64,000 bases of DNA from Solirhodobacter olei (GTDB lineage: Bacteria > Pseudomonadota > Alphaproteobacteria > Rhodobacterales > Rhodobacteraceae). The notes under the pieces are model-generated. The model made no database searches, had not been told where the DNA came from, and was given only the letters and a program-made list of their open reading frames with translations. A program made the translations under genes and the position numbers. Positions 1-64,000 of the stretch are shown here, in pieces; the first letter of the stretch is position 1; the number at the start of each line of letters is the position of its first letter. Location: positions 186,001 to 250,000 of the forward strand of contig NZ_RRYH01000002.1 in assembly GCF_004010155.1 (NCBI RefSeq), given 5' to 3'.

Positions 1-2
1 GC

Positions 3-137
3 GGCGGCTCCTGGACGGAATACGGCGTCACCCTGCCCCAGATCGAGACACGCGTCGGCGTCAAGATCGCCCGTGGCGCGCCGGCGATCTGGACCCACCT
101 CCACGCCCGGCTGCGGCAGGTCTTCGCCCGGGGTTGA
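3..137 (+). CDS. C-terminal fragment of an unidentified protein (cut by window edge)
   Basis: An open frame runs in from the left edge and ends at a TGA at 135-137, giving 44 residues that begin GGSWTEYGVTL and end in VFARG. The alternative frames here are arginine/proline-rich shadows, so this frame is the likely coding one. I do not recognise the family from so short a tail, and the start lies outside the window. It is followed by about 108 bp of non-coding sequence before icd. Confidence 0.5.
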   Translation, partial: GGSWTEYGVTLPQIETRVGVKIARGAPAIWTHLHARLRQVFARG

Positions 138-157
138 AGCGGCGCTCTGAACGAAAC

Positions 158-175
158 GGTATACAACCGCATACC
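158..175. promoter_or_regulatory. inverted repeat upstream of icd
   Basis: GGTATAC (158-164) and GCATACC (169-175) form an inverted repeat with six of seven matching positions around a 4-bp spacer, about 70 bp upstream of the icd start. This could be an operator for a dimeric regulator or chance. No regulator gene adjoins it in the window. Confidence 0.25.
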
Positions 176-245
176 GCCTTCCCATCGCCCCCCTTTTCCG
201 CTAAGACCCGCCGCAACGAATCCACGGCACAACCGAGAGGGGCCC

Positions 246-1460
246 ATGACCAAGATCAAGGTAGCCAACCCCGTCGTCGAGCTCGACGGCGACGAGATGA
301 CCCGGATCATCTGGGACTTCATCAAGAAGAAGCTGATCCTGCCCTATCTCGACGTCGATCTGAAATACTACGACCTCGGCATCGAGGAGCGCGACCGCAC
401 CGACGACCAGATCACTGTCGACGCGGCCAACGCGATCGCGAAATATGGCGTCGGCGTGAAATGCGCGACCATCACGCCCGACGAGGCCCGCGTCGAGGAA
501 TTCGGCCTCAAGAAGATGTGGCGCTCGCCCAACGGGACGATCCGCAACATCCTGGGCGGCGTCATCTTCCGCGAGCCGATCATCTGCAGGAACGTGCCGC
601 GCCTCGTGCCGGGCTGGACCAAGCCGATCGTCGTCGGCCGCCACGCCTTCGGCGACCAGTACCGCGCCACCGACTTCCTGTTCCCCGGCAAGGGGAAGCT
701 GACGATGAAATTCGTCGGCGAGGACGGCACGGTGATCGAGCGCGAGGTTTTCGACGCTCCCGCCGCCGGTGTTGCCATGGGGATGTACAACCTCGACCAG
801 TCGATCATCGACTTCGCGCGCGCCTCGATGAACTACGGCCTCGTCAAGGGCTGGCCGGTGTATCTCTCGACCAAGAACACCATCCTCAAGGCCTATGACG
901 GGCGCTTCAAGGACCTGTTCCAGAAGGTCTTCGACGAGGAATTCGCCGACAAGTTCAAGAAGGCCGGCATCACCTACGAACACCGCCTGATCGACGACAT
1001 GGTGGCGTCGGCGCTGAAGTGGTCCGGCGGCTACGTCTGGGCCTGCAAGAACTACGACGGCGACGTGCAGTCCGACACGGTGGCGCAGGGCTTCGGCTCG
1101 CTCGGCCTGATGACCTCGGTGCTGATGACGCCCGACGGGCAGACCGTGGAGGCCGAAGCCGCGCATGGCACGGTGACCCGTCACTACCGCCAGCACCAGG
1201 CGGGAAAGGAGACCTCGACCAACTCGATCGCCTCCATCTTCGCCTGGACCGGCGGCCTGAAGCACCGCGCCAAGCTCGACGACAACGCGGCGCTGCTGAA
1301 CTTCGCTCAGACGCTCGAGAAGGTCTGCGTCCAGACCGTCGAGGACGGCTACATGACCAAGGACCTCGCGCTGCTCGTTGGGCCGGACCAGAAGTGGCTC
1401 ACCACCATGGGCTACCTGGAGAAGGTCGACGAATACCTGAACAACGCGCTCGCCGGCTGA
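246..1460 (+). CDS. icd: NADP-dependent isocitrate dehydrogenase
   Basis: A 404-residue cytoplasmic TCA-cycle enzyme that oxidatively decarboxylates isocitrate to 2-oxoglutarate and makes NADPH. It belongs to the homodimeric subfamily that resembles eukaryotic IDH1/IDH2, not the E. coli Icd type. Visible marks are the substrate loop SPNGTIRN (94-101), the substrate arginine in [10 protein letters not shown] (R132), metal aspartates in YDGDVQSD (270-277) and the nucleotide-binding [11 protein letters not shown] segment (305-315). Length is typical. The ATG follows a GAGAGGGGCCC purine stretch. It stands alone and is closed by a strong hairpin terminator. Confidence 0.97.
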
Positions 1461-1485
1461 TTGCCGCAAGAGTCCGGAAGACCAC

Positions 1486-1514
1486 GCCCCTCGCCGCAAG
1501 GCGGGGGGTTTTTC
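1486..1514 (+). terminator. Rho-independent terminator of icd
   Basis: CCCCTCGCC (1487-1495) pairs with GGCGGGGGG (1500-1508, one G-U pair) around a GCAA tetraloop and is followed by five T residues (1509-1513). It begins about 25 nt after the icd stop codon. Confidence 0.9.
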
Positions 1515-1561
1515 GTGTGCCAGACCGAAGAGAGGGCCAGCAACCGCTGCTTCGGGCCGGG

Positions 1562-1891
1562 TTAGGCTCGATCCGCCAGCCGGAACTCCACCACCTGCAC
1601 GATATCCGCCAGCGTGATCTCCGGGTAATGCTCCCGCATCCCGTCCAGCATCACCGGGTCCGGCCAGTCCGCCGCGCGGCCGACGAACGCTGCCGCCTCC
1701 GACAGCGGCATATCCGTGCAGCGCATCACCATGACGTCGGCAACCCGCCCCGACGCGCCCTCGCAGACAAACCGCAGCGCACCCGGCCGGATCACCTCCT
1801 CGCGCCAGCGGATGGTCGAGGTCTTCTCGCCGCTGAGGATCTCCGGGAAGAGCCTGGCCACCACCGGCAGGGTCTGAACATCGTCCGCCAT
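1562..1891 (-). CDS. ASCH-domain protein
   Basis: A 109-residue protein matching the small ASCH (PUA-like) fold by its start. LPVVARLFPEILSGEKTSTIRWRE holds the family's G-x-K-x-(S/T)-(S/T)-R pattern at about residues 21-28. ASCH proteins are thought to bind RNA or modified nucleosides, and one bacterial branch (YqfB) is an amidohydrolase for N4-acetylcytidine; nothing here assigns a specific substrate. It is transcribed towards icd and lies divergent from typA, with the 11-bp repeat array between the two. Confidence 0.75.
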   Translation of the reverse strand: MADDVQTLPVVARLFPEILSGEKTSTIRWREEVIRPGALRFVCEGASGRVADVMVMRCTDMPLSEAAAFVGRAADWPDPVMLDGMREHYPEITLADIVQVVEFRLADRA

Positions 1892-1948
1892 GCCCCGCCA
1901 TAACCGGCCCGCGACGACCGCTCAAGCGCACCGACACATTCAAAAAAC

Positions 1949-1995
1949 CAAATCGGTGCAAAAGCGGTGTGAAAGCGGTGCTTTTACGGTATTCG
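1949..1995 (-). repeat. 11-bp phased YACCG repeat array, locus A (minus orientation)
   Basis: Read on the minus strand, four YACCG cores sit at exact 11-bp steps. On the plus strand they appear as CGGTG at 1954-1958, 1965-1969 and 1976-1980, then CGGTA at 1987-1991. Units are of the form CACCGCTTTNN. The array lies in the divergent gap between the ASCH gene and typA. Similar arrays lie at 18.0 and 41.7 kb. Confidence 0.75.
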
Positions 1996-2133
1996 CTTTT
2001 CCCAGCCTTCTTCGACGCTTACGGGCGCAAGCTGCGACATTCCCGCCGCAGCGCAGAAAACCGCCTGCCGATCTCCTCTGGCCTTTCCGCCCCACCTCGG
2101 CTATCGCCTCGCCCGAACCATACGAGATGACCC

Positions 2134-3954
<1,821 letters not shown>

Positions 3955-3983
3955 AGCAGCGCCGGCAACCGATTGCCTTTAAA

Positions 3984-4027
3984 GAAAAAAGGGCCGCGGC
4001 CGGATGGGCGCGCGGCCCTGAGTTTTT
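3984..4027. terminator. Bidirectional terminator between typA and the amidotransferase gene
   Basis: GGGCCGCG (3991-3998) pairs with CGCGGCCC (4011-4018). The stem is flanked by an A-run (3985-3990) on the left and a T-run (4023-4027) on the right, so it can serve typA on the plus strand and the convergent amidotransferase gene on the minus strand. Confidence 0.88.
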
Positions 4028-4821
4028 CAGGCCGCAACCGAGATCGGCTTTGGGCTGAAAGGCTCCACCCGGACCGTTTCGCCCTCGAAAGTGCAGAACG
4101 ATCCCTGGGGCACCGGCTCCCATCCGCCCTCGCCCGTCTCCAGCGGCTCGGACACAACGGCGCGGCCGCCGCGGCTGGCGCTCCATCGGTGATAGAGGGT
4201 GGGGGCGTGAGCATCGGTGCCGTAACGCACGGCATAGAGGCGCTTTCCATCGGACAGCGCAGCAGTCAGCCGGACATGCGGCGTGCCGCCCTTGGCGCGG
4301 CTCAGCGCCTCGAACCGGGCAACCGCGCGGGCGAGTGCGCCCGCAGGATCCGCATTCAGACCTTCGCCGAGGGCGACGAGGAAGAGGGCCTCGCTGTCCG
4401 TGGCCCCACGGCGGTGGCCGTAAAGCGCCTCTGGCACCATCATGTCGGCGTCGCGGCGGAAATGCTCGTAGCCGCCGATCTGGCCATTGTGCATGAAGGA
4501 CCAGCGCCCCACCGCGAAGGGATGGCAGTTGTTGCGGCTGGTGGCGGTGCCGGTCGAGGCACGGACATGGGCGAGGAACAGCGGGGAGCGCACCTGCGCC
4601 GTCAGCGAGCGCAGGTTCGGGTCCGACCAAGCGGGATAGACGTCGCGGTAAAGCCCGGGCTCATCGCGCTCGCCGTACCAGGCGACGCCAAAGCCATCGG
4701 CGTTGATCGCCGTCTTGCCTTCTACGGCGTCATGACTCTGGGCGATCAGCGAATGGCCCGGCCGGATGACGATATCCTCAAGAAAGATCGCCGCGCCGAT
4801 ATAGGCGGCCCAGCGGCACAT
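4027..4821 (-). CDS. Class II glutamine amidotransferase (YafJ-like)
   Basis: A 264-residue N-terminal-nucleophile hydrolase. The protein begins MCRWAAY, so Cys2 becomes the catalytic N-terminal nucleophile after Met removal. Other class II glutaminase marks are ADGFGVAWYG (41-50), HVRAST (85-90), NCHPF (98-102) and FMHNGQI (109-115). There is no synthetase domain, so it either acts alone as an amidohydrolase or supplies ammonia to a separate partner. The EgtC branch (ergothioneine) shares this architecture, but no egtB/egtD genes are nearby. It starts directly after the stop of the upstream 68-residue gene with no gap, so the two are probably co-translated. Confidence 0.85.
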   Translation of the reverse strand: MCRWAAYIGAAIFLEDIVIRPGHSLIAQSHDAVEGKTAINADGFGVAWYGERDEPGLYRDVYPAWSDPNLRSLTAQVRSPLFLAHVRASTGTATSRNNCHPFAVGRWSFMHNGQIGGYEHFRRDADMMVPEALYGHRRGATDSEALFLVALGEGLNADPAGALARAVARFEALSRAKGGTPHVRLTAALSDGKRLYAVRYGTDAHAPTLYHRWSASRGGRAVVSEPLETGEGGWEPVPQGSFCTFEGETVRVEPFSPKPISVAA

Positions 4822-5028
4822 TCAATGCCCCCGGTTATGGGTGCGGGCATAGAGCCGCGCGACCGCCTTGCTTGCCGTCCGCTCGAAGCAGAACGGCAGC
4901 AGTGCATGGACCAGGGCCGCGCAGCCGGCGGCAAAGAGCGCCAGCGAGAAGCGCCCGGCAAAGGCCGCATGCTCCAGATAGCTTTCATTGACCGACCGCG
5001 GATGATCGAGAAAGAGTTTTCCCAGCAA
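4822..5028 (-). CDS. Small membrane-associated protein (DUF6356-like)
   Basis: A 68-residue protein beginning MLGKLFLDHPRSVNESY, with a hydrophobic segment FSLALFAAGCAALVHALLPF (28-47) suggesting one membrane helix. The pattern HP-x-S-V-x-E-x-Y, a central helix and a distal HALLPF resembles the alphaproteobacterial DUF6356 family, whose role is unknown. Its stop codon abuts the start of the amidotransferase gene, so the two form a transcription unit. Confidence 0.7.
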   Translation of the reverse strand: MLGKLFLDHPRSVNESYLEHAAFAGRFSLALFAAGCAALVHALLPFCFERTASKAVARLYARTHNRGH

Positions 5029-5164
5029 GACCTGCCCCTATCTATGCTGCCCGTTCCGGGCATTTCACCTGCCAAAAGCATAGTACGGGCGCTGCGGGAT
5101 TCGGTCACAAATTTTCATGTATTGCTGCTGGTCGCGTGGATGTTTTCCCATTAGTCTTTCCTGC

Positions 5165-5623
5165 ATGGAGAGATTTGACACATTCGATCGCAAGATCCTC
5201 GCCCTTCTTCAGGCCGATGCGCTGCTGGCGCTGGAGGAGATCGGGACCCGTGTCGGTCTGTCCCGCAACGCCGTCTGGCGCAGGGTGAAGGCGCTGGAGG
5301 CCGCCGGCGTGATCCGCGCCCGCGTCGCGCTGCTGGAGCCGGAAGCCGTCGGCCTTGGCCTCACCGTCTTCATGCTGATCCGCACCGACACGCATACGCC
5401 CGACTGGCTGCAGAAATTCGCCAAGGCCACGCGCGACATGCCGGAGATCCTCGGTGCCTACCGGATGACGGGCGATCTCGATTACCTGATCCGTGCGCGG
5501 GTGGCAGATGTTAAGGATTACGACCGGCTCTACCAGGCGCTGGTGCAGCGGGTGGCGCTGGCAGATGTCTCCGCCAGCTTCGTGATGGAGGAGATCAAGG
5601 AAACGACGGAACTGCCGCTCTGA
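5165..5623 (+). CDS. Lrp/AsnC-family transcriptional regulator
   Basis: A 152-residue regulator. An N-terminal winged helix-turn-helix (RNAVWRRVKALEAAGVI, about 33-49) is followed by an AsnC-type ligand-binding (RAM) domain with the family GAYRMTGDLDYLIR segment. Such proteins form dimers or octamers and usually control amino-acid metabolism or transport. The start at 5165 (MERFDTFDRKIL) fits the family; an earlier ATG at 5117 would add an unrelated cysteine-rich tail. The divergent unit at 4822-5028 could be a target, but this is only inferred from position. Confidence 0.9.
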   Translation: MERFDTFDRKILALLQADALLALEEIGTRVGLSRNAVWRRVKALEAAGVIRARVALLEPEAVGLGLTVFMLIRTDTHTPDWLQKFAKATRDMPEILGAYRMTGDLDYLIRARVADVKDYDRLYQALVQRVALADVSASFVMEEIKETTELPL

Positions 5624-5629
5624 CGCCTC

Positions 5630-6805
5630 CTAGCCCGTAGCCGTCACGTCGAAATCATAAAGCCAGTCGAACCGGCTGAGCGCGAGGCCCGGGGCGATAC
5701 GCCCGCCGAGCCGCAGCGCCAGATGGCCGGCCAGCCGCATCGGACCCTTCAGGTGGTAATTGCGGGCATTGGCATTGGCGGCGGCGACGATCCGGGTCAC
5801 GCGCGCCGCGCGGGCCTGCTGATAGGCGGCAAAGGCGGCCTCCGCGCTGTCGTGGCCGGCAAGCATCGCGGCCAGCACCCAGGCATCCTCCAACGCCATG
5901 TTGGCACCCTGCGCGAGGAAGGGCAGCGTCGGATGCGCGGCGTCGCCAAGGATCGCGGCACCGTGCCCATGCCAGCGGGCGGCGACGGGATGGCGGAAGA
6001 GGCCCCAAAGGTTGACAGCCTCCACCTGCTCCAGCCAGCCGGGGACCGGGCCGGAGAAACCCTCGAACGCCAGGCGAAGCGCCAGCGGGTCGTCGGTGGC
6101 CGACCAGCTCTCCTCCGCCCAGCGGTGGCGTTCCTCGACGGCCACGATGTTGCGCAGCCGCCCGCCGCGCAGCGGGTAGCTGACCAAGTGCCGCCCCGGC
6201 CCCATGAAGACCTGCGCCACCGGCTCCGCCCCCGCCTCGCAGGGGATCAGCGCCCGCCAGGCGACCTGATGGGTGAAGAACGGCGCGACGCGGCCGTTCA
6301 GCGCCTCGCGGGTGCGGGAATGGAGGCCGTCCGCCCCGATCAGCAGCGGCACCTCGATCTCTGCCCCCTGCGCGGTTGTCAGGCGCGGCGGATGCGCGCC
6401 GAGCGTGACCGTCTCCACCTTCTGCAGCAGGCGGATCCTCACTCCCGCGCCGCGCGCGGCCTCTGCCAGAAGGGCAATCAAGTCGGCACGATGGAGGAAC
6501 AGATACTCGGCCGAGGGCTTCTGGCGGGCGAGATCCAGCCGCAGGACGGCCTCGCCCGTGGGACCGTCGCGCAACGTCACGGCCACCGCGCGGGTGCCGA
6601 CCGCCGCAAGAGCCTCTCCCAGCCCCAGCGCCTTCAGCACCGCCACGCCATTGGGCGAGATCTGCAGCCCCGCGCCGACCTCTGCGATCGCCTCGGCCTG
6701 TTCCATAACGGTGACCTGCGCGCCCCGCCGTGCAAGCGCCACCGCTACGGCCAACCCGGCAACGCCGCCGCCCAGCACCGTGATCCTCTGTCCGATCAGC
6801 GACAT
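5630..6805 (-). CDS. FAD-dependent monooxygenase (aromatic-ring hydroxylase type)
   Basis: A 391-residue group A flavoprotein monooxygenase. The N-terminal Rossmann motif LGGGVAGLAVA (11-21) with ribose-binding Glu35, the second FAD/NAD(P)H motif GADGLHS (157-163) and the GDAAHPTLPFLAQGANMALEDA region (287-308) are all present. It most resembles salicylate/3-hydroxybenzoate hydroxylases. The substrate cannot be read from sequence. UbiH-type enzymes share the fold, but the AEVGAGLQISPN segment favours the salicylate branch. The ATG at 6805 is chosen over a TTG at 6820. It converges on the Lrp gene with a 6-bp gap. Confidence 0.88.
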   Translation of the reverse strand: MSLIGQRITVLGGGVAGLAVAVALARRGAQVTVMEQAEAIAEVGAGLQISPNGVAVLKALGLGEALAAVGTRAVAVTLRDGPTGEAVLRLDLARQKPSAEYLFLHRADLIALLAEAARGAGVRIRLLQKVETVTLGAHPPRLTTAQGAEIEVPLLIGADGLHSRTREALNGRVAPFFTHQVAWRALIPCEAGAEPVAQVFMGPGRHLVSYPLRGGRLRNIVAVEERHRWAEESWSATDDPLALRLAFEGFSGPVPGWLEQVEAVNLWGLFRHPVAARWHGHGAAILGDAAHPTLPFLAQGANMALEDAWVLAAMLAGHDSAEAAFAAYQQARAARVTRIVAAANANARNYHLKGPMRLAGHLALRLGGRIAPGLALSRFDWLYDFDVTATG

Positions 6806-6892
6806 CCCTGCCCCGCCCAAGTAAAACGCCGGAACCTCTCGGCCCCGGCGCGGATCATCCCTTTCGGCCCCCCGGGGGGAGCCGGCGCATCG

Positions 6893-7315
6893 TCAGTCGT
6901 CGCGGTGGACCCGTTCGCGGCGCTCGTGCTTCTCCTGCGCTTCCAACGTCATGGTCGCGATCGGCCGCGCGTCCAGGCGCTTGAGGCTGATCGGTTCGCC
7001 AGTCACCTCGCAATACCCGTATTCGCCGTTCTCGATCCGCCGCAGCGCAGAATCGATCTTCGCCACCAGCTTGCGCTGCCGGTCGCGGGTCCGAAGCTCC
7101 AGCGCACGGTCGGTTTCCTCGGAGGCGCGGTCGGCCAGGTCGGGGACGTTGCGGGCGCTGTCCTGCAGCCCCTCGATCGTCTCCCGGCTGCCGTTCATCA
7201 GGTCGGCCTTCCACATCATCAGCTTGCGGCGGAAGTACTCGAGCTGACGCTCATTCATGAAGGGTTCGTCTTCGGCCGGACGGTAATCTTCAGGAAGAAA
7301 AACCTCAGCTTTCAT
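6893..7315 (-). CDS. dksA: RNA polymerase-binding transcription factor DksA
   Basis: A 140-residue DksA that binds the secondary channel of RNA polymerase and, with ppGpp, shifts transcription away from rRNA in stringent conditions. The coiled-coil tip residues map to D59, D62 and A64 (DLADRA), equivalent to the functional DPVDRA tip of E. coli DksA. The C-terminal globular part keeps GEYGYCE but only one of the four zinc cysteines (C102); the others are replaced (CEVT, then TLEA). Start: ATG at 7315 (MKAEVFLPEDYRP), with an AAGGAGAGG ribosome-binding site just upstream. Confidence 0.93.
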   Translation of the reverse strand: MKAEVFLPEDYRPAEDEPFMNERQLEYFRRKLMMWKADLMNGSRETIEGLQDSARNVPDLADRASEETDRALELRTRDRQRKLVAKIDSALRRIENGEYGYCEVTGEPISLKRLDARPIATMTLEAQEKHERRERVHRDD

Positions 7316-7494
7316 GTCAGCCCTCTCCTTGTGGCCGGCATCAGCGGAAATATGGTCGATTGGCATCCGGCACCTCTACGGCGCTCCCATAACCTATGGA
7401 GGGGGGGTTGTCACTAGGGCAAGCAGCGCATTGCCGCAATTTCGCCCTGTGCTAGAACCGGGTGAGGCAAATTGGCGAACTCCCGGCAACAGTT

Positions 7495-8334
<840 letters not shown>

Positions 8335-8445
8335 CCGCATAAACCCCGTCACGGCAAAGCGGCCCCTTCCCCGAACGGGGCGGTTGTGATCTGCTGACGC
8401 CACGCCGGGGTGCGCGCCGCCCTGCCCTGTGTTCGGAGAATGCCC

Positions 8446-8892
8446 ATGCCCGCCGTCACCATCCGCCCGCTCGAAGCCCGGGACGAGGCCGAGTGGCGCC
8501 GGCTCTGGACCGCCTATCTCGACTTCTACGAGAGCAAGGTGCCCGAGGAGGTCTATGCCACGAGCTTCGCCCGCATGCTTTCGGGTGCGGCGGGCGAGTT
8601 TCGCGGGCTGATCGCAGAGGTCGACGGCAGGCCCTGCGGCCTGGTCCACTACCTGTTCCACCGCCACGGCTGGAAGGTGGAGAATGTCTGTTACCTGCAG
8701 GACCTTTACGCCGATCCGGAGGTGCGCGGCAAAGGCGTCGGCCGCGCGCTGATCGAGGCGGTCTATGCCGCCGCCGATGCCGAGGGCGCACCTGCCGTCT
8801 ATTGGATGACGCAGGAGTTCAACGGCACCGCCCGCCGGCTTTATGACCGGATCGGCACGCTGACGCCCTTCATCAAGTACAGCCGCCCGTGA
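8446..8892 (+). CDS. GNAT-family N-acetyltransferase
   Basis: A 148-residue GNAT enzyme that transfers acetyl from acetyl-CoA to an amine. The pyrophosphate-binding motif A is visible as VRGKGVGRALIEA after the beta-4 strand LQDLYADPE, followed by a C-terminal QEFNGTARRLYDRIG segment. ATG 8446 is preferred to ATG 8440 because a GGAG (8435-8438) sits 7 nt upstream of it. Its TGA overlaps the GTG start of the DUF2927 lipoprotein by 4 nt, so translation is coupled. The acceptor is unknown. Confidence 0.9.
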   Translation: MPAVTIRPLEARDEAEWRRLWTAYLDFYESKVPEEVYATSFARMLSGAAGEFRGLIAEVDGRPCGLVHYLFHRHGWKVENVCYLQDLYADPEVRGKGVGRALIEAVYAAADAEGAPAVYWMTQEFNGTARRLYDRIGTLTPFIKYSRP

Positions 8893-10289
8893 GGCGGGCG
8901 GCATCCCTCGCGGCGCTTGCGCTGCTCGCCGGATGCGCCGCGCCGCCCGAGCCCGTGCGCCCGCCGCCCGCCCTGCCCCCGGCTCTTGCGGCCCAGCCGC
9001 TGCCGCCCATGAAGAGCTTCGGCCCGGTTCATACCCAGCCGCCGCAGCGGGCGAATTCCGACATGGCCCGGGATTTTCTCGACCTCTCCTTCCGGCTGGA
9101 GAGCGGGCGGACGCTGCCGATCCTGACCCGGTTCGACGGGCCGATCACCCTTTCCGTCACCGGCCGCCACCCTGCGATAGCCGACCGCGACCTGGCCGCC
9201 TTGCTCGACCGGTTCCGTCGCGAGGCGCATCTTGACATCCAAATGGCCCCGAAAGGCAGCGACGCCTCGATCCGGGTCGAATACCTGCCGCGGGCGACAA
9301 TGCAGGCGGTGGTGCCGCAGGCGGCCTGCTTCGTCACGCCCAATGCAACCTCCTGGGCGGATTACAGGGCCAGCCGCAACACGCGCCGCGCCGACTGGGC
9401 CGCCTTGAAACGACGCACCCATCTCGCCGTCTTCATCCCCGCCGACACCTCGCCCCAGGACATCCGCGATTGCCTGAACGAGGAGATCGCCCAGGCGATG
9501 GGCCCGGTCAACGACCTCTACCGCCTGCCCGACAGCGTGTTCAACGACGACAATTTCAACTCCGTCCTGACCGGCTTCGACATGCTGATGCTGCGCGTCT
9601 ACAACAGCCCCGAGCTGGCGAACGGCATGACCAGGGCAGAGGTCGCGGCGCGGCTGCCGGCGATCCTCGCGCGGCTGAACCCGGCGGGCGAGAAGCCCGG
9701 CACCGCCGCCCCACCGCCCTCGCCCCCGGGCTGGAAATATGCGATCGAGGCCGCGCTCGGGCCGCGCGGTACGGTGCGGCAGCGCAACCTCGCTGCCCGC
9801 GACGCACTGCGGATCGCGCTCGACAACCACCTCGACGATGCGCGGATGGCCTTCAGCTGGTATGTCCGCGCCCGCCTTGCCCTGCCGCGGGAGACCGAGA
9901 CCGCGGTGACCGCGCTGGCGGAGGCCGACACGATCTATGCGCGCCTCCCCTCCACCGCGATCCACCGCGCCCATATCGCCCTGCAGATGGCGGCCTTCGC
10001 GCTGAGCGCGCATCAATGGGAGGTGGCGGCCAAGCTCTCTGACCGGTGGTTGCCGGCGGCGCGGCGGGCGCAGAACGCGGCGCTGATGTCCTCCTTCATG
10101 ATGCTGAAGTCCCGCGCGCTGGACGGGATGGGACGTGCTGCCGCAGCAAAGGCGCTCTGGCTCGACAGCCTCGGCTGGGCGCGTTATGGCTTCGGCTCGG
10201 ACAAGGCGGTGCGGGCACAGGAGGCGGAGATCCTCGACCTCACCGCCGATCGCGCGCCCGCGCCACCCGCGGGCCAGGGGGGGAAGTGA
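8889..10289 (+). CDS. DUF2927 lipoprotein
   Basis: A 466-residue exported protein. It has a GTG start within GTGA, overlapping the acetyltransferase stop, then a lipoprotein signal peptide MRRAASLAALALLAGC with a LAGC lipobox (Cys16), a proline-rich linker (about 17-50) and a DUF2927 region (about 55-230) containing DCLNEEIAQAMGPVND. This resembles a metallopeptidase-like Glu segment, but no HExxH is present. A helical, possibly TPR-like tail (about 245-450) follows. The function of DUF2927 is not established. It sits between moxR and coxE-like genes, so a cell-envelope role linked to that pair is possible. Confidence 0.8.
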   Translation: MRRAASLAALALLAGCAAPPEPVRPPPALPPALAAQPLPPMKSFGPVHTQPPQRANSDMARDFLDLSFRLESGRTLPILTRFDGPITLSVTGRHPAIADRDLAALLDRFRREAHLDIQMAPKGSDASIRVEYLPRATMQAVVPQAACFVTPNATSWADYRASRNTRRADWAALKRRTHLAVFIPADTSPQDIRDCLNEEIAQAMGPVNDLYRLPDSVFNDDNFNSVLTGFDMLMLRVYNSPELANGMTRAEVAARLPAILARLNPAGEKPGTAAPPPSPPGWKYAIEAALGPRGTVRQRNLAARDALRIALDNHLDDARMAFSWYVRARLALPRETETAVTALAEADTIYARLPSTAIHRAHIALQMAAFALSAHQWEVAAKLSDRWLPAARRAQNAALMSSFMMLKSRALDGMGRAAAAKALWLDSLGWARYGFGSDKAVRAQEAEILDLTADRAPAPPAGQGGK

Positions 10290-10293
10290 ACGC

Positions 10294-10461
10294 ATGATCG
10301 TCTTGGCCGCGATGCTCCTCGGGGCAATTTTCGGGGGCTGGCGCGCCTGGCGGCGCAAGGGCAACCGGCTCGACATCGCGCAATATGCCGGGGTCTACCT
10401 GATCCTCTTCGGGCTGATCGGCATGGTGCTGACGATCGTCCTGCAGCGGATTTATTTCTGA
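10294..10461 (+). CDS. Small two-helix membrane protein
   Basis: A 55-residue open frame, ATG at 10294, four bases after the DUF2927 stop. It contains a first hydrophobic stretch MIVLAAMLLGAIFGGW, a basic loop RAWRRKGNR, and a second membrane helix VYLILFGLIGMVLTIVL. This is a typical two-pass small inner-membrane protein. It lies in the same transcription unit as the lipoprotein and the CoxE-like gene. No function can be assigned; the close spacing and intact helices argue it is real. Confidence 0.75.
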   Translation: MIVLAAMLLGAIFGGWRAWRRKGNRLDIAQYAGVYLILFGLIGMVLTIVLQRIYF

Positions 10462-10531
10462 CGCCCGGGGAGTTGCGCCCGGGCAAGAAACGCAGGACCA
10501 TCACGCCGGTCGTCCGGCGGGGAGAGGCCCG

Positions 10532-11716
10532 ATGTTCGCGCCCTTCCTGGAAACCCTGCGCAGCGCCGGCGTGCCGGTCAGCCTGCGCGAATACCTGAGC
10601 TTTCTTGCGGCCTTGCGCGCCGATCTTGCGGTCGGGGAGCCGGAGGCGTTCTACCACCTCGCCCGGCTGACCATGGTCAAGGACGAGCGTCACATCGACC
10701 GCTTCGACCGCGCCTTCGCCGCCTGTTTCCGCGGGCTGGAGACGATCGCGCCAGAGGCGGTGCTGGAGGCCCTCGCTCTGCCACCCGACTGGCTGGAGCG
10801 CGCGCGGGAGCTGGCCCTCACCCCCGAGGAGCGGGCCAGGGTCGAGGCGCTCGGCGGCCTCGAGGCGCTGATGGATGCGCTGCGCCAGCGGCTGGCCGAG
10901 CAGCGCGAGCGGCACGAGGGCGGATCGAAATGGATCGGCACCGGCGGCACCTCGCCCTTCGGCGCGCATGGCTACAATCCGGAGGGCGTGCGGATCGGTC
11001 AGGACGCCGGCCGCCATGGCCGTGCGGTGAAGGTCTGGGACCAGCGCGCCTTCCGGGATTATGACGACGGGGTGGAGATCGGGACCCGCAGCCTCCGCGT
11101 GGCCCTGCGCCGCCTGCGCCGTTGGGCCCGTGAGGGCGCGGCCGAAGAGCTCGACCTTGACGGGACGGTGCGCGCCACGGCCGAGCGCGGCTGGCTCGAC
11201 CTCAAGACACGGCGAGAGCGGCGCAACGCGGTGCGCGTTCTCCTGTTCCTCGACACCGGCGGCAGCATGGATCCCTATGTCCGGCTGGTCGAAGAGCTCT
11301 TCAGTGCCGCAAGATCGGAGTTCAAGTACCTCGACGTGTTCTACTTTCACAATTGCCCCTACGAGAGCCTCTGGCGCGAGAACGCCCGCCGCAGGGAGCA
11401 GCAGATCCGGACAGAGGACATCCTCCACAGCTACGGCCCCGCCGCGAAATGCATCTTCGTCGGCGATGCCAGCATGTCGCCTTACGAGATCAGCCATGCC
11501 GGTGGCGCGGCCGAGCACTGGAATGCGGAACCCGGCGCGGCCTGGCTGCAGCGGATGCACGACCACTGGCCGGCCAGCCTCTGGATCAACCCTGTGCCAG
11601 AGTCCTACTGGGGCCTCACCCGCTCCATCGGCATGATCCAGGCGCTGATGGGTGGCGCGATGGTGCCGCTGACCCTCGACGGGCTGAACCGCGGAATCCG
11701 CCTGCTCGGCCACTAG
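10532..11716 (+). CDS. VWA-domain protein, CoxE family
   Basis: A 394-residue cytoplasmic protein whose C-terminal half is a von Willebrand A domain of the CoxE type. The metal-ion-dependent adhesion site reads DTGGS (241-245), a variation on DxSxS that recurs in this family. CoxE-like proteins work with MoxR/CoxD ATPases in metalloenzyme maturation. Here the MoxR gene lies 2.2 kb upstream on the same strand. The N-terminal half is helical with a GSKWIGTGGTSPFG motif (131-144) typical of the family. RBS GGGAGAGG precedes the ATG. Confidence 0.9.
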   Translation: MFAPFLETLRSAGVPVSLREYLSFLAALRADLAVGEPEAFYHLARLTMVKDERHIDRFDRAFAACFRGLETIAPEAVLEALALPPDWLERARELALTPEERARVEALGGLEALMDALRQRLAEQRERHEGGSKWIGTGGTSPFGAHGYNPEGVRIGQDAGRHGRAVKVWDQRAFRDYDDGVEIGTRSLRVALRRLRRWAREGAAEELDLDGTVRATAERGWLDLKTRRERRNAVRVLLFLDTGGSMDPYVRLVEELFSAARSEFKYLDVFYFHNCPYESLWRENARRREQQIRTEDILHSYGPAAKCIFVGDASMSPYEISHAGGAAEHWNAEPGAAWLQRMHDHWPASLWINPVPESYWGLTRSIGMIQALMGGAMVPLTLDGLNRGIRLLGH

Positions 11717-11758
11717 GCCACGCGCCCGATCGCCCCGGCGCTGCCCCCGCCCTGCCGG

Positions 11759-14092
11759 TCAGTGAACCTGCCCCTGCACTGTCGCTGTCAACTCGCTGAG
11801 CGAAAACGGTTTTGGCAGGAAGACCGAATTCGGAATCCGGGCCTGGGTGTCGGAGAAGGCATCCTCCGCATAGCCCGAGACGAAGACCACCCGCACCTTG
11901 GGCCGCTTCTTCAGCGCCTCGCGCACCCAGGTTGGCCCATCCATTCCCGGCATGATCACGTCGGAGACGAAGACATCCACCTTCAGCTCCGGATCGGAGA
12001 GCATCTCCAGCGCCTGTTCGCCATTCTCCGCCTCAAGCACCGTGTAGCCCCTGAGCCGCAGCGCGCGCGAGGCGAAGGCGCGCACGGGCGCCTCGTCCTC
12101 CACCAGTAGGATCACGCTGCCGCCGGCGAGGCACTCCTCCAGTTCCGGCAGCGGGGTGCGCGCGGGGTCTTCCTGCCCAGCCCCCGGGTTCGGAGCCGAA
12201 CTGTCGTCATGGGTCGGGAAATAAAGCGAAAAAGTCGTGCCCGTACCGACGATGCTGTCAACGAAGATGAAGCCACCGGTCTGCTTGACGATGCCATAGG
12301 CTGTGGAGAGGCCGAGGCCGGTGCCCTCGCCCGGCCGCTTGGTGGTGTAGAACGGCTCGAAGATCTTCGAAAGGCGGTCGGGCGCGATACCGCTGCCCTC
12401 GTCCCTCACCCGCACCACGGTATAGTCGCCCGCGGGCACCACCGCCCGGTCGCGATGCAGATCCTCCGTCAGCTCCCGGCTTTCCGTCTCGATCCAGATC
12501 CGCCCGCCCGCCGGCATCGCATCGCGCGCGTTCACGATCAGATTCATCAGCGCCTGTTCCAGCTGCCGCTTGTCCGCCCGGATCGGCGCAAGGCTGTCGT
12601 CGTAGGAACGCACGAGGGTTACCTTCTCCCCCACCAGCCGGTTCAGAAGATGTGTCAGATCGCCGAGAACGTCGTGAAGGTCCAGCACCTCCGGCGTCAT
12701 CGTCTGCTTGCGCGAGAAGGCCAGAAGCTGGCGCACCAGGCTGGCCGCGCGATTGGTGTTCTGGCGCACCTGAACAAGGTCGCCATAGTCCGGGTCGTCT
12801 TTCTCGTGCCGCAGCAGGAGCAGGTCGCAATGACCTGAAATTGCGGTAAGAAGATTATTGAAGTCATGTGCCACGCCCCCGGCGAGCTGGCCGATCGCCT
12901 GCATCTTCTGGCTTTGGACGACCTGCGCCTCCAGCGTCTTCAGCTCGGTCGCGTCGCTGAGCACGGCGAGGATACCGGACGTGCCATGATCGATGGTGCG
13001 GCGCAGCGAGATCTGCAGGAAGCGGTTTTCGCCCAACCGGGTCGCGCGGAGCACTTCCGACCGGTTCTGGCCGCGGCCTGCGGCGGTGTCGGTCAGCCAG
13101 TCCGCCACCGGCCGGCCCAGCCCCTCCACCAGGTCGGTAAACATCGGCGCCTCGTCCCGCGCGAGGCCGAGAAGCTCTCGCCCAAGACGGTTTGCGGCCC
13201 GGAGCGCGCCCCCGGCCGAGATCCGTGCGAGGGCAACGGGAAGCTCCTCGAACATCGCCTCTTCCGGGCCGAGCGCGCGTTCGCCGATGGCCGAGGCCGT
13301 CAGCAGGTAGATCTCGCGCCGGTCGCCTGCGCCCTCGACCTCGGCGACCAGTGCGCGCAAGGCACCGCTGGTGGTGGAGACGACCGCCTCCTCGCCGCTG
13401 CGAAGGGGCAGCTGCCGGAAGATCCGGTCCAGCGTTTTCGGGCGCCCGCCCACCAGACGGCGCAGCGCGTCGTTCATGTAAAGGATCTTGCCGGATTTCT
13501 CGGCGATCAGCATCGGCAGGCCGACCGCCTCTGCCCCGCGCACGCCCCCGGACCGGTCCAGCATCTCCTCCAGCCGCCAGAGGAAACTGCCGCGCGCGAT
13601 ACGGTGGACCGAAAGGCGGGCATGGCCGCGGCGGGTCACGACATCCTCGCGTGCGGCACCGACGGCGCCGGCTTTGGATTGAAGGCGAAACATTACCGCC
13701 GACGGGTTGGTGAAGAGGTTACCGGTGGCACGCGTGAAGCTTTGCCCGTCGAAACGGCCGAAGCGCTCCTGCGCGGCGCGGTTCTCGAACAGGACGGCAC
13801 CGTCGGCATCGGTGCCGAACGTGGGTGCGGCGTCATGCTCGACAATGGCCATGACCTGACGTTGCAACTTCAGGCGGCTGTGCCGGCGCAGGATCCCGAG
13901 TCCCGAGGCCAGCAGGGCGATGGCCAAAAAGACCCCGCCGGTGGAGGCGAAGGCCAACCGGCCAATCGGATTTTCGACAAGAACGGCCCCGCCAAGACAG
14001 ACGGCGGCCAGCAGTGCCACCCAGCGCAGCCGGGCCATCATCCCCTCGGTGGGGCCGGCCGGCGACAGCTGAGGAAGCGCCGGGTGCGACAC
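11759..14092 (-). CDS. cckA: Hybrid histidine kinase CckA
   Basis: About 777 residues. Two N-terminal membrane helices are followed by PAS-like sensor regions, a HisKA domain with the phospho-acceptor His in GQLAGGVAHDFNNLL (about H409), an HATPase domain with NLIVNARDAM and GTGLGLSTAYGIV, and a C-terminal receiver with Asp (about D711) in VSDVIMPGMDG. This is the CckA layout; CckA feeds phosphate through ChpT to CtrA, controlling cell cycle, motility or gene transfer depending on species. I take GTG 14092 as start because GGAG lies 8 nt upstream; an ATG at 14128 would leave no room for the promoter. A CtrA box lies 52-66 bp upstream. Confidence 0.93.
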   Translation of the reverse strand: MSHPALPQLSPAGPTEGMMARLRWVALLAAVCLGGAVLVENPIGRLAFASTGGVFLAIALLASGLGILRRHSRLKLQRQVMAIVEHDAAPTFGTDADGAVLFENRAAQERFGRFDGQSFTRATGNLFTNPSAVMFRLQSKAGAVGAAREDVVTRRGHARLSVHRIARGSFLWRLEEMLDRSGGVRGAEAVGLPMLIAEKSGKILYMNDALRRLVGGRPKTLDRIFRQLPLRSGEEAVVSTTSGALRALVAEVEGAGDRREIYLLTASAIGERALGPEEAMFEELPVALARISAGGALRAANRLGRELLGLARDEAPMFTDLVEGLGRPVADWLTDTAAGRGQNRSEVLRATRLGENRFLQISLRRTIDHGTSGILAVLSDATELKTLEAQVVQSQKMQAIGQLAGGVAHDFNNLLTAISGHCDLLLLRHEKDDPDYGDLVQVRQNTNRAASLVRQLLAFSRKQTMTPEVLDLHDVLGDLTHLLNRLVGEKVTLVRSYDDSLAPIRADKRQLEQALMNLIVNARDAMPAGGRIWIETESRELTEDLHRDRAVVPAGDYTVVRVRDEGSGIAPDRLSKIFEPFYTTKRPGEGTGLGLSTAYGIVKQTGGFIFVDSIVGTGTTFSLYFPTHDDSSAPNPGAGQEDPARTPLPELEECLAGGSVILLVEDEAPVRAFASRALRLRGYTVLEAENGEQALEMLSDPELKVDVFVSDVIMPGMDGPTWVREALKKRPKVRVVFVSGYAEDAFSDTQARIPNSVFLPKPFSLSELTATVQGQVH

Positions 14093-14143
14093 GTGCCTTG
14101 CTCCGTTATAAGAATCGAGCCCGCCCATTCGGCGGCAAAAAGC

Positions 14144-14158
14144 TTAAGCCTCAATTAA
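14144..14158. promoter_or_regulatory. CtrA-type box upstream of cckA
   Basis: TTAA (14144-14147), seven bases, TTAA (14155-14158): a perfect TTAA-N7-TTAA, the full CtrA recognition site known from Caulobacter and relatives. It lies 52-66 bp upstream of the GTG start chosen for cckA. In GC-rich DNA such a site is expected well under once per 64 kb. It suggests that CtrA feeds back on the gene for its own kinase. Confidence 0.75.
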
Positions 14159-14188
14159 CGGAAAACTCACACGCAAAGGTTGCACAAA

Positions 14189-15367
14189 TCAAGCGCTATC
14201 GCGTCGCATCAGTGCGCAATAAAAGCCGTCGCCACCGTCCAGCGGGGTCAGGCGACGCTGCCGCTCAAGCCGCCAGCCGGGATGAGCGGAAAGAAACCCC
14301 GTGATCTGGTCGGCATTCTCACTGTCGAGCAGCGAGCAGGTGGCATAGGCCAGCCAGCCACCCGGCGCGACCCACGGCGCGATTTTCACAAGGATTTCGT
14401 ACTGTATGCCCCGAAGCTCATCCAGCCGCCCGGGCGAGAGCCGCCATTTCGCCTCCGGCGCGCGGCGCCAGCTGCCGCTTCCGGAACAGGGGACGTCGGC
14501 CAGGATAAGATCGAAGGGCGCGCGTTCCGCGATACCTGCCGTCCCGACGGTCTCGATCTCCGCCCCGGCCCGTGCGGCACGGGCGGGAAGGTCGCGCATG
14601 CGGGCCGCGTCGGCATCATGGGCGAAGATCCGGACGGGCGCCCGGGCGGCGAGCGCGAGGCTCTTGCCGCCGCCGCCGGCGCAATAGTCAAGAACACGGT
14701 TGCCCGGCGCGAGTGGCAACATCTCTACCACAGCCTGCGAGGCCGCGTCCTGCAACTCCACAACCCCGTTGCGATAGGCCTCCGAGTTCTGGATTTTCCG
14801 CGCCCCTGCAGTCACTTCCAGCGCGCTCTTCGCAAGCGGATGGGGCATCGTCTCGATCCCCTCGCGGGCCAGCGCGGCCTGTGCCGCGTCGCGGCTCGTG
14901 CGGGCGAGATTGACCCGCAGGAAGACCGGCGCACGGTGGCGCAGGGTCTCCATCACCGCCTGGTAATCCGGGCCCAGGCTCTGCTTCAGCTCGGGCGCGA
15001 GCCACGCGGGAACATCCAGCGCCACCTCGGGATCAAGCGACAGAGTGCTGGCAAGATGCGCCTTTTCCGGCCCGGTCAGCGGTGCGGGTGCATGCGGCGC
15101 GCCGGTGAAGAGCGCCTCCGGCCCCTCACCATGGCCGCGGAGCGCGCCCAGCATCAGGCCCCGGCCCGTTTCCGCCCCGCCGAGCGCGGCGAAGGAGCGG
15201 CGGCAGCGCAGCGCGTCGAACACATGATCGCGCACCGCCGCCCGGTCGGAGGATCCGGCGAAGCGGCTCGCCCGGGCCCAGCGGGTCAGCGCCTGCTCGG
15301 CTGGCGCACCGGCGAGCATCGTGTCGAGGATCTCGACGGCGGCCTGGACGCGGGCGGCCGGCGTCAT
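14189..15367 (-). CDS. RsmB/NOP family 16S rRNA cytosine-C5 methyltransferase
   Basis: A 392-residue SAM-dependent RNA methyltransferase. An N-terminal helical RNA-binding region (about 1-130) is followed by a Rossmann MTase core: SAM motif I VLDYCAGGGGKSLALAA, motif IV DVPCSGSGSWRR with the conserved Cys, and motif VI YATCSLLDSEN with the catalytic Cys. These two cysteines identify the m5C RsmB/RsmF class. It probably modifies 16S rRNA; the exact site cannot be told. It lies between cckA and guaB, all on the minus strand. Confidence 0.9.
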   Translation of the reverse strand: MTPAARVQAAVEILDTMLAGAPAEQALTRWARASRFAGSSDRAAVRDHVFDALRCRRSFAALGGAETGRGLMLGALRGHGEGPEALFTGAPHAPAPLTGPEKAHLASTLSLDPEVALDVPAWLAPELKQSLGPDYQAVMETLRHRAPVFLRVNLARTSRDAAQAALAREGIETMPHPLAKSALEVTAGARKIQNSEAYRNGVVELQDAASQAVVEMLPLAPGNRVLDYCAGGGGKSLALAARAPVRIFAHDADAARMRDLPARAARAGAEIETVGTAGIAERAPFDLILADVPCSGSGSWRRAPEAKWRLSPGRLDELRGIQYEILVKIAPWVAPGGWLAYATCSLLDSENADQITGFLSAHPGWRLERQRRLTPLDGGDGFYCALMRRDSA

Positions 15368-15422
15368 GGGCCCGACCCGAAGATCGCCGGGCAGGCCGTT
15401 GACACCGAAGACTTATACACCC

Positions 15423-17972
<2,550 letters not shown>

Positions 17973-18024
17973 AGATCGGCCGGTAATGGCCTAGCATTGC
18001 AGAAAAAACGCCCTGCCGTTTCAG

Positions 18025-18074
18025 CACCGATTTGACACCGCTTTCGCACCGTAAGTGTACCGTATTTCGGGATG
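18025..18074 (+). repeat. 11-bp phased YACCG repeat array, locus B
   Basis: Four cores at exact 11-bp steps: CACCG at 18025, 18036 and 18047, then TACCG at 18058. The array continues into GTATTTCGGGATGGTG, closely matching the end of locus C. It lies in the convergent gap between the agmatinase gene and the small basic protein gene, just before a CtrA box. Confidence 0.8.
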
Positions 18075-18079
18075 GTGCA

Positions 18080-18094
18080 TTAACGCGAGCTTAA
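18080..18094. promoter_or_regulatory. CtrA-type box in a convergent intergenic region
   Basis: TTAA (18080-18083), seven bases, TTAA (18091-18094): a perfect full-length CtrA consensus. It sits 18 bp beyond the 11-bp repeat array and just before a palindromic repeat, with genes converging from both sides. No protein-coding promoter is obvious here, so it could serve an unseen RNA or be non-promoter binding. Confidence 0.5.
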
Positions 18095-18096
18095 GA

Positions 18097-18158
18097 CCGT
18101 CCGCCCCTGGGGGGCGGACGGGCGCTGGCCCGGCGGGCTTCGCCCGATCTGTCGGGCC
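18097..18158 (+). repeat. GC-rich palindromic repeat, copy 1
   Basis: A hairpin CCGTCCGCCCC/GGGGCGGACGG (18097-18121) runs into GGCGCTGGCCCGGCGGGC and ends CGGGCC (18158). The core from GGGGCGGACGGGCG to TCGGGCC recurs near 49.6 kb (minus orientation) and 62.2 kb. This is a REP-like intergenic family. Confidence 0.75.
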
Positions 18159-18206
18159 ACGGTGCGTAATGGGCCAGGAAGAAACGGAACCGGCCCAAGC
18201 TGGGGC

Positions 18207-18350
18207 TTACTTCTTGCCCTTCTGCTGCGACTCGGTGATGCGCGTCGCGCTGTTGGCAGTGGCCCCCATGCCGGCGGTCGCCAGGACCTTCGGCTTTTCC
18301 TTCTTCGGTTTCTTCGCTTCCCGGTTGCCGTGCATCTGACCCTTGGCCAT
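18207..18350 (-). CDS. Small highly basic protein (47 residues)
   Basis: A 47-residue frame starting ATG at 18350 and ending TAA at 18207. It begins MAKGQMHGNREAKKPKKEK, has a small-residue middle (ATAGMGATANSA) and ends SQQKGKK. Lysine-rich proteins with the same MAKGQ(M)-x-N-x-EAKKPKKEK start are, from memory, widespread in alphaproteobacteria, with unknown role; the charge suggests RNA or nucleic-acid binding. It is easily missed because of its length. No strong Shine-Dalgarno is visible. Confidence 0.75.
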   Translation of the reverse strand: MAKGQMHGNREAKKPKKEKPKVLATAGMGATANSATRITESQQKGKK

Positions 18351-18495
18351 TGCTCATGCCTTCCCCGGCCTGGGCCCCGGTCCGCCCCCATGGGCGGCAG
18401 GGCAAAGGGCGCGCCGGGATGCGGAGGACGAAGCGTCCCCCGCGCGCTTCCTTCGCGGAAGATGTGGGCTTGCGCCCTTCCGCTGTCAATCGGGC

Positions 18496-19584
18496 TCAGC
18501 GGTAAAGGAGCGAGCGGCCGTTGGCAAAGAGGTGCACCTTCTTCGGATCGGCGGCAAGGCGGATCACCTTGTGGCGTAGATCGGAGTGGATGCCCGGGAG
18601 CTTGGCGATCACCGGATCGCTTTCGCCAAGGGTCTCGAAGTACAGCAGCGTCACTTCGCCGAGCGCCTCGATGATGTCCACCCTGCCCTCGTAGACGTGG
18701 TCCTCGCCCTCGGTCGGCACCATGTCCTCGGGCCGGACGCCGAGGCGGACCTTCAGGCCCTTGTCGCTGTCCTGCGTCGGAATCGCCGCACGGACGACGC
18801 CGCCGGAGGCGAGGCTGACCTTGGTCTCGGCGCCGGTTTCGAGGATCTCCCCGTCCAGCAGGTTCATCTGCGGAGAGCCGATGAACTGGGCGACGAATTC
18901 GTTTTCCGGCCGCTCGTAAAGCTCGAGCGGCGTGCCGACCTGCGAGATACCGCCGCCCGCCAGCACGACGATGCGGGAGGCGAGCGTCATCGCCTCCACC
19001 TGGTCGTGGGTGACGTAGATCATGGTGGAGTCCGGCATGTTCTCCTTCAGCTGCGCGATCTCGATCCGGGTCGCGACGCGCAGCGCCGCGTCGAGGTTCG
19101 AGAGTGGCTCGTCGAAGAGATAGACCTTCGGGTCGCGCACGATGGCGCGGCCGATGGCGACGCGCTGTCGCTGGCCGCCGGAGAGCGCCTTGGGCAGCCG
19201 GTCGAGATAGGGGGTCAGCTGCAGGATGCGGGCAGCCTTGTCGACGGCGGCGTCGATCTCCGCCCTCGACTTCTTGGCGATCTTCAGGGCGAAGGCCATG
19301 TTGTCGCGCACCGTCATGTGCGGGTAGAGCGCGTAGGACTGGAACACCATGGCGATGCCGCGCTGGGCGGGCGGCATGTCGTTCACCCTTATGCCGTCGA
19401 TCTCCAGCGTGCCGCCGGTGATCTTCTCGAGCCCCGCGATCATCCGCAGCAGCGTCGACTTCCCGCAGCCCGAGGGGCCGACGAAGACGATGAGCTCGCC
19501 CTGCTTGATGTCCAGATCGATGTGCGACAGGACCTGGACCTCGCCATAGGACTTGGCCACGTCCTTCAGTATCAGATCAGCCAT
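18496..19584 (-). CDS. aglK: Alpha-glucoside ABC transporter ATP-binding protein AglK
   Basis: A 362-residue MalK/UgpC-type ATPase that powers sugar import with the AglF/AglG permeases. Walker A GPSGCGKST (36-44), signature LSGGQRQR (134-141), Walker B VYLFDEP (154-160) and a C-terminal TOBE regulatory region (about 240-362) are present. It is the last gene of the minus-strand operon aglE-F-G-A-K, which has the same order as the agl operon described in Sinorhizobium meliloti. Confidence 0.93.
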   Translation of the reverse strand: MADLILKDVAKSYGEVQVLSHIDLDIKQGELIVFVGPSGCGKSTLLRMIAGLEKITGGTLEIDGIRVNDMPPAQRGIAMVFQSYALYPHMTVRDNMAFALKIAKKSRAEIDAAVDKAARILQLTPYLDRLPKALSGGQRQRVAIGRAIVRDPKVYLFDEPLSNLDAALRVATRIEIAQLKENMPDSTMIYVTHDQVEAMTLASRIVVLAGGGISQVGTPLELYERPENEFVAQFIGSPQMNLLDGEILETGAETKVSLASGGVVRAAIPTQDSDKGLKVRLGVRPEDMVPTEGEDHVYEGRVDIIEALGEVTLLYFETLGESDPVIAKLPGIHSDLRHKVIRLAADPKKVHLFANGRSLLYR

Positions 19585-19600
19585 CTCGGCCTCCTCCCCC

Positions 19601-21247
19601 TCACCCCTCCCGCCGGGCCAGGCAGATCTGCCATGGCCCTAGCGCAGCTTCATTTCCGCTCAGATCCGTCACCGCGCCGAGATCGGCGCCGACAGCTTGC
19701 CAGCGCCCGTTCGGCAGGGCGACCCTTGCCGCCGCATCGCCGAGGTTGGCGGCGCAGAAGATTGCCTCGCCGCCGTCCCGGCGCAGGATGCTGAAAACGT
19801 CGCCCTCGGCCCGCATCCCCTCGGAGCTGCCGCGGATCAGCGCCGGATGGGCGCGGCGGAAGGCGATGGCGCGGCGGTAGTGGTGGATGAGGGCGCCCGG
19901 ATCGCGCTCCTCCTCGGCCACGGCGAGCGGCAGATGGGTGGACGGGACCGGCAGCCAGGTTCGCGGCGCGGCGGAGAAGCCGCCGCTGGCGTTGTCCTTC
20001 TGCCAGACCATCGGGGTGCGGCAGCCGTCGCGGCCCTTGAACTCCGGCCAGAACTCGATGCCGTAGGGATCCTGCAGATCCTCGAAGGAGAGCTCCGCCT
20101 CGGGCAGGCCGAGCTCCTCCCCCTGATAGAGGCAGACCGAGCCGCGCAGGCACATCTGCAGCGTCGTGAAGAGCCGTGCCTCGGCCGGGCCGAGGTTCCA
20201 GCGGCTGATATGACGGATGACGTCGTGGTTCGAATAGGACCAGCACGGCCAGGCATCGGCAGAGGCGGCCTCCAGCCGGGTGAAGGTCTCGGCCAGGAAC
20301 GACGCGGTGGGCCGGCTCGGCTGCAGCAGCTCGAACGGGTAGCACATCTGCACCTTGTCGCCGCCCGAGGTGTATTCGGCCATGATCTCCAGCCCATGCT
20401 GGGCGTCGCCGACCTCGCCCACGGCGGCCGCGTTGAAGGGCGCCAGCACGCTGCGGAAGCGCTTGAGGAACTCCAGGTTCTCCGGCTGGTTCTTGGAGAA
20501 GAGGTGGAGCTGGTGGTTGTAGGGGTTCACCGAGGGCGCGATGGAATTGTTGCGAAGCTCCTTCGGGAGCGAGGGATTGTCGCGCAGGTACTTGTCGGCG
20601 AAGTAGAAGTTGATCGTGTCGAGGCGGAAGCCGTCGGTGCCGCGGGCAAGCCAGAAGCGGGCCACATCCAGCAGCGCGTCCTGCACCGCCGGGGTGTGGA
20701 GGTTGAGGTCGGGCTGCGAGGACAGGAAGTTGTGCAGGTAATACTGCTCGCGCCGCGCTTCCCAGGCCCAGGCCGAGCCGCCGAAGATCGACAGCCAGTT
20801 GTTGGGCGGCGTGCCGTCGGGCTTCGGGTCGGCCCAGACGTACCAGTCCGCCTTGGGATTGTCGCGGCTGGAGCGGCTTTCGCGGAACCATTCGTGCCGG
20901 TCCGAGCTGTGCGAAAGCACTAGGTCGATCAGCACCCTCAGCCCCAGCTCGTGCGCGCGGGCGATCAGCGCGTCGTAATCGGCCAGCGCGCCGAAGATCG
21001 GATCGACATCGCAATAGTCGGAGACGTCATAGCCGAAGTCCTTCATCGGCGAGGGGAAGAAGGGGCTGATCCAGATCACCTCGGCCCCGAGCGAGGCGAT
21101 ATGGTCGAGCCGGGCGGTGATCCCCTTGAGGTCGCCGATGCCGTCACCGCTCGAATCCTGGAAGCTGCGCGGGTAGACCTGATAGATCACCGCGCCGCGC
21201 CACCAGTCACCGGCGGCAAGCCGTTTCTCTGTCGTCAAATCAGTCAT
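19601..21247 (-). CDS. aglA: Alpha-glucosidase (GH13) AglA
   Basis: A 548-residue intracellular GH13 enzyme that releases glucose from imported alpha-glucosides such as maltose, trehalose or sucrose. The catalytic nucleophile is D210 in DGFRLDTINF, the acid/base E278 in VGEVGD, and the third carboxylate D342 in SYSNHD. There is no signal peptide, consistent with hydrolysis after import. It lies between aglG and aglK with short gaps (6 and 16 bp). Confidence 0.93.
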   Translation of the reverse strand: MTDLTTEKRLAAGDWWRGAVIYQVYPRSFQDSSGDGIGDLKGITARLDHIASLGAEVIWISPFFPSPMKDFGYDVSDYCDVDPIFGALADYDALIARAHELGLRVLIDLVLSHSSDRHEWFRESRSSRDNPKADWYVWADPKPDGTPPNNWLSIFGGSAWAWEARREQYYLHNFLSSQPDLNLHTPAVQDALLDVARFWLARGTDGFRLDTINFYFADKYLRDNPSLPKELRNNSIAPSVNPYNHQLHLFSKNQPENLEFLKRFRSVLAPFNAAAVGEVGDAQHGLEIMAEYTSGGDKVQMCYPFELLQPSRPTASFLAETFTRLEAASADAWPCWSYSNHDVIRHISRWNLGPAEARLFTTLQMCLRGSVCLYQGEELGLPEAELSFEDLQDPYGIEFWPEFKGRDGCRTPMVWQKDNASGGFSAAPRTWLPVPSTHLPLAVAEEERDPGALIHHYRRAIAFRRAHPALIRGSSEGMRAEGDVFSILRRDGGEAIFCAANLGDAAARVALPNGRWQAVGADLGAVTDLSGNEAALGPWQICLARREG

Positions 21248-21253
21248 TTTCCG

Positions 21254-22399
21254 TCATTTCACCGAGCCGGCGAGAAGGCCGCGCACGAGGTATTTCTGAA
21301 GGGCGAAGAACACGATCAGCGGAACCGCGATCGAGACGAACGCGGCGGAGGCCAGCACGCCCCAGTCGCCGCCGCGCGAGCCGAGGAGGTCGTCGGCGAT
21401 CTTGACGGTCATCACCTTGGTGTCGGTGTTGGCCGGCAGGAAGACCTTGGCGACGAGCAGGTCGTTCCAGGTCCAGAGGAACTGGAAGATCGCGAAGCTC
21501 GCCAGCGCCGGGAAGGAGAGCGGCAGGACGATCCGGCGGAACACCTGGAAATCCGTCGCCCCGTCGACCTTGGCGCTTTCTATGATGTCGCGCGGCAGGC
21601 CGACCATGTAGTTCCGCAGGAGATAGATCGCGAGCGGCAGGCCGAAGCCGGTGTGCGCGAACCAGATGCCGAGGAAGCTCTGCCCGATGCCCACGTCCTG
21701 GTGGAGCCGCAGGAGCGGAACCAGCGCCAGCTGCAGCGGCACCACCAGCAGCCCCACGATCGCGGCGATCAGCAGGCCCCGGCCGGGGAAGTCCATCCAG
21801 GCCAGCGCGTAGGCCGCGAAGGCCGCGATCAGGATCGGGATGATCGTGGCCGGGATCGTCACCGTGAAGGTGTTGATGAAGGCCTGCCCCATGCCGTCTG
21901 CGAACAGGACCTCGCGGTAGTTCTGCAGCGTCAGGCTGGGCGGGACGGCGACCTGGAAGTAGATCCGCGGCGCGTATTCGGGCTTGTCGGTCTGGGTGAC
22001 GGTGAAGCTGCCGTCGCGCTTGACGGTCAGCAGGCTGCCGTCGCGCATCTTGGCGGTCTTGCCGGGCGCGAACTCGGCCGGCTTGAAGCCCGAGATGCCG
22101 AAGGCAGAGACCGCATCCGCGCCGCTCAGCTTGTTGTGGCCGTCCTTCAGCACGTTGCCGGTGAAGACCCAGGACCCGTCGGCGGCCTGCTTGAGGCTGT
22201 CCATGCTCGCCTCGGTCCGGAAGGCCTGCTTCACCGGGAAGGCTGCGTCCCACCAGCCGGTGCGCGCGATCTGGTCGGGCGTGCGGAAAGAGGAGACGAG
22301 CAGGCCGACCGTCGGGATCAGCCAGAGCACGACCATCACGAAGACGGAGATGTTGACGGCCCAGGTGAGGGACGACTTCTGTCCGGCGATACCATCCAT
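21254..22399 (-). CDS. aglG: Alpha-glucoside ABC transporter permease AglG
   Basis: A 381-residue inner-membrane permease with an N-terminal helix (about 14-35), a large periplasmic insertion (about 40-160) and five further C-terminal helices. The EAA-type coupling loop is visible as ESAKVDGATDFQVFRRIVLPLSFPA. The long insertion is a feature of AglG-type permeases. Its ATG overlaps the aglF stop by one base, indicating coupled translation. Confidence 0.92.
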   Translation of the reverse strand: MDGIAGQKSSLTWAVNISVFVMVVLWLIPTVGLLVSSFRTPDQIARTGWWDAAFPVKQAFRTEASMDSLKQAADGSWVFTGNVLKDGHNKLSGADAVSAFGISGFKPAEFAPGKTAKMRDGSLLTVKRDGSFTVTQTDKPEYAPRIYFQVAVPPSLTLQNYREVLFADGMGQAFINTFTVTIPATIIPILIAAFAAYALAWMDFPGRGLLIAAIVGLLVVPLQLALVPLLRLHQDVGIGQSFLGIWFAHTGFGLPLAIYLLRNYMVGLPRDIIESAKVDGATDFQVFRRIVLPLSFPALASFAIFQFLWTWNDLLVAKVFLPANTDTKVMTVKIADDLLGSRGGDWGVLASAAFVSIAVPLIVFFALQKYLVRGLLAGSVK

Positions 22400-23379
22400 C
22401 AGCGCAGCTCCTTGCGGGCCTGAACGATGTTCCAGACCATCACCGGCAGGACGACGACCATGATGACCATGGCCACCGCCGTGGCGCGGCCGTCATCGCG
22501 GAACATGTAGGACATCATGTACGACGGCAGGATCTGGGTTCCGAAGTTGCCGCCGGTGGTGGTGTAGACGATATCGAAGATCTTCAGGACGAGGATGGTG
22601 ATCGTGGTCCAGACGACCATGATCGTCGGCATGATCTGCGGCACCTTGATCCTGAAGAAGATCTGGAACGGGTTGGCGCCGTCGATCACCGCGGCCTCCA
22701 CCGTTTCCTCCGGGATGCCGCGCAGCGCGGCCGAGAGGATGACCATGGCGAAGCCGGTCTGGATCCAGATCAGGATGACCATCAGGAAGAAGTTGTTCCA
22801 GAACGGGATCTGAAGCGGGTCGATCGGCGCGCCGAAGCCGAGCCAGGCGCGGATCGCGTTGATCAGGCCGATCTGCGAATTGTTGGCATAGACGAATTTC
22901 CAGATCAGCGAGGCGCCGACGAAGGAGATCGCCATCGGCATGAAGATCAGCGACTTGGCGATGTTGCCCCAGCGCAGACGGTCGGTCAGCTGGGCGGCCA
23001 GCAGCCCGAGGAAGGTCGCCGCCGCAGGCACCACCAGCACCCAGAGGAAGTTGTTCAGAAGCGCGCGCCGGAAGGCCGGGTCGCCCCAGAGCGCAAAGTA
23101 GTTGCCCGCCCCGATGAACTGGTTCCCGTCGCGGTTGAAGAGCGAGCGGTAGAACGAGCCGAAGACCGGGTAGGCCAGGTAAAGGCCGGCGGCGAAGATC
23201 GCGGGCGCCAGGAACAGCCAGGGCCGGACCATGTTCGCCCTGTTGATGTTGCGCCCCGGATCGCGCCCGCGGGCCGGGAAGATGACGGTGTCGAGCAGGA
23301 TGTTCGACAGGTAGAAATAGGCCACGCATCCGCCCACGCCGAGCACGATGGTGATGGCCCCCTGAAGCAGTGGCGACAT
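22399..23379 (-). CDS. aglF: Alpha-glucoside ABC transporter permease AglF
   Basis: A 326-residue permease of the MalF/UgpA type with about eight hydrophobic segments, including an N-terminal helix GAITIVLGVGGCVAYFYLSN. The coupling loop with the conserved Gly is EAAVIDGANPFQIFFRIKVP. It forms the translocation pore with AglG. It follows aglE after a 66-bp gap. Confidence 0.93.
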   Translation of the reverse strand: MSPLLQGAITIVLGVGGCVAYFYLSNILLDTVIFPARGRDPGRNINRANMVRPWLFLAPAIFAAGLYLAYPVFGSFYRSLFNRDGNQFIGAGNYFALWGDPAFRRALLNNFLWVLVVPAAATFLGLLAAQLTDRLRWGNIAKSLIFMPMAISFVGASLIWKFVYANNSQIGLINAIRAWLGFGAPIDPLQIPFWNNFFLMVILIWIQTGFAMVILSAALRGIPEETVEAAVIDGANPFQIFFRIKVPQIMPTIMVVWTTITILVLKIFDIVYTTTGGNFGTQILPSYMMSYMFRDDGRATAVAMVIMVVVLPVMVWNIVQARKELR

Positions 23380-23445
23380 CCGAGTCCTCCCCCCGAGGTC
23401 GACCCCGCCCGCGGTCTGCCGCGGACGGGGCGCATGTTCAGATCA

Positions 23446-24810
23446 TCACTTGATGGAGTTCCAGCGGTCCTGGACGTCCTTGGCGATCTGCTCGGCCGAC
23501 TTGTCGCCGGTCGTATAGGCCACCATCGCCTTCCAGAACGCGTCCGTCCCGATCTCGCCCGGCATCTGATCGGAGCCGTCGAAGCGGAAGGTCGTCGCGT
23601 CGGTCAGGATCTTGCCCTCGTGGCGCAGCGTGTCGTCCTTGTAGGCCGCCGGGCTGACCTGCTTGTCGGGCGTAAGGAACCCGCCGTCGGCCATCCAGAC
23701 TTCCTGCGCGATCGGGGTCTTCAGCCACTGGATGAAGGCATCGGCCGCCTTGTTGTCCTTGGTGATGCCGAAGAGGGTGCCCGCGCCCTCCACCGGCTTG
23801 CCGAGGTCGGGCTTGGAGGCATAGGGCGGGAAGTAGAAGAAGTTCACGTCCCGGCCGACCTGGGTGCCCTTCGGGAAGAAGGTCGGGATGAAGGAGGCCT
23901 GCTTCATCATGTAGCACTTCGGCGGGAAGGTGAAGAGACCCTTCGGCGCGTCGCGGAAGTCGGTCGTCGCGGCCGACTGCGGCCCGCCGGCGACGAACTT
24001 CGGGTTCTTCGCGAACCAGCCGTATTCCTTGATCGCGTCGATGATGCGCGGGTCGGTGAACTTCACCTTGTTGGTGACCCAGCCGTCATAGACCGAGGGC
24101 GGCTGCTGGCGCAGCAGGATGTCTTCCACCCAGTCGGTCGCGGGCCAGCCTGTCGCGGCGCCCGAGCCCAGACCGATGCACCACGGCGTGCCGCCGTCCG
24201 CGACGATCTTCTTGGTGAGCGCCTTCAGCTCCTCCATCGTCTGCGGGATCTTGTAGCCGGCTTCCTTGAAGTTCTCCGGCACGTACCAGACCAGCGACTT
24301 CAGGTCCGCCTTGTAGGGGAAGGTGTAGAGGTTGGACTCGCCCTTCGGGCCCTTGTAGGTGCTCAGGTCGACCCAGGACTTGCCCGCGGCATAGTTGTTC
24401 TGGAGCCAGGCGGTGTCATCCTTCGGCAGCGGCGTCAGGAACCCCTGGCGCGCCATGTCGGCGGCGAGACCCGGCTGCGGGAAGACGGCGATGTTGGGCG
24501 GGGTGCCGGCCTTGGCGGCGATGACGATATCGCTCTCGAAGCTTTCCGAGCCGGAGTAGTTCACCGTCGCCCCGGTCGCGGCGCGGAAATAGTCCAGCAT
24601 CATCTCGACGTGGTCCTTGTCGGCGCCGGTCCAGGGGCCGGTGATCGTCAGGGTCTGGCCCTTCAGGTCGTGCGCCTTGGCGAAGTCGTGATAGCTGCTC
24701 CAGTCGAAACGGTTGGGCTGGCTGTCGACCTTGTATTTCAGATCGACCGCACCCGCCGCGCCGGCCGCGAGCCCGAGGGCTGCAACCGCCGTCATCAGTT
24801 TACCGAACAT
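23446..24810 (-). CDS. aglE: Alpha-glucoside ABC transporter substrate-binding protein AglE
   Basis: A 454-residue periplasmic solute-binding protein (family 1). The signal peptide MFGKLMTAVAALGLAAGAAGA is probably cut before VDLKYK. It delivers alpha-glucosides to AglFG. The ATG has a strong GGAGGAGAA ribosome-binding site. It is the first gene of the operon and faces aglR across about 280 bp containing two operator-like palindromes. Confidence 0.93.
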   Translation of the reverse strand: MFGKLMTAVAALGLAAGAAGAVDLKYKVDSQPNRFDWSSYHDFAKAHDLKGQTLTITGPWTGADKDHVEMMLDYFRAATGATVNYSGSESFESDIVIAAKAGTPPNIAVFPQPGLAADMARQGFLTPLPKDDTAWLQNNYAAGKSWVDLSTYKGPKGESNLYTFPYKADLKSLVWYVPENFKEAGYKIPQTMEELKALTKKIVADGGTPWCIGLGSGAATGWPATDWVEDILLRQQPPSVYDGWVTNKVKFTDPRIIDAIKEYGWFAKNPKFVAGGPQSAATTDFRDAPKGLFTFPPKCYMMKQASFIPTFFPKGTQVGRDVNFFYFPPYASKPDLGKPVEGAGTLFGITKDNKAADAFIQWLKTPIAQEVWMADGGFLTPDKQVSPAAYKDDTLRHEGKILTDATTFRFDGSDQMPGEIGTDAFWKAMVAYTTGDKSAEQIAKDVQDRWNSIK

Positions 24811-24878
24811 AAATTCTCCTCCCGGTTTTATGCCGTGCCGCGCCGGTTCGTGCCGAGGCGCGTGAATTCGGAATCATT

Positions 24879-24894
24879 CCCAAACCGCTTTGGG
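24879..24894. promoter_or_regulatory. Probable AglR operator O1 (aglE side)
   Basis: CCCAAACC-GCTTTGGG (24879-24894) is a near-perfect 16-bp palindrome with seven of eight paired positions and the central CG expected for LacI-family operators. It lies about 70 bp upstream of aglE. Its core AAMCGCTTTGG recurs at 25070-25079. Confidence 0.7.
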
Positions 24895-25064
24895 TGCCCC
24901 ACCGTCGCCGATCCGGCTTCACAAGTCAATGTTTTGCCCGGTGAGCCCGGCCCCGCGGCGCGGATGCTGCAGCGCCACAAGGGATTTTTCGCGGGCGCAG
25001 CACCGCCCGCCGATGGGAAATGGCTTTGACGCCCCCGCCGGGGCTGGGTACAGTCCGACGACAT

Positions 25065-25080
25065 TTGAAAACGCTTTGGA
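25065..25080. promoter_or_regulatory. Probable AglR operator O2 (aglR side)
   Basis: TTGAAAAC-GCTTTGGA (25065-25080) matches O1 in its right half and AT-rich centre. It lies 13 bp upstream of the aglR start codon, suggesting autoregulation. Separation from O1 is about 186 bp, which would also allow looping. Confidence 0.6.
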
Positions 25081-25093
25081 CGATTTCGCCCCG

Positions 25094-26125
25094 ATGAACC
25101 TGAAGGAACTTGCCAGTACGCTCGGGCTTTCGCCAACGACGGTGTCGCGGGCGCTCAACGGGTATCCGGAGGTGAACGAGGCCACCCGTGCCCGCGTCGT
25201 CGCGGCGGCGCGCCAGCATCATTACCAGCCGAACACGCGGGCGATCCGGCTCGCCACCGGGCGGGCGATGGCGATCGGGCATGTCATCACCGTCTCGACC
25301 AAGCACGAGATCGTGAACCCGATCTTCGCCGATTTCATCGCCGGCGCGGGCGAGACCTACCTGCGCCGCGGCTATGACATGCTGCTGACGGTGGTGACCG
25401 ACGCAGACGAGCCGCGCGCCTATCGCGAGCTGAAGAGCCGGGGCACGGTGGACGGCATCATCGTCCACACGCCCAAGGCCAAGGATCCGCGCATTGGGCT
25501 TCTGCACGAGATCGGCCTGCCCTTCGTCGTCCACGGCCGGGCGACCGGCGCGGCGGAGCCCTATTCCTGGCTCGACGTGAACAACCGCCGCGCCTTCCAG
25601 CGCGCGACCAACTTCCTGATCGACCTCGGGCACCGCCGGATCGCGCTGATCAACGGCCTCGAATACATGGATTTCGCGATCCGCCGCCGCTCCGGCTACG
25701 AGAACGCGCATCAGGAGCGCGGCCTTGTCCCCGACCCCGCGCTGATGCGGTCCGACGAGATGACCGAGACCTACGGCCACCGCGCCGCGCTGGAGCTGCT
25801 GGCCCAGCCCGACCCGCCGACGGCCTTCCTCGTCTCCTCGATGATCCCGGCGATCGGCGTGCGCCGCGCGATCGAGGAGCGCGGGCTGAAACTTGGCCGA
25901 GACGTCTCGGTCATCACCTTCGACGACGAACTCTCCTACCTCAGGAACGGGGAGGATCTGCCGATCTTCACCGCCACCCGATCCTCCGTCCGCGAGGCCG
26001 GGCGGCAGGCGGCGGCGATGCTGATCGACCTGATCGAGGACCCGGCGAAAGAGCCGCTGACACGGATGTTCGAGGCCGAGCTGATGGTGGGCATGTCCAC
26101 CGGGCCCGCCCCCGCCAGAGGATAA
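25094..26125 (+). CDS. aglR: LacI-family repressor of the agl genes (AglR)
   Basis: A 343-residue LacI-type regulator. The N-terminal helix-turn-helix with hinge is MNLKELASTLGLSPTTVSRALNGYPEV (1-27), followed by a periplasmic-binding-protein-like sugar-sensing domain. The start at 25094 is fixed by this conserved DNA-binding domain; longer in-frame sequence upstream covers the operator. It is divergent from aglE and only 2 bp from the GH1 gene, so it probably controls both directions in response to glucosides. Confidence 0.92.
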   Translation: MNLKELASTLGLSPTTVSRALNGYPEVNEATRARVVAAARQHHYQPNTRAIRLATGRAMAIGHVITVSTKHEIVNPIFADFIAGAGETYLRRGYDMLLTVVTDADEPRAYRELKSRGTVDGIIVHTPKAKDPRIGLLHEIGLPFVVHGRATGAAEPYSWLDVNNRRAFQRATNFLIDLGHRRIALINGLEYMDFAIRRRSGYENAHQERGLVPDPALMRSDEMTETYGHRAALELLAQPDPPTAFLVSSMIPAIGVRRAIEERGLKLGRDVSVITFDDELSYLRNGEDLPIFTATRSSVREAGRQAAAMLIDLIEDPAKEPLTRMFEAELMVGMSTGPAPARG

Positions 26126-26127
26126 AC

Positions 26128-27450
26128 ATGACTTTCACGCGCAAGGACTTTCCCGAGGGCTTCCTGTTCGGGGCCGCGACCTCCAGCTATCAGATCGAGG
26201 GCCATGCCTTCGGTGGCGCCGGGCGGACGCATTGGGACGATTTCGCCGCCACCCCGGGCAACGTCGTCCGGTCCGAGAACGGCGCGGTGGCCTGCGACCA
26301 CTATCACCGGATGGAGGAGGATCTGGACCTCGTCGCCGGGGCCAATTTCGACCTCTACCGCTTCTCCACCTCCTGGGCTCGGGTGCTGCCGGAGGGGCGC
26401 GGCGCGGTCAATGACGAGGGGCTCGACTTCTACGACCGGCTGGTCGACGGGCTTCTGGCGCGCGGGCTGAAGCCGGCGGCGACGCTCTATCACTGGGAAC
26501 TGCCATCGCCGCTTGCCGATCTGGGCGGCTGGCGCAACCGCGACATCGCCGGCTGGTTCGCCGATTTCACCGAGGTCCTGATGCGGCGGATCGGCGACCG
26601 GCTCTGGTCGGCCGCGCCGATCAACGAGCCGTGGTGCGTGGGCTGGCTGTCGCATTTCCTCGGGCAACACGCGCCGGGGCTGCGCGACATCCGCGCCACC
26701 GCGCGGGCGATGCATCACGTGCTTCTGGCCCATGGCCGCGCGATCGAGACGATGCGGGGGCTGGGGATGACCAACCTCGGCGCGGTCTGCAATCTCGAAT
26801 ACGCCACGCCCGCCGAGGATACGCCCGAGGCACGGGCCGCCGCCGCGCGCTATGACGCGATCTACAACCGCTGGTTCCTTTCGGGCATCTTCAACGGCCA
26901 GTACCCGGCCGAGACACTGGAGGGGCTGGAGCCGCATCTGCCGGCGGGCTGGCAGGACGATTTCACCACCATCGGCCAGCCGCTCGACTGGCTGGGGCTG
27001 AACTACTACACCCGTAAGCTGATCGCCCCCGATCCCGGGCCCTGGCCGCATTACCGCGAGGTCGAAGGCCCGCTGCCGAAGACCCAGGTGGGATGGGAGA
27101 TCTACCCCGAGGGGCTCCATGAATTCCTCATCCGCGCCCATCGCGATCATGCAAGGGGCCTGCCGATTCATGTCACCGAGAACGGCATGGCGAACGCCGA
27201 CCGGCTGGTCGCAGGGGCGGTCGAGGATCCGCAGCGCCTGTCCTATATCGAGGCGCATCTGGCGCAGGTGCGCCGCGCCATAGCAGAGGGCGTGCCGGTC
27301 GCGGGCTATTACATCTGGTCGCTGATGGACAATTACGAATGGGCGCTGGGATACGAGAAGCGCTTCGGTCTCGTCCATGTCAACTTCGAGAGCTTGCAGC
27401 GCACCCCGAAAGCGTCCTATCACGCCCTCGCCCGTGCGCTCGCGCGCTGA
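26128..27450 (+). CDS. GH1 beta-glucosidase
   Basis: A 440-residue GH1 enzyme that cleaves beta-linked glucose or related sugars from oligosaccharides. The acid/base is E167 in the INEPW motif and the nucleophile E351 in the HVTENG motif. The N-terminal FPEGFLFGAATSSYQIEG signature is present. There is no signal peptide, so it is cytoplasmic. It lies between aglR and glk with short gaps (2 and 13 bp). Its presence suggests the system also handles beta-glucosides. Confidence 0.95.
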   Translation: MTFTRKDFPEGFLFGAATSSYQIEGHAFGGAGRTHWDDFAATPGNVVRSENGAVACDHYHRMEEDLDLVAGANFDLYRFSTSWARVLPEGRGAVNDEGLDFYDRLVDGLLARGLKPAATLYHWELPSPLADLGGWRNRDIAGWFADFTEVLMRRIGDRLWSAAPINEPWCVGWLSHFLGQHAPGLRDIRATARAMHHVLLAHGRAIETMRGLGMTNLGAVCNLEYATPAEDTPEARAAAARYDAIYNRWFLSGIFNGQYPAETLEGLEPHLPAGWQDDFTTIGQPLDWLGLNYYTRKLIAPDPGPWPHYREVEGPLPKTQVGWEIYPEGLHEFLIRAHRDHARGLPIHVTENGMANADRLVAGAVEDPQRLSYIEAHLAQVRRAIAEGVPVAGYYIWSLMDNYEWALGYEKRFGLVHVNFESLQRTPKASYHALARALAR

Positions 27451-27463
27451 TCCGGAGGCCGAG

Positions 27464-28429
27464 ATGCTCCCCCCGAACACCTATTCGCTGGTCGCCGATA
27501 TCGGAGGGACCAACACGCGGGTGGCCCTTGCGGAGGGGACGGCGCTGAAGCCGGGCTCGATCCGGCGCTACCGCAACACGGATTTCCCCGGGCTCGAAAG
27601 CGTCATCCGCCGCTATATCGAGGAGGAGGAGGGCGTCGACTGCGCCGGGGCCTGCGTCGCCGCGGCCGGGCCGGTGCGGGACGGGGTCGCCCATATGACC
27701 AACCTCGACTGGACCATCGAACCCGCGATGCTGGCGCGCGCGGCGGGAGCCGAGAAGGTCGCCATCCTCAACGACCTGCAGGCGCAGGGCCATGCGCTGG
27801 GCGCGCTGGCGCCAGAAAGCCTGCGGCCCGTCGTCGAGGGGCCGCAGGCGGCGGCACATGCGGCCAAGCTGGTCATCGGGGTTGGCACCGGCTTCAACGC
27901 AGCCCCGGTGCACGAGGCGCCGGGGGGCCGGATCGTCGCGGCCTCGGAATGCGGGCATGTGAACATGCCGGTGCGGACCGAGGCGGATCTGCGCCTGGCG
28001 CATTTCGTCGAGACCGCGCATGGGTTCCCGGGCGTCGAGGACGTGCTGTCGGGCCGCGGGCTGGAACGGCTCTACGCCTGGGTCGCCTCGGAGGCCGGCA
28101 GTCCCGCGGAGAAGAAGGCCGCCGAGATCATGGCCGCGCTGGAGGATGGCAGCGACCCGCTTGCCGCCACGGCGGCGCGGGCCTTCGTGCGGCTCTTCGG
28201 ATCGGAGGCAGGGAACCTCGCGCTGACCCACCTGCCCTTCGGCGGGATCTTCCTGGTCGGTGGCGTGGCCCGCGCCTTTACCGCGCATCTGGGCCCGATG
28301 GGCTTCACCGAGGCCTTCCGCGACAAGGGCCGCTTCGCCGGCTTCATGCAGAATTTCCCGGTCTGGATCATCGAAGACGACTACGCCGCCCTGACCGGCT
28401 GTGCCGCCTACCTCGCCGCCCTGCCCTGA
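27464..28429 (+). CDS. glk: Glucokinase
   Basis: A 321-residue bacterial glucokinase that phosphorylates glucose released by AglA and the beta-glucosidase. The phosphate-binding motif ADIGGTNTR (10-18) and the glucose-binding SECGHVNMP segment are present. ATG 27464 has a GGAGG 7 nt upstream. It is last in the aglR-bgl-glk unit and is followed by two hairpins. Confidence 0.93.
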   Translation: MLPPNTYSLVADIGGTNTRVALAEGTALKPGSIRRYRNTDFPGLESVIRRYIEEEEGVDCAGACVAAAGPVRDGVAHMTNLDWTIEPAMLARAAGAEKVAILNDLQAQGHALGALAPESLRPVVEGPQAAAHAAKLVIGVGTGFNAAPVHEAPGGRIVAASECGHVNMPVRTEADLRLAHFVETAHGFPGVEDVLSGRGLERLYAWVASEAGSPAEKKAAEIMAALEDGSDPLAATAARAFVRLFGSEAGNLALTHLPFGGIFLVGGVARAFTAHLGPMGFTEAFRDKGRFAGFMQNFPVWIIEDDYAALTGCAAYLAALP

Positions 28430-28431
28430 GC

Positions 28432-28550
28432 GCGTTGCCCGGTGAACGGGCAACGCACCGGCTTACATCCGTGTGCAGATATTCCCGCCAATGGTCTCCC
28501 CCAGCGGGGCAAGGTACTATGGGGGCTCCCGCGCCAGGCGGAAGCCCCCG
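28432..28550 (+). terminator. Paired hairpins after glk
   Basis: GCGTTGCCC (28432-28440) pairs perfectly with GGGCAACGC (28448-28456), three bases after the glk stop. A second stem, GGGGGCTCCCGC/GCGGAAGCCCCC with one mismatch (about 28521-28549), lies close to the end of the convergent CoxM-like gene. Neither has a long T-run, so termination is probable but not certain. Confidence 0.55.
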
Positions 28551-28568
28551 TACTCGCTACGAAACCGG

Positions 28569-29354
28569 TCAGGCCGCGGCGACCGCCCGGCCGGTGAGAA
28601 CCTTGACCAGATGGGCCCGGTATTCGGCCGAGCCGTGCAGGTCGGAGATCATGTCGCCCGTCGGCGGGGCGAGGCCCGCGAGTGCGGCGGCCGAGAAGCC
28701 GCCCGATAGCGCCTTCTCCGCCTCCGCCCAGCGGAACACGCCGTCGGCCGAGGCCCCGGTGACGGCGACGCGCGCGCCCTGCCCGGTCCTGGCGACGAAC
28801 ACCCCGACAAGGGCGAAGCGCGAGGCGGGCTGGGCGAACTTCTCATAATGCGCCTTTTCCGGGACCGGGAAGCGGACGGCGGTGATGATCTCTCCCGGCT
28901 CCAGCGCGGTGGCGAACATGCCCTGGAAGTAGTCGTCGGCGGCGATCTCGCGCCGGTCGGTGACGATGGTGGCGCCGGAGCCGAGCACCGCGGCCGGGTA
29001 GCAGGCCGAGGGGTCGTTGTTGGCCAGGCTGCCGCCGATCGTGCCGCGGCTGCGCACCGCCGGGTCGCCGATCCCGCCCGCCAGCGCCGCAAGCGCGGGA
29101 TAGGCGGCGCGGGCCTCCTTCGCCACGGTGGCGTGCGGGGTGCCGCCGCCGATGGTCAGCGTGCCGCCGGACAGGCTGACCCCCGACATCTCGGCGATGC
29201 CGGAGAGGCTGACCAGCACCGCGGGTGCGGCGAGGCGCTGCTTCAGCGTCGGGATCAGCGTCTGGCCGCCGCCGAGGGCCTGGGCGTCCTCCGCGGCGAG
29301 CGCCTTGACGGCCTCGGCCACGGTCTTGGGCCTTACGAAGTCGAACGCGTACAT
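28569..29354 (-). CDS. CO dehydrogenase-like FAD-binding medium subunit (CoxM type)
   Basis: A 261-residue flavoprotein subunit of the xanthine-oxidase family; it passes electrons from the iron-sulfur subunit to an acceptor. The FAD-binding segments appear as LGGGQTLIPTLKQRLA (about 31-46) and TIGGSLANNDPSACYPA (about 105-121). It is encoded last in the minus-strand order G-S-L-M, 10 bp after the large subunit. The substrate depends on the large subunit. Confidence 0.9.
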   Translation of the reverse strand: MYAFDFVRPKTVAEAVKALAAEDAQALGGGQTLIPTLKQRLAAPAVLVSLSGIAEMSGVSLSGGTLTIGGGTPHATVAKEARAAYPALAALAGGIGDPAVRSRGTIGGSLANNDPSACYPAAVLGSGATIVTDRREIAADDYFQGMFATALEPGEIITAVRFPVPEKAHYEKFAQPASRFALVGVFVARTGQGARVAVTGASADGVFRWAEAEKALSGGFSAAALAGLAPPTGDMISDLHGSAEYRAHLVKVLTGRAVAAA

Positions 29355-29364
29355 GGCTCTCTCC

Positions 29365-31734
<2,370 letters not shown>

Positions 31735-31792
31735 GTTTTCCTCCCTCAAGCGATGCGCGCGCGGCGCATCCTGGATGCGTGAAAATCGCCGC

Positions 31793-32278
<486 letters not shown>

Positions 32279-32317
32279 GTCTTCCTCCCTTGATCCGGAC
32301 TGGCAGAGGCCGGGGCC

Positions 32318-32872
32318 TCAGCCGATCATGCGTTTGAACCAACCCTTCTTGCGCCCGCCCTCGGGCGTGTCGCCCGGGCCGGTGCCTTCGCTGTCCTCCG
32401 CGGCCTCTTTCTCCGCCTCGCTCGCCTCCTCCGGCGGTTCGACGGCGGTCTTGAGGCGTTCGAAGAAATCCTCGGCGAGCTTTTTCGCAAAGCCGTCGAT
32501 CAGGCGGCTGCCGAGTTGGGCGAGCTTGCCGCCCACCTTGGCCTCCACCGTGTAGCTGAGCAGCGTGCCGCCCTCCTCGGGTTCGAGCCGCACCTTGGCG
32601 CCGCCCTTGGCGAAGCCCGCGGGGCCGCCCTTGCCTTCGCCCGTCAGCGTCAGCGACTGGCCCTCGACGATGTCGGAGAGCGTGACCTGCCCGTTGAAGC
32701 GCGCCTTCACGGGCCCGACCTTCTGAACGACGACGGCCTCGAAGCCTTCCTCGGGCGAGCCGGTCAGCGACTCGCAGCCCGGGATGCAGGTCTTGAGCGC
32801 CTCCGGGTTGAGGATCGCCGCCCAGACGAGATCGGGGGCCGCCCTGATCTGGCGTGTGCCTTCCAGTTCCAT
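32318..32872 (-). CDS. CoxG-type SRPBCC protein
   Basis: A 184-residue protein. An SRPBCC domain (about 1-150) begins [20 protein letters not shown] and contains the CIPGC motif (29-33) usual in CoxG, followed by an acidic Glu-rich linker (about 147-170) and a basic end [12 protein letters not shown]. CoxG is reported to anchor CO dehydrogenase to the membrane in form I systems; here that role is inferred. It is the first gene of the minus-strand cluster and divergent from the LuxR-type regulator. Confidence 0.88.
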
Positions 32873-33002
32873 GAACCCTCACTCCCTATGCAACCGAGTC
32901 TACGGGGCGCCGGGCCGCGGCGCCATCTGACCAAAGTCGTAGCCGGGGCCGCGCGCGGTAGCGGCGGGGCGCGGGCTTTGCTAGCCTTGCCAAAACGGGT
33001 TG

Positions 33003-33698
33003 ATGGACATGCAGAGCACCGAGACCGCCCGCCCCCGCCCTGCCTTCGCCACGGCGCTGGTGGTCGATGATCACCCGCTGTTCTGCGAGGCGCTGGCGCT
33101 GACGCTGAAGGCGGTGGCCGGGATCGGCGCCGTGGAGACCGTCGGGCGGCTGGAGACGGCGCTGGAGCGGATGGGGCGGGAGCCGCGGCCCGACGTTGTG
33201 GTGCTCGACCTCAACCTGCCCGACGTGACCGGCTTCGACGGGCTGATCCGGGTCTCCGCCGCGGCGCCGGACGTGCCGGTGGTCGTGGTTTCCTCTCTGG
33301 CCGACAACCGCTCGATCTCGGCCGCGCTTGCCGCCGGTGCGGCGGGCTTCGTGCCAAAGCATTCGACGCGCGAGATCTTCCGGGCGGCCTTCGCCGCGCT
33401 GGCGGCGGGGCGGCCGTACCTACCCGAGGGCTTCAGCCCATCCGAGACGCCAGACGCCGGGCGGCGCGAGGATGCGATCGCGCGGCTGAAACTTCTGACC
33501 CGCCAGCAGGCGGTGATCCTGCAGCTGATCTGCGAGGGCAAGCTGAACAAGCAGATCGCCTACGAGCTCTCCATCGCCGAGACCACGGTGAAGGCCCATG
33601 TCACCGCGATCATGCGAAAGCTCGGGGTGCTGAGCCGCACCCAGGCCGTGCTTGTCGCGCGCGAGGCGGATTTCGGGCGGGACTTGCCAGCAGGCTGA
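33003..33698 (+). CDS. LuxR/NarL-type response regulator
   Basis: A 231-residue two-component regulator. The receiver domain has an acidic pair VDDHP (21-25) and phospho-acceptor D69 in VVVLDLNLPD. The C-terminal helix-turn-helix (about 160-205) contains EGKLNKQIAYELSIAETTVKAHV. It is followed 38 bp downstream by a FIST protein and then a histidine kinase, so the three probably form one signalling unit. It is divergent from the CoxG gene across about 130 bp, making the molybdenum hydroxylase operon a plausible target. Confidence 0.92.
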   Translation: MDMQSTETARPRPAFATALVVDDHPLFCEALALTLKAVAGIGAVETVGRLETALERMGREPRPDVVVLDLNLPDVTGFDGLIRVSAAAPDVPVVVVSSLADNRSISAALAAGAAGFVPKHSTREIFRAAFAALAAGRPYLPEGFSPSETPDAGRREDAIARLKLLTRQQAVILQLICEGKLNKQIAYELSIAETTVKAHVTAIMRKLGVLSRTQAVLVAREADFGRDLPAG

Positions 33699-33736
33699 GC
33701 CCTGCCTACGGTTTCCGGCAGGGTTGGAGGGCCGCA

Positions 33737-34900
33737 ATGAACGCAGACGGCGGGATCGCCCGGGCCGAGACGGCCGATCCGGTGATCCGGACGGCGCATG
33801 TGCCGGCGCGGGCCGGGGATGCGGCGGTGCGCCTTCGCGCCGAACTGGGGCCGGGGCCGCATGCGCTCGTCATCCTCTTCATCTCTCCCGAGGCGGATCT
33901 GGAGGGGCTGACGGCCGCGCTGCCCGGCTGCTTTCCCGACGCCACGGTGGTCGGCTGCACCACTGGCGGCGAGATCTCTGCTGAGGGCTATGCCGAGGGC
34001 GCGATCGTGGCCGCCGCCCTGCCAGCCCGGCATTTCGCCGCCGAGACCCTGCTGATCGAGAACCTAGACCGGCTCGCACCGCAGGAGATCATCGCCCGGC
34101 TGATCCGCGCCCGACAGATGCTCGGCGCCGCCCGGCCGGAATGGGAGCACGAGTTCGCCTTTCTGATGGTCGACGGCCTCTCGGTCCGCGAGGACGAGCT
34201 GACGGCGGTGCTGGCTGCGGGCCTTGGCCCGGTGCCACTGTTCGGCGGCTCGGCGGGGGACGGGCGGCGGTTCGGCGCGACCTTCGTGCTGCATGAGGGG
34301 CGGATGCACAGGAATGCCGCGACGCTGAGCTTCGTGCGGACGGAATGCCCCGTGCGGGTCTTCAACCTCGACCACCTGCAGCCGACGGCGGTGCGGATGG
34401 TCGTGACCGAGGCCGATCCCGCCCGCCGCAGCGTCAGCCGCATCAACGCAGAGCCGGCGGCGCAGGAATACGCCCGCATCCTGGGCAAGGACCCGGGTCA
34501 GCTCACCCCCTTCACCTTCGCCGCCCATCCGGTCGTGGTGCGGATCGGCGGACGCCATCATGTGCGGGCGATCCAGCAGGTGGCCCCGAACGGCGAGCTG
34601 ATCTTCTTCTCTGCCATCGACGAGGGGCTGGTGCTGACGCTGGCCGAGCCGCAGGACATGGTGCGCCATCTGGACCGCGCGCTGTCGGCGCTGGCCGATC
34701 CCGGCCCGCCCGAGGCGATCCTTGCCTGCGACTGCATCCTGCGGCGGATGGAGGCGGAGGAGAAACAGATGACCGGCGCGATCTCCGCCCTCTTCCGGCG
34801 CCATCACGTGGTGGGCTTCTCGACCTATGGCGAGCAGCTTGGCGGGATGCATGTGAACCAGACGCTGACCGGCGTCGCCCTTTACCGGCCTGCTCCATGA
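33737..34900 (+). CDS. FIST-domain sensory protein
   Basis: A 387-residue protein with an N-terminal FIST domain (about 30-225; CTTGGEISAEGYAEGAIV is the characteristic segment) and a FIST_C domain (about 235-370; ending FSTYGEQLGGMHVNQT). FIST domains are predicted small-ligand sensors in signal transduction. No kinase or transmembrane region is present. Its TGA overlaps the ATG of the downstream kinase (ATGA), so the sensor and kinase are co-translated and probably act together. Confidence 0.9.
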   Translation: MNADGGIARAETADPVIRTAHVPARAGDAAVRLRAELGPGPHALVILFISPEADLEGLTAALPGCFPDATVVGCTTGGEISAEGYAEGAIVAAALPARHFAAETLLIENLDRLAPQEIIARLIRARQMLGAARPEWEHEFAFLMVDGLSVREDELTAVLAAGLGPVPLFGGSAGDGRRFGATFVLHEGRMHRNAATLSFVRTECPVRVFNLDHLQPTAVRMVVTEADPARRSVSRINAEPAAQEYARILGKDPGQLTPFTFAAHPVVVRIGGRHHVRAIQQVAPNGELIFFSAIDEGLVLTLAEPQDMVRHLDRALSALADPGPPEAILACDCILRRMEAEEKQMTGAISALFRRHHVVGFSTYGEQLGGMHVNQTLTGVALYRPAP

Positions 34901-36132
34901 GCTTCACACTGATCAACTCCACAGACCCACCGAAGCGGCAGATCGAGAAGCTGACGCAGATCGCCGAGGTGCTGATGAACCGGGTCGAGCAGGCGACGGA
35001 TGCCTCCGGCGCGGCCTATGCCCAGTTTCAGCGCGCCGCACTGCTGGAGGAGCAGGTGCGCGACCGGACGCGGGACCTCGAACGCACGCTGGACCTGTTG
35101 AACCAGTCGAATGCGCAGCTGGAACGCGCGGGCGCGGCGCGGGCGCGCTTCGTGGCGGCGGCAAGCCATGACCTGCTGCAACCCCTTTCTGCCGTGAAGC
35201 TCTTCCTAGCCCAGGTGGCAGAAGATCCGATCCCGGAGGCGAGCCGGGCCACGGTGGAGAAGGCGCAGAACGCGCTTGAAAGCGTGGGGCAGATCCTGAC
35301 GGCGCTTCTGGACATCTCGCGGCTGGAATCGGGCCGGGCCGAGGTGGAGATGCGGCCCGTCGAGCTGCATCCGCTGATGGCGCAGCTGAGCGACGAGTTC
35401 GCACCGCTGGCGGCGGCGAAGGGGCTGGATTTCCGGCTTATCCCGGCGCGGGCGGAGGTGGCGAGCGACCCGACCTACCTGCGGCGGATTCTCCAGAACC
35501 TGATCGGCAATGCCGTGCGCTATACCGAGCGCGGGCGGGTGCTGGTCGGCGCGCGCCACATCGGCCGGGCGCTGAGGATCGAGGTGCATGACACCGGCCC
35601 TGGCATCCCGGCGCACGAGCAGGCCAATGTGTTCAAGGAGTTCCACCGCCTGAACGCGCCCGCCTCGGCGGCTGAGGGGATGGGCCTCGGCCTTGCCATC
35701 GTCGAACGGGCCTGCGCGCTGCTCGGCCACCGGCTTACACTCAGCTCCAGCCCCGGGGACGGCACCTGCTTCGCGGTGAGCCTGGGCCTTGCCCGCCCCG
35801 ACACGCGGTCCGCGCGCCAGCCGCCCGCGCCACGCGACCGGATCGTGCTGCTGGTCAAGCGCGACGACCGCCGCCGCCTCGCGCTCGGCCAGATGCTGGA
35901 GCGGCTTGGGGTCAGCGTGCTCGACGCGCGCAGCGGGGACGAGGCGCTGGCGCTGATCGACGAGATCGGCATCGCGCCCGACGCCGTACTCACCGGTTCC
36001 GGCGAAGAAGAAACGGTGGCGCGGCTCCATGCCCGTCACGGCGCGATCCCGGCGCGGGTCCTGCCAGCCACGATGGGCGCCCGGGACGAGACGGACCTGG
36101 CCGCGGTTCTGGCAGAGCTCTGGCCCGAATGA
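34897..36132 (+). CDS. Hybrid-type histidine kinase with degenerate receiver
   Basis: A 411-residue soluble kinase. An N-terminal coiled coil (about 45-85) leads to the HisKA box ASHDLLQPLSAV with H91, then an HATPase domain with NLIGNAVRYT, DTGPGIP and GMGLGLAIV. A receiver-like C-terminal region (about 319-411) lacks the phospho-acceptor: the expected LTD is LTG, and the acidic pair is KRDD. So phosphate probably goes to the separate LuxR-type regulator. There is no membrane segment; input probably comes from the FIST partner. Confidence 0.9.
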   Translation: MSFTLINSTDPPKRQIEKLTQIAEVLMNRVEQATDASGAAYAQFQRAALLEEQVRDRTRDLERTLDLLNQSNAQLERAGAARARFVAAASHDLLQPLSAVKLFLAQVAEDPIPEASRATVEKAQNALESVGQILTALLDISRLESGRAEVEMRPVELHPLMAQLSDEFAPLAAAKGLDFRLIPARAEVASDPTYLRRILQNLIGNAVRYTERGRVLVGARHIGRALRIEVHDTGPGIPAHEQANVFKEFHRLNAPASAAEGMGLGLAIVERACALLGHRLTLSSSPGDGTCFAVSLGLARPDTRSARQPPAPRDRIVLLVKRDDRRRLALGQMLERLGVSVLDARSGDEALALIDEIGIAPDAVLTGSGEEETVARLHARHGAIPARVLPATMGARDETDLAAVLAELWPE

Positions 36133-36234
36133 GCGGCGGCGCCCGGGGCGCTTTCCCCCCGAGGGATCGTCAGGGACGGAGGGTGAAACCGCCCCCTCTC
36201 TTCCGTCCGGACATATCCCCGGGGAGCCGCAGGC

Positions 36235-36251
36235 GGGGGGCAGAGCCCCCC
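36235..36251. terminator. GC hairpin between the kinase gene and the mttB-like gene
   Basis: GGGGGGC (36235-36241) and GCCCCCC (36245-36251) form a perfect 7-bp stem with a 3-base loop in the convergent gap. It lacks a T-run on either side, so it is at best a weak or factor-assisted terminator. Confidence 0.4.
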
Positions 36252-36257
36252 ATCCCC

Positions 36258-37805
36258 TCAATACCAGGCGTCTTCCATCTCGGCCTTCCGCCGGGCGACG
36301 AAATCCTGAAGCGCGGCGTCGATACCCGCGTCGAGCGCCGGGGCTTCGTACTCCGCCAGCACGCGTTTCCAGGCCTTGTTGGCGCGGGTCGCGGTGTCGG
36401 TGCTGCCGGCGGCCTCCCATTTCTCGAAGGGCTCGTTATCGGCCATCTCGGAGTCCCAGAAGGCGGACTGGTAATTCGCCATCGTGTGCGAGCAGCCGAA
36501 GAAATGGTTGCCCGGGCCCACCTCGGCAAAGGCATCGACGGCGAGCTGGTTGTCGTCCACCTTCACCCCGTCGAGGTAGGAGTGGAGCGCACCGCAGAGA
36601 TCGGCGTCGAGCATGAATTTCTCGTAGGACATGCTGAGAAGCCCGTCGAGGAAACCCGCCGAATGCAGGATGAAGTTCGCCCCGCATTGCACGGCGGCGA
36701 GCATCGACATTGTGCCTTCGGTCATCGCCTGCGCGTCGGGCAGTTTCGAGGTGGTGAAATTGCCCGAACAGCGCAGCGGCAGGTTCAGGCGGCGGGCGAG
36801 CTGGCCCACCACCATCGAGCCAATGGCGGGCTCGGGCGTCCCGAAGGTCGGCGCGCCGGAGCGCAGCGACATAGACGACAGAAAATTGCCGAAGATCACC
36901 GGCGCGCCGGGGCGTTCGAGCTGCGTCAGCGCGCAGCCGGCCATCGTCTCGGCCAGCGCCTGGGCGATGGCGCCGGCGTTGGTCACCGGGCCCATTGCGC
37001 CCCCGAGGATGAAGGGAACGATGACGGCGGCCTGACCCGCGCGGGCGTAGGCGCGCAACGAGGTCGTCATGGTCGCGTCCCAGACCAGGGGCGAATTGAC
37101 GTTGACGTTGCAGAGGATGACGCAGTTGGCGTCCACGAACTCCCGCCCGAAGACGAGGCGGGCCATCTCGATCGAATCCTCGGCCCGGCTTTCGGCGGTG
37201 ACGGAGCCCATGAAGGCGCGGTCCGAGAACTTGATGTGGGAATAGACCATGTCGAGGTGGCGCTTATTCACCGGCACGTCGGTCGGCTCGCAGATGGTGC
37301 CGCCGGAATGGTGAAGCCAGGGCGAGGACTGGGCGAGCTTGATGAAGTTGCGGAAGTCCTCGATCGTGCCGAAGCGGCGGCCCCGGTCGAGGTCCATGAC
37401 GAAGGGAGAGCCGTAGGCCGGGGCGAAAACCACAGCTCCGCCGCCGATCTCCACCGAATTTGCCGGGTTGCGGGCGTGCTGGGTGAAGCGCGCGGGCGCG
37501 GTCTTCAGGATCTCGCGCAAGAGGCCGGGCGGGAACCTGACCAGTTCGCCCGTCACCTCTGCCCCGGCGCGGCGCCAGTGGTCGAGGACCGGCGGGTCGC
37601 CGCGGAACTCGATCCCAGTCTCTGCCAGGATGCGGTCGGCGGCGGCCTCGATGCGGAGGAGGTTCTCCTCGGAGAGCACGTCATAGGTCGGGATGCCCCG
37701 CTGAATGTAGGGGCGGCCGAGGCCTTCGCCGCGGTGGCTGCGCTCCTCGCGGCGGGCGGCGCGGCCGGCGCGGTGCGGGCGGGCGGGGGCATCGCTGTTG
37801 GGCAT
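36258..37805 (-). CDS. Trimethylamine/glycine-betaine methyltransferase family protein (MttB/MtgB type)
   Basis: A 515-residue protein of the MttB superfamily with the usual TIM-barrel length. It has no in-frame amber codon, so it is a non-pyrrolysine member; characterised relatives of this kind demethylate glycine betaine or other quaternary amines onto a corrinoid protein. No corrinoid gene adjoins it. The only one in the window is at 54975, about 17 kb away. Substrate is uncertain. A basic N-terminal extension (RPHRAGRAARREERSHRG) precedes the conserved region. Confidence 0.85.
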   Translation of the reverse strand: MPNSDAPARPHRAGRAARREERSHRGEGLGRPYIQRGIPTYDVLSEENLLRIEAAADRILAETGIEFRGDPPVLDHWRRAGAEVTGELVRFPPGLLREILKTAPARFTQHARNPANSVEIGGGAVVFAPAYGSPFVMDLDRGRRFGTIEDFRNFIKLAQSSPWLHHSGGTICEPTDVPVNKRHLDMVYSHIKFSDRAFMGSVTAESRAEDSIEMARLVFGREFVDANCVILCNVNVNSPLVWDATMTTSLRAYARAGQAAVIVPFILGGAMGPVTNAGAIAQALAETMAGCALTQLERPGAPVIFGNFLSSMSLRSGAPTFGTPEPAIGSMVVGQLARRLNLPLRCSGNFTTSKLPDAQAMTEGTMSMLAAVQCGANFILHSAGFLDGLLSMSYEKFMLDADLCGALHSYLDGVKVDDNQLAVDAFAEVGPGNHFFGCSHTMANYQSAFWDSEMADNEPFEKWEAAGSTDTATRANKAWKRVLAEYEAPALDAGIDAALQDFVARRKAEMEDAWY

Positions 37806-37927
37806 CCGGTCATCTCCCTTATGTTTTGCAGGGAAGGATAGCCCCGGGCGCCGGGCGTGCCGCGCCGGATTCGCCGTCGAATGGTCTGTGAGCGGCGGAT
37901 CGGGCGGGCGGATCGGGCGCGGCTGAC

Positions 37928-39271
37928 CTAGCGGCGGGCGAGGTCGAGCCAGATGCCATCCTTCGCGCGGACGGTCAGATGGGCGACCGGCACCGGATCC
38001 CGCCCCGCGACGGGGGAAAACCGGAAGCGGCGCGCGAGGAGCGCGAGCAGCAGCGTCCCCTCCGCCATCGCGAAGCCCGCGCCGGTGCAGACGCGGGGGC
38101 CGGCGGAGAAGGGAATATAGGCCTCGCGCGCCGAGCGGCGGGCCTCGTCGCGCTGCCAGCGGTCGGGGTCGAAGGCGTCGGGGCGCTCCCAGAGCCGCTC
38201 GTGCCGGTGGAGGTGCCAGGGGCTGAGCACGATCTGGGCGCGCCTCGGGACCGGGCGGTCGCGGAAGCGCTCCGCCCGCGCCGCCTGGCGCACCATCATC
38301 GGCACCGGTGGGTAGAGGCGGAGCGTCTCGCGGAACACGTCGCGGGTCAGGCGGAGCTTCGAGAGGTCGGAGAAGGCAGGGATTTCGGGAAGGCCCATGG
38401 CCTCCTCTGCCACCCGTTCCTGCACCTCCGGGGCGCGGGCGAGAAGGTAGAGCGCCCAGGCGAGCGCGGAGGCAGAGGTCTCATGCCCGGCAAGGAAGAA
38501 GATCGCGACCTGGTCGACCATCTCGGCGGTGCCGAAGGCCCTGCCCGTCACGGGATCGGGCGTCGTCATGATCTTGGTGGCAAGATCGTCTGGCGCGGTG
38601 CCCGCGGCGATGACCTCGGCCCGCTCTGCCGTCAGGCGGGTGATCAGCGCGCGGATGGCCCGCGCGGTGCGCCGCGTCTCGGCCCGGTGGAAGCGCGGCA
38701 GGAGGCCCGGCAGCGGCAGGAAGGCGGCGAGGTTCAGGATCGGCTGGCTGCGCTGGTAGTCCCGGAAGGCGGCGAAGACCTGCGAGGCGACCTCGTGTTC
38801 GATCGGGATCGAGAAGAGCGTGCGGAAGATCACGTCGGCGGCGGCGTGGCTCATCGGCGCCTCGATCTCCTGCCGGCCCTCGGCGAGACGGGCGACCGCG
38901 GCCTCGCCCGCCGCCAGCATGGCCGGGAAGGTGTCGCGCAGCCGGCCGCCCTCGAACGCCGGGTCGATGATCCGGCGCTGGCGTTCCCAGGTCGCGCCGT
39001 TGGTCAGGAAGACGGACTGGCCGAGAAGCGGGCGGAGCCCCTCACCCACCCTCCCCGACTTCGGGAAATCCCCGGGGCGACCGGACAGGACGCGGGCGAC
39101 GAGGCCCGGGTCGTTGCAGAGGAAGGAGCGGAAGAAGGGCGTGCGGTACTCGGCCATCCAGGCGCGGTAGAGCCGCGCGGGCTGGGCCGAGAGGATATCC
39201 TGCCGGAAGAGCCGGACATGGCGCCAGAAGGCCACCTGGTCAGGCCGGGCTTCGGGCTTGGGTGGAATCAT
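37928..39271 (-). CDS. Cytochrome P450
   Basis: A 447-residue soluble P450. The heme-binding loop FSAGPRVCTG has the thiolate Cys (FxxGxRxCxG). The I-helix oxygen-activation motif is LAGHETSASAL, and the K-helix ExxR is ETLR. It resembles bacterial P450s related to fatty-acid or terpene hydroxylases; the substrate cannot be read. No ferredoxin or reductase gene is adjacent, so redox partners must be elsewhere. Its ATG overlaps the stop of the membrane hydrolase-like gene by 4 nt, pointing to linked function. Confidence 0.93.
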   Translation of the reverse strand: MIPPKPEARPDQVAFWRHVRLFRQDILSAQPARLYRAWMAEYRTPFFRSFLCNDPGLVARVLSGRPGDFPKSGRVGEGLRPLLGQSVFLTNGATWERQRRIIDPAFEGGRLRDTFPAMLAAGEAAVARLAEGRQEIEAPMSHAAADVIFRTLFSIPIEHEVASQVFAAFRDYQRSQPILNLAAFLPLPGLLPRFHRAETRRTARAIRALITRLTAERAEVIAAGTAPDDLATKIMTTPDPVTGRAFGTAEMVDQVAIFFLAGHETSASALAWALYLLARAPEVQERVAEEAMGLPEIPAFSDLSKLRLTRDVFRETLRLYPPVPMMVRQAARAERFRDRPVPRRAQIVLSPWHLHRHERLWERPDAFDPDRWQRDEARRSAREAYIPFSAGPRVCTGAGFAMAEGTLLLALLARRFRFSPVAGRDPVPVAHLTVRAKDGIWLDLARR

Positions 39272-40473
39272 GCGGCCCGGCTTGTATAGGGTGAAACGGA
39301 ACGCTCGATCCGGCTTCTGGACGGCGGCCGGCCGGCGAAACGCGAGCCCAGCGTCTTCGGCCCCGCGGTGATCTGGAAGTAGTCATAATCGCCGGGCGTG
39401 TCGAAGGCGTGCAGATACTGGAAATGCAGCCGGAAGAAGCGCCAGCGCAGCCGCCGCCAGCGCGACCGGCTGAGCGTCTGGCTGAAGGCGGCGGAGACCA
39501 CGAGCGGCCAGTATTTCTCCTTCGGGCAGACGCCGGAGACCGCGACCGGGTCGCAGAGCGCGAAGGCGCAGGCATCGCCGGGGGCGGTGACGTCGACCCA
39601 GGCGAGCTCCCTTCGGGATGCGAGGTAGTGCAGGTCGTCCCTCAGCTGCCAGGCGCGCGGCAGGAAGGAGACCATCGGCACCACATGGCCCAGGGTCAGA
39701 AGCGAGAGCGCGGGTCCGGTATTGGGGACCTCGCCGCGGCGGATCAGCTCTGCCAGCACCGAGACCGCCAGATGCGCACCGGAGGAGTGGCCGACGACCA
39801 GCACCTCGTCCACGTCGCTTTTCAGCGCCGCGGCGATGGCCTCGCGGAAGCTCACGAGGCGCTCGTCCAGCTCGGGCGGGATCTCGCCGCCGTGGCGGGC
39901 GGTGAAGGCGTAGTCGTGCATCAGGTAATGGGCGTAGAGCCGCCGGTCGAGCCGCTGGAACGCCTGCAGGATCAGCGCGGTGACGGCGAGACCGGCGAGC
40001 GCGGCCGCTTCCCACGGCAGGACCGGCGCGGCGTGGCTGGCGAGCGCGATCCCCGCGGCAATGGCGATGGCGAGCTGGACCAGGAGCATCCCCACCGGGT
40101 AGAGCGCGGCGAGAACGGGACCCCTGCGCAGCCGCATGAGCCGGCGGAACGCGCCGGACTGGGCATAGGTCCAGGCGGTGCGGGCGAGCTGGAGGTAGGT
40201 CGCGAAGACGCCGCGCGCCATCGAGTCGCGCACGATGTCGGACCAGGCGAGGATGTCGACCTCGGCCTCCACCTCTGCCCCTTCGATCGTCGCGCTGACG
40301 TGCCAGCCGTAGGGGCCGCCGGTCGCGTGGCGGGGTTTCAGGGCGATGTCGTAGCCGGAGATGCGGGCCTGCGCGGCACCCTCGCGCCGATAGATCTCGC
40401 GGTATCTGCGGGCCGGGACGGGATCGTAGCCCGGCACATAGAACACTCGCCGCCGCGCTACACGTCCGTACAC
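39268..40473 (-). CDS. Membrane-associated alpha/beta-hydrolase-like protein
   Basis: A 401-residue protein that I do not recognise by name. The first 100 residues begin with FYVPGYDP. Two hydrophobic helices follow (about 118-147 and 151-173), then a segment with the nucleophile elbow VLVVGHSSGAHLAVSVL (GHSSG 228-232), typical of serine lipases/esterases. H and D partners cannot be placed with confidence. It may act on a lipid substrate or product of the P450, with which it overlaps by 4 nt. The start is a GTG at 40473; a GTG at 40446 is also possible. Confidence 0.7.
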   Translation of the reverse strand: MYGRVARRRVFYVPGYDPVPARRYREIYRREGAAQARISGYDIALKPRHATGGPYGWHVSATIEGAEVEAEVDILAWSDIVRDSMARGVFATYLQLARTAWTYAQSGAFRRLMRLRRGPVLAALYPVGMLLVQLAIAIAAGIALASHAAPVLPWEAAALAGLAVTALILQAFQRLDRRLYAHYLMHDYAFTARHGGEIPPELDERLVSFREAIAAALKSDVDEVLVVGHSSGAHLAVSVLAELIRRGEVPNTGPALSLLTLGHVVPMVSFLPRAWQLRDDLHYLASRRELAWVDVTAPGDACAFALCDPVAVSGVCPKEKYWPLVVSAAFSQTLSRSRWRRLRWRFFRLHFQYLHAFDTPGDYDYFQITAGPKTLGSRFAGRPPSRSRIERSVSPYTSRAA

Positions 40474-40561
40474 GATCCTTGCCCTTCCTGGTACTGCCTC
40501 GATGTCAGGATGGGGGCTGAATTCGGCGAAAGTGAGGGATCATCCGAGCATTATCGGAACA

Positions 40562-41317
40562 TTATCCGAGCGAAGAAAGGGCCGGGACGTTTTCGAGCAG
40601 CCAATAGGAGAAACTGGAGAAGCCGCCCGTCAGCATCAGAAGGCCGATGGTCCACAGAAGAAGGCCCATGATCCGCTCGATCCGCTCCATCCGGGCCTTG
40701 AACCAGCGCAGCGGCCCGGCGAGCCGCGGCAGGAAGGCCGCGACGAGGAGGAAGGGGATGCCCAGCCCTAGGGCATAGACGGCCAGCAGCAGCGTGCCGC
40801 GGGTGAGGCTTGCCTCGTTGGCCGCAAGCGCGAGGATCGCGCCGAGCTGGGGGCCGATGCAGGGCGTCCAGCCGAAGGCGAAGGCGAGGCCGAGCAGATA
40901 GGCGCCGAAGGTGGTTCCGCCCTGGTCCCCGGCGTCGATGCGGGCCTCGCGGTTCAGGAAAGGAATGGTGATGACGCCGAGGAAATGCGCACCGAAGACC
41001 ATCACCATGATCCCGGCGAGATCGGCGAAGGTCTGGGAATTCCTCAGGAAAAACGCCCCGAAGGCGGAGGCGGTGAAGCCGAGGAACAGAAAGACCGTGG
41101 ACAGGCCGAGAACGAAGGCGACGGCCGGGACGATCGGGCTTTTGCGCGGGCGGCCTTCGGCGCCGGTGAGATCGGCCATCGAGATGCCCGACATGAACGC
41201 GAGGTAGGGCGGCACGATGGGCAGGACGCAGGGCGACAGGAACGACAGGACACCGGCTGCCAGGGCGATGGCCATCGCCGGCAAAAGGCCCGCATCGATC
41301 AGATGTGTCCCGAACAT
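40562..41317 (-). CDS. ccdA: Cytochrome c biogenesis protein CcdA
   Basis: A 251-residue inner-membrane thiol transporter of the DsbD/CcdA family, with about six helices. It moves electrons from cytoplasmic thioredoxin to periplasmic proteins needed for cytochrome c haem attachment. The two redox cysteines lie in LSPCVLPIVPP and FGWTPCIGPQLG. ATG 41317 (MFGTHLIDAG) is chosen over upstream in-frame residues that lack family similarity; AAAGGAAGCGGAA lies just upstream. Confidence 0.93.
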   Translation of the reverse strand: MFGTHLIDAGLLPAMAIALAAGVLSFLSPCVLPIVPPYLAFMSGISMADLTGAEGRPRKSPIVPAVAFVLGLSTVFLFLGFTASAFGAFFLRNSQTFADLAGIMVMVFGAHFLGVITIPFLNREARIDAGDQGGTTFGAYLLGLAFAFGWTPCIGPQLGAILALAANEASLTRGTLLLAVYALGLGIPFLLVAAFLPRLAGPLRWFKARMERIERIMGLLLWTIGLLMLTGGFSSFSYWLLENVPALSSLG

Positions 41318-41432
41318 TTCCGCTTCCTTTTCTGCCGGATAGCCCATTTCGAGGGACACGTCACCCGGTCCCGCGTTACAGCGCCTCAAAAGCCCGTGGA
41401 CGGGCGGCGCGTGCGGGGGCTAATGAGGGGGC

Positions 41433-41678
41433 ATGGACTGGGATGCGGAAGAGGATGCGGCGGGGCTGATCTGCCCGCTGCCGGTGCTGAGGGCGCGCAA
41501 GCGGCTAATGGCGCTGCCCGAGGGGGCGGTGCTGCGGCTGCTGGCGACCGATCCGGCCTCCGTCGTCGACGTGCCGCATTTCTGCGCCGAGGCCGGGCAT
41601 GAGCTTCTGGCCCAGAGCCGCGAGGGGGCCTGCGAGGTGTTTTTCATCCGGCGGGGAAGCGGCTCGCGCCCCGGGTGA
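41433..41678 (+). CDS. TusA-family sulfurtransferase-like protein
   Basis: An 81-residue protein with the TusA/SirA fold marker CPLPVLRARK; the active Cys (C14) sits in the CPxP motif. TusA proteins relay sulfur as a persulfide for tRNA thiolation or cofactor synthesis. The tail ends SRPG and lacks further cysteines except the internal C51 and C66. It is divergent from ccdA. The start codon lacks a strong Shine-Dalgarno. Confidence 0.88.
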   Translation: MDWDAEEDAAGLICPLPVLRARKRLMALPEGAVLRLLATDPASVVDVPHFCAEAGHELLAQSREGACEVFFIRRGSGSRPG

Positions 41679-41719
41679 GGGTGCGGGCGCAGGGGGTTGG
41701 AATGGCTGGGAAATCGGGG

Positions 41720-41779
41720 AACCGATTTGACACAGCTTTCGCACCGCTTTGACACCGTAATGTACCGTATTTCGGGACG
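41720..41779 (+). repeat. 11-bp phased YACCG repeat array, locus C
   Basis: Five units: AACCG (41720), CACAG (41731), CACCG (41742), CACCG (41753) at exact 11-bp steps, then TACCG (41763) after 10 bp. The end GTACCGTATTTCGGGACGGTG (41762-41782) matches locus B closely and forms an ACCGT/ACGGT inverted repeat. It lies between the tusA-like gene and the 3' end of rne. Confidence 0.8.
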
Positions 41780-41823
41780 GTGGTAGGCCGGCTTGCGCAA
41801 CGGGGGTGAGACGCCGGGGCGAC

Positions 41824-41844
41824 GGTGCGCGATGAATGCGCACC
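41824..41844. repeat. Short perfect hairpin in the tusA-rne gap
   Basis: GGTGCGC (41824-41830) and GCGCACC (41838-41844) form a 7-bp perfect stem around GATGAAT, followed by CTACAGG. Sequences of the form GTAGGGTGCGCnnnnnGCGCACC recur widely between bacterial genes. Only this copy is obvious in the window. Confidence 0.5.
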
Positions 41845-41903
41845 CTACAGGCCGAAGCCGCGTCGCGCGGCCGCCAGTTTACGAGGATCCGGTCATGGAA
41901 ACG

Positions 41904-41935
41904 AAAAGGGCCCGGCGGGGTGCGCCGGGCCCTTT
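41904..41935 (-). terminator. Rho-independent terminator of rne
   Basis: AAAGGGCCCGGCG (41905-41917) pairs perfectly over 13 bp with CGCCGGGCCCTTT (41923-41935). On the minus strand the stem ends in TTTT, about 20 nt beyond the rne stop. Confidence 0.88.
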
Positions 41936-41955
41936 GATGTCCTTGTCCGACCGGC

Positions 41956-44745
41956 TCAGCGGCCGAGCGACCACCAGCCGCGCTTCTTGGGCTTGGGTTC
42001 GCCCTCGCCTTCGGCCTCAGCCTCAGCCTCAGCCTCAGCCTCCGGTTCGGCTGCCGCCGCGGCCGGGGCCGGTTCCGGGGCGGGCGCGGGTTCGGGCGCC
42101 GGAGCGGTCGTCACCTCGGCCTCAGCCGCTTCGGCGGGCTGGGCGGCGGGGGCCGGTTCGGGCGCCGGGGCCGGTTCAGCCGGGGCATTGGCTTCGGCTT
42201 CCGGCTCGGCGGGAGCTGCTTCAGCCTCGGCCTCGGCGGCCGCCTTCTTGGTGGTGCGACGGCGGCGCGGCTTCTTCGGCGCTTCGGCCTCGGGTCCCGG
42301 CGCGGCCTCGGCGGCCGGTTCGGCTTCGGCCGGGGCCGCAGGGACCTCGGCTTCGGCGGGCGCGGCTTCGGCTGCCGCTTCGCCCTCGGCCTCGGCGGCC
42401 GGCTTCTTGCGGCTGCGGGTGCGCTTGCGCGCGGGCTTCTTCGGGGCCTCCTCGACCTCGGCGGCCGGAGCCTCCTCGGCGCTGGCCGGTTCGGCCACCG
42501 GTTCTGCGGCGGTCTCGGCAGAGACCTCCTCGCCCGCGCCTTCGGCGCCGTCCTCGTCAGAGCTGCCCTGGTCGTCCGAAGCGGATTGCCCTTCGGCCTG
42601 GCCCTCGGCCCCGCCCTGCCCGCCGCCACGGCGGCGACGGCGCCGGCGGCGCTTCTTCTTCGGACCGGAGGGGGCCTCGGCGGTCGCGGCCTCGGAGGCC
42701 TCTGCCGCCTCGGCTTCGGCCTCTTCCTCCTCGATCTCCTCGGGGATCTCCTCGTCGATCTCTTCCATCACCGAGGCGTCGATCGAGACGACATGCGGCG
42801 CTTCCGGCACCGGGCGCGTCGCGGTCTTGAACTTCTCGATGACGAAATCGGGGCTGATCAGCGTGGGATCGGCCTCGATCCGGATCGACATGCCGTAGCG
42901 CTGCTCGATCTGGGCGATATGCTCGCGCTTCTGGTTCATCAGGAAGTTGACGATCGCGATCGGCGCCTTCAGCAGCACCTCGCGGGTGCGCTTGCGCGTC
43001 CCCTCCTCTTCCAGCTGGCGCAGGATGGAGAGCGCGAGGCTGTCGTCGGAGCGGATCAGGCCGGTGCCGTGGCAATGCGGGCACGGGGCGGTGGTGGCCT
43101 CGAGCATGCCCGGACGCAGGCGCTGGCGCGACATCTCCAGAAGGCCGAAGCCCGAGATGCGGCCTATCTGGATGCGGGCGCGGTCGGTCTTCAGCTTGTC
43201 CTTGAGGCGCTTCTCGACGGCGGCATTGTTGCGCCGCTCTTCCATGTCGATGAAGTCGATGACGATGAGGCCCGCGAGGTCGCGCAGGCGCAGCTGGCGG
43301 GCGACCTCTTCAGCCGCTTCGAGGTTGGTCTTGAGAGCCGTATCCTCGATCGAGCCTTCCTTGGTGGCCCGGCCGGAGTTCACGTCGATCGCGACCAGCG
43401 CCTCGGTGACGCCGATGACGATGTAGCCGCCGGACTTCAGCTGCACCACCGGGTTGAACATGCCGGTGAGGTAGCTTTCGACCTGGAAGCGCGCGAAGAG
43501 CGGCAGCGGATCGGTGTATTGCTTCACCGCCCGGGCGTGGGACGGCATGATCATCTTCATGAAGTCCTTGGCGGTGCGGTAGCCGTCGACGCCCTCGACC
43601 AGGACCTCCTCGATCTCGCGGTTGTAGAGGTCGCGGATCGAGCGCTTGATGAGGTCGCCTTCCTCGTAGATCGGCGCGGGGGCGATCGACTTCAGCGTGA
43701 GGTCGCGGATCTGTTCCCAGAGCCGCATGAGGTATTCGTAGTCGCGCTTGATCTCCGCCTTGGTGCGCTTGGCGCCGGCGGTACGGATGATCAGACCGGC
43801 GCCTTCCGGCACCTCGATCTCGGACGCGATTTCCTTCAGCTTCTTGCGGTCGGCGGCCTGGGTGATCTTGCGGGAGATGCCGCCGCCGCGGGCGGTGTTC
43901 GGCATCAGCACGCAGTAGCGGCCGGCGAGCGAGAGGTAAGTGGTCAGCGCCGCGCCCTTGTTGCCGCGCTCTTCCTTGACGACCTGGACCAGCATGATCT
44001 GCCGGACCTTGATGACTTCCTGGATCTTGTAGCGGCGCGGCCGGGGCTTGCGCGGCTGGCGGATCTCTTCGGCCACGTCTTCCTCGGCGATCGACTCGAT
44101 CTCGCTGTCGGTGTCGGAGGCGTGGTCGAGCGCATGGTAGCCCGCGTCGGCGGCGGCATGATCGTGATCGTGATCGCCGTCGTGATCGTGATCGTGATGG
44201 TGGTGGTGATCGGCGCCGTGATCCTGTTCCGGCGCGGTGCCGTCCGCCTCGGCGGCGGGTTCGGCGGGCGCAGGGCTGGCCGCGGGTTCGGCGGCCTCGG
44301 CCTCGAACAGCGCGTCGGCGCCGCGATCCTCGCCGAGGTCGACGACATCCATTGTGCCGATCTCGCCCGTGGTCACGGCATCGCCGCTGGCCTGCTCGGC
44401 CTTGGCGCGGGATTTACGGCGGCGGGGGCGGCTTTCCTCCTCCTCCATCGCCTTGGCATAGGCGCGTTCCTCCTCGAGGAGCGCCTGCCGGTCGGCGACC
44501 GGGATCTGGTAGTAATCCGGGTGGATTTCAGAGAAGGCCAGGAAGCCGTGCCGGTTTCCGCCGTAATCGACGAAGGCGGCCTGCAGCGAAGGTTCGACGC
44601 GGGTGACCTTGGCTAGGTAGATATTGCCGGCGAGCTGGCGCTTGTTGACGGTCTCGAAGTCGAATTCCTCGACCTTGTTTCCGTCGACCACCACAACCCG
44701 GGTCTCTTCCGGGTGGGTGGCGTCAATGAGCATCTTTGTTGACAT
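41956..44745 (-). CDS. rne: Ribonuclease E
   Basis: A 929-residue endoribonuclease, core of the RNA degradosome. The N-terminal catalytic half has an S1 domain (about 35-270) split by a long acidic insertion with a His/Asp-rich tract (176-207). The DNase I-like part follows with VAIDVNSGRAT carrying a catalytic Asp. The Zn-link is CPHCHGTG. The C-terminal scaffold (about 650-929) is Ala/Glu/Pro-rich with a Lys/Arg-rich RNA-binding patch (KKKRRRRRRRRGGG). The start ATG 44745 (MSTKMLIDATHPEETRVV) is set by family similarity. Confidence 0.95.
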   Translation of the reverse strand: MSTKMLIDATHPEETRVVVVDGNKVEEFDFETVNKRQLAGNIYLAKVTRVEPSLQAAFVDYGGNRHGFLAFSEIHPDYYQIPVADRQALLEEERAYAKAMEEEESRPRRRKSRAKAEQASGDAVTTGEIGTMDVVDLGEDRGADALFEAEAAEPAASPAPAEPAAEADGTAPEQDHGADHHHHHDHDHDGDHDHDHAAADAGYHALDHASDTDSEIESIAEEDVAEEIRQPRKPRPRRYKIQEVIKVRQIMLVQVVKEERGNKGAALTTYLSLAGRYCVLMPNTARGGGISRKITQAADRKKLKEIASEIEVPEGAGLIIRTAGAKRTKAEIKRDYEYLMRLWEQIRDLTLKSIAPAPIYEEGDLIKRSIRDLYNREIEEVLVEGVDGYRTAKDFMKMIMPSHARAVKQYTDPLPLFARFQVESYLTGMFNPVVQLKSGGYIVIGVTEALVAIDVNSGRATKEGSIEDTALKTNLEAAEEVARQLRLRDLAGLIVIDFIDMEERRNNAAVEKRLKDKLKTDRARIQIGRISGFGLLEMSRQRLRPGMLEATTAPCPHCHGTGLIRSDDSLALSILRQLEEEGTRKRTREVLLKAPIAIVNFLMNQKREHIAQIEQRYGMSIRIEADPTLISPDFVIEKFKTATRPVPEAPHVVSIDASVMEEIDEEIPEEIEEEEAEAEAAEASEAATAEAPSGPKKKRRRRRRRRGGGQGGAEGQAEGQSASDDQGSSDEDGAEGAGEEVSAETAAEPVAEPASAEEAPAAEVEEAPKKPARKRTRSRKKPAAEAEGEAAAEAAPAEAEVPAAPAEAEPAAEAAPGPEAEAPKKPRRRRTTKKAAAEAEAEAAPAEPEAEANAPAEPAPAPEPAPAAQPAEAAEAEVTTAPAPEPAPAPEPAPAAAAAEPEAEAEAEAEAEGEGEPKPKKRGWWSLGR

Positions 44746-45245
44746 GTCGGTCCATTGTCCCGCTGCAACACGTTGGACCGCCACGAATTTCCTGGCGGCC
44801 GGGAGCGTTGCGGAGGGGATTTTGCTGAGGCGAGAGGGATCGCGGATGCCGGCCCGGAACGGGGGGCGGAGTGCCGGATCTGACCCCCTGCCGCCCTAGC
44901 TGACCGTGCTGCGCAATCCATCGCGGTTCTGTCCATACGGGCGTCGCTTGCGCGTCCGCCGTCCACTTGAGCCCGCCGCTTGGCGGCCGGGCAATTCTGC
45001 GGCCTTGCGGCCCATCCTCCGGCTGACCCCGGCCCTTGGGGCGGTGCCCCGGCCTCCGGATCAGCGGCGAAATCGATGTGTCGGGGGCGGTGCGTCGTGG
45101 CAGCCTCCCGATTTGTCACATTAAGGGCGGGGATGTGGAAAAGACAATGGCTATTCGACGCCCCGCCCCGCGGCGCATACGCCGGCAGGGCGCGGGGCCG
45201 TGCGGCCCCGGGTCCCTGCCCTACCCCGACGCGGCGATGCGGCCA
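44746..45245. other. 500-bp intergenic region upstream of rne
   Basis: No convincing gene is seen on either strand; open frames here are Pro/Arg-rich shadows. The region probably contains the rne promoter and a long leader, which is usual for rne genes because their mRNAs are autoregulated. GC-rich inverted repeats such as GGCGGCCGG occur, but I cannot define a specific structure by eye. Confidence 0.6.
45120..45147 (-). promoter_or_regulatory. Candidate rne promoter
   Basis: On the minus strand TTGTCT (45142-45147) is followed after 16 bp by CTTAAT (45120-45125), a fair -35/-10 pair in otherwise GC-rich DNA. It would give an rne leader of about 370 nt. The match is moderate and untested. 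Confidence 0.35.
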
Positions 45246-45440
45246 TCAGCGCATGATATGCACGGTGGCAAAGGCGGCGCCGAGCAGCGCCAGCATCATC
45301 GTGGAGCCCGCCAGATAGGCCGGCAACGACTGGCTGAAAGTCTTGCGTCGTCCGCACCGGCCGCAACTGGAGGAAAACAACCTGGTATCATGTCCGCAGT
45401 TGCGACAACGGACGCCGCGAATTGCGCGATCGCGTGCCAT
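45246..45440 (-). CDS. Small zinc-ribbon membrane protein
   Basis: A 64-residue frame starting at ATG 45440. The first half has two CxxC pairs, CRNCGHDT and CGRCGRR, spaced as in a zinc ribbon. The second half is a hydrophobic helix (about LAGSTMMLALLGAAFATVHI) ending close to the C-terminus. The frame extends further upstream to 45656 with additional cysteines, but that part looks less protein-like. The gene sits between rne and the DctD-like regulator. No function can be assigned. Confidence 0.55.
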   Translation of the reverse strand: MARDRAIRGVRCRNCGHDTRLFSSSCGRCGRRKTFSQSLPAYLAGSTMMLALLGAAFATVHIMR

Positions 45441-45693
45441 GACAAAGACCCATCCCGAAATACCAATGACAACCCGCACCGGCCCCCAATCCTCCGGACG
45501 GATCACGGGAGGTATCATACACCCGCACGCCCAAATTCCGGAGTCGCACGCGGAACAGTGACTGGCGGCGGCGCGCTGACGCGCCGGGCGATGCGGATAT
45601 GCACCAATTGCGCGAAAAGCGACAGCCAGGGCGCGCGGCCCCGGCTGCTCGTTCATCCCTGGATTGCTTAGACGTCCGCGAATCGCGGCCGCG

Positions 45694-47025
45694 TCAGACG
45701 TAGTCGGCGCGGCTCAGGCCGTATTTGGCCATCTTCTCGTTCAGCGTCCGGCGCGGCAGGCAGAGCTCTTCCATGACCGCGACGATGGAGCCCTTGTGGC
45801 GGCGCATCGTGTTGTCGATCAGCATCCGTTCGAAGGCGTCGACATATTCCTTCAGCGGCTTGCCCTCGGTGGTGATCGCGGGCTGCGGGCTGTCGTCGTC
45901 GGCCATCAGAAGCGAGGCGATGGAGCCGGTGCCGCGGCGGTTCTGCAGCACCGCGCGCTCGGCCACGTTGACGAGCTGGCGGACGTTGCCGGGCCAGGGC
46001 GCCTGCAGAAGCTGGGCGGCCTCCTGCGCGGTCAGCTGCGGCGCGGCGCAGCCGTATTCCTCGGCGAACTGCTCGGTCAGCCGGGTGAAGAGGGTCAGGA
46101 TGTCCTCGCCCCGCGTCCGGAGCGGCGGCAGGGTGATCTTCAGCGCGGCGAGCCGGTAGAAGAGGTCGGGGCGGAGCGAGTCCTCCACCGTCTTTTCCGG
46201 CGCATGTTCATTGCAGATGGCGATGATCCGGGTTTCGGCCGGCATGCCCTGATCGTTGATGAAGGTCAGAAGCCGGGCCTGGAGGCCCTGGCTCAGCGCC
46301 TCGACATCCTCAAGGCAGAGCGTGCCGCCGCGCGCCTCTTCCACCAGCGGCAGGCCGGTGCCTTCCTCGGTCGGGCCGAAAAGCCGGGTGGCGAGCGCGT
46401 CCTCGGCATAGGCGGCGCAGGAGATGGAGACGAACTTGCGCCCCGCGCGGGGGCCGACCGCGTGAAGCGCGTGGGCGACCAGCGTCTTGCCGGTCCCGGT
46501 CTCGCCGTCGATCAGCACATGGCCATCGGCCTGGCCGAGATCGAGGATATCCTCGCGAAGCCGCTCCATCACGCCGGAGGAGCCGATCAGCTTGCGCATC
46601 AGCACCGTGCCGTCGGAAAGCTCGCGACGGAGCGCGCGGTTGTCGAGCGTCAGCTTGCGCGTCTGGGTGGCGCGCTTGGCAAGTTCCGTCATCCGGTCGG
46701 GGTTGAAGGGCTTTTCCAGGAAGTCGTAGGCGCCGAGGCGCATCGCCTCCACCGCCATCGGCACGTCGCCATGGCCGGTGATCATGATGACCGGCATGGA
46801 GCTGTCCATGCTCAGGAGCCGCTTGAGGAAGGTCATCCCATCCATGCCCGGCATCTTGATGTCAGAGACGACGACGCCCGGGAAATCCGGCCCGATCACC
46901 TTGAGCGCATCCTCGGCGCTGCCGAAGGCCTCTGTATCGAACCCGGAGAGCGCCAGCCACTGGCTGATCGACTGCCGCATGTCCTGCTCGTCATCGACGA
47001 TCGCAACTTTCATCGCACGCGCCAT
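45694..47025 (-). CDS. DctD-like response regulator lacking the GAFTGA motif
   Basis: A 443-residue NtrC-type regulator with receiver (phospho-acceptor D55 in VVSDIKMPG), AAA+ domain and Fis-type helix-turn-helix (about 405-440). Walker A is GETGTGKT (174-181). The GAFTGA loop, needed to contact sigma-54, is replaced by PTEEGTGLPL (218-227), and Walker B reads GGTLCLED. So it probably does not activate sigma-54 promoters. It forms a pair with the upstream DctB-like kinase (4-bp gap). Confidence 0.88.
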   Translation of the reverse strand: MARAMKVAIVDDEQDMRQSISQWLALSGFDTEAFGSAEDALKVIGPDFPGVVVSDIKMPGMDGMTFLKRLLSMDSSMPVIMITGHGDVPMAVEAMRLGAYDFLEKPFNPDRMTELAKRATQTRKLTLDNRALRRELSDGTVLMRKLIGSSGVMERLREDILDLGQADGHVLIDGETGTGKTLVAHALHAVGPRAGRKFVSISCAAYAEDALATRLFGPTEEGTGLPLVEEARGGTLCLEDVEALSQGLQARLLTFINDQGMPAETRIIAICNEHAPEKTVEDSLRPDLFYRLAALKITLPPLRTRGEDILTLFTRLTEQFAEEYGCAAPQLTAQEAAQLLQAPWPGNVRQLVNVAERAVLQNRRGTGSIASLLMADDDSPQPAITTEGKPLKEYVDAFERMLIDNTMRRHKGSIVAVMEELCLPRRTLNEKMAKYGLSRADYV

Positions 47026-47029
47026 GTAC

Positions 47030-48802
47030 CTACTCCGCTGCCTGCACATCCTCGGTGAGGATGGGCAATTGGATTTCGAAGACCGCGCCCCCGCCTTCTG
47101 CGTTGCGCGCGGTCAGTCTTCCGCCCAAGTCCTTGACGATGCCCGAGGAGATGGCAAGACCCAGGCCCACACCCTCGCCCGGCTTCTTGGTCGTGTAGAA
47201 CGGTTCGAAAAGCGCCTCGAGATCCTTGATGCCGTGGCCGTTGTCGCGGACCGTCAGCGTCGCCGTCTCGCCCGCCGTCAGCAGGATGTCGATCTGCGGT
47301 TCGGCGACGGTCTTGGTCGCATCGAGCGCGTTTCGGAGCAGGTTGATGATCACCTGTTCGTAACGGATGGGATCGGCCATCACCATCACCGGCTCGCGCG
47401 GCAGGGTACGGGTGATCTTCACGGCGCGGATCTTCAGCTGCGGCTCCATCATCGACAAAGCCGTTGAAACACAATGCCTTGCATCGACCGGCTCGAATGC
47501 CGTGCCGCCCTTCCGGGCATAGGACTTGAGCTGGCGGGTGATCGCGCCCATGCGCTCGATAAGGTCGTCGATGCGCTGGAAGGACGACAGCGCCTCTTCC
47601 GCCCGCTTGCGCAGGAGCAGGAGCCGGGCGCCGGCGAGATAGGTCTTCATAGCCGCGAGCGGCTGGTTCAGCTCGTGGCTGACGGCAGCGGCCATCTCGC
47701 CGAGGGCGGCGAGTTTCGAGCTTTGGGCCAGTGTCTGCTCGGCCACGGCGAGGTCCTTCTGGGCCTTCTCGCGTTCGGCGATTTCCCGCTGGAGCCTTGC
47801 GTTCAGCTGGCGCAGTTCCGCCGATTCTCTCTGGAAGAGCGCGGACTTACGGTTCGCGCGGCGGGAGAGGAAATAGAAGGTCACCGCCAGCAGGATGGCG
47901 AATCCCATGATCTCGAGCGCGAGGACGGCGTTCACCTGCTCGCGGATCGAGTCGTAGCGGGTGAAGGACGTGAGCTTCCAGCCGCGGAACGGGATCGCCG
48001 CTGAGTTCTGCATCACCGCGAGGCCGCGCAGGTAGGCGTCAGGCCTGACCTGGGTCCAGTTCCAGTCGGAGGTGACGTTCCAGGCGCGCTCGATGGCGGA
48101 GGGCGCGTCGCGCACGGCGAGCGCGTCGGTCAGCTTCAGCCCGCGCCAGCGCGGTTCCGTCGACAGGATCACCTTGCCCTGGCTGTCGGTGACGACGACG
48201 GCATCGGAGAAGCCGGCCCAGCTGCGTTCGAACTTGTTGAGGTCGACCTCGACCACGATGACGCCGATGACGCTGTTGTTGTTGCTGAGCGCCCGGGAAT
48301 AGGTGAACTCGAAGCCGGCCGATTTGCGCGGATAGACGGAAAACACTGAATCCTGAGACCGTTGCGCGTCGACGAAGGCGGGCGTGGATTTCAGGTTCTG
48401 GCCGATGCGCTTGCGGTCGGTGGCGGCGACGACGCGGCCGTCGGCATCCAGAAGCAGGATCGCGGCGGCGTCGATCTCGGTCTGAAGCGAGATCAGGCGC
48501 TGCGAGGTGGAGGTGAAATCCCCCGTGGTCAGCGCCTTGATCAACGCCGGGTCGCGGGCAAGCAGGAGCGGCACGACGGAGTTGCGCTGCAGCTCGCTCA
48601 TCACGTTGCCGGAGTAGAGCGCGAGGCGAAGCTGGGCGCGGTTGCGCGTGGTCTCTGTAAATCGCTGGGTGAGCGCCGCGTTGGTGATGTAGACCAGCGC
48701 GATGGCGACGAGGACGAGGACGCCGACGATGCCGCGGGCGATCCACCGGCGGCGCCGGCGGGTGTCCGATCGGAAAGCGTCTTCGCTGTCGGGGGTACTC
48801 AT
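47030..48802 (-). CDS. DctB-like sensor histidine kinase
   Basis: A 590-residue membrane kinase. Transmembrane helices at about 22-41 and 291-313 flank a periplasmic double-Cache sensor. A coiled coil (about 320-365) leads to the HisKA box VSHELNQPLAAM (H376), then HATPase with INLLRNALDAT and GVGLGLAISSGIV. DctB kinases sense C4-dicarboxylates and drive dctP/dctA transport genes; no transporter is in this window, so the ligand is unproved. Confidence 0.9.
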   Translation of the reverse strand: MSTPDSEDAFRSDTRRRRRWIARGIVGVLVLVAIALVYITNAALTQRFTETTRNRAQLRLALYSGNVMSELQRNSVVPLLLARDPALIKALTTGDFTSTSQRLISLQTEIDAAAILLLDADGRVVAATDRKRIGQNLKSTPAFVDAQRSQDSVFSVYPRKSAGFEFTYSRALSNNNSVIGVIVVEVDLNKFERSWAGFSDAVVVTDSQGKVILSTEPRWRGLKLTDALAVRDAPSAIERAWNVTSDWNWTQVRPDAYLRGLAVMQNSAAIPFRGWKLTSFTRYDSIREQVNAVLALEIMGFAILLAVTFYFLSRRANRKSALFQRESAELRQLNARLQREIAEREKAQKDLAVAEQTLAQSSKLAALGEMAAAVSHELNQPLAAMKTYLAGARLLLLRKRAEEALSSFQRIDDLIERMGAITRQLKSYARKGGTAFEPVDARHCVSTALSMMEPQLKIRAVKITRTLPREPVMVMADPIRYEQVIINLLRNALDATKTVAEPQIDILLTAGETATLTVRDNGHGIKDLEALFEPFYTTKKPGEGVGLGLAISSGIVKDLGGRLTARNAEGGGAVFEIQLPILTEDVQAAE

Positions 48803-48848
48803 GTCCGCAATTTACGCCCCCCGGGGCGCCGCCTCAAGCGGCCTCGGC

Positions 48849-49517
48849 TCAGGCGGGCGCCAGGGCGCCGGCCAATGCGCGGAAGAGCGCCAGCCCGTCG
48901 TCGCCGCCCTGGGCGCGGTCGATCGCGCGCTCGGGGTGGGGCATCATGCCGAGGACGCGGCGGTTGGCCGAGAGGATGCCGGCGATGTCGCCCATCGAAC
49001 CGTTGGGATTGTCGACATAGCGGAAGGCCACGCGGTCCTCCCCTTCCAGCCGGGCGAGAGTTTCGGCGTCGGCGGTGTAGTTGCCGTCGTGATGGGCGAC
49101 AGGGATCGAAACGGTGTCGCCCGGCTTCCAGCCCTGGGTGAAGGCGCTGTCGGCGGTGGAGACGGAAAGCGCGGTGCGGCGGCAGACGAACTTCAGCCCT
49201 GCGTTGCGCATCAGCACGCCCGGCAGGAGGCCGAATTCGGTGAGGACCTGGAAGCCGTTGCAGATGCCGAGGACATAGCCGCCCTTCTGCGCGTGTTCGA
49301 GCACGGCGGAGGAGATCGGCGAGCGCGCGGCGATGGCGCCGCAGCGGAGGTAGTCACCGAAGGAGAAGCCGCCCGGGATGCCGACGATATCGGTGCCGGC
49401 GGGCAGCTCGGTGTCCTTGTGCCAGACGCGGGAGACCTCGATCCCGGCGGCCTCGAACCCTCCGGCGAGGTCGCGGTCGCAGTTCGATCCCGGGAAGGTG
49501 ATGACGGCGGCTTTCAT
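48849..49517 (-). CDS. purQ: Phosphoribosylformylglycinamidine synthase, glutaminase subunit PurQ
   Basis: A 222-residue class I glutamine amidotransferase that supplies ammonia to PurL in step 4 of purine synthesis. Nucleophile C86 is in GICNGFQ; the His/Glu partners are in PHPERAID. It works with PurS (at 50836) and PurL (outside). It lies 276 bp from the alcohol dehydrogenase gene, with a palindromic repeat between, so it may have its own promoter. Confidence 0.95.
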
Positions 49518-49611
49518 GGGCGGCTCTCCCCTGTGCTCCGATGCGGCTGCGGTACTGCAAAACGGGCGGAGCTGCTAGGGGAAATCGGCCGGAGAGGTCC
49601 AGTTAGCCCCC

Positions 49612-49660
49612 GGCCCGGGACAAGGCGCGCAGCGCCGCCGGGCCAACGCCCGTCCGCCCC
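49612..49660 (-). repeat. GC-rich palindromic repeat, copy 2
   Basis: On the minus strand this reads GGGGCGGACGGGCGTTGGCC, then CGGCGGCGCTGCGCG and CCTTGTCCCGGGCC, matching copies 1 and 3. It lies between purQ and the alcohol dehydrogenase gene. The left flank (GTCCGCC/GGCGGAC type) can also fold. Confidence 0.7.
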
Positions 49661-49793
49661 GGAGGCCGGGCGCGTTTGGTGAGCCAGCAATCGGGCGCGA
49701 CGAAAGGGTTCGTTAAACCGTAAACAAACAGATCCGCATTGCCCCGAGCGCCCAACCGCGGACGGTCCCCGGCCCTCCTCGGTGTGGGGTGGC

Positions 49794-50834
49794 TCAGGCC
49801 GAAAAGTCCGTGATGACGGCGACGCCGGGGGCGGTGGGGCCGTCGAAGGCGGCCAGCTCGGCCGAGGCGTCGGACAGGCCGACGCGGCGGGCGATCAGGG
49901 GGGAGAGGTCGAGCCTCTGCGCCTCGATCAGGCTAAAGAGGCTCGGGTAGCGCCAGCCGGGCATTCCGCGCGTGCCGTAAAGTGCGAGCTGGCCGGAATA
50001 GACGGCGTCCATCGGGATCGCCATGGTCAGGTGATCGCCCGCCGGCATGCCGATCTGCACCATGCGGCCGAGCTTCCTCAGGCTGCGGATCGCGGCGACG
50101 GTCGTGGCCTCGATTCCCAGCGCCTCCACCGCGACATGGGCGCCGCCGCCGGTGATCTCGCGCACCGCGGCGGCCGCGTCGCCGGCGCGGGCGTCGATCG
50201 TGGCGTCGGCGCCGAGGCGTTCGGCATAGGTGAGTTTTTCGGGCACCACGTCGACCATCGCGACCTTCGCCCCGATCGCCTTGGCGAGCATCAGCGCGGA
50301 GAGCCCGACGCCCCCTGCCCCGTGGACCGCCAGCCATTCACCCGGCGCCAGCGCGGCGCGCCCGGTGAGCGCGTGCCAGGCGGTCGTCACCCGGCAGCCC
50401 ATCGCGGCGGCAAGCGCGGGGTCGAGCCCCTCGGGAAGCCGCGCGAGGTTGGTGTCGGCATGCGGCACGGCGATCCGCTCGGCAAAGGCGCCGGGCGCGT
50501 TGAAGCCGGGAAGGACCTGGGTCGCGCAGGTGGTCTGCTGGCCGGCGCGGCAGGCCGGGCAGCTGCCGCAGGCAAGGATGAAGGGCGCGATCACGCGGTC
50601 GCCCTTGCGCCAGCCGGTCACCAGCGGGCCGACCTCCTCCACCACGCCGCAATATTCATGGCCCGGCACATGCGGCAGCGGCGAGGGGTCGGCGCCGGTC
50701 CAGACGTGCCAGTCGGAGCGGCAGATGCCACAGGCAAGGATGCTGAGTACCACGCCGTCGGGCGGGCATTCCGGCTCCGCCAGCGCCGCGATCTCGAGCG
50801 GCGCGCGGAACCCGGTCAGCAGCGCCGCGCGCAT
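49794..50834 (-). CDS. Zinc-dependent alcohol dehydrogenase family protein
   Basis: A 346-residue medium-chain dehydrogenase. The catalytic zinc Cys is in CGICRSDWHVW, the GHE motif in PGHEYCGVVE, and four structural-zinc cysteines in CGSCPACRAGQQTTC. The NAD(P)-binding motif is GAGGVGLSALMLA. Substrate unknown. It is inserted between purS and purQ, with only one base between the purS stop and its start, so it is translated from the purC-purS transcript. This is an unusual neighbour for purine genes. Confidence 0.92.
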   Translation of the reverse strand: MRAALLTGFRAPLEIAALAEPECPPDGVVLSILACGICRSDWHVWTGADPSPLPHVPGHEYCGVVEEVGPLVTGWRKGDRVIAPFILACGSCPACRAGQQTTCATQVLPGFNAPGAFAERIAVPHADTNLARLPEGLDPALAAAMGCRVTTAWHALTGRAALAPGEWLAVHGAGGVGLSALMLAKAIGAKVAMVDVVPEKLTYAERLGADATIDARAGDAAAAVREITGGGAHVAVEALGIEATTVAAIRSLRKLGRMVQIGMPAGDHLTMAIPMDAVYSGQLALYGTRGMPGWRYPSLFSLIEAQRLDLSPLIARRVGLSDASAELAAFDGPTAPGVAVITDFSA

Positions 50835-50835
50835 C

Positions 50836-51075
50836 TCAGGCGAGCTCGACCGAGTACTGCTCGATCACGGTGTTGGCGAGGAGCTTCTCGCACATCGCCT
50901 TCACCTCGGCCTCGGCCGCGGCGCGGTCGGTGGCGGCAAGGTCGAGCTCGATCACCTTGCCCTGGCGGACGCCTTCGACGCCGGAAAACCCGAGCGTGCC
51001 GAGCGCGTGGCGGATCGCCTCGCCCTGCGGGTCGAGGACGCCTTCCTTCAGCATGACGTGGACGCGGGCTTTCAT
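50836..51075 (-). CDS. purS: Phosphoribosylformylglycinamidine synthase subunit PurS
   Basis: A 79-residue small subunit that bridges PurQ and PurL in the three-part FGAM synthase. It begins MKARVHVMLKEGVLDPQGEAI, the family signature. It lies 11 bp after purC and one base before the dehydrogenase gene. Confidence 0.95.
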   Translation of the reverse strand: MKARVHVMLKEGVLDPQGEAIRHALGTLGFSGVEGVRQGKVIELDLAATDRAAAEAEVKAMCEKLLANTVIEQYSVELA

Positions 51076-51086
51076 CGCAGGGCCTC

Positions 51087-51842
51087 TCAGTTGATCAGGG
51101 TCGGCTTGCCGGAATGGGTGACGTTGACGGGCAGCACGCCCAGGCGCTGGGCAAGCTCGGCATAGGCCTCGGGCGGGCCGCCAAGTTCCACCGGCTCGTC
51201 CTCGGTCGCGCCGGGGGCGCGCATGTCCCAGAGCCGGCAGCTGTCGGCGGAGATCTCGTCCGCGACGATCAGGCGCTGGTAGTCGCCCTCCCAGATCCGG
51301 CCGACCTCGATGGAGAAATCCGCAAGCCGGATGCCGACGCCCATCATCACGCCCGACATGAAGTCGTTCACCCGCAGCGCCAGCGCCACCATGTCGTCGA
51401 GGTCCTGCTGGCCGGCCCAGCCGAAGGCGATGATATGTTCTTCGGTCACCAGGGGGTCGCCGAGCTTCTCGTCCTTGAAGTAGAATTCCACCACCGGGCG
51501 CGGCAGGGCCATGCCGACGGGAATGCCCAGCCGTTCCGACAGCGCGCCGGCGGCGAAGTTGCGCACCACGACCTTGAGCGGGATGATCTCCACCGCGCGG
51601 ATCAGCTGCTCGCGCATGTTGATGCGGCGGATGAAATGCGTCGGCACCCCGATGGCGTTGAGCCCGGTCATGAAGAATTCCGACAGGCGGTTGTTGAGCA
51701 CGCCGCGGCCCTCGACCACGTCGCGCTGGTTGGGCGCGGCGGCGTTGCCGTCGTCCTTGAAGTATTGCACCAGCGTGCCCGGCTCCGGACCCTCATAGAG
51801 GATCTTCGCCTTGCCTTCGTAAATCTTCTTGCGCCGCGCCAT
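51087..51842 (-). CDS. purC: SAICAR synthase
   Basis: A 251-residue enzyme that condenses CAIR with aspartate in purine synthesis. It begins MARRKKIYEGKAKILYEG and contains the family segment SGVMMGVGIRLADFSIEVGR. ATG 51842 is chosen because an earlier in-frame start adds non-conserved sequence. It leads the operon purC-purS-dehydrogenase. Confidence 0.95.
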   Translation of the reverse strand: MARRKKIYEGKAKILYEGPEPGTLVQYFKDDGNAAAPNQRDVVEGRGVLNNRLSEFFMTGLNAIGVPTHFIRRINMREQLIRAVEIIPLKVVVRNFAAGALSERLGIPVGMALPRPVVEFYFKDEKLGDPLVTEEHIIAFGWAGQQDLDDMVALALRVNDFMSGVMMGVGIRLADFSIEVGRIWEGDYQRLIVADEISADSCRLWDMRAPGATEDEPVELGGPPEAYAELAQRLGVLPVNVTHSGKPTLIN

Positions 51843-52014
51843 TTGTGCTCCGGATGACCGCGCGCCGGGGGTGCGGCCGCTGTGGCACGCTATATTCCAA
51901 GGCCGGGACTGCCGCAAGGCGAAGGCGGGGCCGTCCGATCAGCGCCGGGACGGGCTTGTTCGGCGGCGCGCCGATCCTCATATCCGGAAGGTGACATCCA
52001 CCGGAGGAGGACCG

Positions 52015-52329
52015 ATGAGCACGTTCGACGACCGCGAGAACGCCTTCGAGGCGAAATTCGCCTTCGACAGCGAGCTTCAGTTCCGCGCCGAGGCGCGGGC
52101 CAACAAGCTTCTCGGCCTCTGGGCCGCGGGTCTGATGGGCAAGACCGGCGCGGAGGCGGATGCCTATGCCGCGCTGGTGGTGAAATCCGATTTCGCCGAG
52201 GCCGGCGAAGAGGACGTGGTCCGGTTCGTGGCCAAGGGGCTTGGCGATCGTGCCGACCTCGCCGCGATCCGCCTCAAGCGTGCCGAATGCCTGGCCCAGG
52301 CCAAGGCGCAGCTCGCCTCCGAGGGCTGA
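52015..52329 (+). CDS. DUF1476 protein, F1-ATPase zeta-type inhibitor
   Basis: A 104-residue, mostly helical protein beginning MSTFDDRENAFEAKFAFD. DUF1476 includes the zeta subunit of Paracoccus denitrificans, which inhibits ATP hydrolysis by F1Fo-ATP synthase through its N-terminal segment. The conserved FDDRExAFEaKFA start fits this function. Start ATG 52015 has GGAGGAGG 5 nt upstream. It is divergent from purC. Confidence 0.88.
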   Translation: MSTFDDRENAFEAKFAFDSELQFRAEARANKLLGLWAAGLMGKTGAEADAYAALVVKSDFAEAGEEDVVRFVAKGLGDRADLAAIRLKRAECLAQAKAQLASEG

Positions 52330-52400
52330 CCGCCCCGGCCCTGCGGGCCGTAAAGCGCCGGCGGGCCGCGGGCCGGCCGGCTGCCGGGCCGTACCCCCCG

Positions 52401-52439
52401 GGGTCCGCTGCACGATGATCGGGTCCCCTGCATGATGAT
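52401..52439. repeat. 20-bp tandem repeat upstream of the homocysteine methyltransferase gene
   Basis: GGGTCCGCTGCACGATGAT (52401-52419) and GGGTCCCCTGCATGATGAT (52421-52439) match at 17 of 19 positions with a 20-bp period, about two helical turns. This suggests side-by-side binding sites for a regulator or a structured 5' leader. It lies 97 bp upstream of the start codon. Confidence 0.6.
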
Positions 52440-52445
52440 GAGGAG

Positions 52446-52499
52446 GATTGCGGCATTGCGCCCCCTCGCGCGCCATGCGAGGAGGGTGCGCAGTCAATC
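52446..52499 (+). ncRNA. Candidate structured leader RNA upstream of the homocysteine methyltransferase gene
   Basis: Nested complementary segments: GATTG (52446-52450) with CAATC (52495-52499), TGCGC (52457-52461) with GCGCA (52488-52492), and CCTCGC (52464-52469) with GCGAGG (52477-52482). Together they form a long imperfect stem ending 36 bp before the start codon. It does not match any riboswitch consensus I know for SAM, SAH or cobalamin. Confidence 0.4.
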
Positions 52500-52535
52500 G
52501 GGGCGCGGCCGGCGCCCAATGAACGGGGGCCCGCG

Positions 52536-53546
52536 ATGAGCGATCTTCTCTCCAAGCTGCTGGCGGAGCGCGACTGGCTTATGGCCGATGGCGCGACCGG
52601 CACCAATCTCTTCAACATGGGCCTCGAGGCCGGCGAAGCGCCGGAGCTGTGGAACGAGGCCAAGCCCGAGAATATCCGCGCGCTCTACCGGGGCGCGGTG
52701 GAGGCGGGCAGCGACATCTTCCTGACCAACTCCTTCGGCGGCAACGCGGCGCGGCTGAAGCTGCACAACGCGCAGGGCCGCGCCCGCGCGCTGAACCGGA
52801 TCGCGGCCGAGCTTGGCCGTGAGATCGCCGATGCGGCGGGCCGCCCGGTCGTCGTCGCGGGCTCGATGGGCCCGACGGGCGAGATCATGGCGCCGATGGG
52901 CAGCCTGACGCATGAGTCCGCGGTGGAGATCTTCCACGAGCAGGCCGAGGGGCTGAAGGAGGGCGGGGCCGACGTGCTCTGGGTCGAGACGATCTCGGCG
53001 CCCGAGGAATATGCCGCGGCGGCGGAGGCCGCGCGGCTGGCCGGCATGCCCTGGTGCGGCACGATGAGCTTCGACACTGCCGGGCGGACGATGATGGGCG
53101 TGACTTCGGCCGCGATGGTCGATCTGGTCGAGAAGCTGCCGAACCCGCCGCTGGCCTTCGGCGCCAATTGCGGCGTCGGGGCGTCGGACCTGATGCGAAC
53201 GCTTCTGGGTTTCGTCGCGCAGGGCACCGAGCGGCCGATCATCGCCAAGGGCAACGCCGGGATCCCGAAATACCACGACGGGCACATCCATTACGACGGA
53301 ACGCCGGCGCTGATGGCGGAATATGCCGTGCTCGCGCGCGACGCGGGCGCGAAGATCATCGGCGGCTGCTGCGGCACGATGCCGGAGCACCTGAAGGCCA
53401 TGCACAAGGCGCTGAGCGAGCGCCCGCGCGGTCCGCGCCCGACGCTGGAGCGGATCGCCGAGGTGCTCGGGCCGTTCTCCTCTGCCTCGGACGGGACCGG
53501 CGACGATGCGGGCGCGCCCCGCGAACGCCGCCGCCGGCGCGGCTGA
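52536..53546 (+). CDS. Homocysteine S-methyltransferase (betaine-homocysteine methyltransferase family; probable split methionine synthase subunit)
   Basis: A 336-residue TIM-barrel enzyme that methylates homocysteine. Zinc ligands are in FGANCGVG and GGCCGT. It is often named Bmt, but equals the first domain of MetH. A free corrinoid protein gene lies nearby (54975), with a radical SAM gene between. From memory, in Rhodobacteraceae the B12-dependent methionine synthase is encoded as separate homocysteine-binding, B12-binding and reactivation proteins, and this gene set fits. The methyl donor (betaine or methyl-corrinoid) is inferred, not shown. Confidence 0.88.
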   Translation: MSDLLSKLLAERDWLMADGATGTNLFNMGLEAGEAPELWNEAKPENIRALYRGAVEAGSDIFLTNSFGGNAARLKLHNAQGRARALNRIAAELGREIADAAGRPVVVAGSMGPTGEIMAPMGSLTHESAVEIFHEQAEGLKEGGADVLWVETISAPEEYAAAAEAARLAGMPWCGTMSFDTAGRTMMGVTSAAMVDLVEKLPNPPLAFGANCGVGASDLMRTLLGFVAQGTERPIIAKGNAGIPKYHDGHIHYDGTPALMAEYAVLARDAGAKIIGGCCGTMPEHLKAMHKALSERPRGPRPTLERIAEVLGPFSSASDGTGDDAGAPRERRRRRG

Positions 53547-53708
53547 GGCCCGGTTCAGGGACGACATTCAGGGACGACAAGGGGGGCGGGCGGCCGGGAA
53601 CGGCCCCTGCCCCTTTCCTTTGCGCCCTGTGCCTTGCGTCCCAGCCGGGGTGCCGCGCCGTCGGGCCCGAAGCCGGTGGCAGTCGGTGCGGACCGTATTC
53701 CGGCCCGC

Positions 53709-54815
53709 TCAGAGATCGAGGCTGAGCTGGTCGCCGGGCTTTGCGGGCACGCGGAACAGGTCGGTCCGGAGCGGCGCCTGCTTCGCGTCGAAGCCGAGCC
53801 GGCGCTGCGCCTGCGCGAAGCGCTGCGCCATCAGCTCTGCCCAGAGCCCCTCGCCCCGCATCCGTTTGCCCCATTCCGGATCGTAGTCTCGCCCGCCGTG
53901 AAGCTCGCGCACCCGGCCCATGACATGGGCGGCGCGGTCGGGGTAATGCGTTTCCAGCCAGTCGCGGAAAAGGCCCGAGACCTCCAGCGGCAGGCGCAGT
54001 GAAATGTAGGACGCGGTGCTGGCGCCGGCGGCGCGGCCGGCCTCCAGGATCGCCTCCAGCTCGTGATCGCTGAGCGCCGGGATCAGCGGCGCGGCCATGA
54101 CCCGGACGGGAATGCCCGCCTCGGTCAGCCGCCGGATGGTGGCAAGGCGCCGCGCCGGCGCGGGCGTCCGGGGTTCCATGCTGCGGGCGAGCGCGGGGTC
54201 GAGCGTCGTCACCGAGATCCCGACATGGGCGAGGCCCCGCGCCGCCATCGGCGCGAGGATGTCGATGTCGCGTTCGATCAGCGTGCCCTTGGTGACGATG
54301 CCGACCGGGTGGTTGAAGGCGGACAGGACCTCGAGGATCTCGCGCATCACCCGGTAGCGCGACTCGATCGGCTGGTAGGGGTCGGTGTTGGTGCCGATGG
54401 CAAGCACCTTCGACGTGTAGCGCCTGGCCGAGAACTCCTTTGCCAGCACTGCGCCGATCCCCGGCCGGGCGATCAGCCTGGTCTCGAAATCCAGCCCCGG
54501 CGAGAGGCCGAGATAGGCATGGCTCGGCCGCGCGAAGCAGTAGATGCAGCCATGCTCGCAGCCGCGATAGGGGTTGATCGAGCGGTCGAAGGGCACGTCG
54601 GGCGAGGCGTTCCGCGACATGGCCGAGCGCGGGCGTTCCAGCGTCACCTCGGTCCGCGACAGGCGGTCCTCCTCGGGGATCTCCCAGCCGTCATGCTCAC
54701 TTACCCGGCGCGTGGCCTCGAACCGCCCGGAGGCGTTCGAGCCGGCGCCGCGGGCGCGCAGGCGGAGATGGGAAGGGAGCGTGGCTTCGTCGGGCATGGG
54801 CGAAATATGGAACAT
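53709..54815 (-). CDS. PA0069-family radical SAM protein
   Basis: A 368-residue radical SAM enzyme. The cluster motif is CEHGCIYC (CxxxCxxC) in NPYRGCEHGCIYCFARPSH, preceded by the conserved RGAGSNASGRFE segment. The substrate is unknown. It is related to spore photoproduct lyase-like proteins but lacks a clear lyase Cys. The start is placed at ATG 54815; ATG 54797 is also possible. It lies between two methyltransfer genes but on the opposite strand. Confidence 0.88.
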   Translation of the reverse strand: MFHISPMPDEATLPSHLRLRARGAGSNASGRFEATRRVSEHDGWEIPEEDRLSRTEVTLERPRSAMSRNASPDVPFDRSINPYRGCEHGCIYCFARPSHAYLGLSPGLDFETRLIARPGIGAVLAKEFSARRYTSKVLAIGTNTDPYQPIESRYRVMREILEVLSAFNHPVGIVTKGTLIERDIDILAPMAARGLAHVGISVTTLDPALARSMEPRTPAPARRLATIRRLTEAGIPVRVMAAPLIPALSDHELEAILEAGRAAGASTASYISLRLPLEVSGLFRDWLETHYPDRAAHVMGRVRELHGGRDYDPEWGKRMRGEGLWAELMAQRFAQAQRRLGFDAKQAPLRTDLFRVPAKPGDQLSLDL

Positions 54816-54974
54816 TTGAGGAACCTTCACCAGAAGTTTCCTCTGCCCTGCCCCCGATCCGGCCCGCCAGGGGAGTTGAAGTCGTTGATGACGCGGTGCA
54901 TGTCGTAATCCGGACAGTCGCATCGGACCTTTGGTCGCATTGAGGGCCGACAAGCGCGATCTCGGAGCAGGGAC

Positions 54975-55670
54975 ATGGCCGACGAAGAAGACATCATCCT
55001 GTCGGAGCTATCGGACGACGAACTCGTCCTTCAGATGCACGACGACCTCTATGACGGCCTCAAGGAAGAGATCGAGGAGGCCGTGAACATCCTGCTCGGC
55101 CGCGGCTGGGCGCCCTATGACGTGCTGACCAAGGCGCTGGTCGCGGGCATGACCATCGTCGGCTACGACTTCCGCGACGGCATCCTGTTCGTGCCGGAAG
55201 TGCTTCTCGCCGCCAACGCGATGAAGGCCGGCATGGCGATCCTGAAGCCGCTTCTGGCGGAGACCGGCGCGCCGCGCATGGGCAAGATGGTGATCGGCAC
55301 CGTGAAGGGCGACATCCACGACATCGGCAAGAACCTTGTCTCGATGATGATGGAAGGCGCCGGGTTCGAGGTCGTCGATCTCGGGATCAACAACGCGGTC
55401 GAGAAGTACCTCGACGCGCTGGAAGCCGAGAAGCCGGACATCCTCGGCATGTCGGCGCTGCTGACCACGACCATGCCCTACATGAAGGTCGTGATCGACA
55501 CGCTGAAGGAAAAGGGCATGCGCGACGATTACGTCGTTCTTGTGGGCGGCGCGCCCCTGAACGAGGAATTCGGCAAGGCGATCGGCGCCGACGCCTATTG
55601 CCGCGACGCGGCCGTGGCGGTCGAGACCGCCAAGCAGTTCATGAGCCGCAAGCACAACCAGACGGCCTGA
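54975..55670 (+). CDS. Corrinoid (B12-binding) protein
   Basis: A 231-residue free-standing corrinoid protein. A helical cap (about 1-100) is followed by a B12-binding domain with GDIHDIGKN (112-120) holding the lower axial ligand H115, then VDLGINN and VGGAPLN. It matches the B12-binding part of MetH and MtgC/MtaC-type proteins. It probably carries methyl groups to the homocysteine methyltransferase gene product; use with the distant MttB-like protein is possible. An acidic N-terminus (MADEEDIILSELSDDE) is notable. GGAGCAGGAC precedes the ATG. Confidence 0.92.
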   Translation: MADEEDIILSELSDDELVLQMHDDLYDGLKEEIEEAVNILLGRGWAPYDVLTKALVAGMTIVGYDFRDGILFVPEVLLAANAMKAGMAILKPLLAETGAPRMGKMVIGTVKGDIHDIGKNLVSMMMEGAGFEVVDLGINNAVEKYLDALEAEKPDILGMSALLTTTMPYMKVVIDTLKEKGMRDDYVVLVGGAPLNEEFGKAIGADAYCRDAAVAVETAKQFMSRKHNQTA

Positions 55671-55693
55671 GGCCGGCTGACTCAAGGTTTGCG

Positions 55694-55720
55694 AAAGGGC
55701 CCCTCGCGGGGCCCTTTTTA
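55694..55720. terminator. Bidirectional terminator between the corrinoid and Hsp20 genes
   Basis: AAAGGGCCCC (55694-55703) pairs with GGGGCCCTTT (55708-55717) around TCGC, with T5 on the right and A3 on the left. It begins 24 nt after the corrinoid stop. Confidence 0.93.
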
Positions 55721-55739
55721 CGTCTGAAGGGCCGGCTGG

Positions 55740-56261
55740 TCAGGCGGCCTTCACCTCGATCTTCTTCTCGCTCGCGATGGCCTTTTCGGACTTCGGCAGT
55801 GTCACGGTCAGCACGCCGTTGGCGAAGCTCGCCTCGATCTTGTCTGCATCGACGCTGTCAGGCAGCAGGAAGCTGCGCTGGAACCTGCCGTAGCGGCGTT
55901 CGGACATGTAGGAGTCGGTCTTTTCCTCCGTCTTCTCCTCGGTCTTCTCGCCGCTGATCGTGACCGCTCCGCCGGCGACCTTCACCTCGACATTGTTCCG
56001 GTCGATCCCCGGCAGTTCCGCCGTGATGCGGTAGCCGCCGTCCTGCTCGACGATGTCGACAGCCGGCGAAAGCTGCCATTCGGGCAGGCCAGGCCATGTC
56101 GCGGGGATGGCCGCCGTCGGCCGCCACCAGCCGGGTGTGTAGTCCTCGAAGAGCCGGTTCATCTCGCGCCGCAGCGCGTCGAACGGGGCCCAGACCTCCG
56201 GCGTGCGCGCGGCGGGCGGCCCGCCCGTCTTGACTTCAAGCTTCGTGGATTTCTCTGCCAT
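55740..56261 (-). CDS. Small heat-shock protein (Hsp20/alpha-crystallin family)
   Basis: A 173-residue chaperone that holds unfolded proteins. The N-terminal arm (about 1-60) is followed by an alpha-crystallin domain (about 65-160) with PAVDIVEQDGGYRITAELPG and the FANGVLTVTLPK signature. The EKTEEKTEEKT tract is a short acidic/basic repeat within the domain. ATG 56261 (MAEKSTKLEV) is chosen over an ATG at 56315, with AGGACGAA upstream. Confidence 0.92.
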   Translation of the reverse strand: MAEKSTKLEVKTGGPPAARTPEVWAPFDALRREMNRLFEDYTPGWWRPTAAIPATWPGLPEWQLSPAVDIVEQDGGYRITAELPGIDRNNVEVKVAGGAVTISGEKTEEKTEEKTDSYMSERRYGRFQRSFLLPDSVDADKIEASFANGVLTVTLPKSEKAIASEKKIEVKAA

Positions 56262-56481
56262 TTCGTCCTCCGTATCCTCGGGCGTCCTGCCCCGCTTGGC
56301 AGTGCCCTTGCACAAAGATGGAACCCGCGCCCTCGACCGCGGACGGCTTTCTTGTCATTGCGGCACGGGTAGCGCCGGGACGGGGCGAGTCGCGATGACG
56401 CAGATCAAATCCGGAATGACGCCCGCTGACTTGCCGGGACGGCCCGGGACGGCTACCTCGACAGGCAAAGGGGAACGCACC

Positions 56482-57135
56482 ATGCCAGAGCCCGACGACC
56501 AGATGCTGACCGAGACGGGCCTTGCCCCCGAGGCCCCCGGCCGGGCCGGCGCCCGTGGCCAGGTGCTGCTTCTGGCCTGCGGGGCGCTGGCGCATGAGAT
56601 CCTCGCGCTGAAGCGGGCGAACGGCTGGACGCATCTGGATCTGATGTGCCTGCCCGCGAAGCTTCACCTCTGGCCGGACCGCATCCCCGCGGCCGTGGAG
56701 GCGGCGGTGGCAGAACACCGCGGCGCCTACGAGACGATCTTCGTCGTCTATGCCGACTGCGGCACCGGCGGGCTTCTGCAGGCCAAATGCGCAGAGCTGG
56801 GCGTGGAGATGGTCGAGGGGCCGCATTGCTATTCCTTCTTCGAGGGCAATGCCGTCTTCGCCGAGCGGGCGGAGGATGAATTCGACGCCTTCTACCTGAC
56901 GGATTTCCTGGTCCGCCAGTTCGATGCCTTCGTCTGGAAACCGATGGGACTGGGCCGCCATCCCGAGCTGCGCGACATGCTGTTCGGCAATTACTCCAAG
57001 CTGGTCTACCAGGCGCAGACCGAGGATCCGGCGCTGGAGGCGAAGGCGCGGGACTGCGCGGCGCGGCTTGGCCTTGCCTATGAGCGGCGGTTTACTGGAT
57101 ACGGCGATCTGGCCAGCGCGCTGGCGCGGGTCTGA
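56482..57135 (+). CDS. DUF1638 protein
   Basis: A 217-residue soluble protein with DUF1638 marks: LLLACGALAHEILALKR, VVYADCGTGGLL and the GPHCYSFFEG segment. Conserved Cys and His (CGAL, DCGTGG, HCY) suggest a metal site. Its role is not established; genes of this family often occur near corrinoid methyltransferase genes, as here. The start ATG 56482 has AAAGGGGAA upstream. Confidence 0.85.
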   Translation: MPEPDDQMLTETGLAPEAPGRAGARGQVLLLACGALAHEILALKRANGWTHLDLMCLPAKLHLWPDRIPAAVEAAVAEHRGAYETIFVVYADCGTGGLLQAKCAELGVEMVEGPHCYSFFEGNAVFAERAEDEFDAFYLTDFLVRQFDAFVWKPMGLGRHPELRDMLFGNYSKLVYQAQTEDPALEAKARDCAARLGLAYERRFTGYGDLASALARV

Positions 57136-57162
57136 AGGCCGGGGGCCGGGCCGGACAGGGGG

Positions 57163-57591
57163 TCAGGCCGCAGCGGCCTCGGCGGCAGTCTCGCGGATGC
57201 GCTGGACCATGGCGCGCAGCCCGTTGGAGCGCTGCGAGGAGAGGTGTTCGTCCAGACCCAGCCGGGCAAGCTCGGCCCCGGCATCGGTCGCCGTGACCTC
57301 GGCCAGGGTCTGCCCGGCGTAGAGCGCGTGGAGAACGGCGATCAGGCCGCGGACGATAAGCGCATCGCTGTCGCCCTCGAAATCGAAGCGGGCGGAGGGG
57401 CCCTGCCCTTCGATCCGCGGCAGGATCCAGACCTGGCTGGCGCAGCCGTTCACCTTGGTCGCGGGCACCTTCAGGGCGTCGTCCATCGGCGGCATCGCCT
57501 TTCCCAGCTCGATGACATGGCGGTAGCGCTCCTCCCAGTCGTCGAGGAAGTCGAAGGTGTCGGCGATGTCTTCGAAGGCGGGGCTGGCCAT
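57163..57591 (-). CDS. sufE: Cysteine desulfuration protein SufE
   Basis: A 142-residue sulfur-transfer partner of the cysteine desulfurase SufS in Fe-S cluster assembly. The acceptor cysteine is C50 in KVNGCASQVW. The start (MASPAFEDIADTFDFLDDWEERY) fits the family. No other suf genes are in the window. Confidence 0.93.
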   Translation of the reverse strand: MASPAFEDIADTFDFLDDWEERYRHVIELGKAMPPMDDALKVPATKVNGCASQVWILPRIEGQGPSARFDFEGDSDALIVRGLIAVLHALYAGQTLAEVTATDAGAELARLGLDEHLSSQRSNGLRAMVQRIRETAAEAAAA

Positions 57592-57784
57592 GATCTCTCC
57601 GGTCTTTGGGCCTGAGGTAAGCCGCGGGCGGCCAAAGGTCCAGCCCTCGCCGGGCCGCGTGCCCTTGGGCGGCGCCCGTGCCCTCGCAGGGACGTGCGCG
57701 GGGAACCCGTGGCCCGGACGCGCGGAGCCGCTTTTCAATTCGCGCGGATTGGGCTACCCAAGGCCGGAGCGAGGGGAGAGACGC

Positions 57785-58261
57785 ATGAAGAAACCGCTGC
57801 TTGGCGCGCTTGGACTGGCCCTGGTGGTCAGCGGTTGCGGCTTCGGTCAATCGCGTTTCAACCCGGTGAACTGGTTCGGGCCGTCGAAGAAGACCGTGGT
57901 CAGCACGGTCGACCCGGTGACCGGCGTACCACTGGCCAAGCCGGACCCGCGCGGTCTGGTCGCCGATGTCTCCACGATGCGGGTGGAAGCCGTGCCGGGC
58001 GGCGTGATCGTGCGCGCCACCGGCCTGCCGCCGACGCAGGGCTGGTGGGACGGCGCGCTTCTGGCGGAGAATGACGGCAAGCCGGTGAAGGGCGTCCTGA
58101 CCTTCCGTTTCGTCGTCGTGCCGCCAGCGGAACCTACGCCGAGCTCCACCCCCCGCTCGCGCGAGCTGACGGTGGCGGTGCATCTGACCGATTTCCAGCT
58201 GGCCGGAGTGCGGGCGATCACCGTGACCGGCGCCAACAACGCGCGCACCGCCCGGCGCTAA
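57785..58261 (+). CDS. Predicted lipoprotein of unknown function
   Basis: A 158-residue exported protein. A signal peptide MKKPLLGALGLALVVSGC ends in a VSGC lipobox (Cys18). The mature part contains FNPVNWFGPSKK and a beta-rich domain with a GWWDGALLAEN segment. I recognise it only as a conserved Rhodobacteraceae-type hypothetical. A GGAGAG lies upstream of the ATG. It is divergent from sufE. Confidence 0.75.
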   Translation: MKKPLLGALGLALVVSGCGFGQSRFNPVNWFGPSKKTVVSTVDPVTGVPLAKPDPRGLVADVSTMRVEAVPGGVIVRATGLPPTQGWWDGALLAENDGKPVKGVLTFRFVVVPPAEPTPSSTPRSRELTVAVHLTDFQLAGVRAITVTGANNARTARR

Positions 58262-58356
58262 GCCGCACGGGCCCGGCAGGCGGGCGCCATTCGTCGAGGT
58301 TTGCAGGAAGAACGCGAGCGGCCCGGGCGTGCCGTCGCGCAGAGGCAGGCGCGGCC

Positions 58357-59523
58357 CTAGAGCCGCACCACCTTCACGTCATTGCCCTTGGCCGAGAGCG
58401 CGATCTCGCCCCGGCAGAGGCGCAGCGCGTCGTCGCCGAAGACCTCCGCCCGCCAGCCGGCGAGCGCGGGCAGGTCCCGCACCCCCGCCGCCAGCGCGTC
58501 AAGATCGGAGGCAGAGGCGATCAGCTTCGGCGCGACGCCGGTGCTTTCGGCCTTGGCCTTCAGCAGCACGCGCAGAAGATCGGCCAGCGCCGGGTTCACC
58601 TGCAACTGGTCGCGCCCGTTCGGCACCTTGGGCATCGCGTCCGGCTTCGCCGAAAGCCCCGCCTTCACCGCGGCGAGGATGCCGTCGGCGATCTCCCCCC
58701 GGCGCGCCTCGCGCAGCAGAAGCCGCGAACGACCGAGTTCCTCGGGCGTCGTCGGGCGGGTGGAGGCGAGTTCCAGCAGCGCGTCGTCCTTGAAGACGCG
58801 CGAGCGCGGGATGTTGCGGGCCTGGGCGTGGGTCTCGCGGAAGCGCGCGAGCTCGCGCACCAGCGAGAGGAATTTCGAGGAGTTGGTACGGGTCTTCACC
58901 CGGCGCCAGGCCTCTGCCGGATCGACGGTATAGGTCGCCGGATCGGTCAGCACGCCAAGCTCCTCCGCCACCCATTTCTGGCGGCCGGACTTGGCGATCT
59001 GGGCGGCGAGATGTTCGTAGATCACGCGCAGATGGGTGACGTCGGCCAGCGCATAGGTCAGCTGCGCCTCGCTGAGCGGGCGGTGCGACCAGTCGGTGAA
59101 GCGCGAGGTCTTGTCGAGCGGCTGCTTGGCGATCTTTCTGACCAGCGTCTCGTAGCCGACCTGCTCGCCGAAGCCGCAGACCATGGCGGCGACCTGGGTG
59201 TCAAAGAGCGGCTTCGGGAAGACCTTGCCCTCGACATAGAAGATCTCGAGATCCTGACGCGCGGCGTGGAAGACCTTCACCGTGCCTTCATGGCGGAAGA
59301 GGTCGTAGACCGGCTCCAGTGAAAGCCCCTCGGCCAGCGGGTCGACGAGGACCGCGTCGCCGTCATTCGTATCCTCCGCACCGGGGATCGCCATCTGGAT
59401 GAGGCAGAGCTTGGACCAGTAGGTCCGTTCGCGCAGGAACTCGGTGTCGACGGTGACGTAGGGGGCGGCTTTGGCGGCCTCGCAGAAGCGGGCGAGGTCT
59501 TCAGTCTCGGTGATCAGATGCAT
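58357..59523 (-). CDS. rnd: Ribonuclease D
   Basis: A 388-residue 3'-5' exoribonuclease used in tRNA 3'-end maturation. The DEDD catalytic residues start in VTVDTEFLRE (Asp-x-Glu) and continue in HAARQDLE and the ALADVTHL region. An HRDC domain lies at about 210-290. ATG 59523 (MHLITETEDLARF) is chosen; an ATG at 59556 adds 11 less conserved residues. Confidence 0.93.
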   Translation of the reverse strand: MHLITETEDLARFCEAAKAAPYVTVDTEFLRERTYWSKLCLIQMAIPGAEDTNDGDAVLVDPLAEGLSLEPVYDLFRHEGTVKVFHAARQDLEIFYVEGKVFPKPLFDTQVAAMVCGFGEQVGYETLVRKIAKQPLDKTSRFTDWSHRPLSEAQLTYALADVTHLRVIYEHLAAQIAKSGRQKWVAEELGVLTDPATYTVDPAEAWRRVKTRTNSSKFLSLVRELARFRETHAQARNIPRSRVFKDDALLELASTRPTTPEELGRSRLLLREARRGEIADGILAAVKAGLSAKPDAMPKVPNGRDQLQVNPALADLLRVLLKAKAESTGVAPKLIASASDLDALAAGVRDLPALAGWRAEVFGDDALRLCRGEIALSAKGNDVKVVRL

Positions 59524-59667
59524 CCGGGTTCCGGCAAGAGTTGGCCACGGGGTCATCCCGCCGCCCCGCTATAGGTTGTGCCGGGCGGAAAGGGAAGAGC
59601 TTGAAAGCATTGGATTGCGCGGGCCGGTCACGCGGGCAGCCGGGCTGCGCGGAGGGCCGCTCAACGC

Positions 59668-60258
59668 TCAGGGCAGGAAGATCGGGCTGCGATCACCGGC
59701 GGCGAAGCGGCGCAGCGTCGCGGGGTACAGGATGTGTTCCTGCACCAGCACCCGCGCGGCCAGCGTGTCGGCCGTGTCGCCCGGCAGGATGGGCACCCGG
59801 GCCTGCCCGAGGATGGGGCCCGCGTCGAGGTCCTGCGTGACCTCGTGGGTGGTGCAGCCGGCCTCGGTGTCGCCTGCGTCCAGCGCGCGCTGGTGGGTGT
59901 GAAGGCCGGGGTATTTCGGCAGCAGCGACGGGTGGATGTTCAGCATCCGCCCCTCGAACCGGGCGATGAAGGCCGGCGTCAGGATTCGCATGAAGCCCGC
60001 CAGGCAGATGATGTCGGGCCCGGCCGCCAGAAGCGGCTCCAGCAGCGCCGCCTCGAAGGCCGCGCGGTCGCCCCGGAACGGGCGGTGGTCGATGGCGGCG
60101 GTGGCGATGCCCATCTCGGCGGCCTTCTTCAGCCCGCCCGCCTCCGGATCGTTGGACAGAACCAGCACCGGCCGGCCCGGATGATCGCCTGTCATCGAGC
60201 GGACCAGCGCCACCATGTTGGAACCGCCGCCCGAGATCAGGATGGCGATGCGCTTCAC
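59668..60258 (-). CDS. purN: Phosphoribosylglycinamide formyltransferase
   Basis: A 196-residue enzyme that formylates GAR with 10-formyl-THF in purine synthesis. It begins [14 protein letters not shown] and contains the catalytic N-x-H-x-S-L-L-P pattern ([16 protein letters not shown]). Its ATG overlaps the purM stop by 4 nt, so the two are translated together. Confidence 0.95.
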
Positions 60259-61298
60259 TTCAGGCGGCCGGAGTAGCGGACGCCCTGCCCTTTCACCACA
60301 TGGCCGATACGGGTGACGGTCTCGCCCTCGGCGGTCAGAAGCGACTCGAGCGCCGCCGCGCGGTCGGCGGCCACGACAACGACCATGCCGATCCCGGCGT
60401 TGAAGGTCTTCAGAAGCTCCGGCTCGGCGATCCCCGCCGTCTCCGCCAGCCAGCGGAAGACCGGGGGGAGCGCCCAGCTGCCCAGGTCGATCTCTGCCCC
60501 CAGCCCCTCGGGGAAGACGCGCGGCAGGTTCTCGGTCAGCCCGCCGCCGGTGATATGGGCGAGGCCGTGGACGCCGCCGGCGCGGATCGCGGCAAGCGCC
60601 GGCTTCACATAGAGCTTCGTCGGCGCGAGAAGCGCCGCGCCGAGCGTGCCCGGCCCGAATGGCGACGGCGCGTCCCAGCCGAGGCCGGCGAGTTCCACCA
60701 CCTTGCGGACCAGCGAATAGCCGTTCGAATGCACCCCCGAGGAGGCGAGGCCGAGAAGCACGTCGCCCTCCGCCACGCCGGCGGGCAGGTCGGCCCCACG
60801 CTCCATCGCGCCGACGGCGAAGCCGGCGAGGTCGAAGTCGTCCCTGGCGTACATGCCGGGCATTTCCGCCGTCTCACCGCCGACCAGCGCGCAGCCGGAT
60901 CGGGCGCAGCCCTCGGCGATGCCCTCGACGATGGAGGCGGCCTGCTCGACCTCCAGCTTGCCGGTGGCGAAATAGTCGAGAAAGAGCAGCGGCTCGGCCC
61001 CCTGGCAGACGAGATCGTTCACGCACATGGCGACGAGGTCGATGCCGATGGTGGCGACGTTGCCGGTGTCGATGGCGATGCGCAGCTTGGTGCCCACGCC
61101 ATCGGTCGCGGCGACGAGGATCGGGTCCTGGTAGCCCGCGGCCCTGAGATCGAAGAGCGCGCCGAAGCCGCCGAGGCCCGCCATGGTGCCGGGCCGCGCC
61201 GTGCGCGCGGCGGCGGGCTTGATCCGCTCCACCAGCGCATTGCCGGCGTCAATGTCGACCCCCGCCTGAGAGTACGTCAGACCGTTCTTCGCGCTCAT
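60255..61298 (-). CDS. purM: Phosphoribosylformylglycinamidine cyclo-ligase
   Basis: A 347-residue AIR synthetase. The family segments [15 protein letters not shown] and [14 protein letters not shown] are present. ATG 61298 ([20 protein letters not shown]) is the conserved start. It leads purM-purN. Confidence 0.96.
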
Positions 61299-61421
61299 CG
61301 CCCGCCCTCGCATGTCTCGCCGCCCGCATAGACGATCCCGCGCGCCGCTGCAACGCGCCAGGCTTGCCTTGGGGCGCGGGAACGATAGCTTGCGCAAAGA
61401 CCGACACGGGGGGAGGCGGAG

Positions 61422-61943
61422 ATGAGCGAGAGACCGGACTGCATCGCGCATTGGAGCGAGATCGAGGCAGAGACCGCGCGGAGCTACCGCGGCGACGACG
61501 AGGCGATGGAGATTGACGCCGATTTCGGCCGCCGCTTCGGGCTGACCCGGCTGGGTATTCACCACGACCGGCTGCCGCCCGGGCACCGCACCTCCTACCC
61601 CCATGCCGAGAGCGCAGAGGAGGAGTTCGTCTACGTGATCTCCGGCACGCCCGATGTCTGGATTGACGGGGTGCTGCACCGGCTCGGGCCCGGCGATGCG
61701 GTGGGCTTTCCGGCCGGGACCGGGCTCTGCCACACCTTCCTCAACAACACCGGGGAGGACGTGGCGCTTCTGGTCGTAGGCGAGAAGCCGAAAGCGGAGA
61801 ACCGGATCTACTATCCGCTGAACCCGGAGCAGAAAGCGAGCCGCGACGACTGGTGGGAAGATCCGCCGCAGCGCCCGCTCGGGGCCCATGACGGGCTGCC
61901 CGACCGCGTGCGCGCCTGGCGGGCCGGCGGGCCGAAGCCCTGA
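61422..61943 (+). CDS. Cupin-domain protein
   Basis: A 173-residue protein with a single cupin barrel (about 45-130). The metal-binding motif region reads [24 protein letters not shown], with His and Glu ligands, and the second motif [16 protein letters not shown]. Substrate unknown; many relatives are sugar isomerase-like or sensory proteins. The ATG has GGGGGGAGG upstream. It is divergent from purM. Confidence 0.85.
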
Positions 61944-61986
61944 GCCGCTTGACCGCCGCCCCACCCGGGGCTAGGCAGACCGCGCC

Positions 61987-62063
61987 GGGCCTGTAGCTCA
62001 ATTGGTCAGAGCAGGGCGCTCATAACGCCTTGGTTGGGGGTTCAAGTCCCTCCGGGCCTACCA
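61987..62063 (+). tRNA. tRNA with CAT anticodon (probably tRNA-Ile2, lysidine type)
   Basis: A 77-nt cloverleaf including encoded CCA: acceptor GGGCCTG/CGGGCCT, D-arm GCTC/GAGC, anticodon arm GGGCG-CTCATAA-CGCCT and T-arm with TTCAAGT. The first acceptor pair is G-T. The anticodon CAT could be elongator Met or Ile2 whose C34 is modified to lysidine. The acceptor stem resembles tRNA-Ile, so I favour Ile2. It lacks the features of initiator tRNA. Confidence 0.93.
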
Positions 62064-62225
62064 TTTTCCCCGGCAGACTGGTCCGTGCAGCGCGCCTAGA
62101 CGCACCGCGCGGAAGAGGGCCGGCGCCCGTCCGCGGGTGGGCGCTCGCGGCCCGGTGAATCTTTCCGTTTATGGCGTGAAGAACACTTCAGGTTTGCCGG
62201 GGCGGCGAACCCATCAAAAGCGCCC

Positions 62226-62280
62226 ATCCGTCCGGGCGGACAGGCGCTGGCCCGGCGGGCTGCGCCCGCTGTCTCGGGCC
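62226..62280 (+). repeat. GC-rich palindromic repeat, copy 3
   Basis: TCCGTCCGGGCGGACAGGCG leads into CTGGCCCGGCGGGCTGCGCC and ends CTGTCTCGGGCC (62280), matching copies 1 and 2. It ends 15 bp beyond the stop of the sugar kinase gene. Confidence 0.75.
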
Positions 62281-62295
62281 ATTGGTGAGGTTAAC

Positions 62296-63222
62296 TCAGC
62301 CCGCCTCGCGGAAGGCGCCGCGGAAGCCCACGACCTCTCGCGCGGTCTCGTGGCCGGCGGAAAGCGCCGCCTGCGCCCCCTGCCCCGCAAGATAGGCCGC
62401 GAGGAAGCCGCCGTTGAAGCTGTCGCCCGCCGCCGTCGTGTCCACGACGGTCTCGGCCGGGGCGTAGCTGCCGGGCGCAATTGCGGGGTCAAGCGGCAGG
62501 GGGCCCGTGGCGCCGCGCTTCAGCGCGCCCTCGCGCAGGCCGTAGGTGCGCAGGCGGGCCAGCGTCACCGCTGCGTCGCTTTCGCCGAAAAGCGCCTGCT
62601 CGTCGTCGATCGAGGGCAGGCCGATGTCGGTCAGCCGCCAGAACCGGGCGATCCAGTCCCGCCCGGCCTCTGCCGAGGGCCAGAGCCGGGGGCGCCAGTT
62701 CGAATCGAAGGCGACGCGCACGCCGCGCGCCCGTGCCTCGGCCAGCCAGTCGGCCAGCGCCCCACGCACCGCCTCGGGCAGGATCGCCAGCGTGATGGCC
62801 GAGAGGTAGATCACGTCGAACCCCTCCAGCGCGGCGAAGGAGATCCCCTCTGCCGTCTGGAACATCCGCCGCGCGGCGGAGGTCTCGCGCCAGTAGAGGA
62901 AGCTCCGCTCGCCCTCGGCATCGGTGGTGATGGCGTAGAGGCCGGGCAGACGCTCGGGGTCGCGCGCGATGCGCGAGACATCGAGGTTTTCCGAGGCCAT
63001 GAAGGCCAGCGCCGCGTCCGAGAACGGATCGGTGCCCATCGCGGTGACATAGGCGACCGCGCCGCCACGCAGGGCGCGGCGCAGGTAGATCGCCGTGTTC
63101 AGCGTGTCTCCGGCATAGGCGATGCGCGGGTCCGCCTGGCCCGGGCCGCTGAAGCTCAGCTCGATCATCGCCTCGCCGACGCAGGCGACGCGCGGGGCCC
63201 CCGGGGTCTTGGTGCTGGTCAT
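62296..63222 (-). CDS. PfkB-family sugar kinase, probably 2-keto-3-deoxygluconate kinase
   Basis: A 308-residue ribokinase-like enzyme. The N-terminal signature is VGEAMIELSF and the catalytic base is in the DTTAAGDSFNGGF motif. GDTLNTAIYLRR and LYAITTDAEGERSFLYWR fit KDG kinases, which phosphorylate 2-keto-3-deoxygluconate in the Entner-Doudoroff or uronate pathways. Other ribokinase-type sugars cannot be excluded. It is next to a GntR regulator, 54 bp away. Confidence 0.88.
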   Translation of the reverse strand: MTSTKTPGAPRVACVGEAMIELSFSGPGQADPRIAYAGDTLNTAIYLRRALRGGAVAYVTAMGTDPFSDAALAFMASENLDVSRIARDPERLPGLYAITTDAEGERSFLYWRETSAARRMFQTAEGISFAALEGFDVIYLSAITLAILPEAVRGALADWLAEARARGVRVAFDSNWRPRLWPSAEAGRDWIARFWRLTDIGLPSIDDEQALFGESDAAVTLARLRTYGLREGALKRGATGPLPLDPAIAPGSYAPAETVVDTTAAGDSFNGGFLAAYLAGQGAQAALSAGHETAREVVGFRGAFREAG

Positions 63223-63276
63223 ATCTGGTCTCTCATGGGCTTGGCGCGCCGATACCGCCTGCTCGGGCCGCCGAGG

Positions 63277-64000
63277 TCAAGCGCCGAGGGGTGCCGGGGC
63301 GGCCGGGCGGTCGAAATAATCGGCGTGGCGGTCGACCAGGGTCGAGAGCACGCCGAGGATCGAGCGCATGTGGGTCAGCGCGGCAGCCACCGCGCGCGGA
63401 CCGTCGCGGCCACGGATCGCGGCGAGGATGGCGCGATGCTCGGCCAGCAGCTCTCCCAGGTGGCCGCGGTCGCGCAGCGAGAGGACACGCAGCCGGTCAA
63501 GCTGCATCTTCTCATGCTCCAGCACGTGGGCGGCGCGGGGAAAGCCGGTGGCGCGGGCGAGAGCCAGATGGAAGTCGTCATCGGCATCCTGGAAGGCAAG
63601 ATCGTCGCCCGCCTCGATCGCGGCGGCCTGGGCGGCCAGCGTGATCTCGATCCCCGCGGCGGCCTCGGCCGTCAGCCCCTTGGAGGCGAGATGCGAGACA
63701 TTGGCCACCTCCAGCGCCTCGCGCAGGAAGCGGGCCTCGCGGATCTTGTCCTCGTTCAGGCGGGTGACGAAATTGCCCCGGCTCGGCAGCGTCGTGACGA
63801 GCCCCGCGTCGCGCAGCTGGGCCAGCGCCTCGCGCACCGGGGTGCGGCTGGCGCCGAAGCGCGTGCCGAGGTCGGATTCAGAAAGCGCGCAGCCCGGGGG
63901 CAGGTCCATCCGCAGGATGGCCATTTTCAGCGCCACGAAAATCTGCGATCCGGCCGGCCGCGTCGGGTCGAGCCGCGGCAGAACGAGTCCCGGCGCCTCC
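63277..64000 (-). CDS. GntR-family (FCD type) transcriptional regulator, start cut by window edge
   Basis: The gene runs off the right edge. The visible part ends at 63277. It has an N-terminal winged helix (SESDLGTRFGASRTPVREALAQL and GLVTTLPSRGNF) and a C-terminal FCD ligand-binding domain with Asp/His metal ligands (DADDDFHLALARAT). An in-frame GTG at 63936 would cut off the first helix, and the frame stays open to the edge with GntR-like sequence (PRLDPTRPAGSQIFVALKMA), so the true start is outside. It probably controls the adjacent kinase or a sugar-acid pathway. Confidence 0.9.
   Translation of the reverse strand, partial: EAPGLVLPRLDPTRPAGSQIFVALKMAILRMDLPPGCALSESDLGTRFGASRTPVREALAQLRDAGLVTTLPSRGNFVTRLNEDKIREARFLREALEVANVSHLASKGLTAEAAAGIEITLAAQAAAIEAGDDLAFQDADDDFHLALARATGFPRAAHVLEHEKMQLDRLRVLSLRDRGHLGELLAEHRAILAAIRGRDGPRAVAAALTHMRSILGVLSTLVDRHADYFDRPAAPAPLGA

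Follow-up and report, generated by a model that had tools for sequence, protein, structure and literature searches.

Polar intergenic arrays of an 11-bp repeat in Solirhodobacter olei and their dialects in relatives suggest an undescribed chromosome-marking system

What a short row of direct repeats may be doing between two divergent genes is the question raised by a locus near the start of the 64-kb stretch of DNA analysed here, called the window in what follows. An earlier note had described there four YACCG cores at exact 11-bp steps on the minus strand, which read CGGTG or CGGTA on the plus strand at 1954, 1965, 1976 and 1987. We recovered the cores and the step as described, and the divergent setting agrees as well: the array (locus A) lies between a gene at 1562-1891 on the minus strand, called ASCH in the note, and typA at 2134-3954 on the plus strand, in a divergent gap. 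The name TypA matches the annotation on one plasmid match. Two further arrays that had been said to share the unit, B and C, are also present, and the elements of the three loci are the following:

1991 down to 1948, minus strand: locus A, four 11-bp units TACCGTAAAAG CACCGCTTTCA CACCGCTTTTG CACCGATTTGG
1992..2023, minus strand: leader of locus A, CGTAAGCGTCGAAGAAGGCTGGGAAAAGCGAA, of the type preceding the first unit in most S. olei arrays
18014..18077, plus strand: locus B, units TGCCGTTTCAG CACCGATTTGA CACCGCTTTCG CACCGTAAGTG TACCGTATTTC and inverted cap GGGATGGTG, in a convergent gap
17982..18013, plus strand: leader of locus B, degenerate
41720..41783, plus strand: locus C, units AACCGATTTGA CACAGCTTTCG CACCGCTTTGA CACCGTAATG (10 bp) TACCGTATTTC and inverted cap GGGACGGTGG, in a convergent gap
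41690..41719, plus strand: leader of locus C, CAGGGGGTTGGAATGGCTGGGAAATCGGGG
41795..41801, plus strand: trailer word GCGCAAC, at a near-fixed distance 3' of many arrays of the locus C class

Triple runs of YACCG occur four times in the window at the 11-bp step and never at steps of 8-10 or 12-15 bp, and none at step 11 appeared in 100 dinucleotide shuffles of the window; CACCGCTTT was counted four times against 0.30 expected. The comparison with chance, which the earlier note had named as a refuting test, came out in its favour over the whole genome of S. olei (G000; 4.78 Mb in 122 contigs), where YACCG-N6-YACCG-N6-YACCG gave 108 matches and CACCGNTTTNNYACCG 98, against 0 for either reversed pattern. 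From the 108 matches, of which 100 were listed, we drew a working set of 69 separate arrays: the three of the window and 66 others, each retrieved with as much as 4 kb of flank on either side. The genome thus holds at least 69, or roughly 15 per Mb. Within the genus, the pattern matched 103 times in G394 and 152 times in G396 and, among the matches listed, the same arrays were found in the MAGs RI_331 and WY4.bin28, which are G394 and G396. The tight CACCG pattern gave no match in 393 further genomes from the family, almost all of them a single representative of their genus.

The unit consensus is YACCG-N-TTT-N-R. ACCG is invariant in all 177 units examined from S. olei, 89 from G394 and 143 from G396, as required by the fetching patterns, which also favour TTT. 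In S. olei, the unit opens with C or T and closes with G or A (position 11), TTT predominates at positions 7-9 and position 10 is unconstrained, while position 6 is C in 55%, T in 31% and A in 14% of units; in G394 and G396 this position is A in 72% and 100% of units, respectively. Copy number is narrow, with four or five units in 46 of the 69 S. olei arrays (a lower share due in part to the 10-bp step), 28 of 29 in G394 and 37 of 39 in G396. Most S. olei arrays have a leader of approximately the form CAAG-N3-TTGG-N3/4-GGCTGGAAAA at a near-fixed distance 5' of the first unit (51/69 passed the leader score). In many of them an inverted half-site and a trailer close the array (TACCGTATTTCGGGACGGTG, then GCGCAAC), and the conserved words are interspersed with random bases.

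Folding signal was absent by RNA parameters: the mean z (n=69) was -0.29 for one strand and -0.57 for the other, with values below -2 in 7% and 12% of arrays. At the gathering threshold Rfam matched only a tRNA over the whole window, in which a tRNA gene lies at 61987-62060, and element C had no Rfam match at E up to 5. We rejected an RNA element or Rfam family because the folding signal was lacking, as were Rfam matches to the arrays of the window and to element C. The fixed period, the three to five units, the strict 5-bp core with the T-rich triplet after it, the inverted caps and the free positions suggest a small number of protein protomers bound to the same face of the helix. The putative helically phased site for cooperative binding of the earlier note is partly supported: it agrees with the fixed ACCG core and its free positions, the narrow copy number, the lack of folding and the conservation of arrays at some orthologous sites.

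Other repeats adjoin some of the arrays. A palindromic intergenic repeat, GGTGCGCGATGAATGCGCACCCTAC, lies at 41824-41848 just 3' of array C, and similar palindromes are found 3' of about eight other S. olei arrays, so that the two repeat families often occur together. The GC-rich intergenic repeat GGGGGGCGGACGGGCGCTGGCCCGGCGG at 18109-18136 adjoins array B, similar stretches following a few other arrays. An extra tail of about CACCGATTT(N)GGTTTTT(N)GAATGTGT is common to three arrays (at 1933-1958 in the window, and at two further loci) and may mark a sub-family.

The placement of the arrays relative to genes was studied with a gene caller seeded with four recognised genes, trained on S. olei (coding density 0.90) and applied also to G394 and G396. 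An intergenic bias, which the earlier note had proposed to test for, is seen in this set: only six of the 69 arrays fall within called genes; 25 lie in convergent, 34 in codirectional and 4 in divergent gaps, and those in codirectional gaps run along the genes in 19 cases and against them in 15. Array-free gaps of at least 60 bp at the same loci were convergent in 32 cases and divergent in 57 (Fisher 3e-6). The preference was repeated in G394 (28 loci), with 10 convergent and 2 divergent gaps holding arrays against 9 and 26 free of them (p=0.0013), and in G396 (35 loci), with 16 and 2 against 4 and 20 (5e-6). Locus A is therefore one of four divergent exceptions among 69 arrays. A Pfam scan of 130 neighbour proteins (at most 420 bp away) brought out no theme, the 199 families having no more than three members each. 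Together with the preference for convergent gaps, this argues against a regulon of the usual sort.

The orientation of the arrays follows another rule. Of the 69 S. olei arrays, 66 have an orientation equal to the sign of the GC skew measured within 4 kb; such polarity counts are not independent, since neighbouring arrays share skew domains. The same 66/69 was obtained from each flank alone when the central 600 bp were excluded (r 0.87 and 0.86; r 0.90 with the centre), and the correlation of array orientation with gene strand was r -0.02. Skew at third codon positions showed the same strand effect in genes of both orientations. Agreement was found as well in 27 of 29 G394 arrays and 35 of 39 G396 arrays, one of the G396 misses having a skew of exactly zero. 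Since orientation follows skew and not gene strand, the arrays look polar relative to the replicated strand. On the G-rich strand the S. olei unit is rich in C, so its composition is not the source of its polarity. The G-rich strand is generally the leading strand, and it is on this basis that we would assign the arrays to it.

On contig C36, the skew that is left once gene strand has been corrected for belongs to whole domains. Between 117 and 200 kb it is negative, apart from some 15 kb close to zero, and between 202 and 270 kb it is positive; the five arrays in this interval follow the local gene-corrected skew. The skew flips several times along this contig. Paired matches to the parS consensus were located at 193-195 kb on contig C91 of S. 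olei and at 120-122 kb on contig C17 of G394, in both cases with no switch of skew or of array orientation nearby; the S. olei arrays flanking parS, at 182 and 253 kb, share one orientation. These parS positions away from a skew switch and the multiple flips on C36 imply either that inversions have shuffled the chromosome arms or that skew does not equal the present direction of replication. A search for a dif site by its consensus found none. In the window, skew turns from negative to positive at about 14000-17000, between arrays A and B and also when corrected for gene strand, at what may be an origin-like point or an inversion boundary.

A terminus-like switch is seen on contig C23, the longest of G394 (912,861 bp): skew is positive in the nine stretches sampled as far as 585 kb and negative in four of the five sampled past 635 kb, which puts a presumed terminus at about 600 kb. 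Only 3 of 53 arrays lie on this contig (binomial P=0.0018, for one contig picked post hoc), plus-oriented at 279 kb and minus-oriented at 760 and 876 kb, with about 480 kb empty. Their orientations fit the broad skew pattern, the skew near 775 kb being slightly positive.

Within the genus, CACCG arrays are present in some species and absent from others. In a typA tree, S. olei groups with G396 and G394 with G395, so that the species bearing CACCG arrays are not one clade. G395, G182 and G397 have no CACCG match (one control match in G395), and G398 has a single one, apparently by chance. Of these four of the seven genus members, G395 has another dialect, G182 and G397 retain a decayed array at gltD and G398 yielded none, so the system is dispensable. 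On conservation in close relatives, the other refuting test of the earlier note, the outcome is mixed: G396 also carries an array at typA, and G394, G395, G398, G182 and G397 have none there. Leaving typA apart, the arrays that share a gap with an orthologous S. olei array number at least 6 in G394 (29 loci) and at least 10 in G396 (38 loci), as judged from pairs and with queries from a gene caller that confuses antisense ORFs with genes.

At kept positions, some relatives carry tandem arrays of other 11-bp units. Units that represent several of the dialects, in S. olei and in relatives, are the following:

CACCGCTTTNN
CRTATGTNWWT
TGTCGGGCAN

The CRTATGT dialect was brought to light by inspecting in the relatives the 3' ends of eight genes that have arrays in S. 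olei, at loci chosen for a known orthologous array. The names of the flanking genes (gltD, aroB, Lrp, LivF and others) come from our reading of the proteins; the AroB 3' end could not be placed in G394, and the HI0933 3' ends are doubtful in G182 and G397. CACCG arrays were present at 5/6 of these ends in G396 and 5/7 in G394, rates inflated by the selection. G395, for which the rate was not selected, has arrays of CRTATGT-NWWT at 3/7 (gltD, aroB and Lrp), and they keep the orientation relative to the gene seen at the CACCG arrays. Since our array flag recognises no unit but CACCG, those of G395 were spotted by eye and then matched by pattern: two units of CRTATGT-NWWT gave 29 matches in G395 (about 21 places), the gltD, aroB and Lrp sites all among them, with 0 for the control and 0 in the other six genomes of the genus. 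Three arrays lie on contig C45 of G395 and none on its contig C66 (180 kb). The gltD 3' end bears a decayed array in G182 and G397, and G398 has arrays at 0 of the 8 inspected ends; a 400-kb portion of G398 showed no surplus of 11-bp tandems, by a weak test that hardly detects the known arrays of G395. Pairs of palindromes resembling TGTATACAT are found 3' of a LivF-like gene in G182 and G394 and are perhaps the operator of another regulator.

The gltD 3' end was followed across genera in the best 30 of 111 genomes with a match, one per genus. A self-match of at least 15/22 at period 11 was found in 6/30 genomes (5/29 without S. olei), against a mean of 0.10 and a maximum of 2 in shuffles and at most two genomes at any other period from 7 to 20; at 14/22 or more, it was found in 8/30 against at most 4 elsewhere (period 12). 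The cores of the five arrays from other genera are GCGTATGGCAN (in two genera), TGTCGGGCAN, GTCGGACTTTG and CGTGCTTTNTN, and G077 has at gltD an array of the unit GTCTTCYTTCC, with a self-match of 14. In unbiased scans, stretches of period 11 at 16/22 number four in 200 kb of G035 and three in 176 kb of G077, and 0-3 at seven other periods. Since the raw excess in G035 is slight (4 against 3 at period 13), the case rests on the shared core: that of the local gltD array recurs in 3/4 of the G035 and 2/3 of the G077 stretches. Dialect patterns, written after seeing the arrays, matched three arrays in each of the two genomes' stretches (the gltD array included) and none with the reversed control.

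The dialect arrays obey the same polarity. Orientation agrees with skew sign in 3/3 arrays in G035, in G077 and on contig C45 of G395, and the gltD and aroB arrays of G395 also follow it, which brings to five the genomes other than S. olei in which agreement was observed. In G035 the unit is itself rich in G on the G-rich strand, and composition could therefore contribute to its agreement.

Several explanations were weighed against these data. Ordinary operators, through which a tandem-binding regulator of OmpR-family type would control the genes adjoining the arrays, have in their favour that 11-bp direct repeats suit binding by this family and that locus A lies upstream of typA, with an array there in G396 as well. 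But convergent gaps are preferred over divergent ones (25 against 4), codirectional gaps hold both orientations, the neighbours have no theme and orientation tracks GC skew rather than genes; such control is in our judgement unlikely, and simple promoter operators were rejected on the gap preference and the absence of a theme. Sites for fork arrest or transcription termination, where bound arrays would block polymerases in the 3' regions of genes, would fit the placement in 3' gaps and the polarity. Orientation independent of gene strand speaks against an oriented transcription terminator, however, and the rarity of arrays on the one G394 contig with a terminus-like switch is the opposite of what Ter sites show, which leaves this reading improbable. 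In PMC9275681, the motif of CenR of Rhodobacter sphaeroides is TGA-N8-TGA and a 10-bp step is discussed as OmpR-family binding; the YACCG-N-TTT-N-R unit differs from this motif, and CenR operators were rejected.

Polarity would also be expected of Chi-like sites controlling recombination or nucleases, as repair enzymes run back from broken forks, and lineage-specific Chi words do exist. Chi, however, consists of one short word rather than a tandem array, and 69 arrays in 4.78 Mb are far sparser than Chi, so that we consider this highly improbable. A small mobile element of IS200/IS605 or REP/RAYT type, inserting into the single-stranded lagging-strand template and having no cellular function, would be expected to be polar and to avoid promoters, and the leader, array and trailer are common to many S. 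olei copies; targeting of the lagging strand is documented for IS608 and ISDra2 (PMC6006769). Against it are the conserved words at near-fixed spacing with random bases between them, the lack of a folding signal (RNA parameters) and of the hairpin by which REP- and IS200-type repeats are recognised, and orthologous positions retained between species whose units have changed and, at gltD, between genera. We give this explanation only a small chance, and recent transposition as the sole cause was rejected since positions are kept across species and genera.

We favour, tentatively and at somewhat less than an even chance, the reading of the arrays as chromosome-wide directional signposts for a translocase, an SMC complex or a comparable machine. 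A polarity that does not depend on genes suggests a process running along the chromosome, and the switching of dialects at kept positions to one protein of changing specificity whose sites follow. One putative DNA-binding protein would bind head-to-tail on three to five units of 11 bp, each about one helical turn, reading the 5-bp core and the T-rich triplet after it, with an inverted half-site often capping the array; it would most likely be a winged-helix protein, as in OmpR/PhoB or the gamma domain of FtsK. Because copies share their direction relative to strand asymmetry, presumably from origin to terminus on the leading strand, the bound filament would be directional and might load, pause or orient a translocase or SMC complex moving along the chromosome, the arrays being kept out of coding and promoter regions so as not to disturb genes. 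The specificity of the protein would shift between lineages, and the sites with it, producing the dialects, while the period, the orientation and some positions would persist. The data themselves show the arrays, their period and gene context, the agreement with skew sign in S. olei and five other genomes, and the dialects; the protein with its fold, the assignment to the leading strand and the function are inferred from them. The reading is weakest at the putative protein, the presumed direction of replication and the absence of the system from G398. We are more doubtful of a wider claim, namely that such a system, with polar arrays and one fast-evolving protein, is widespread in Rhodobacteraceae and may provide oriented boundaries like those of CTCF and cohesin or a new class of translocase-orienting sites.

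Several known systems resemble the arrays in part. The Pho box and other OmpR-family operators are made of 11-bp direct repeats with a core and an A/T-rich spacer; they lie upstream of the regulated genes, whereas the arrays prefer convergent gaps. REPs are palindromic, while the arrays are head-to-tail and keep some sites across species, and DNA uptake sequences are numerous single words, unlike tandem and polar arrays at about 15 per Mb. The likeness lies, for REP/REPIN, in being dispersed short extragenic repeats (PMC3116915) and, for the DNA uptake sequences of Neisseriaceae, in having lineage-specific dialects of one genomic mark (PMC3630211). Direct repeats of TAACTGA in Beggiatoaceae (169 sets in one genome; PMC4679880) share with the arrays the many short sets and the lack of a functional pattern in downstream genes. 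Their unit has 7 bp, they lie mostly just 5' of start codons and one heptamer serves distant taxa; the abstract of that paper mentions neither dialects nor strand polarity. AIMS and KOPS, the latter being the orienting sequences of FtsK, are likewise strand-polar and clade-specific and are proposed to guide moving machines (PMC5993296). AIMS are octamers that become more abundant towards the terminus, whereas the arrays are sparse intergenic tandems with leader and cap, and few of them lie near the terminus-like switch of G394, the only genome in which this was examined. For AIMS in E. coli the criterion is at least 96 copies (PMC5993296); the arrays number about 69, and more than 177 copies when counted by unit.

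The earlier note had not gone as far as the atypical setting of locus A, the preference for convergent gaps, the orientation that follows skew or the dialects in some relatives. Searches of the literature found no paper containing any of six array strings, and among the titles and abstract starts listed none describes such arrays; on those searches they are apparently absent from print. Together, the arrays and their dialects suggest an undescribed chromosome-marking system with a fast-evolving DNA-binding protein. If so, it would form an unrecognised layer of chromosome organisation, which searches for any single motif would miss, since the geometry is conserved and the motif is not. It would also offer a natural experiment on how the specificity of a DNA-binding protein changes in step with dozens of its sites, and would make the directional reading of bacterial chromosomes testable beyond FtsK/KOPS; a KOPS-like function, if proven, would make the arrays a variant of the KOPS kind. 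Among the matches listed there are also scattered single ones in unrelated bacteria, and tandem 11-bp CACCG-like units were observed at five loci from Alcaligenaceae, Comamonas, gammaproteobacteria and Vallitaleaceae; their number may be near chance, and several are near-perfect repeats.
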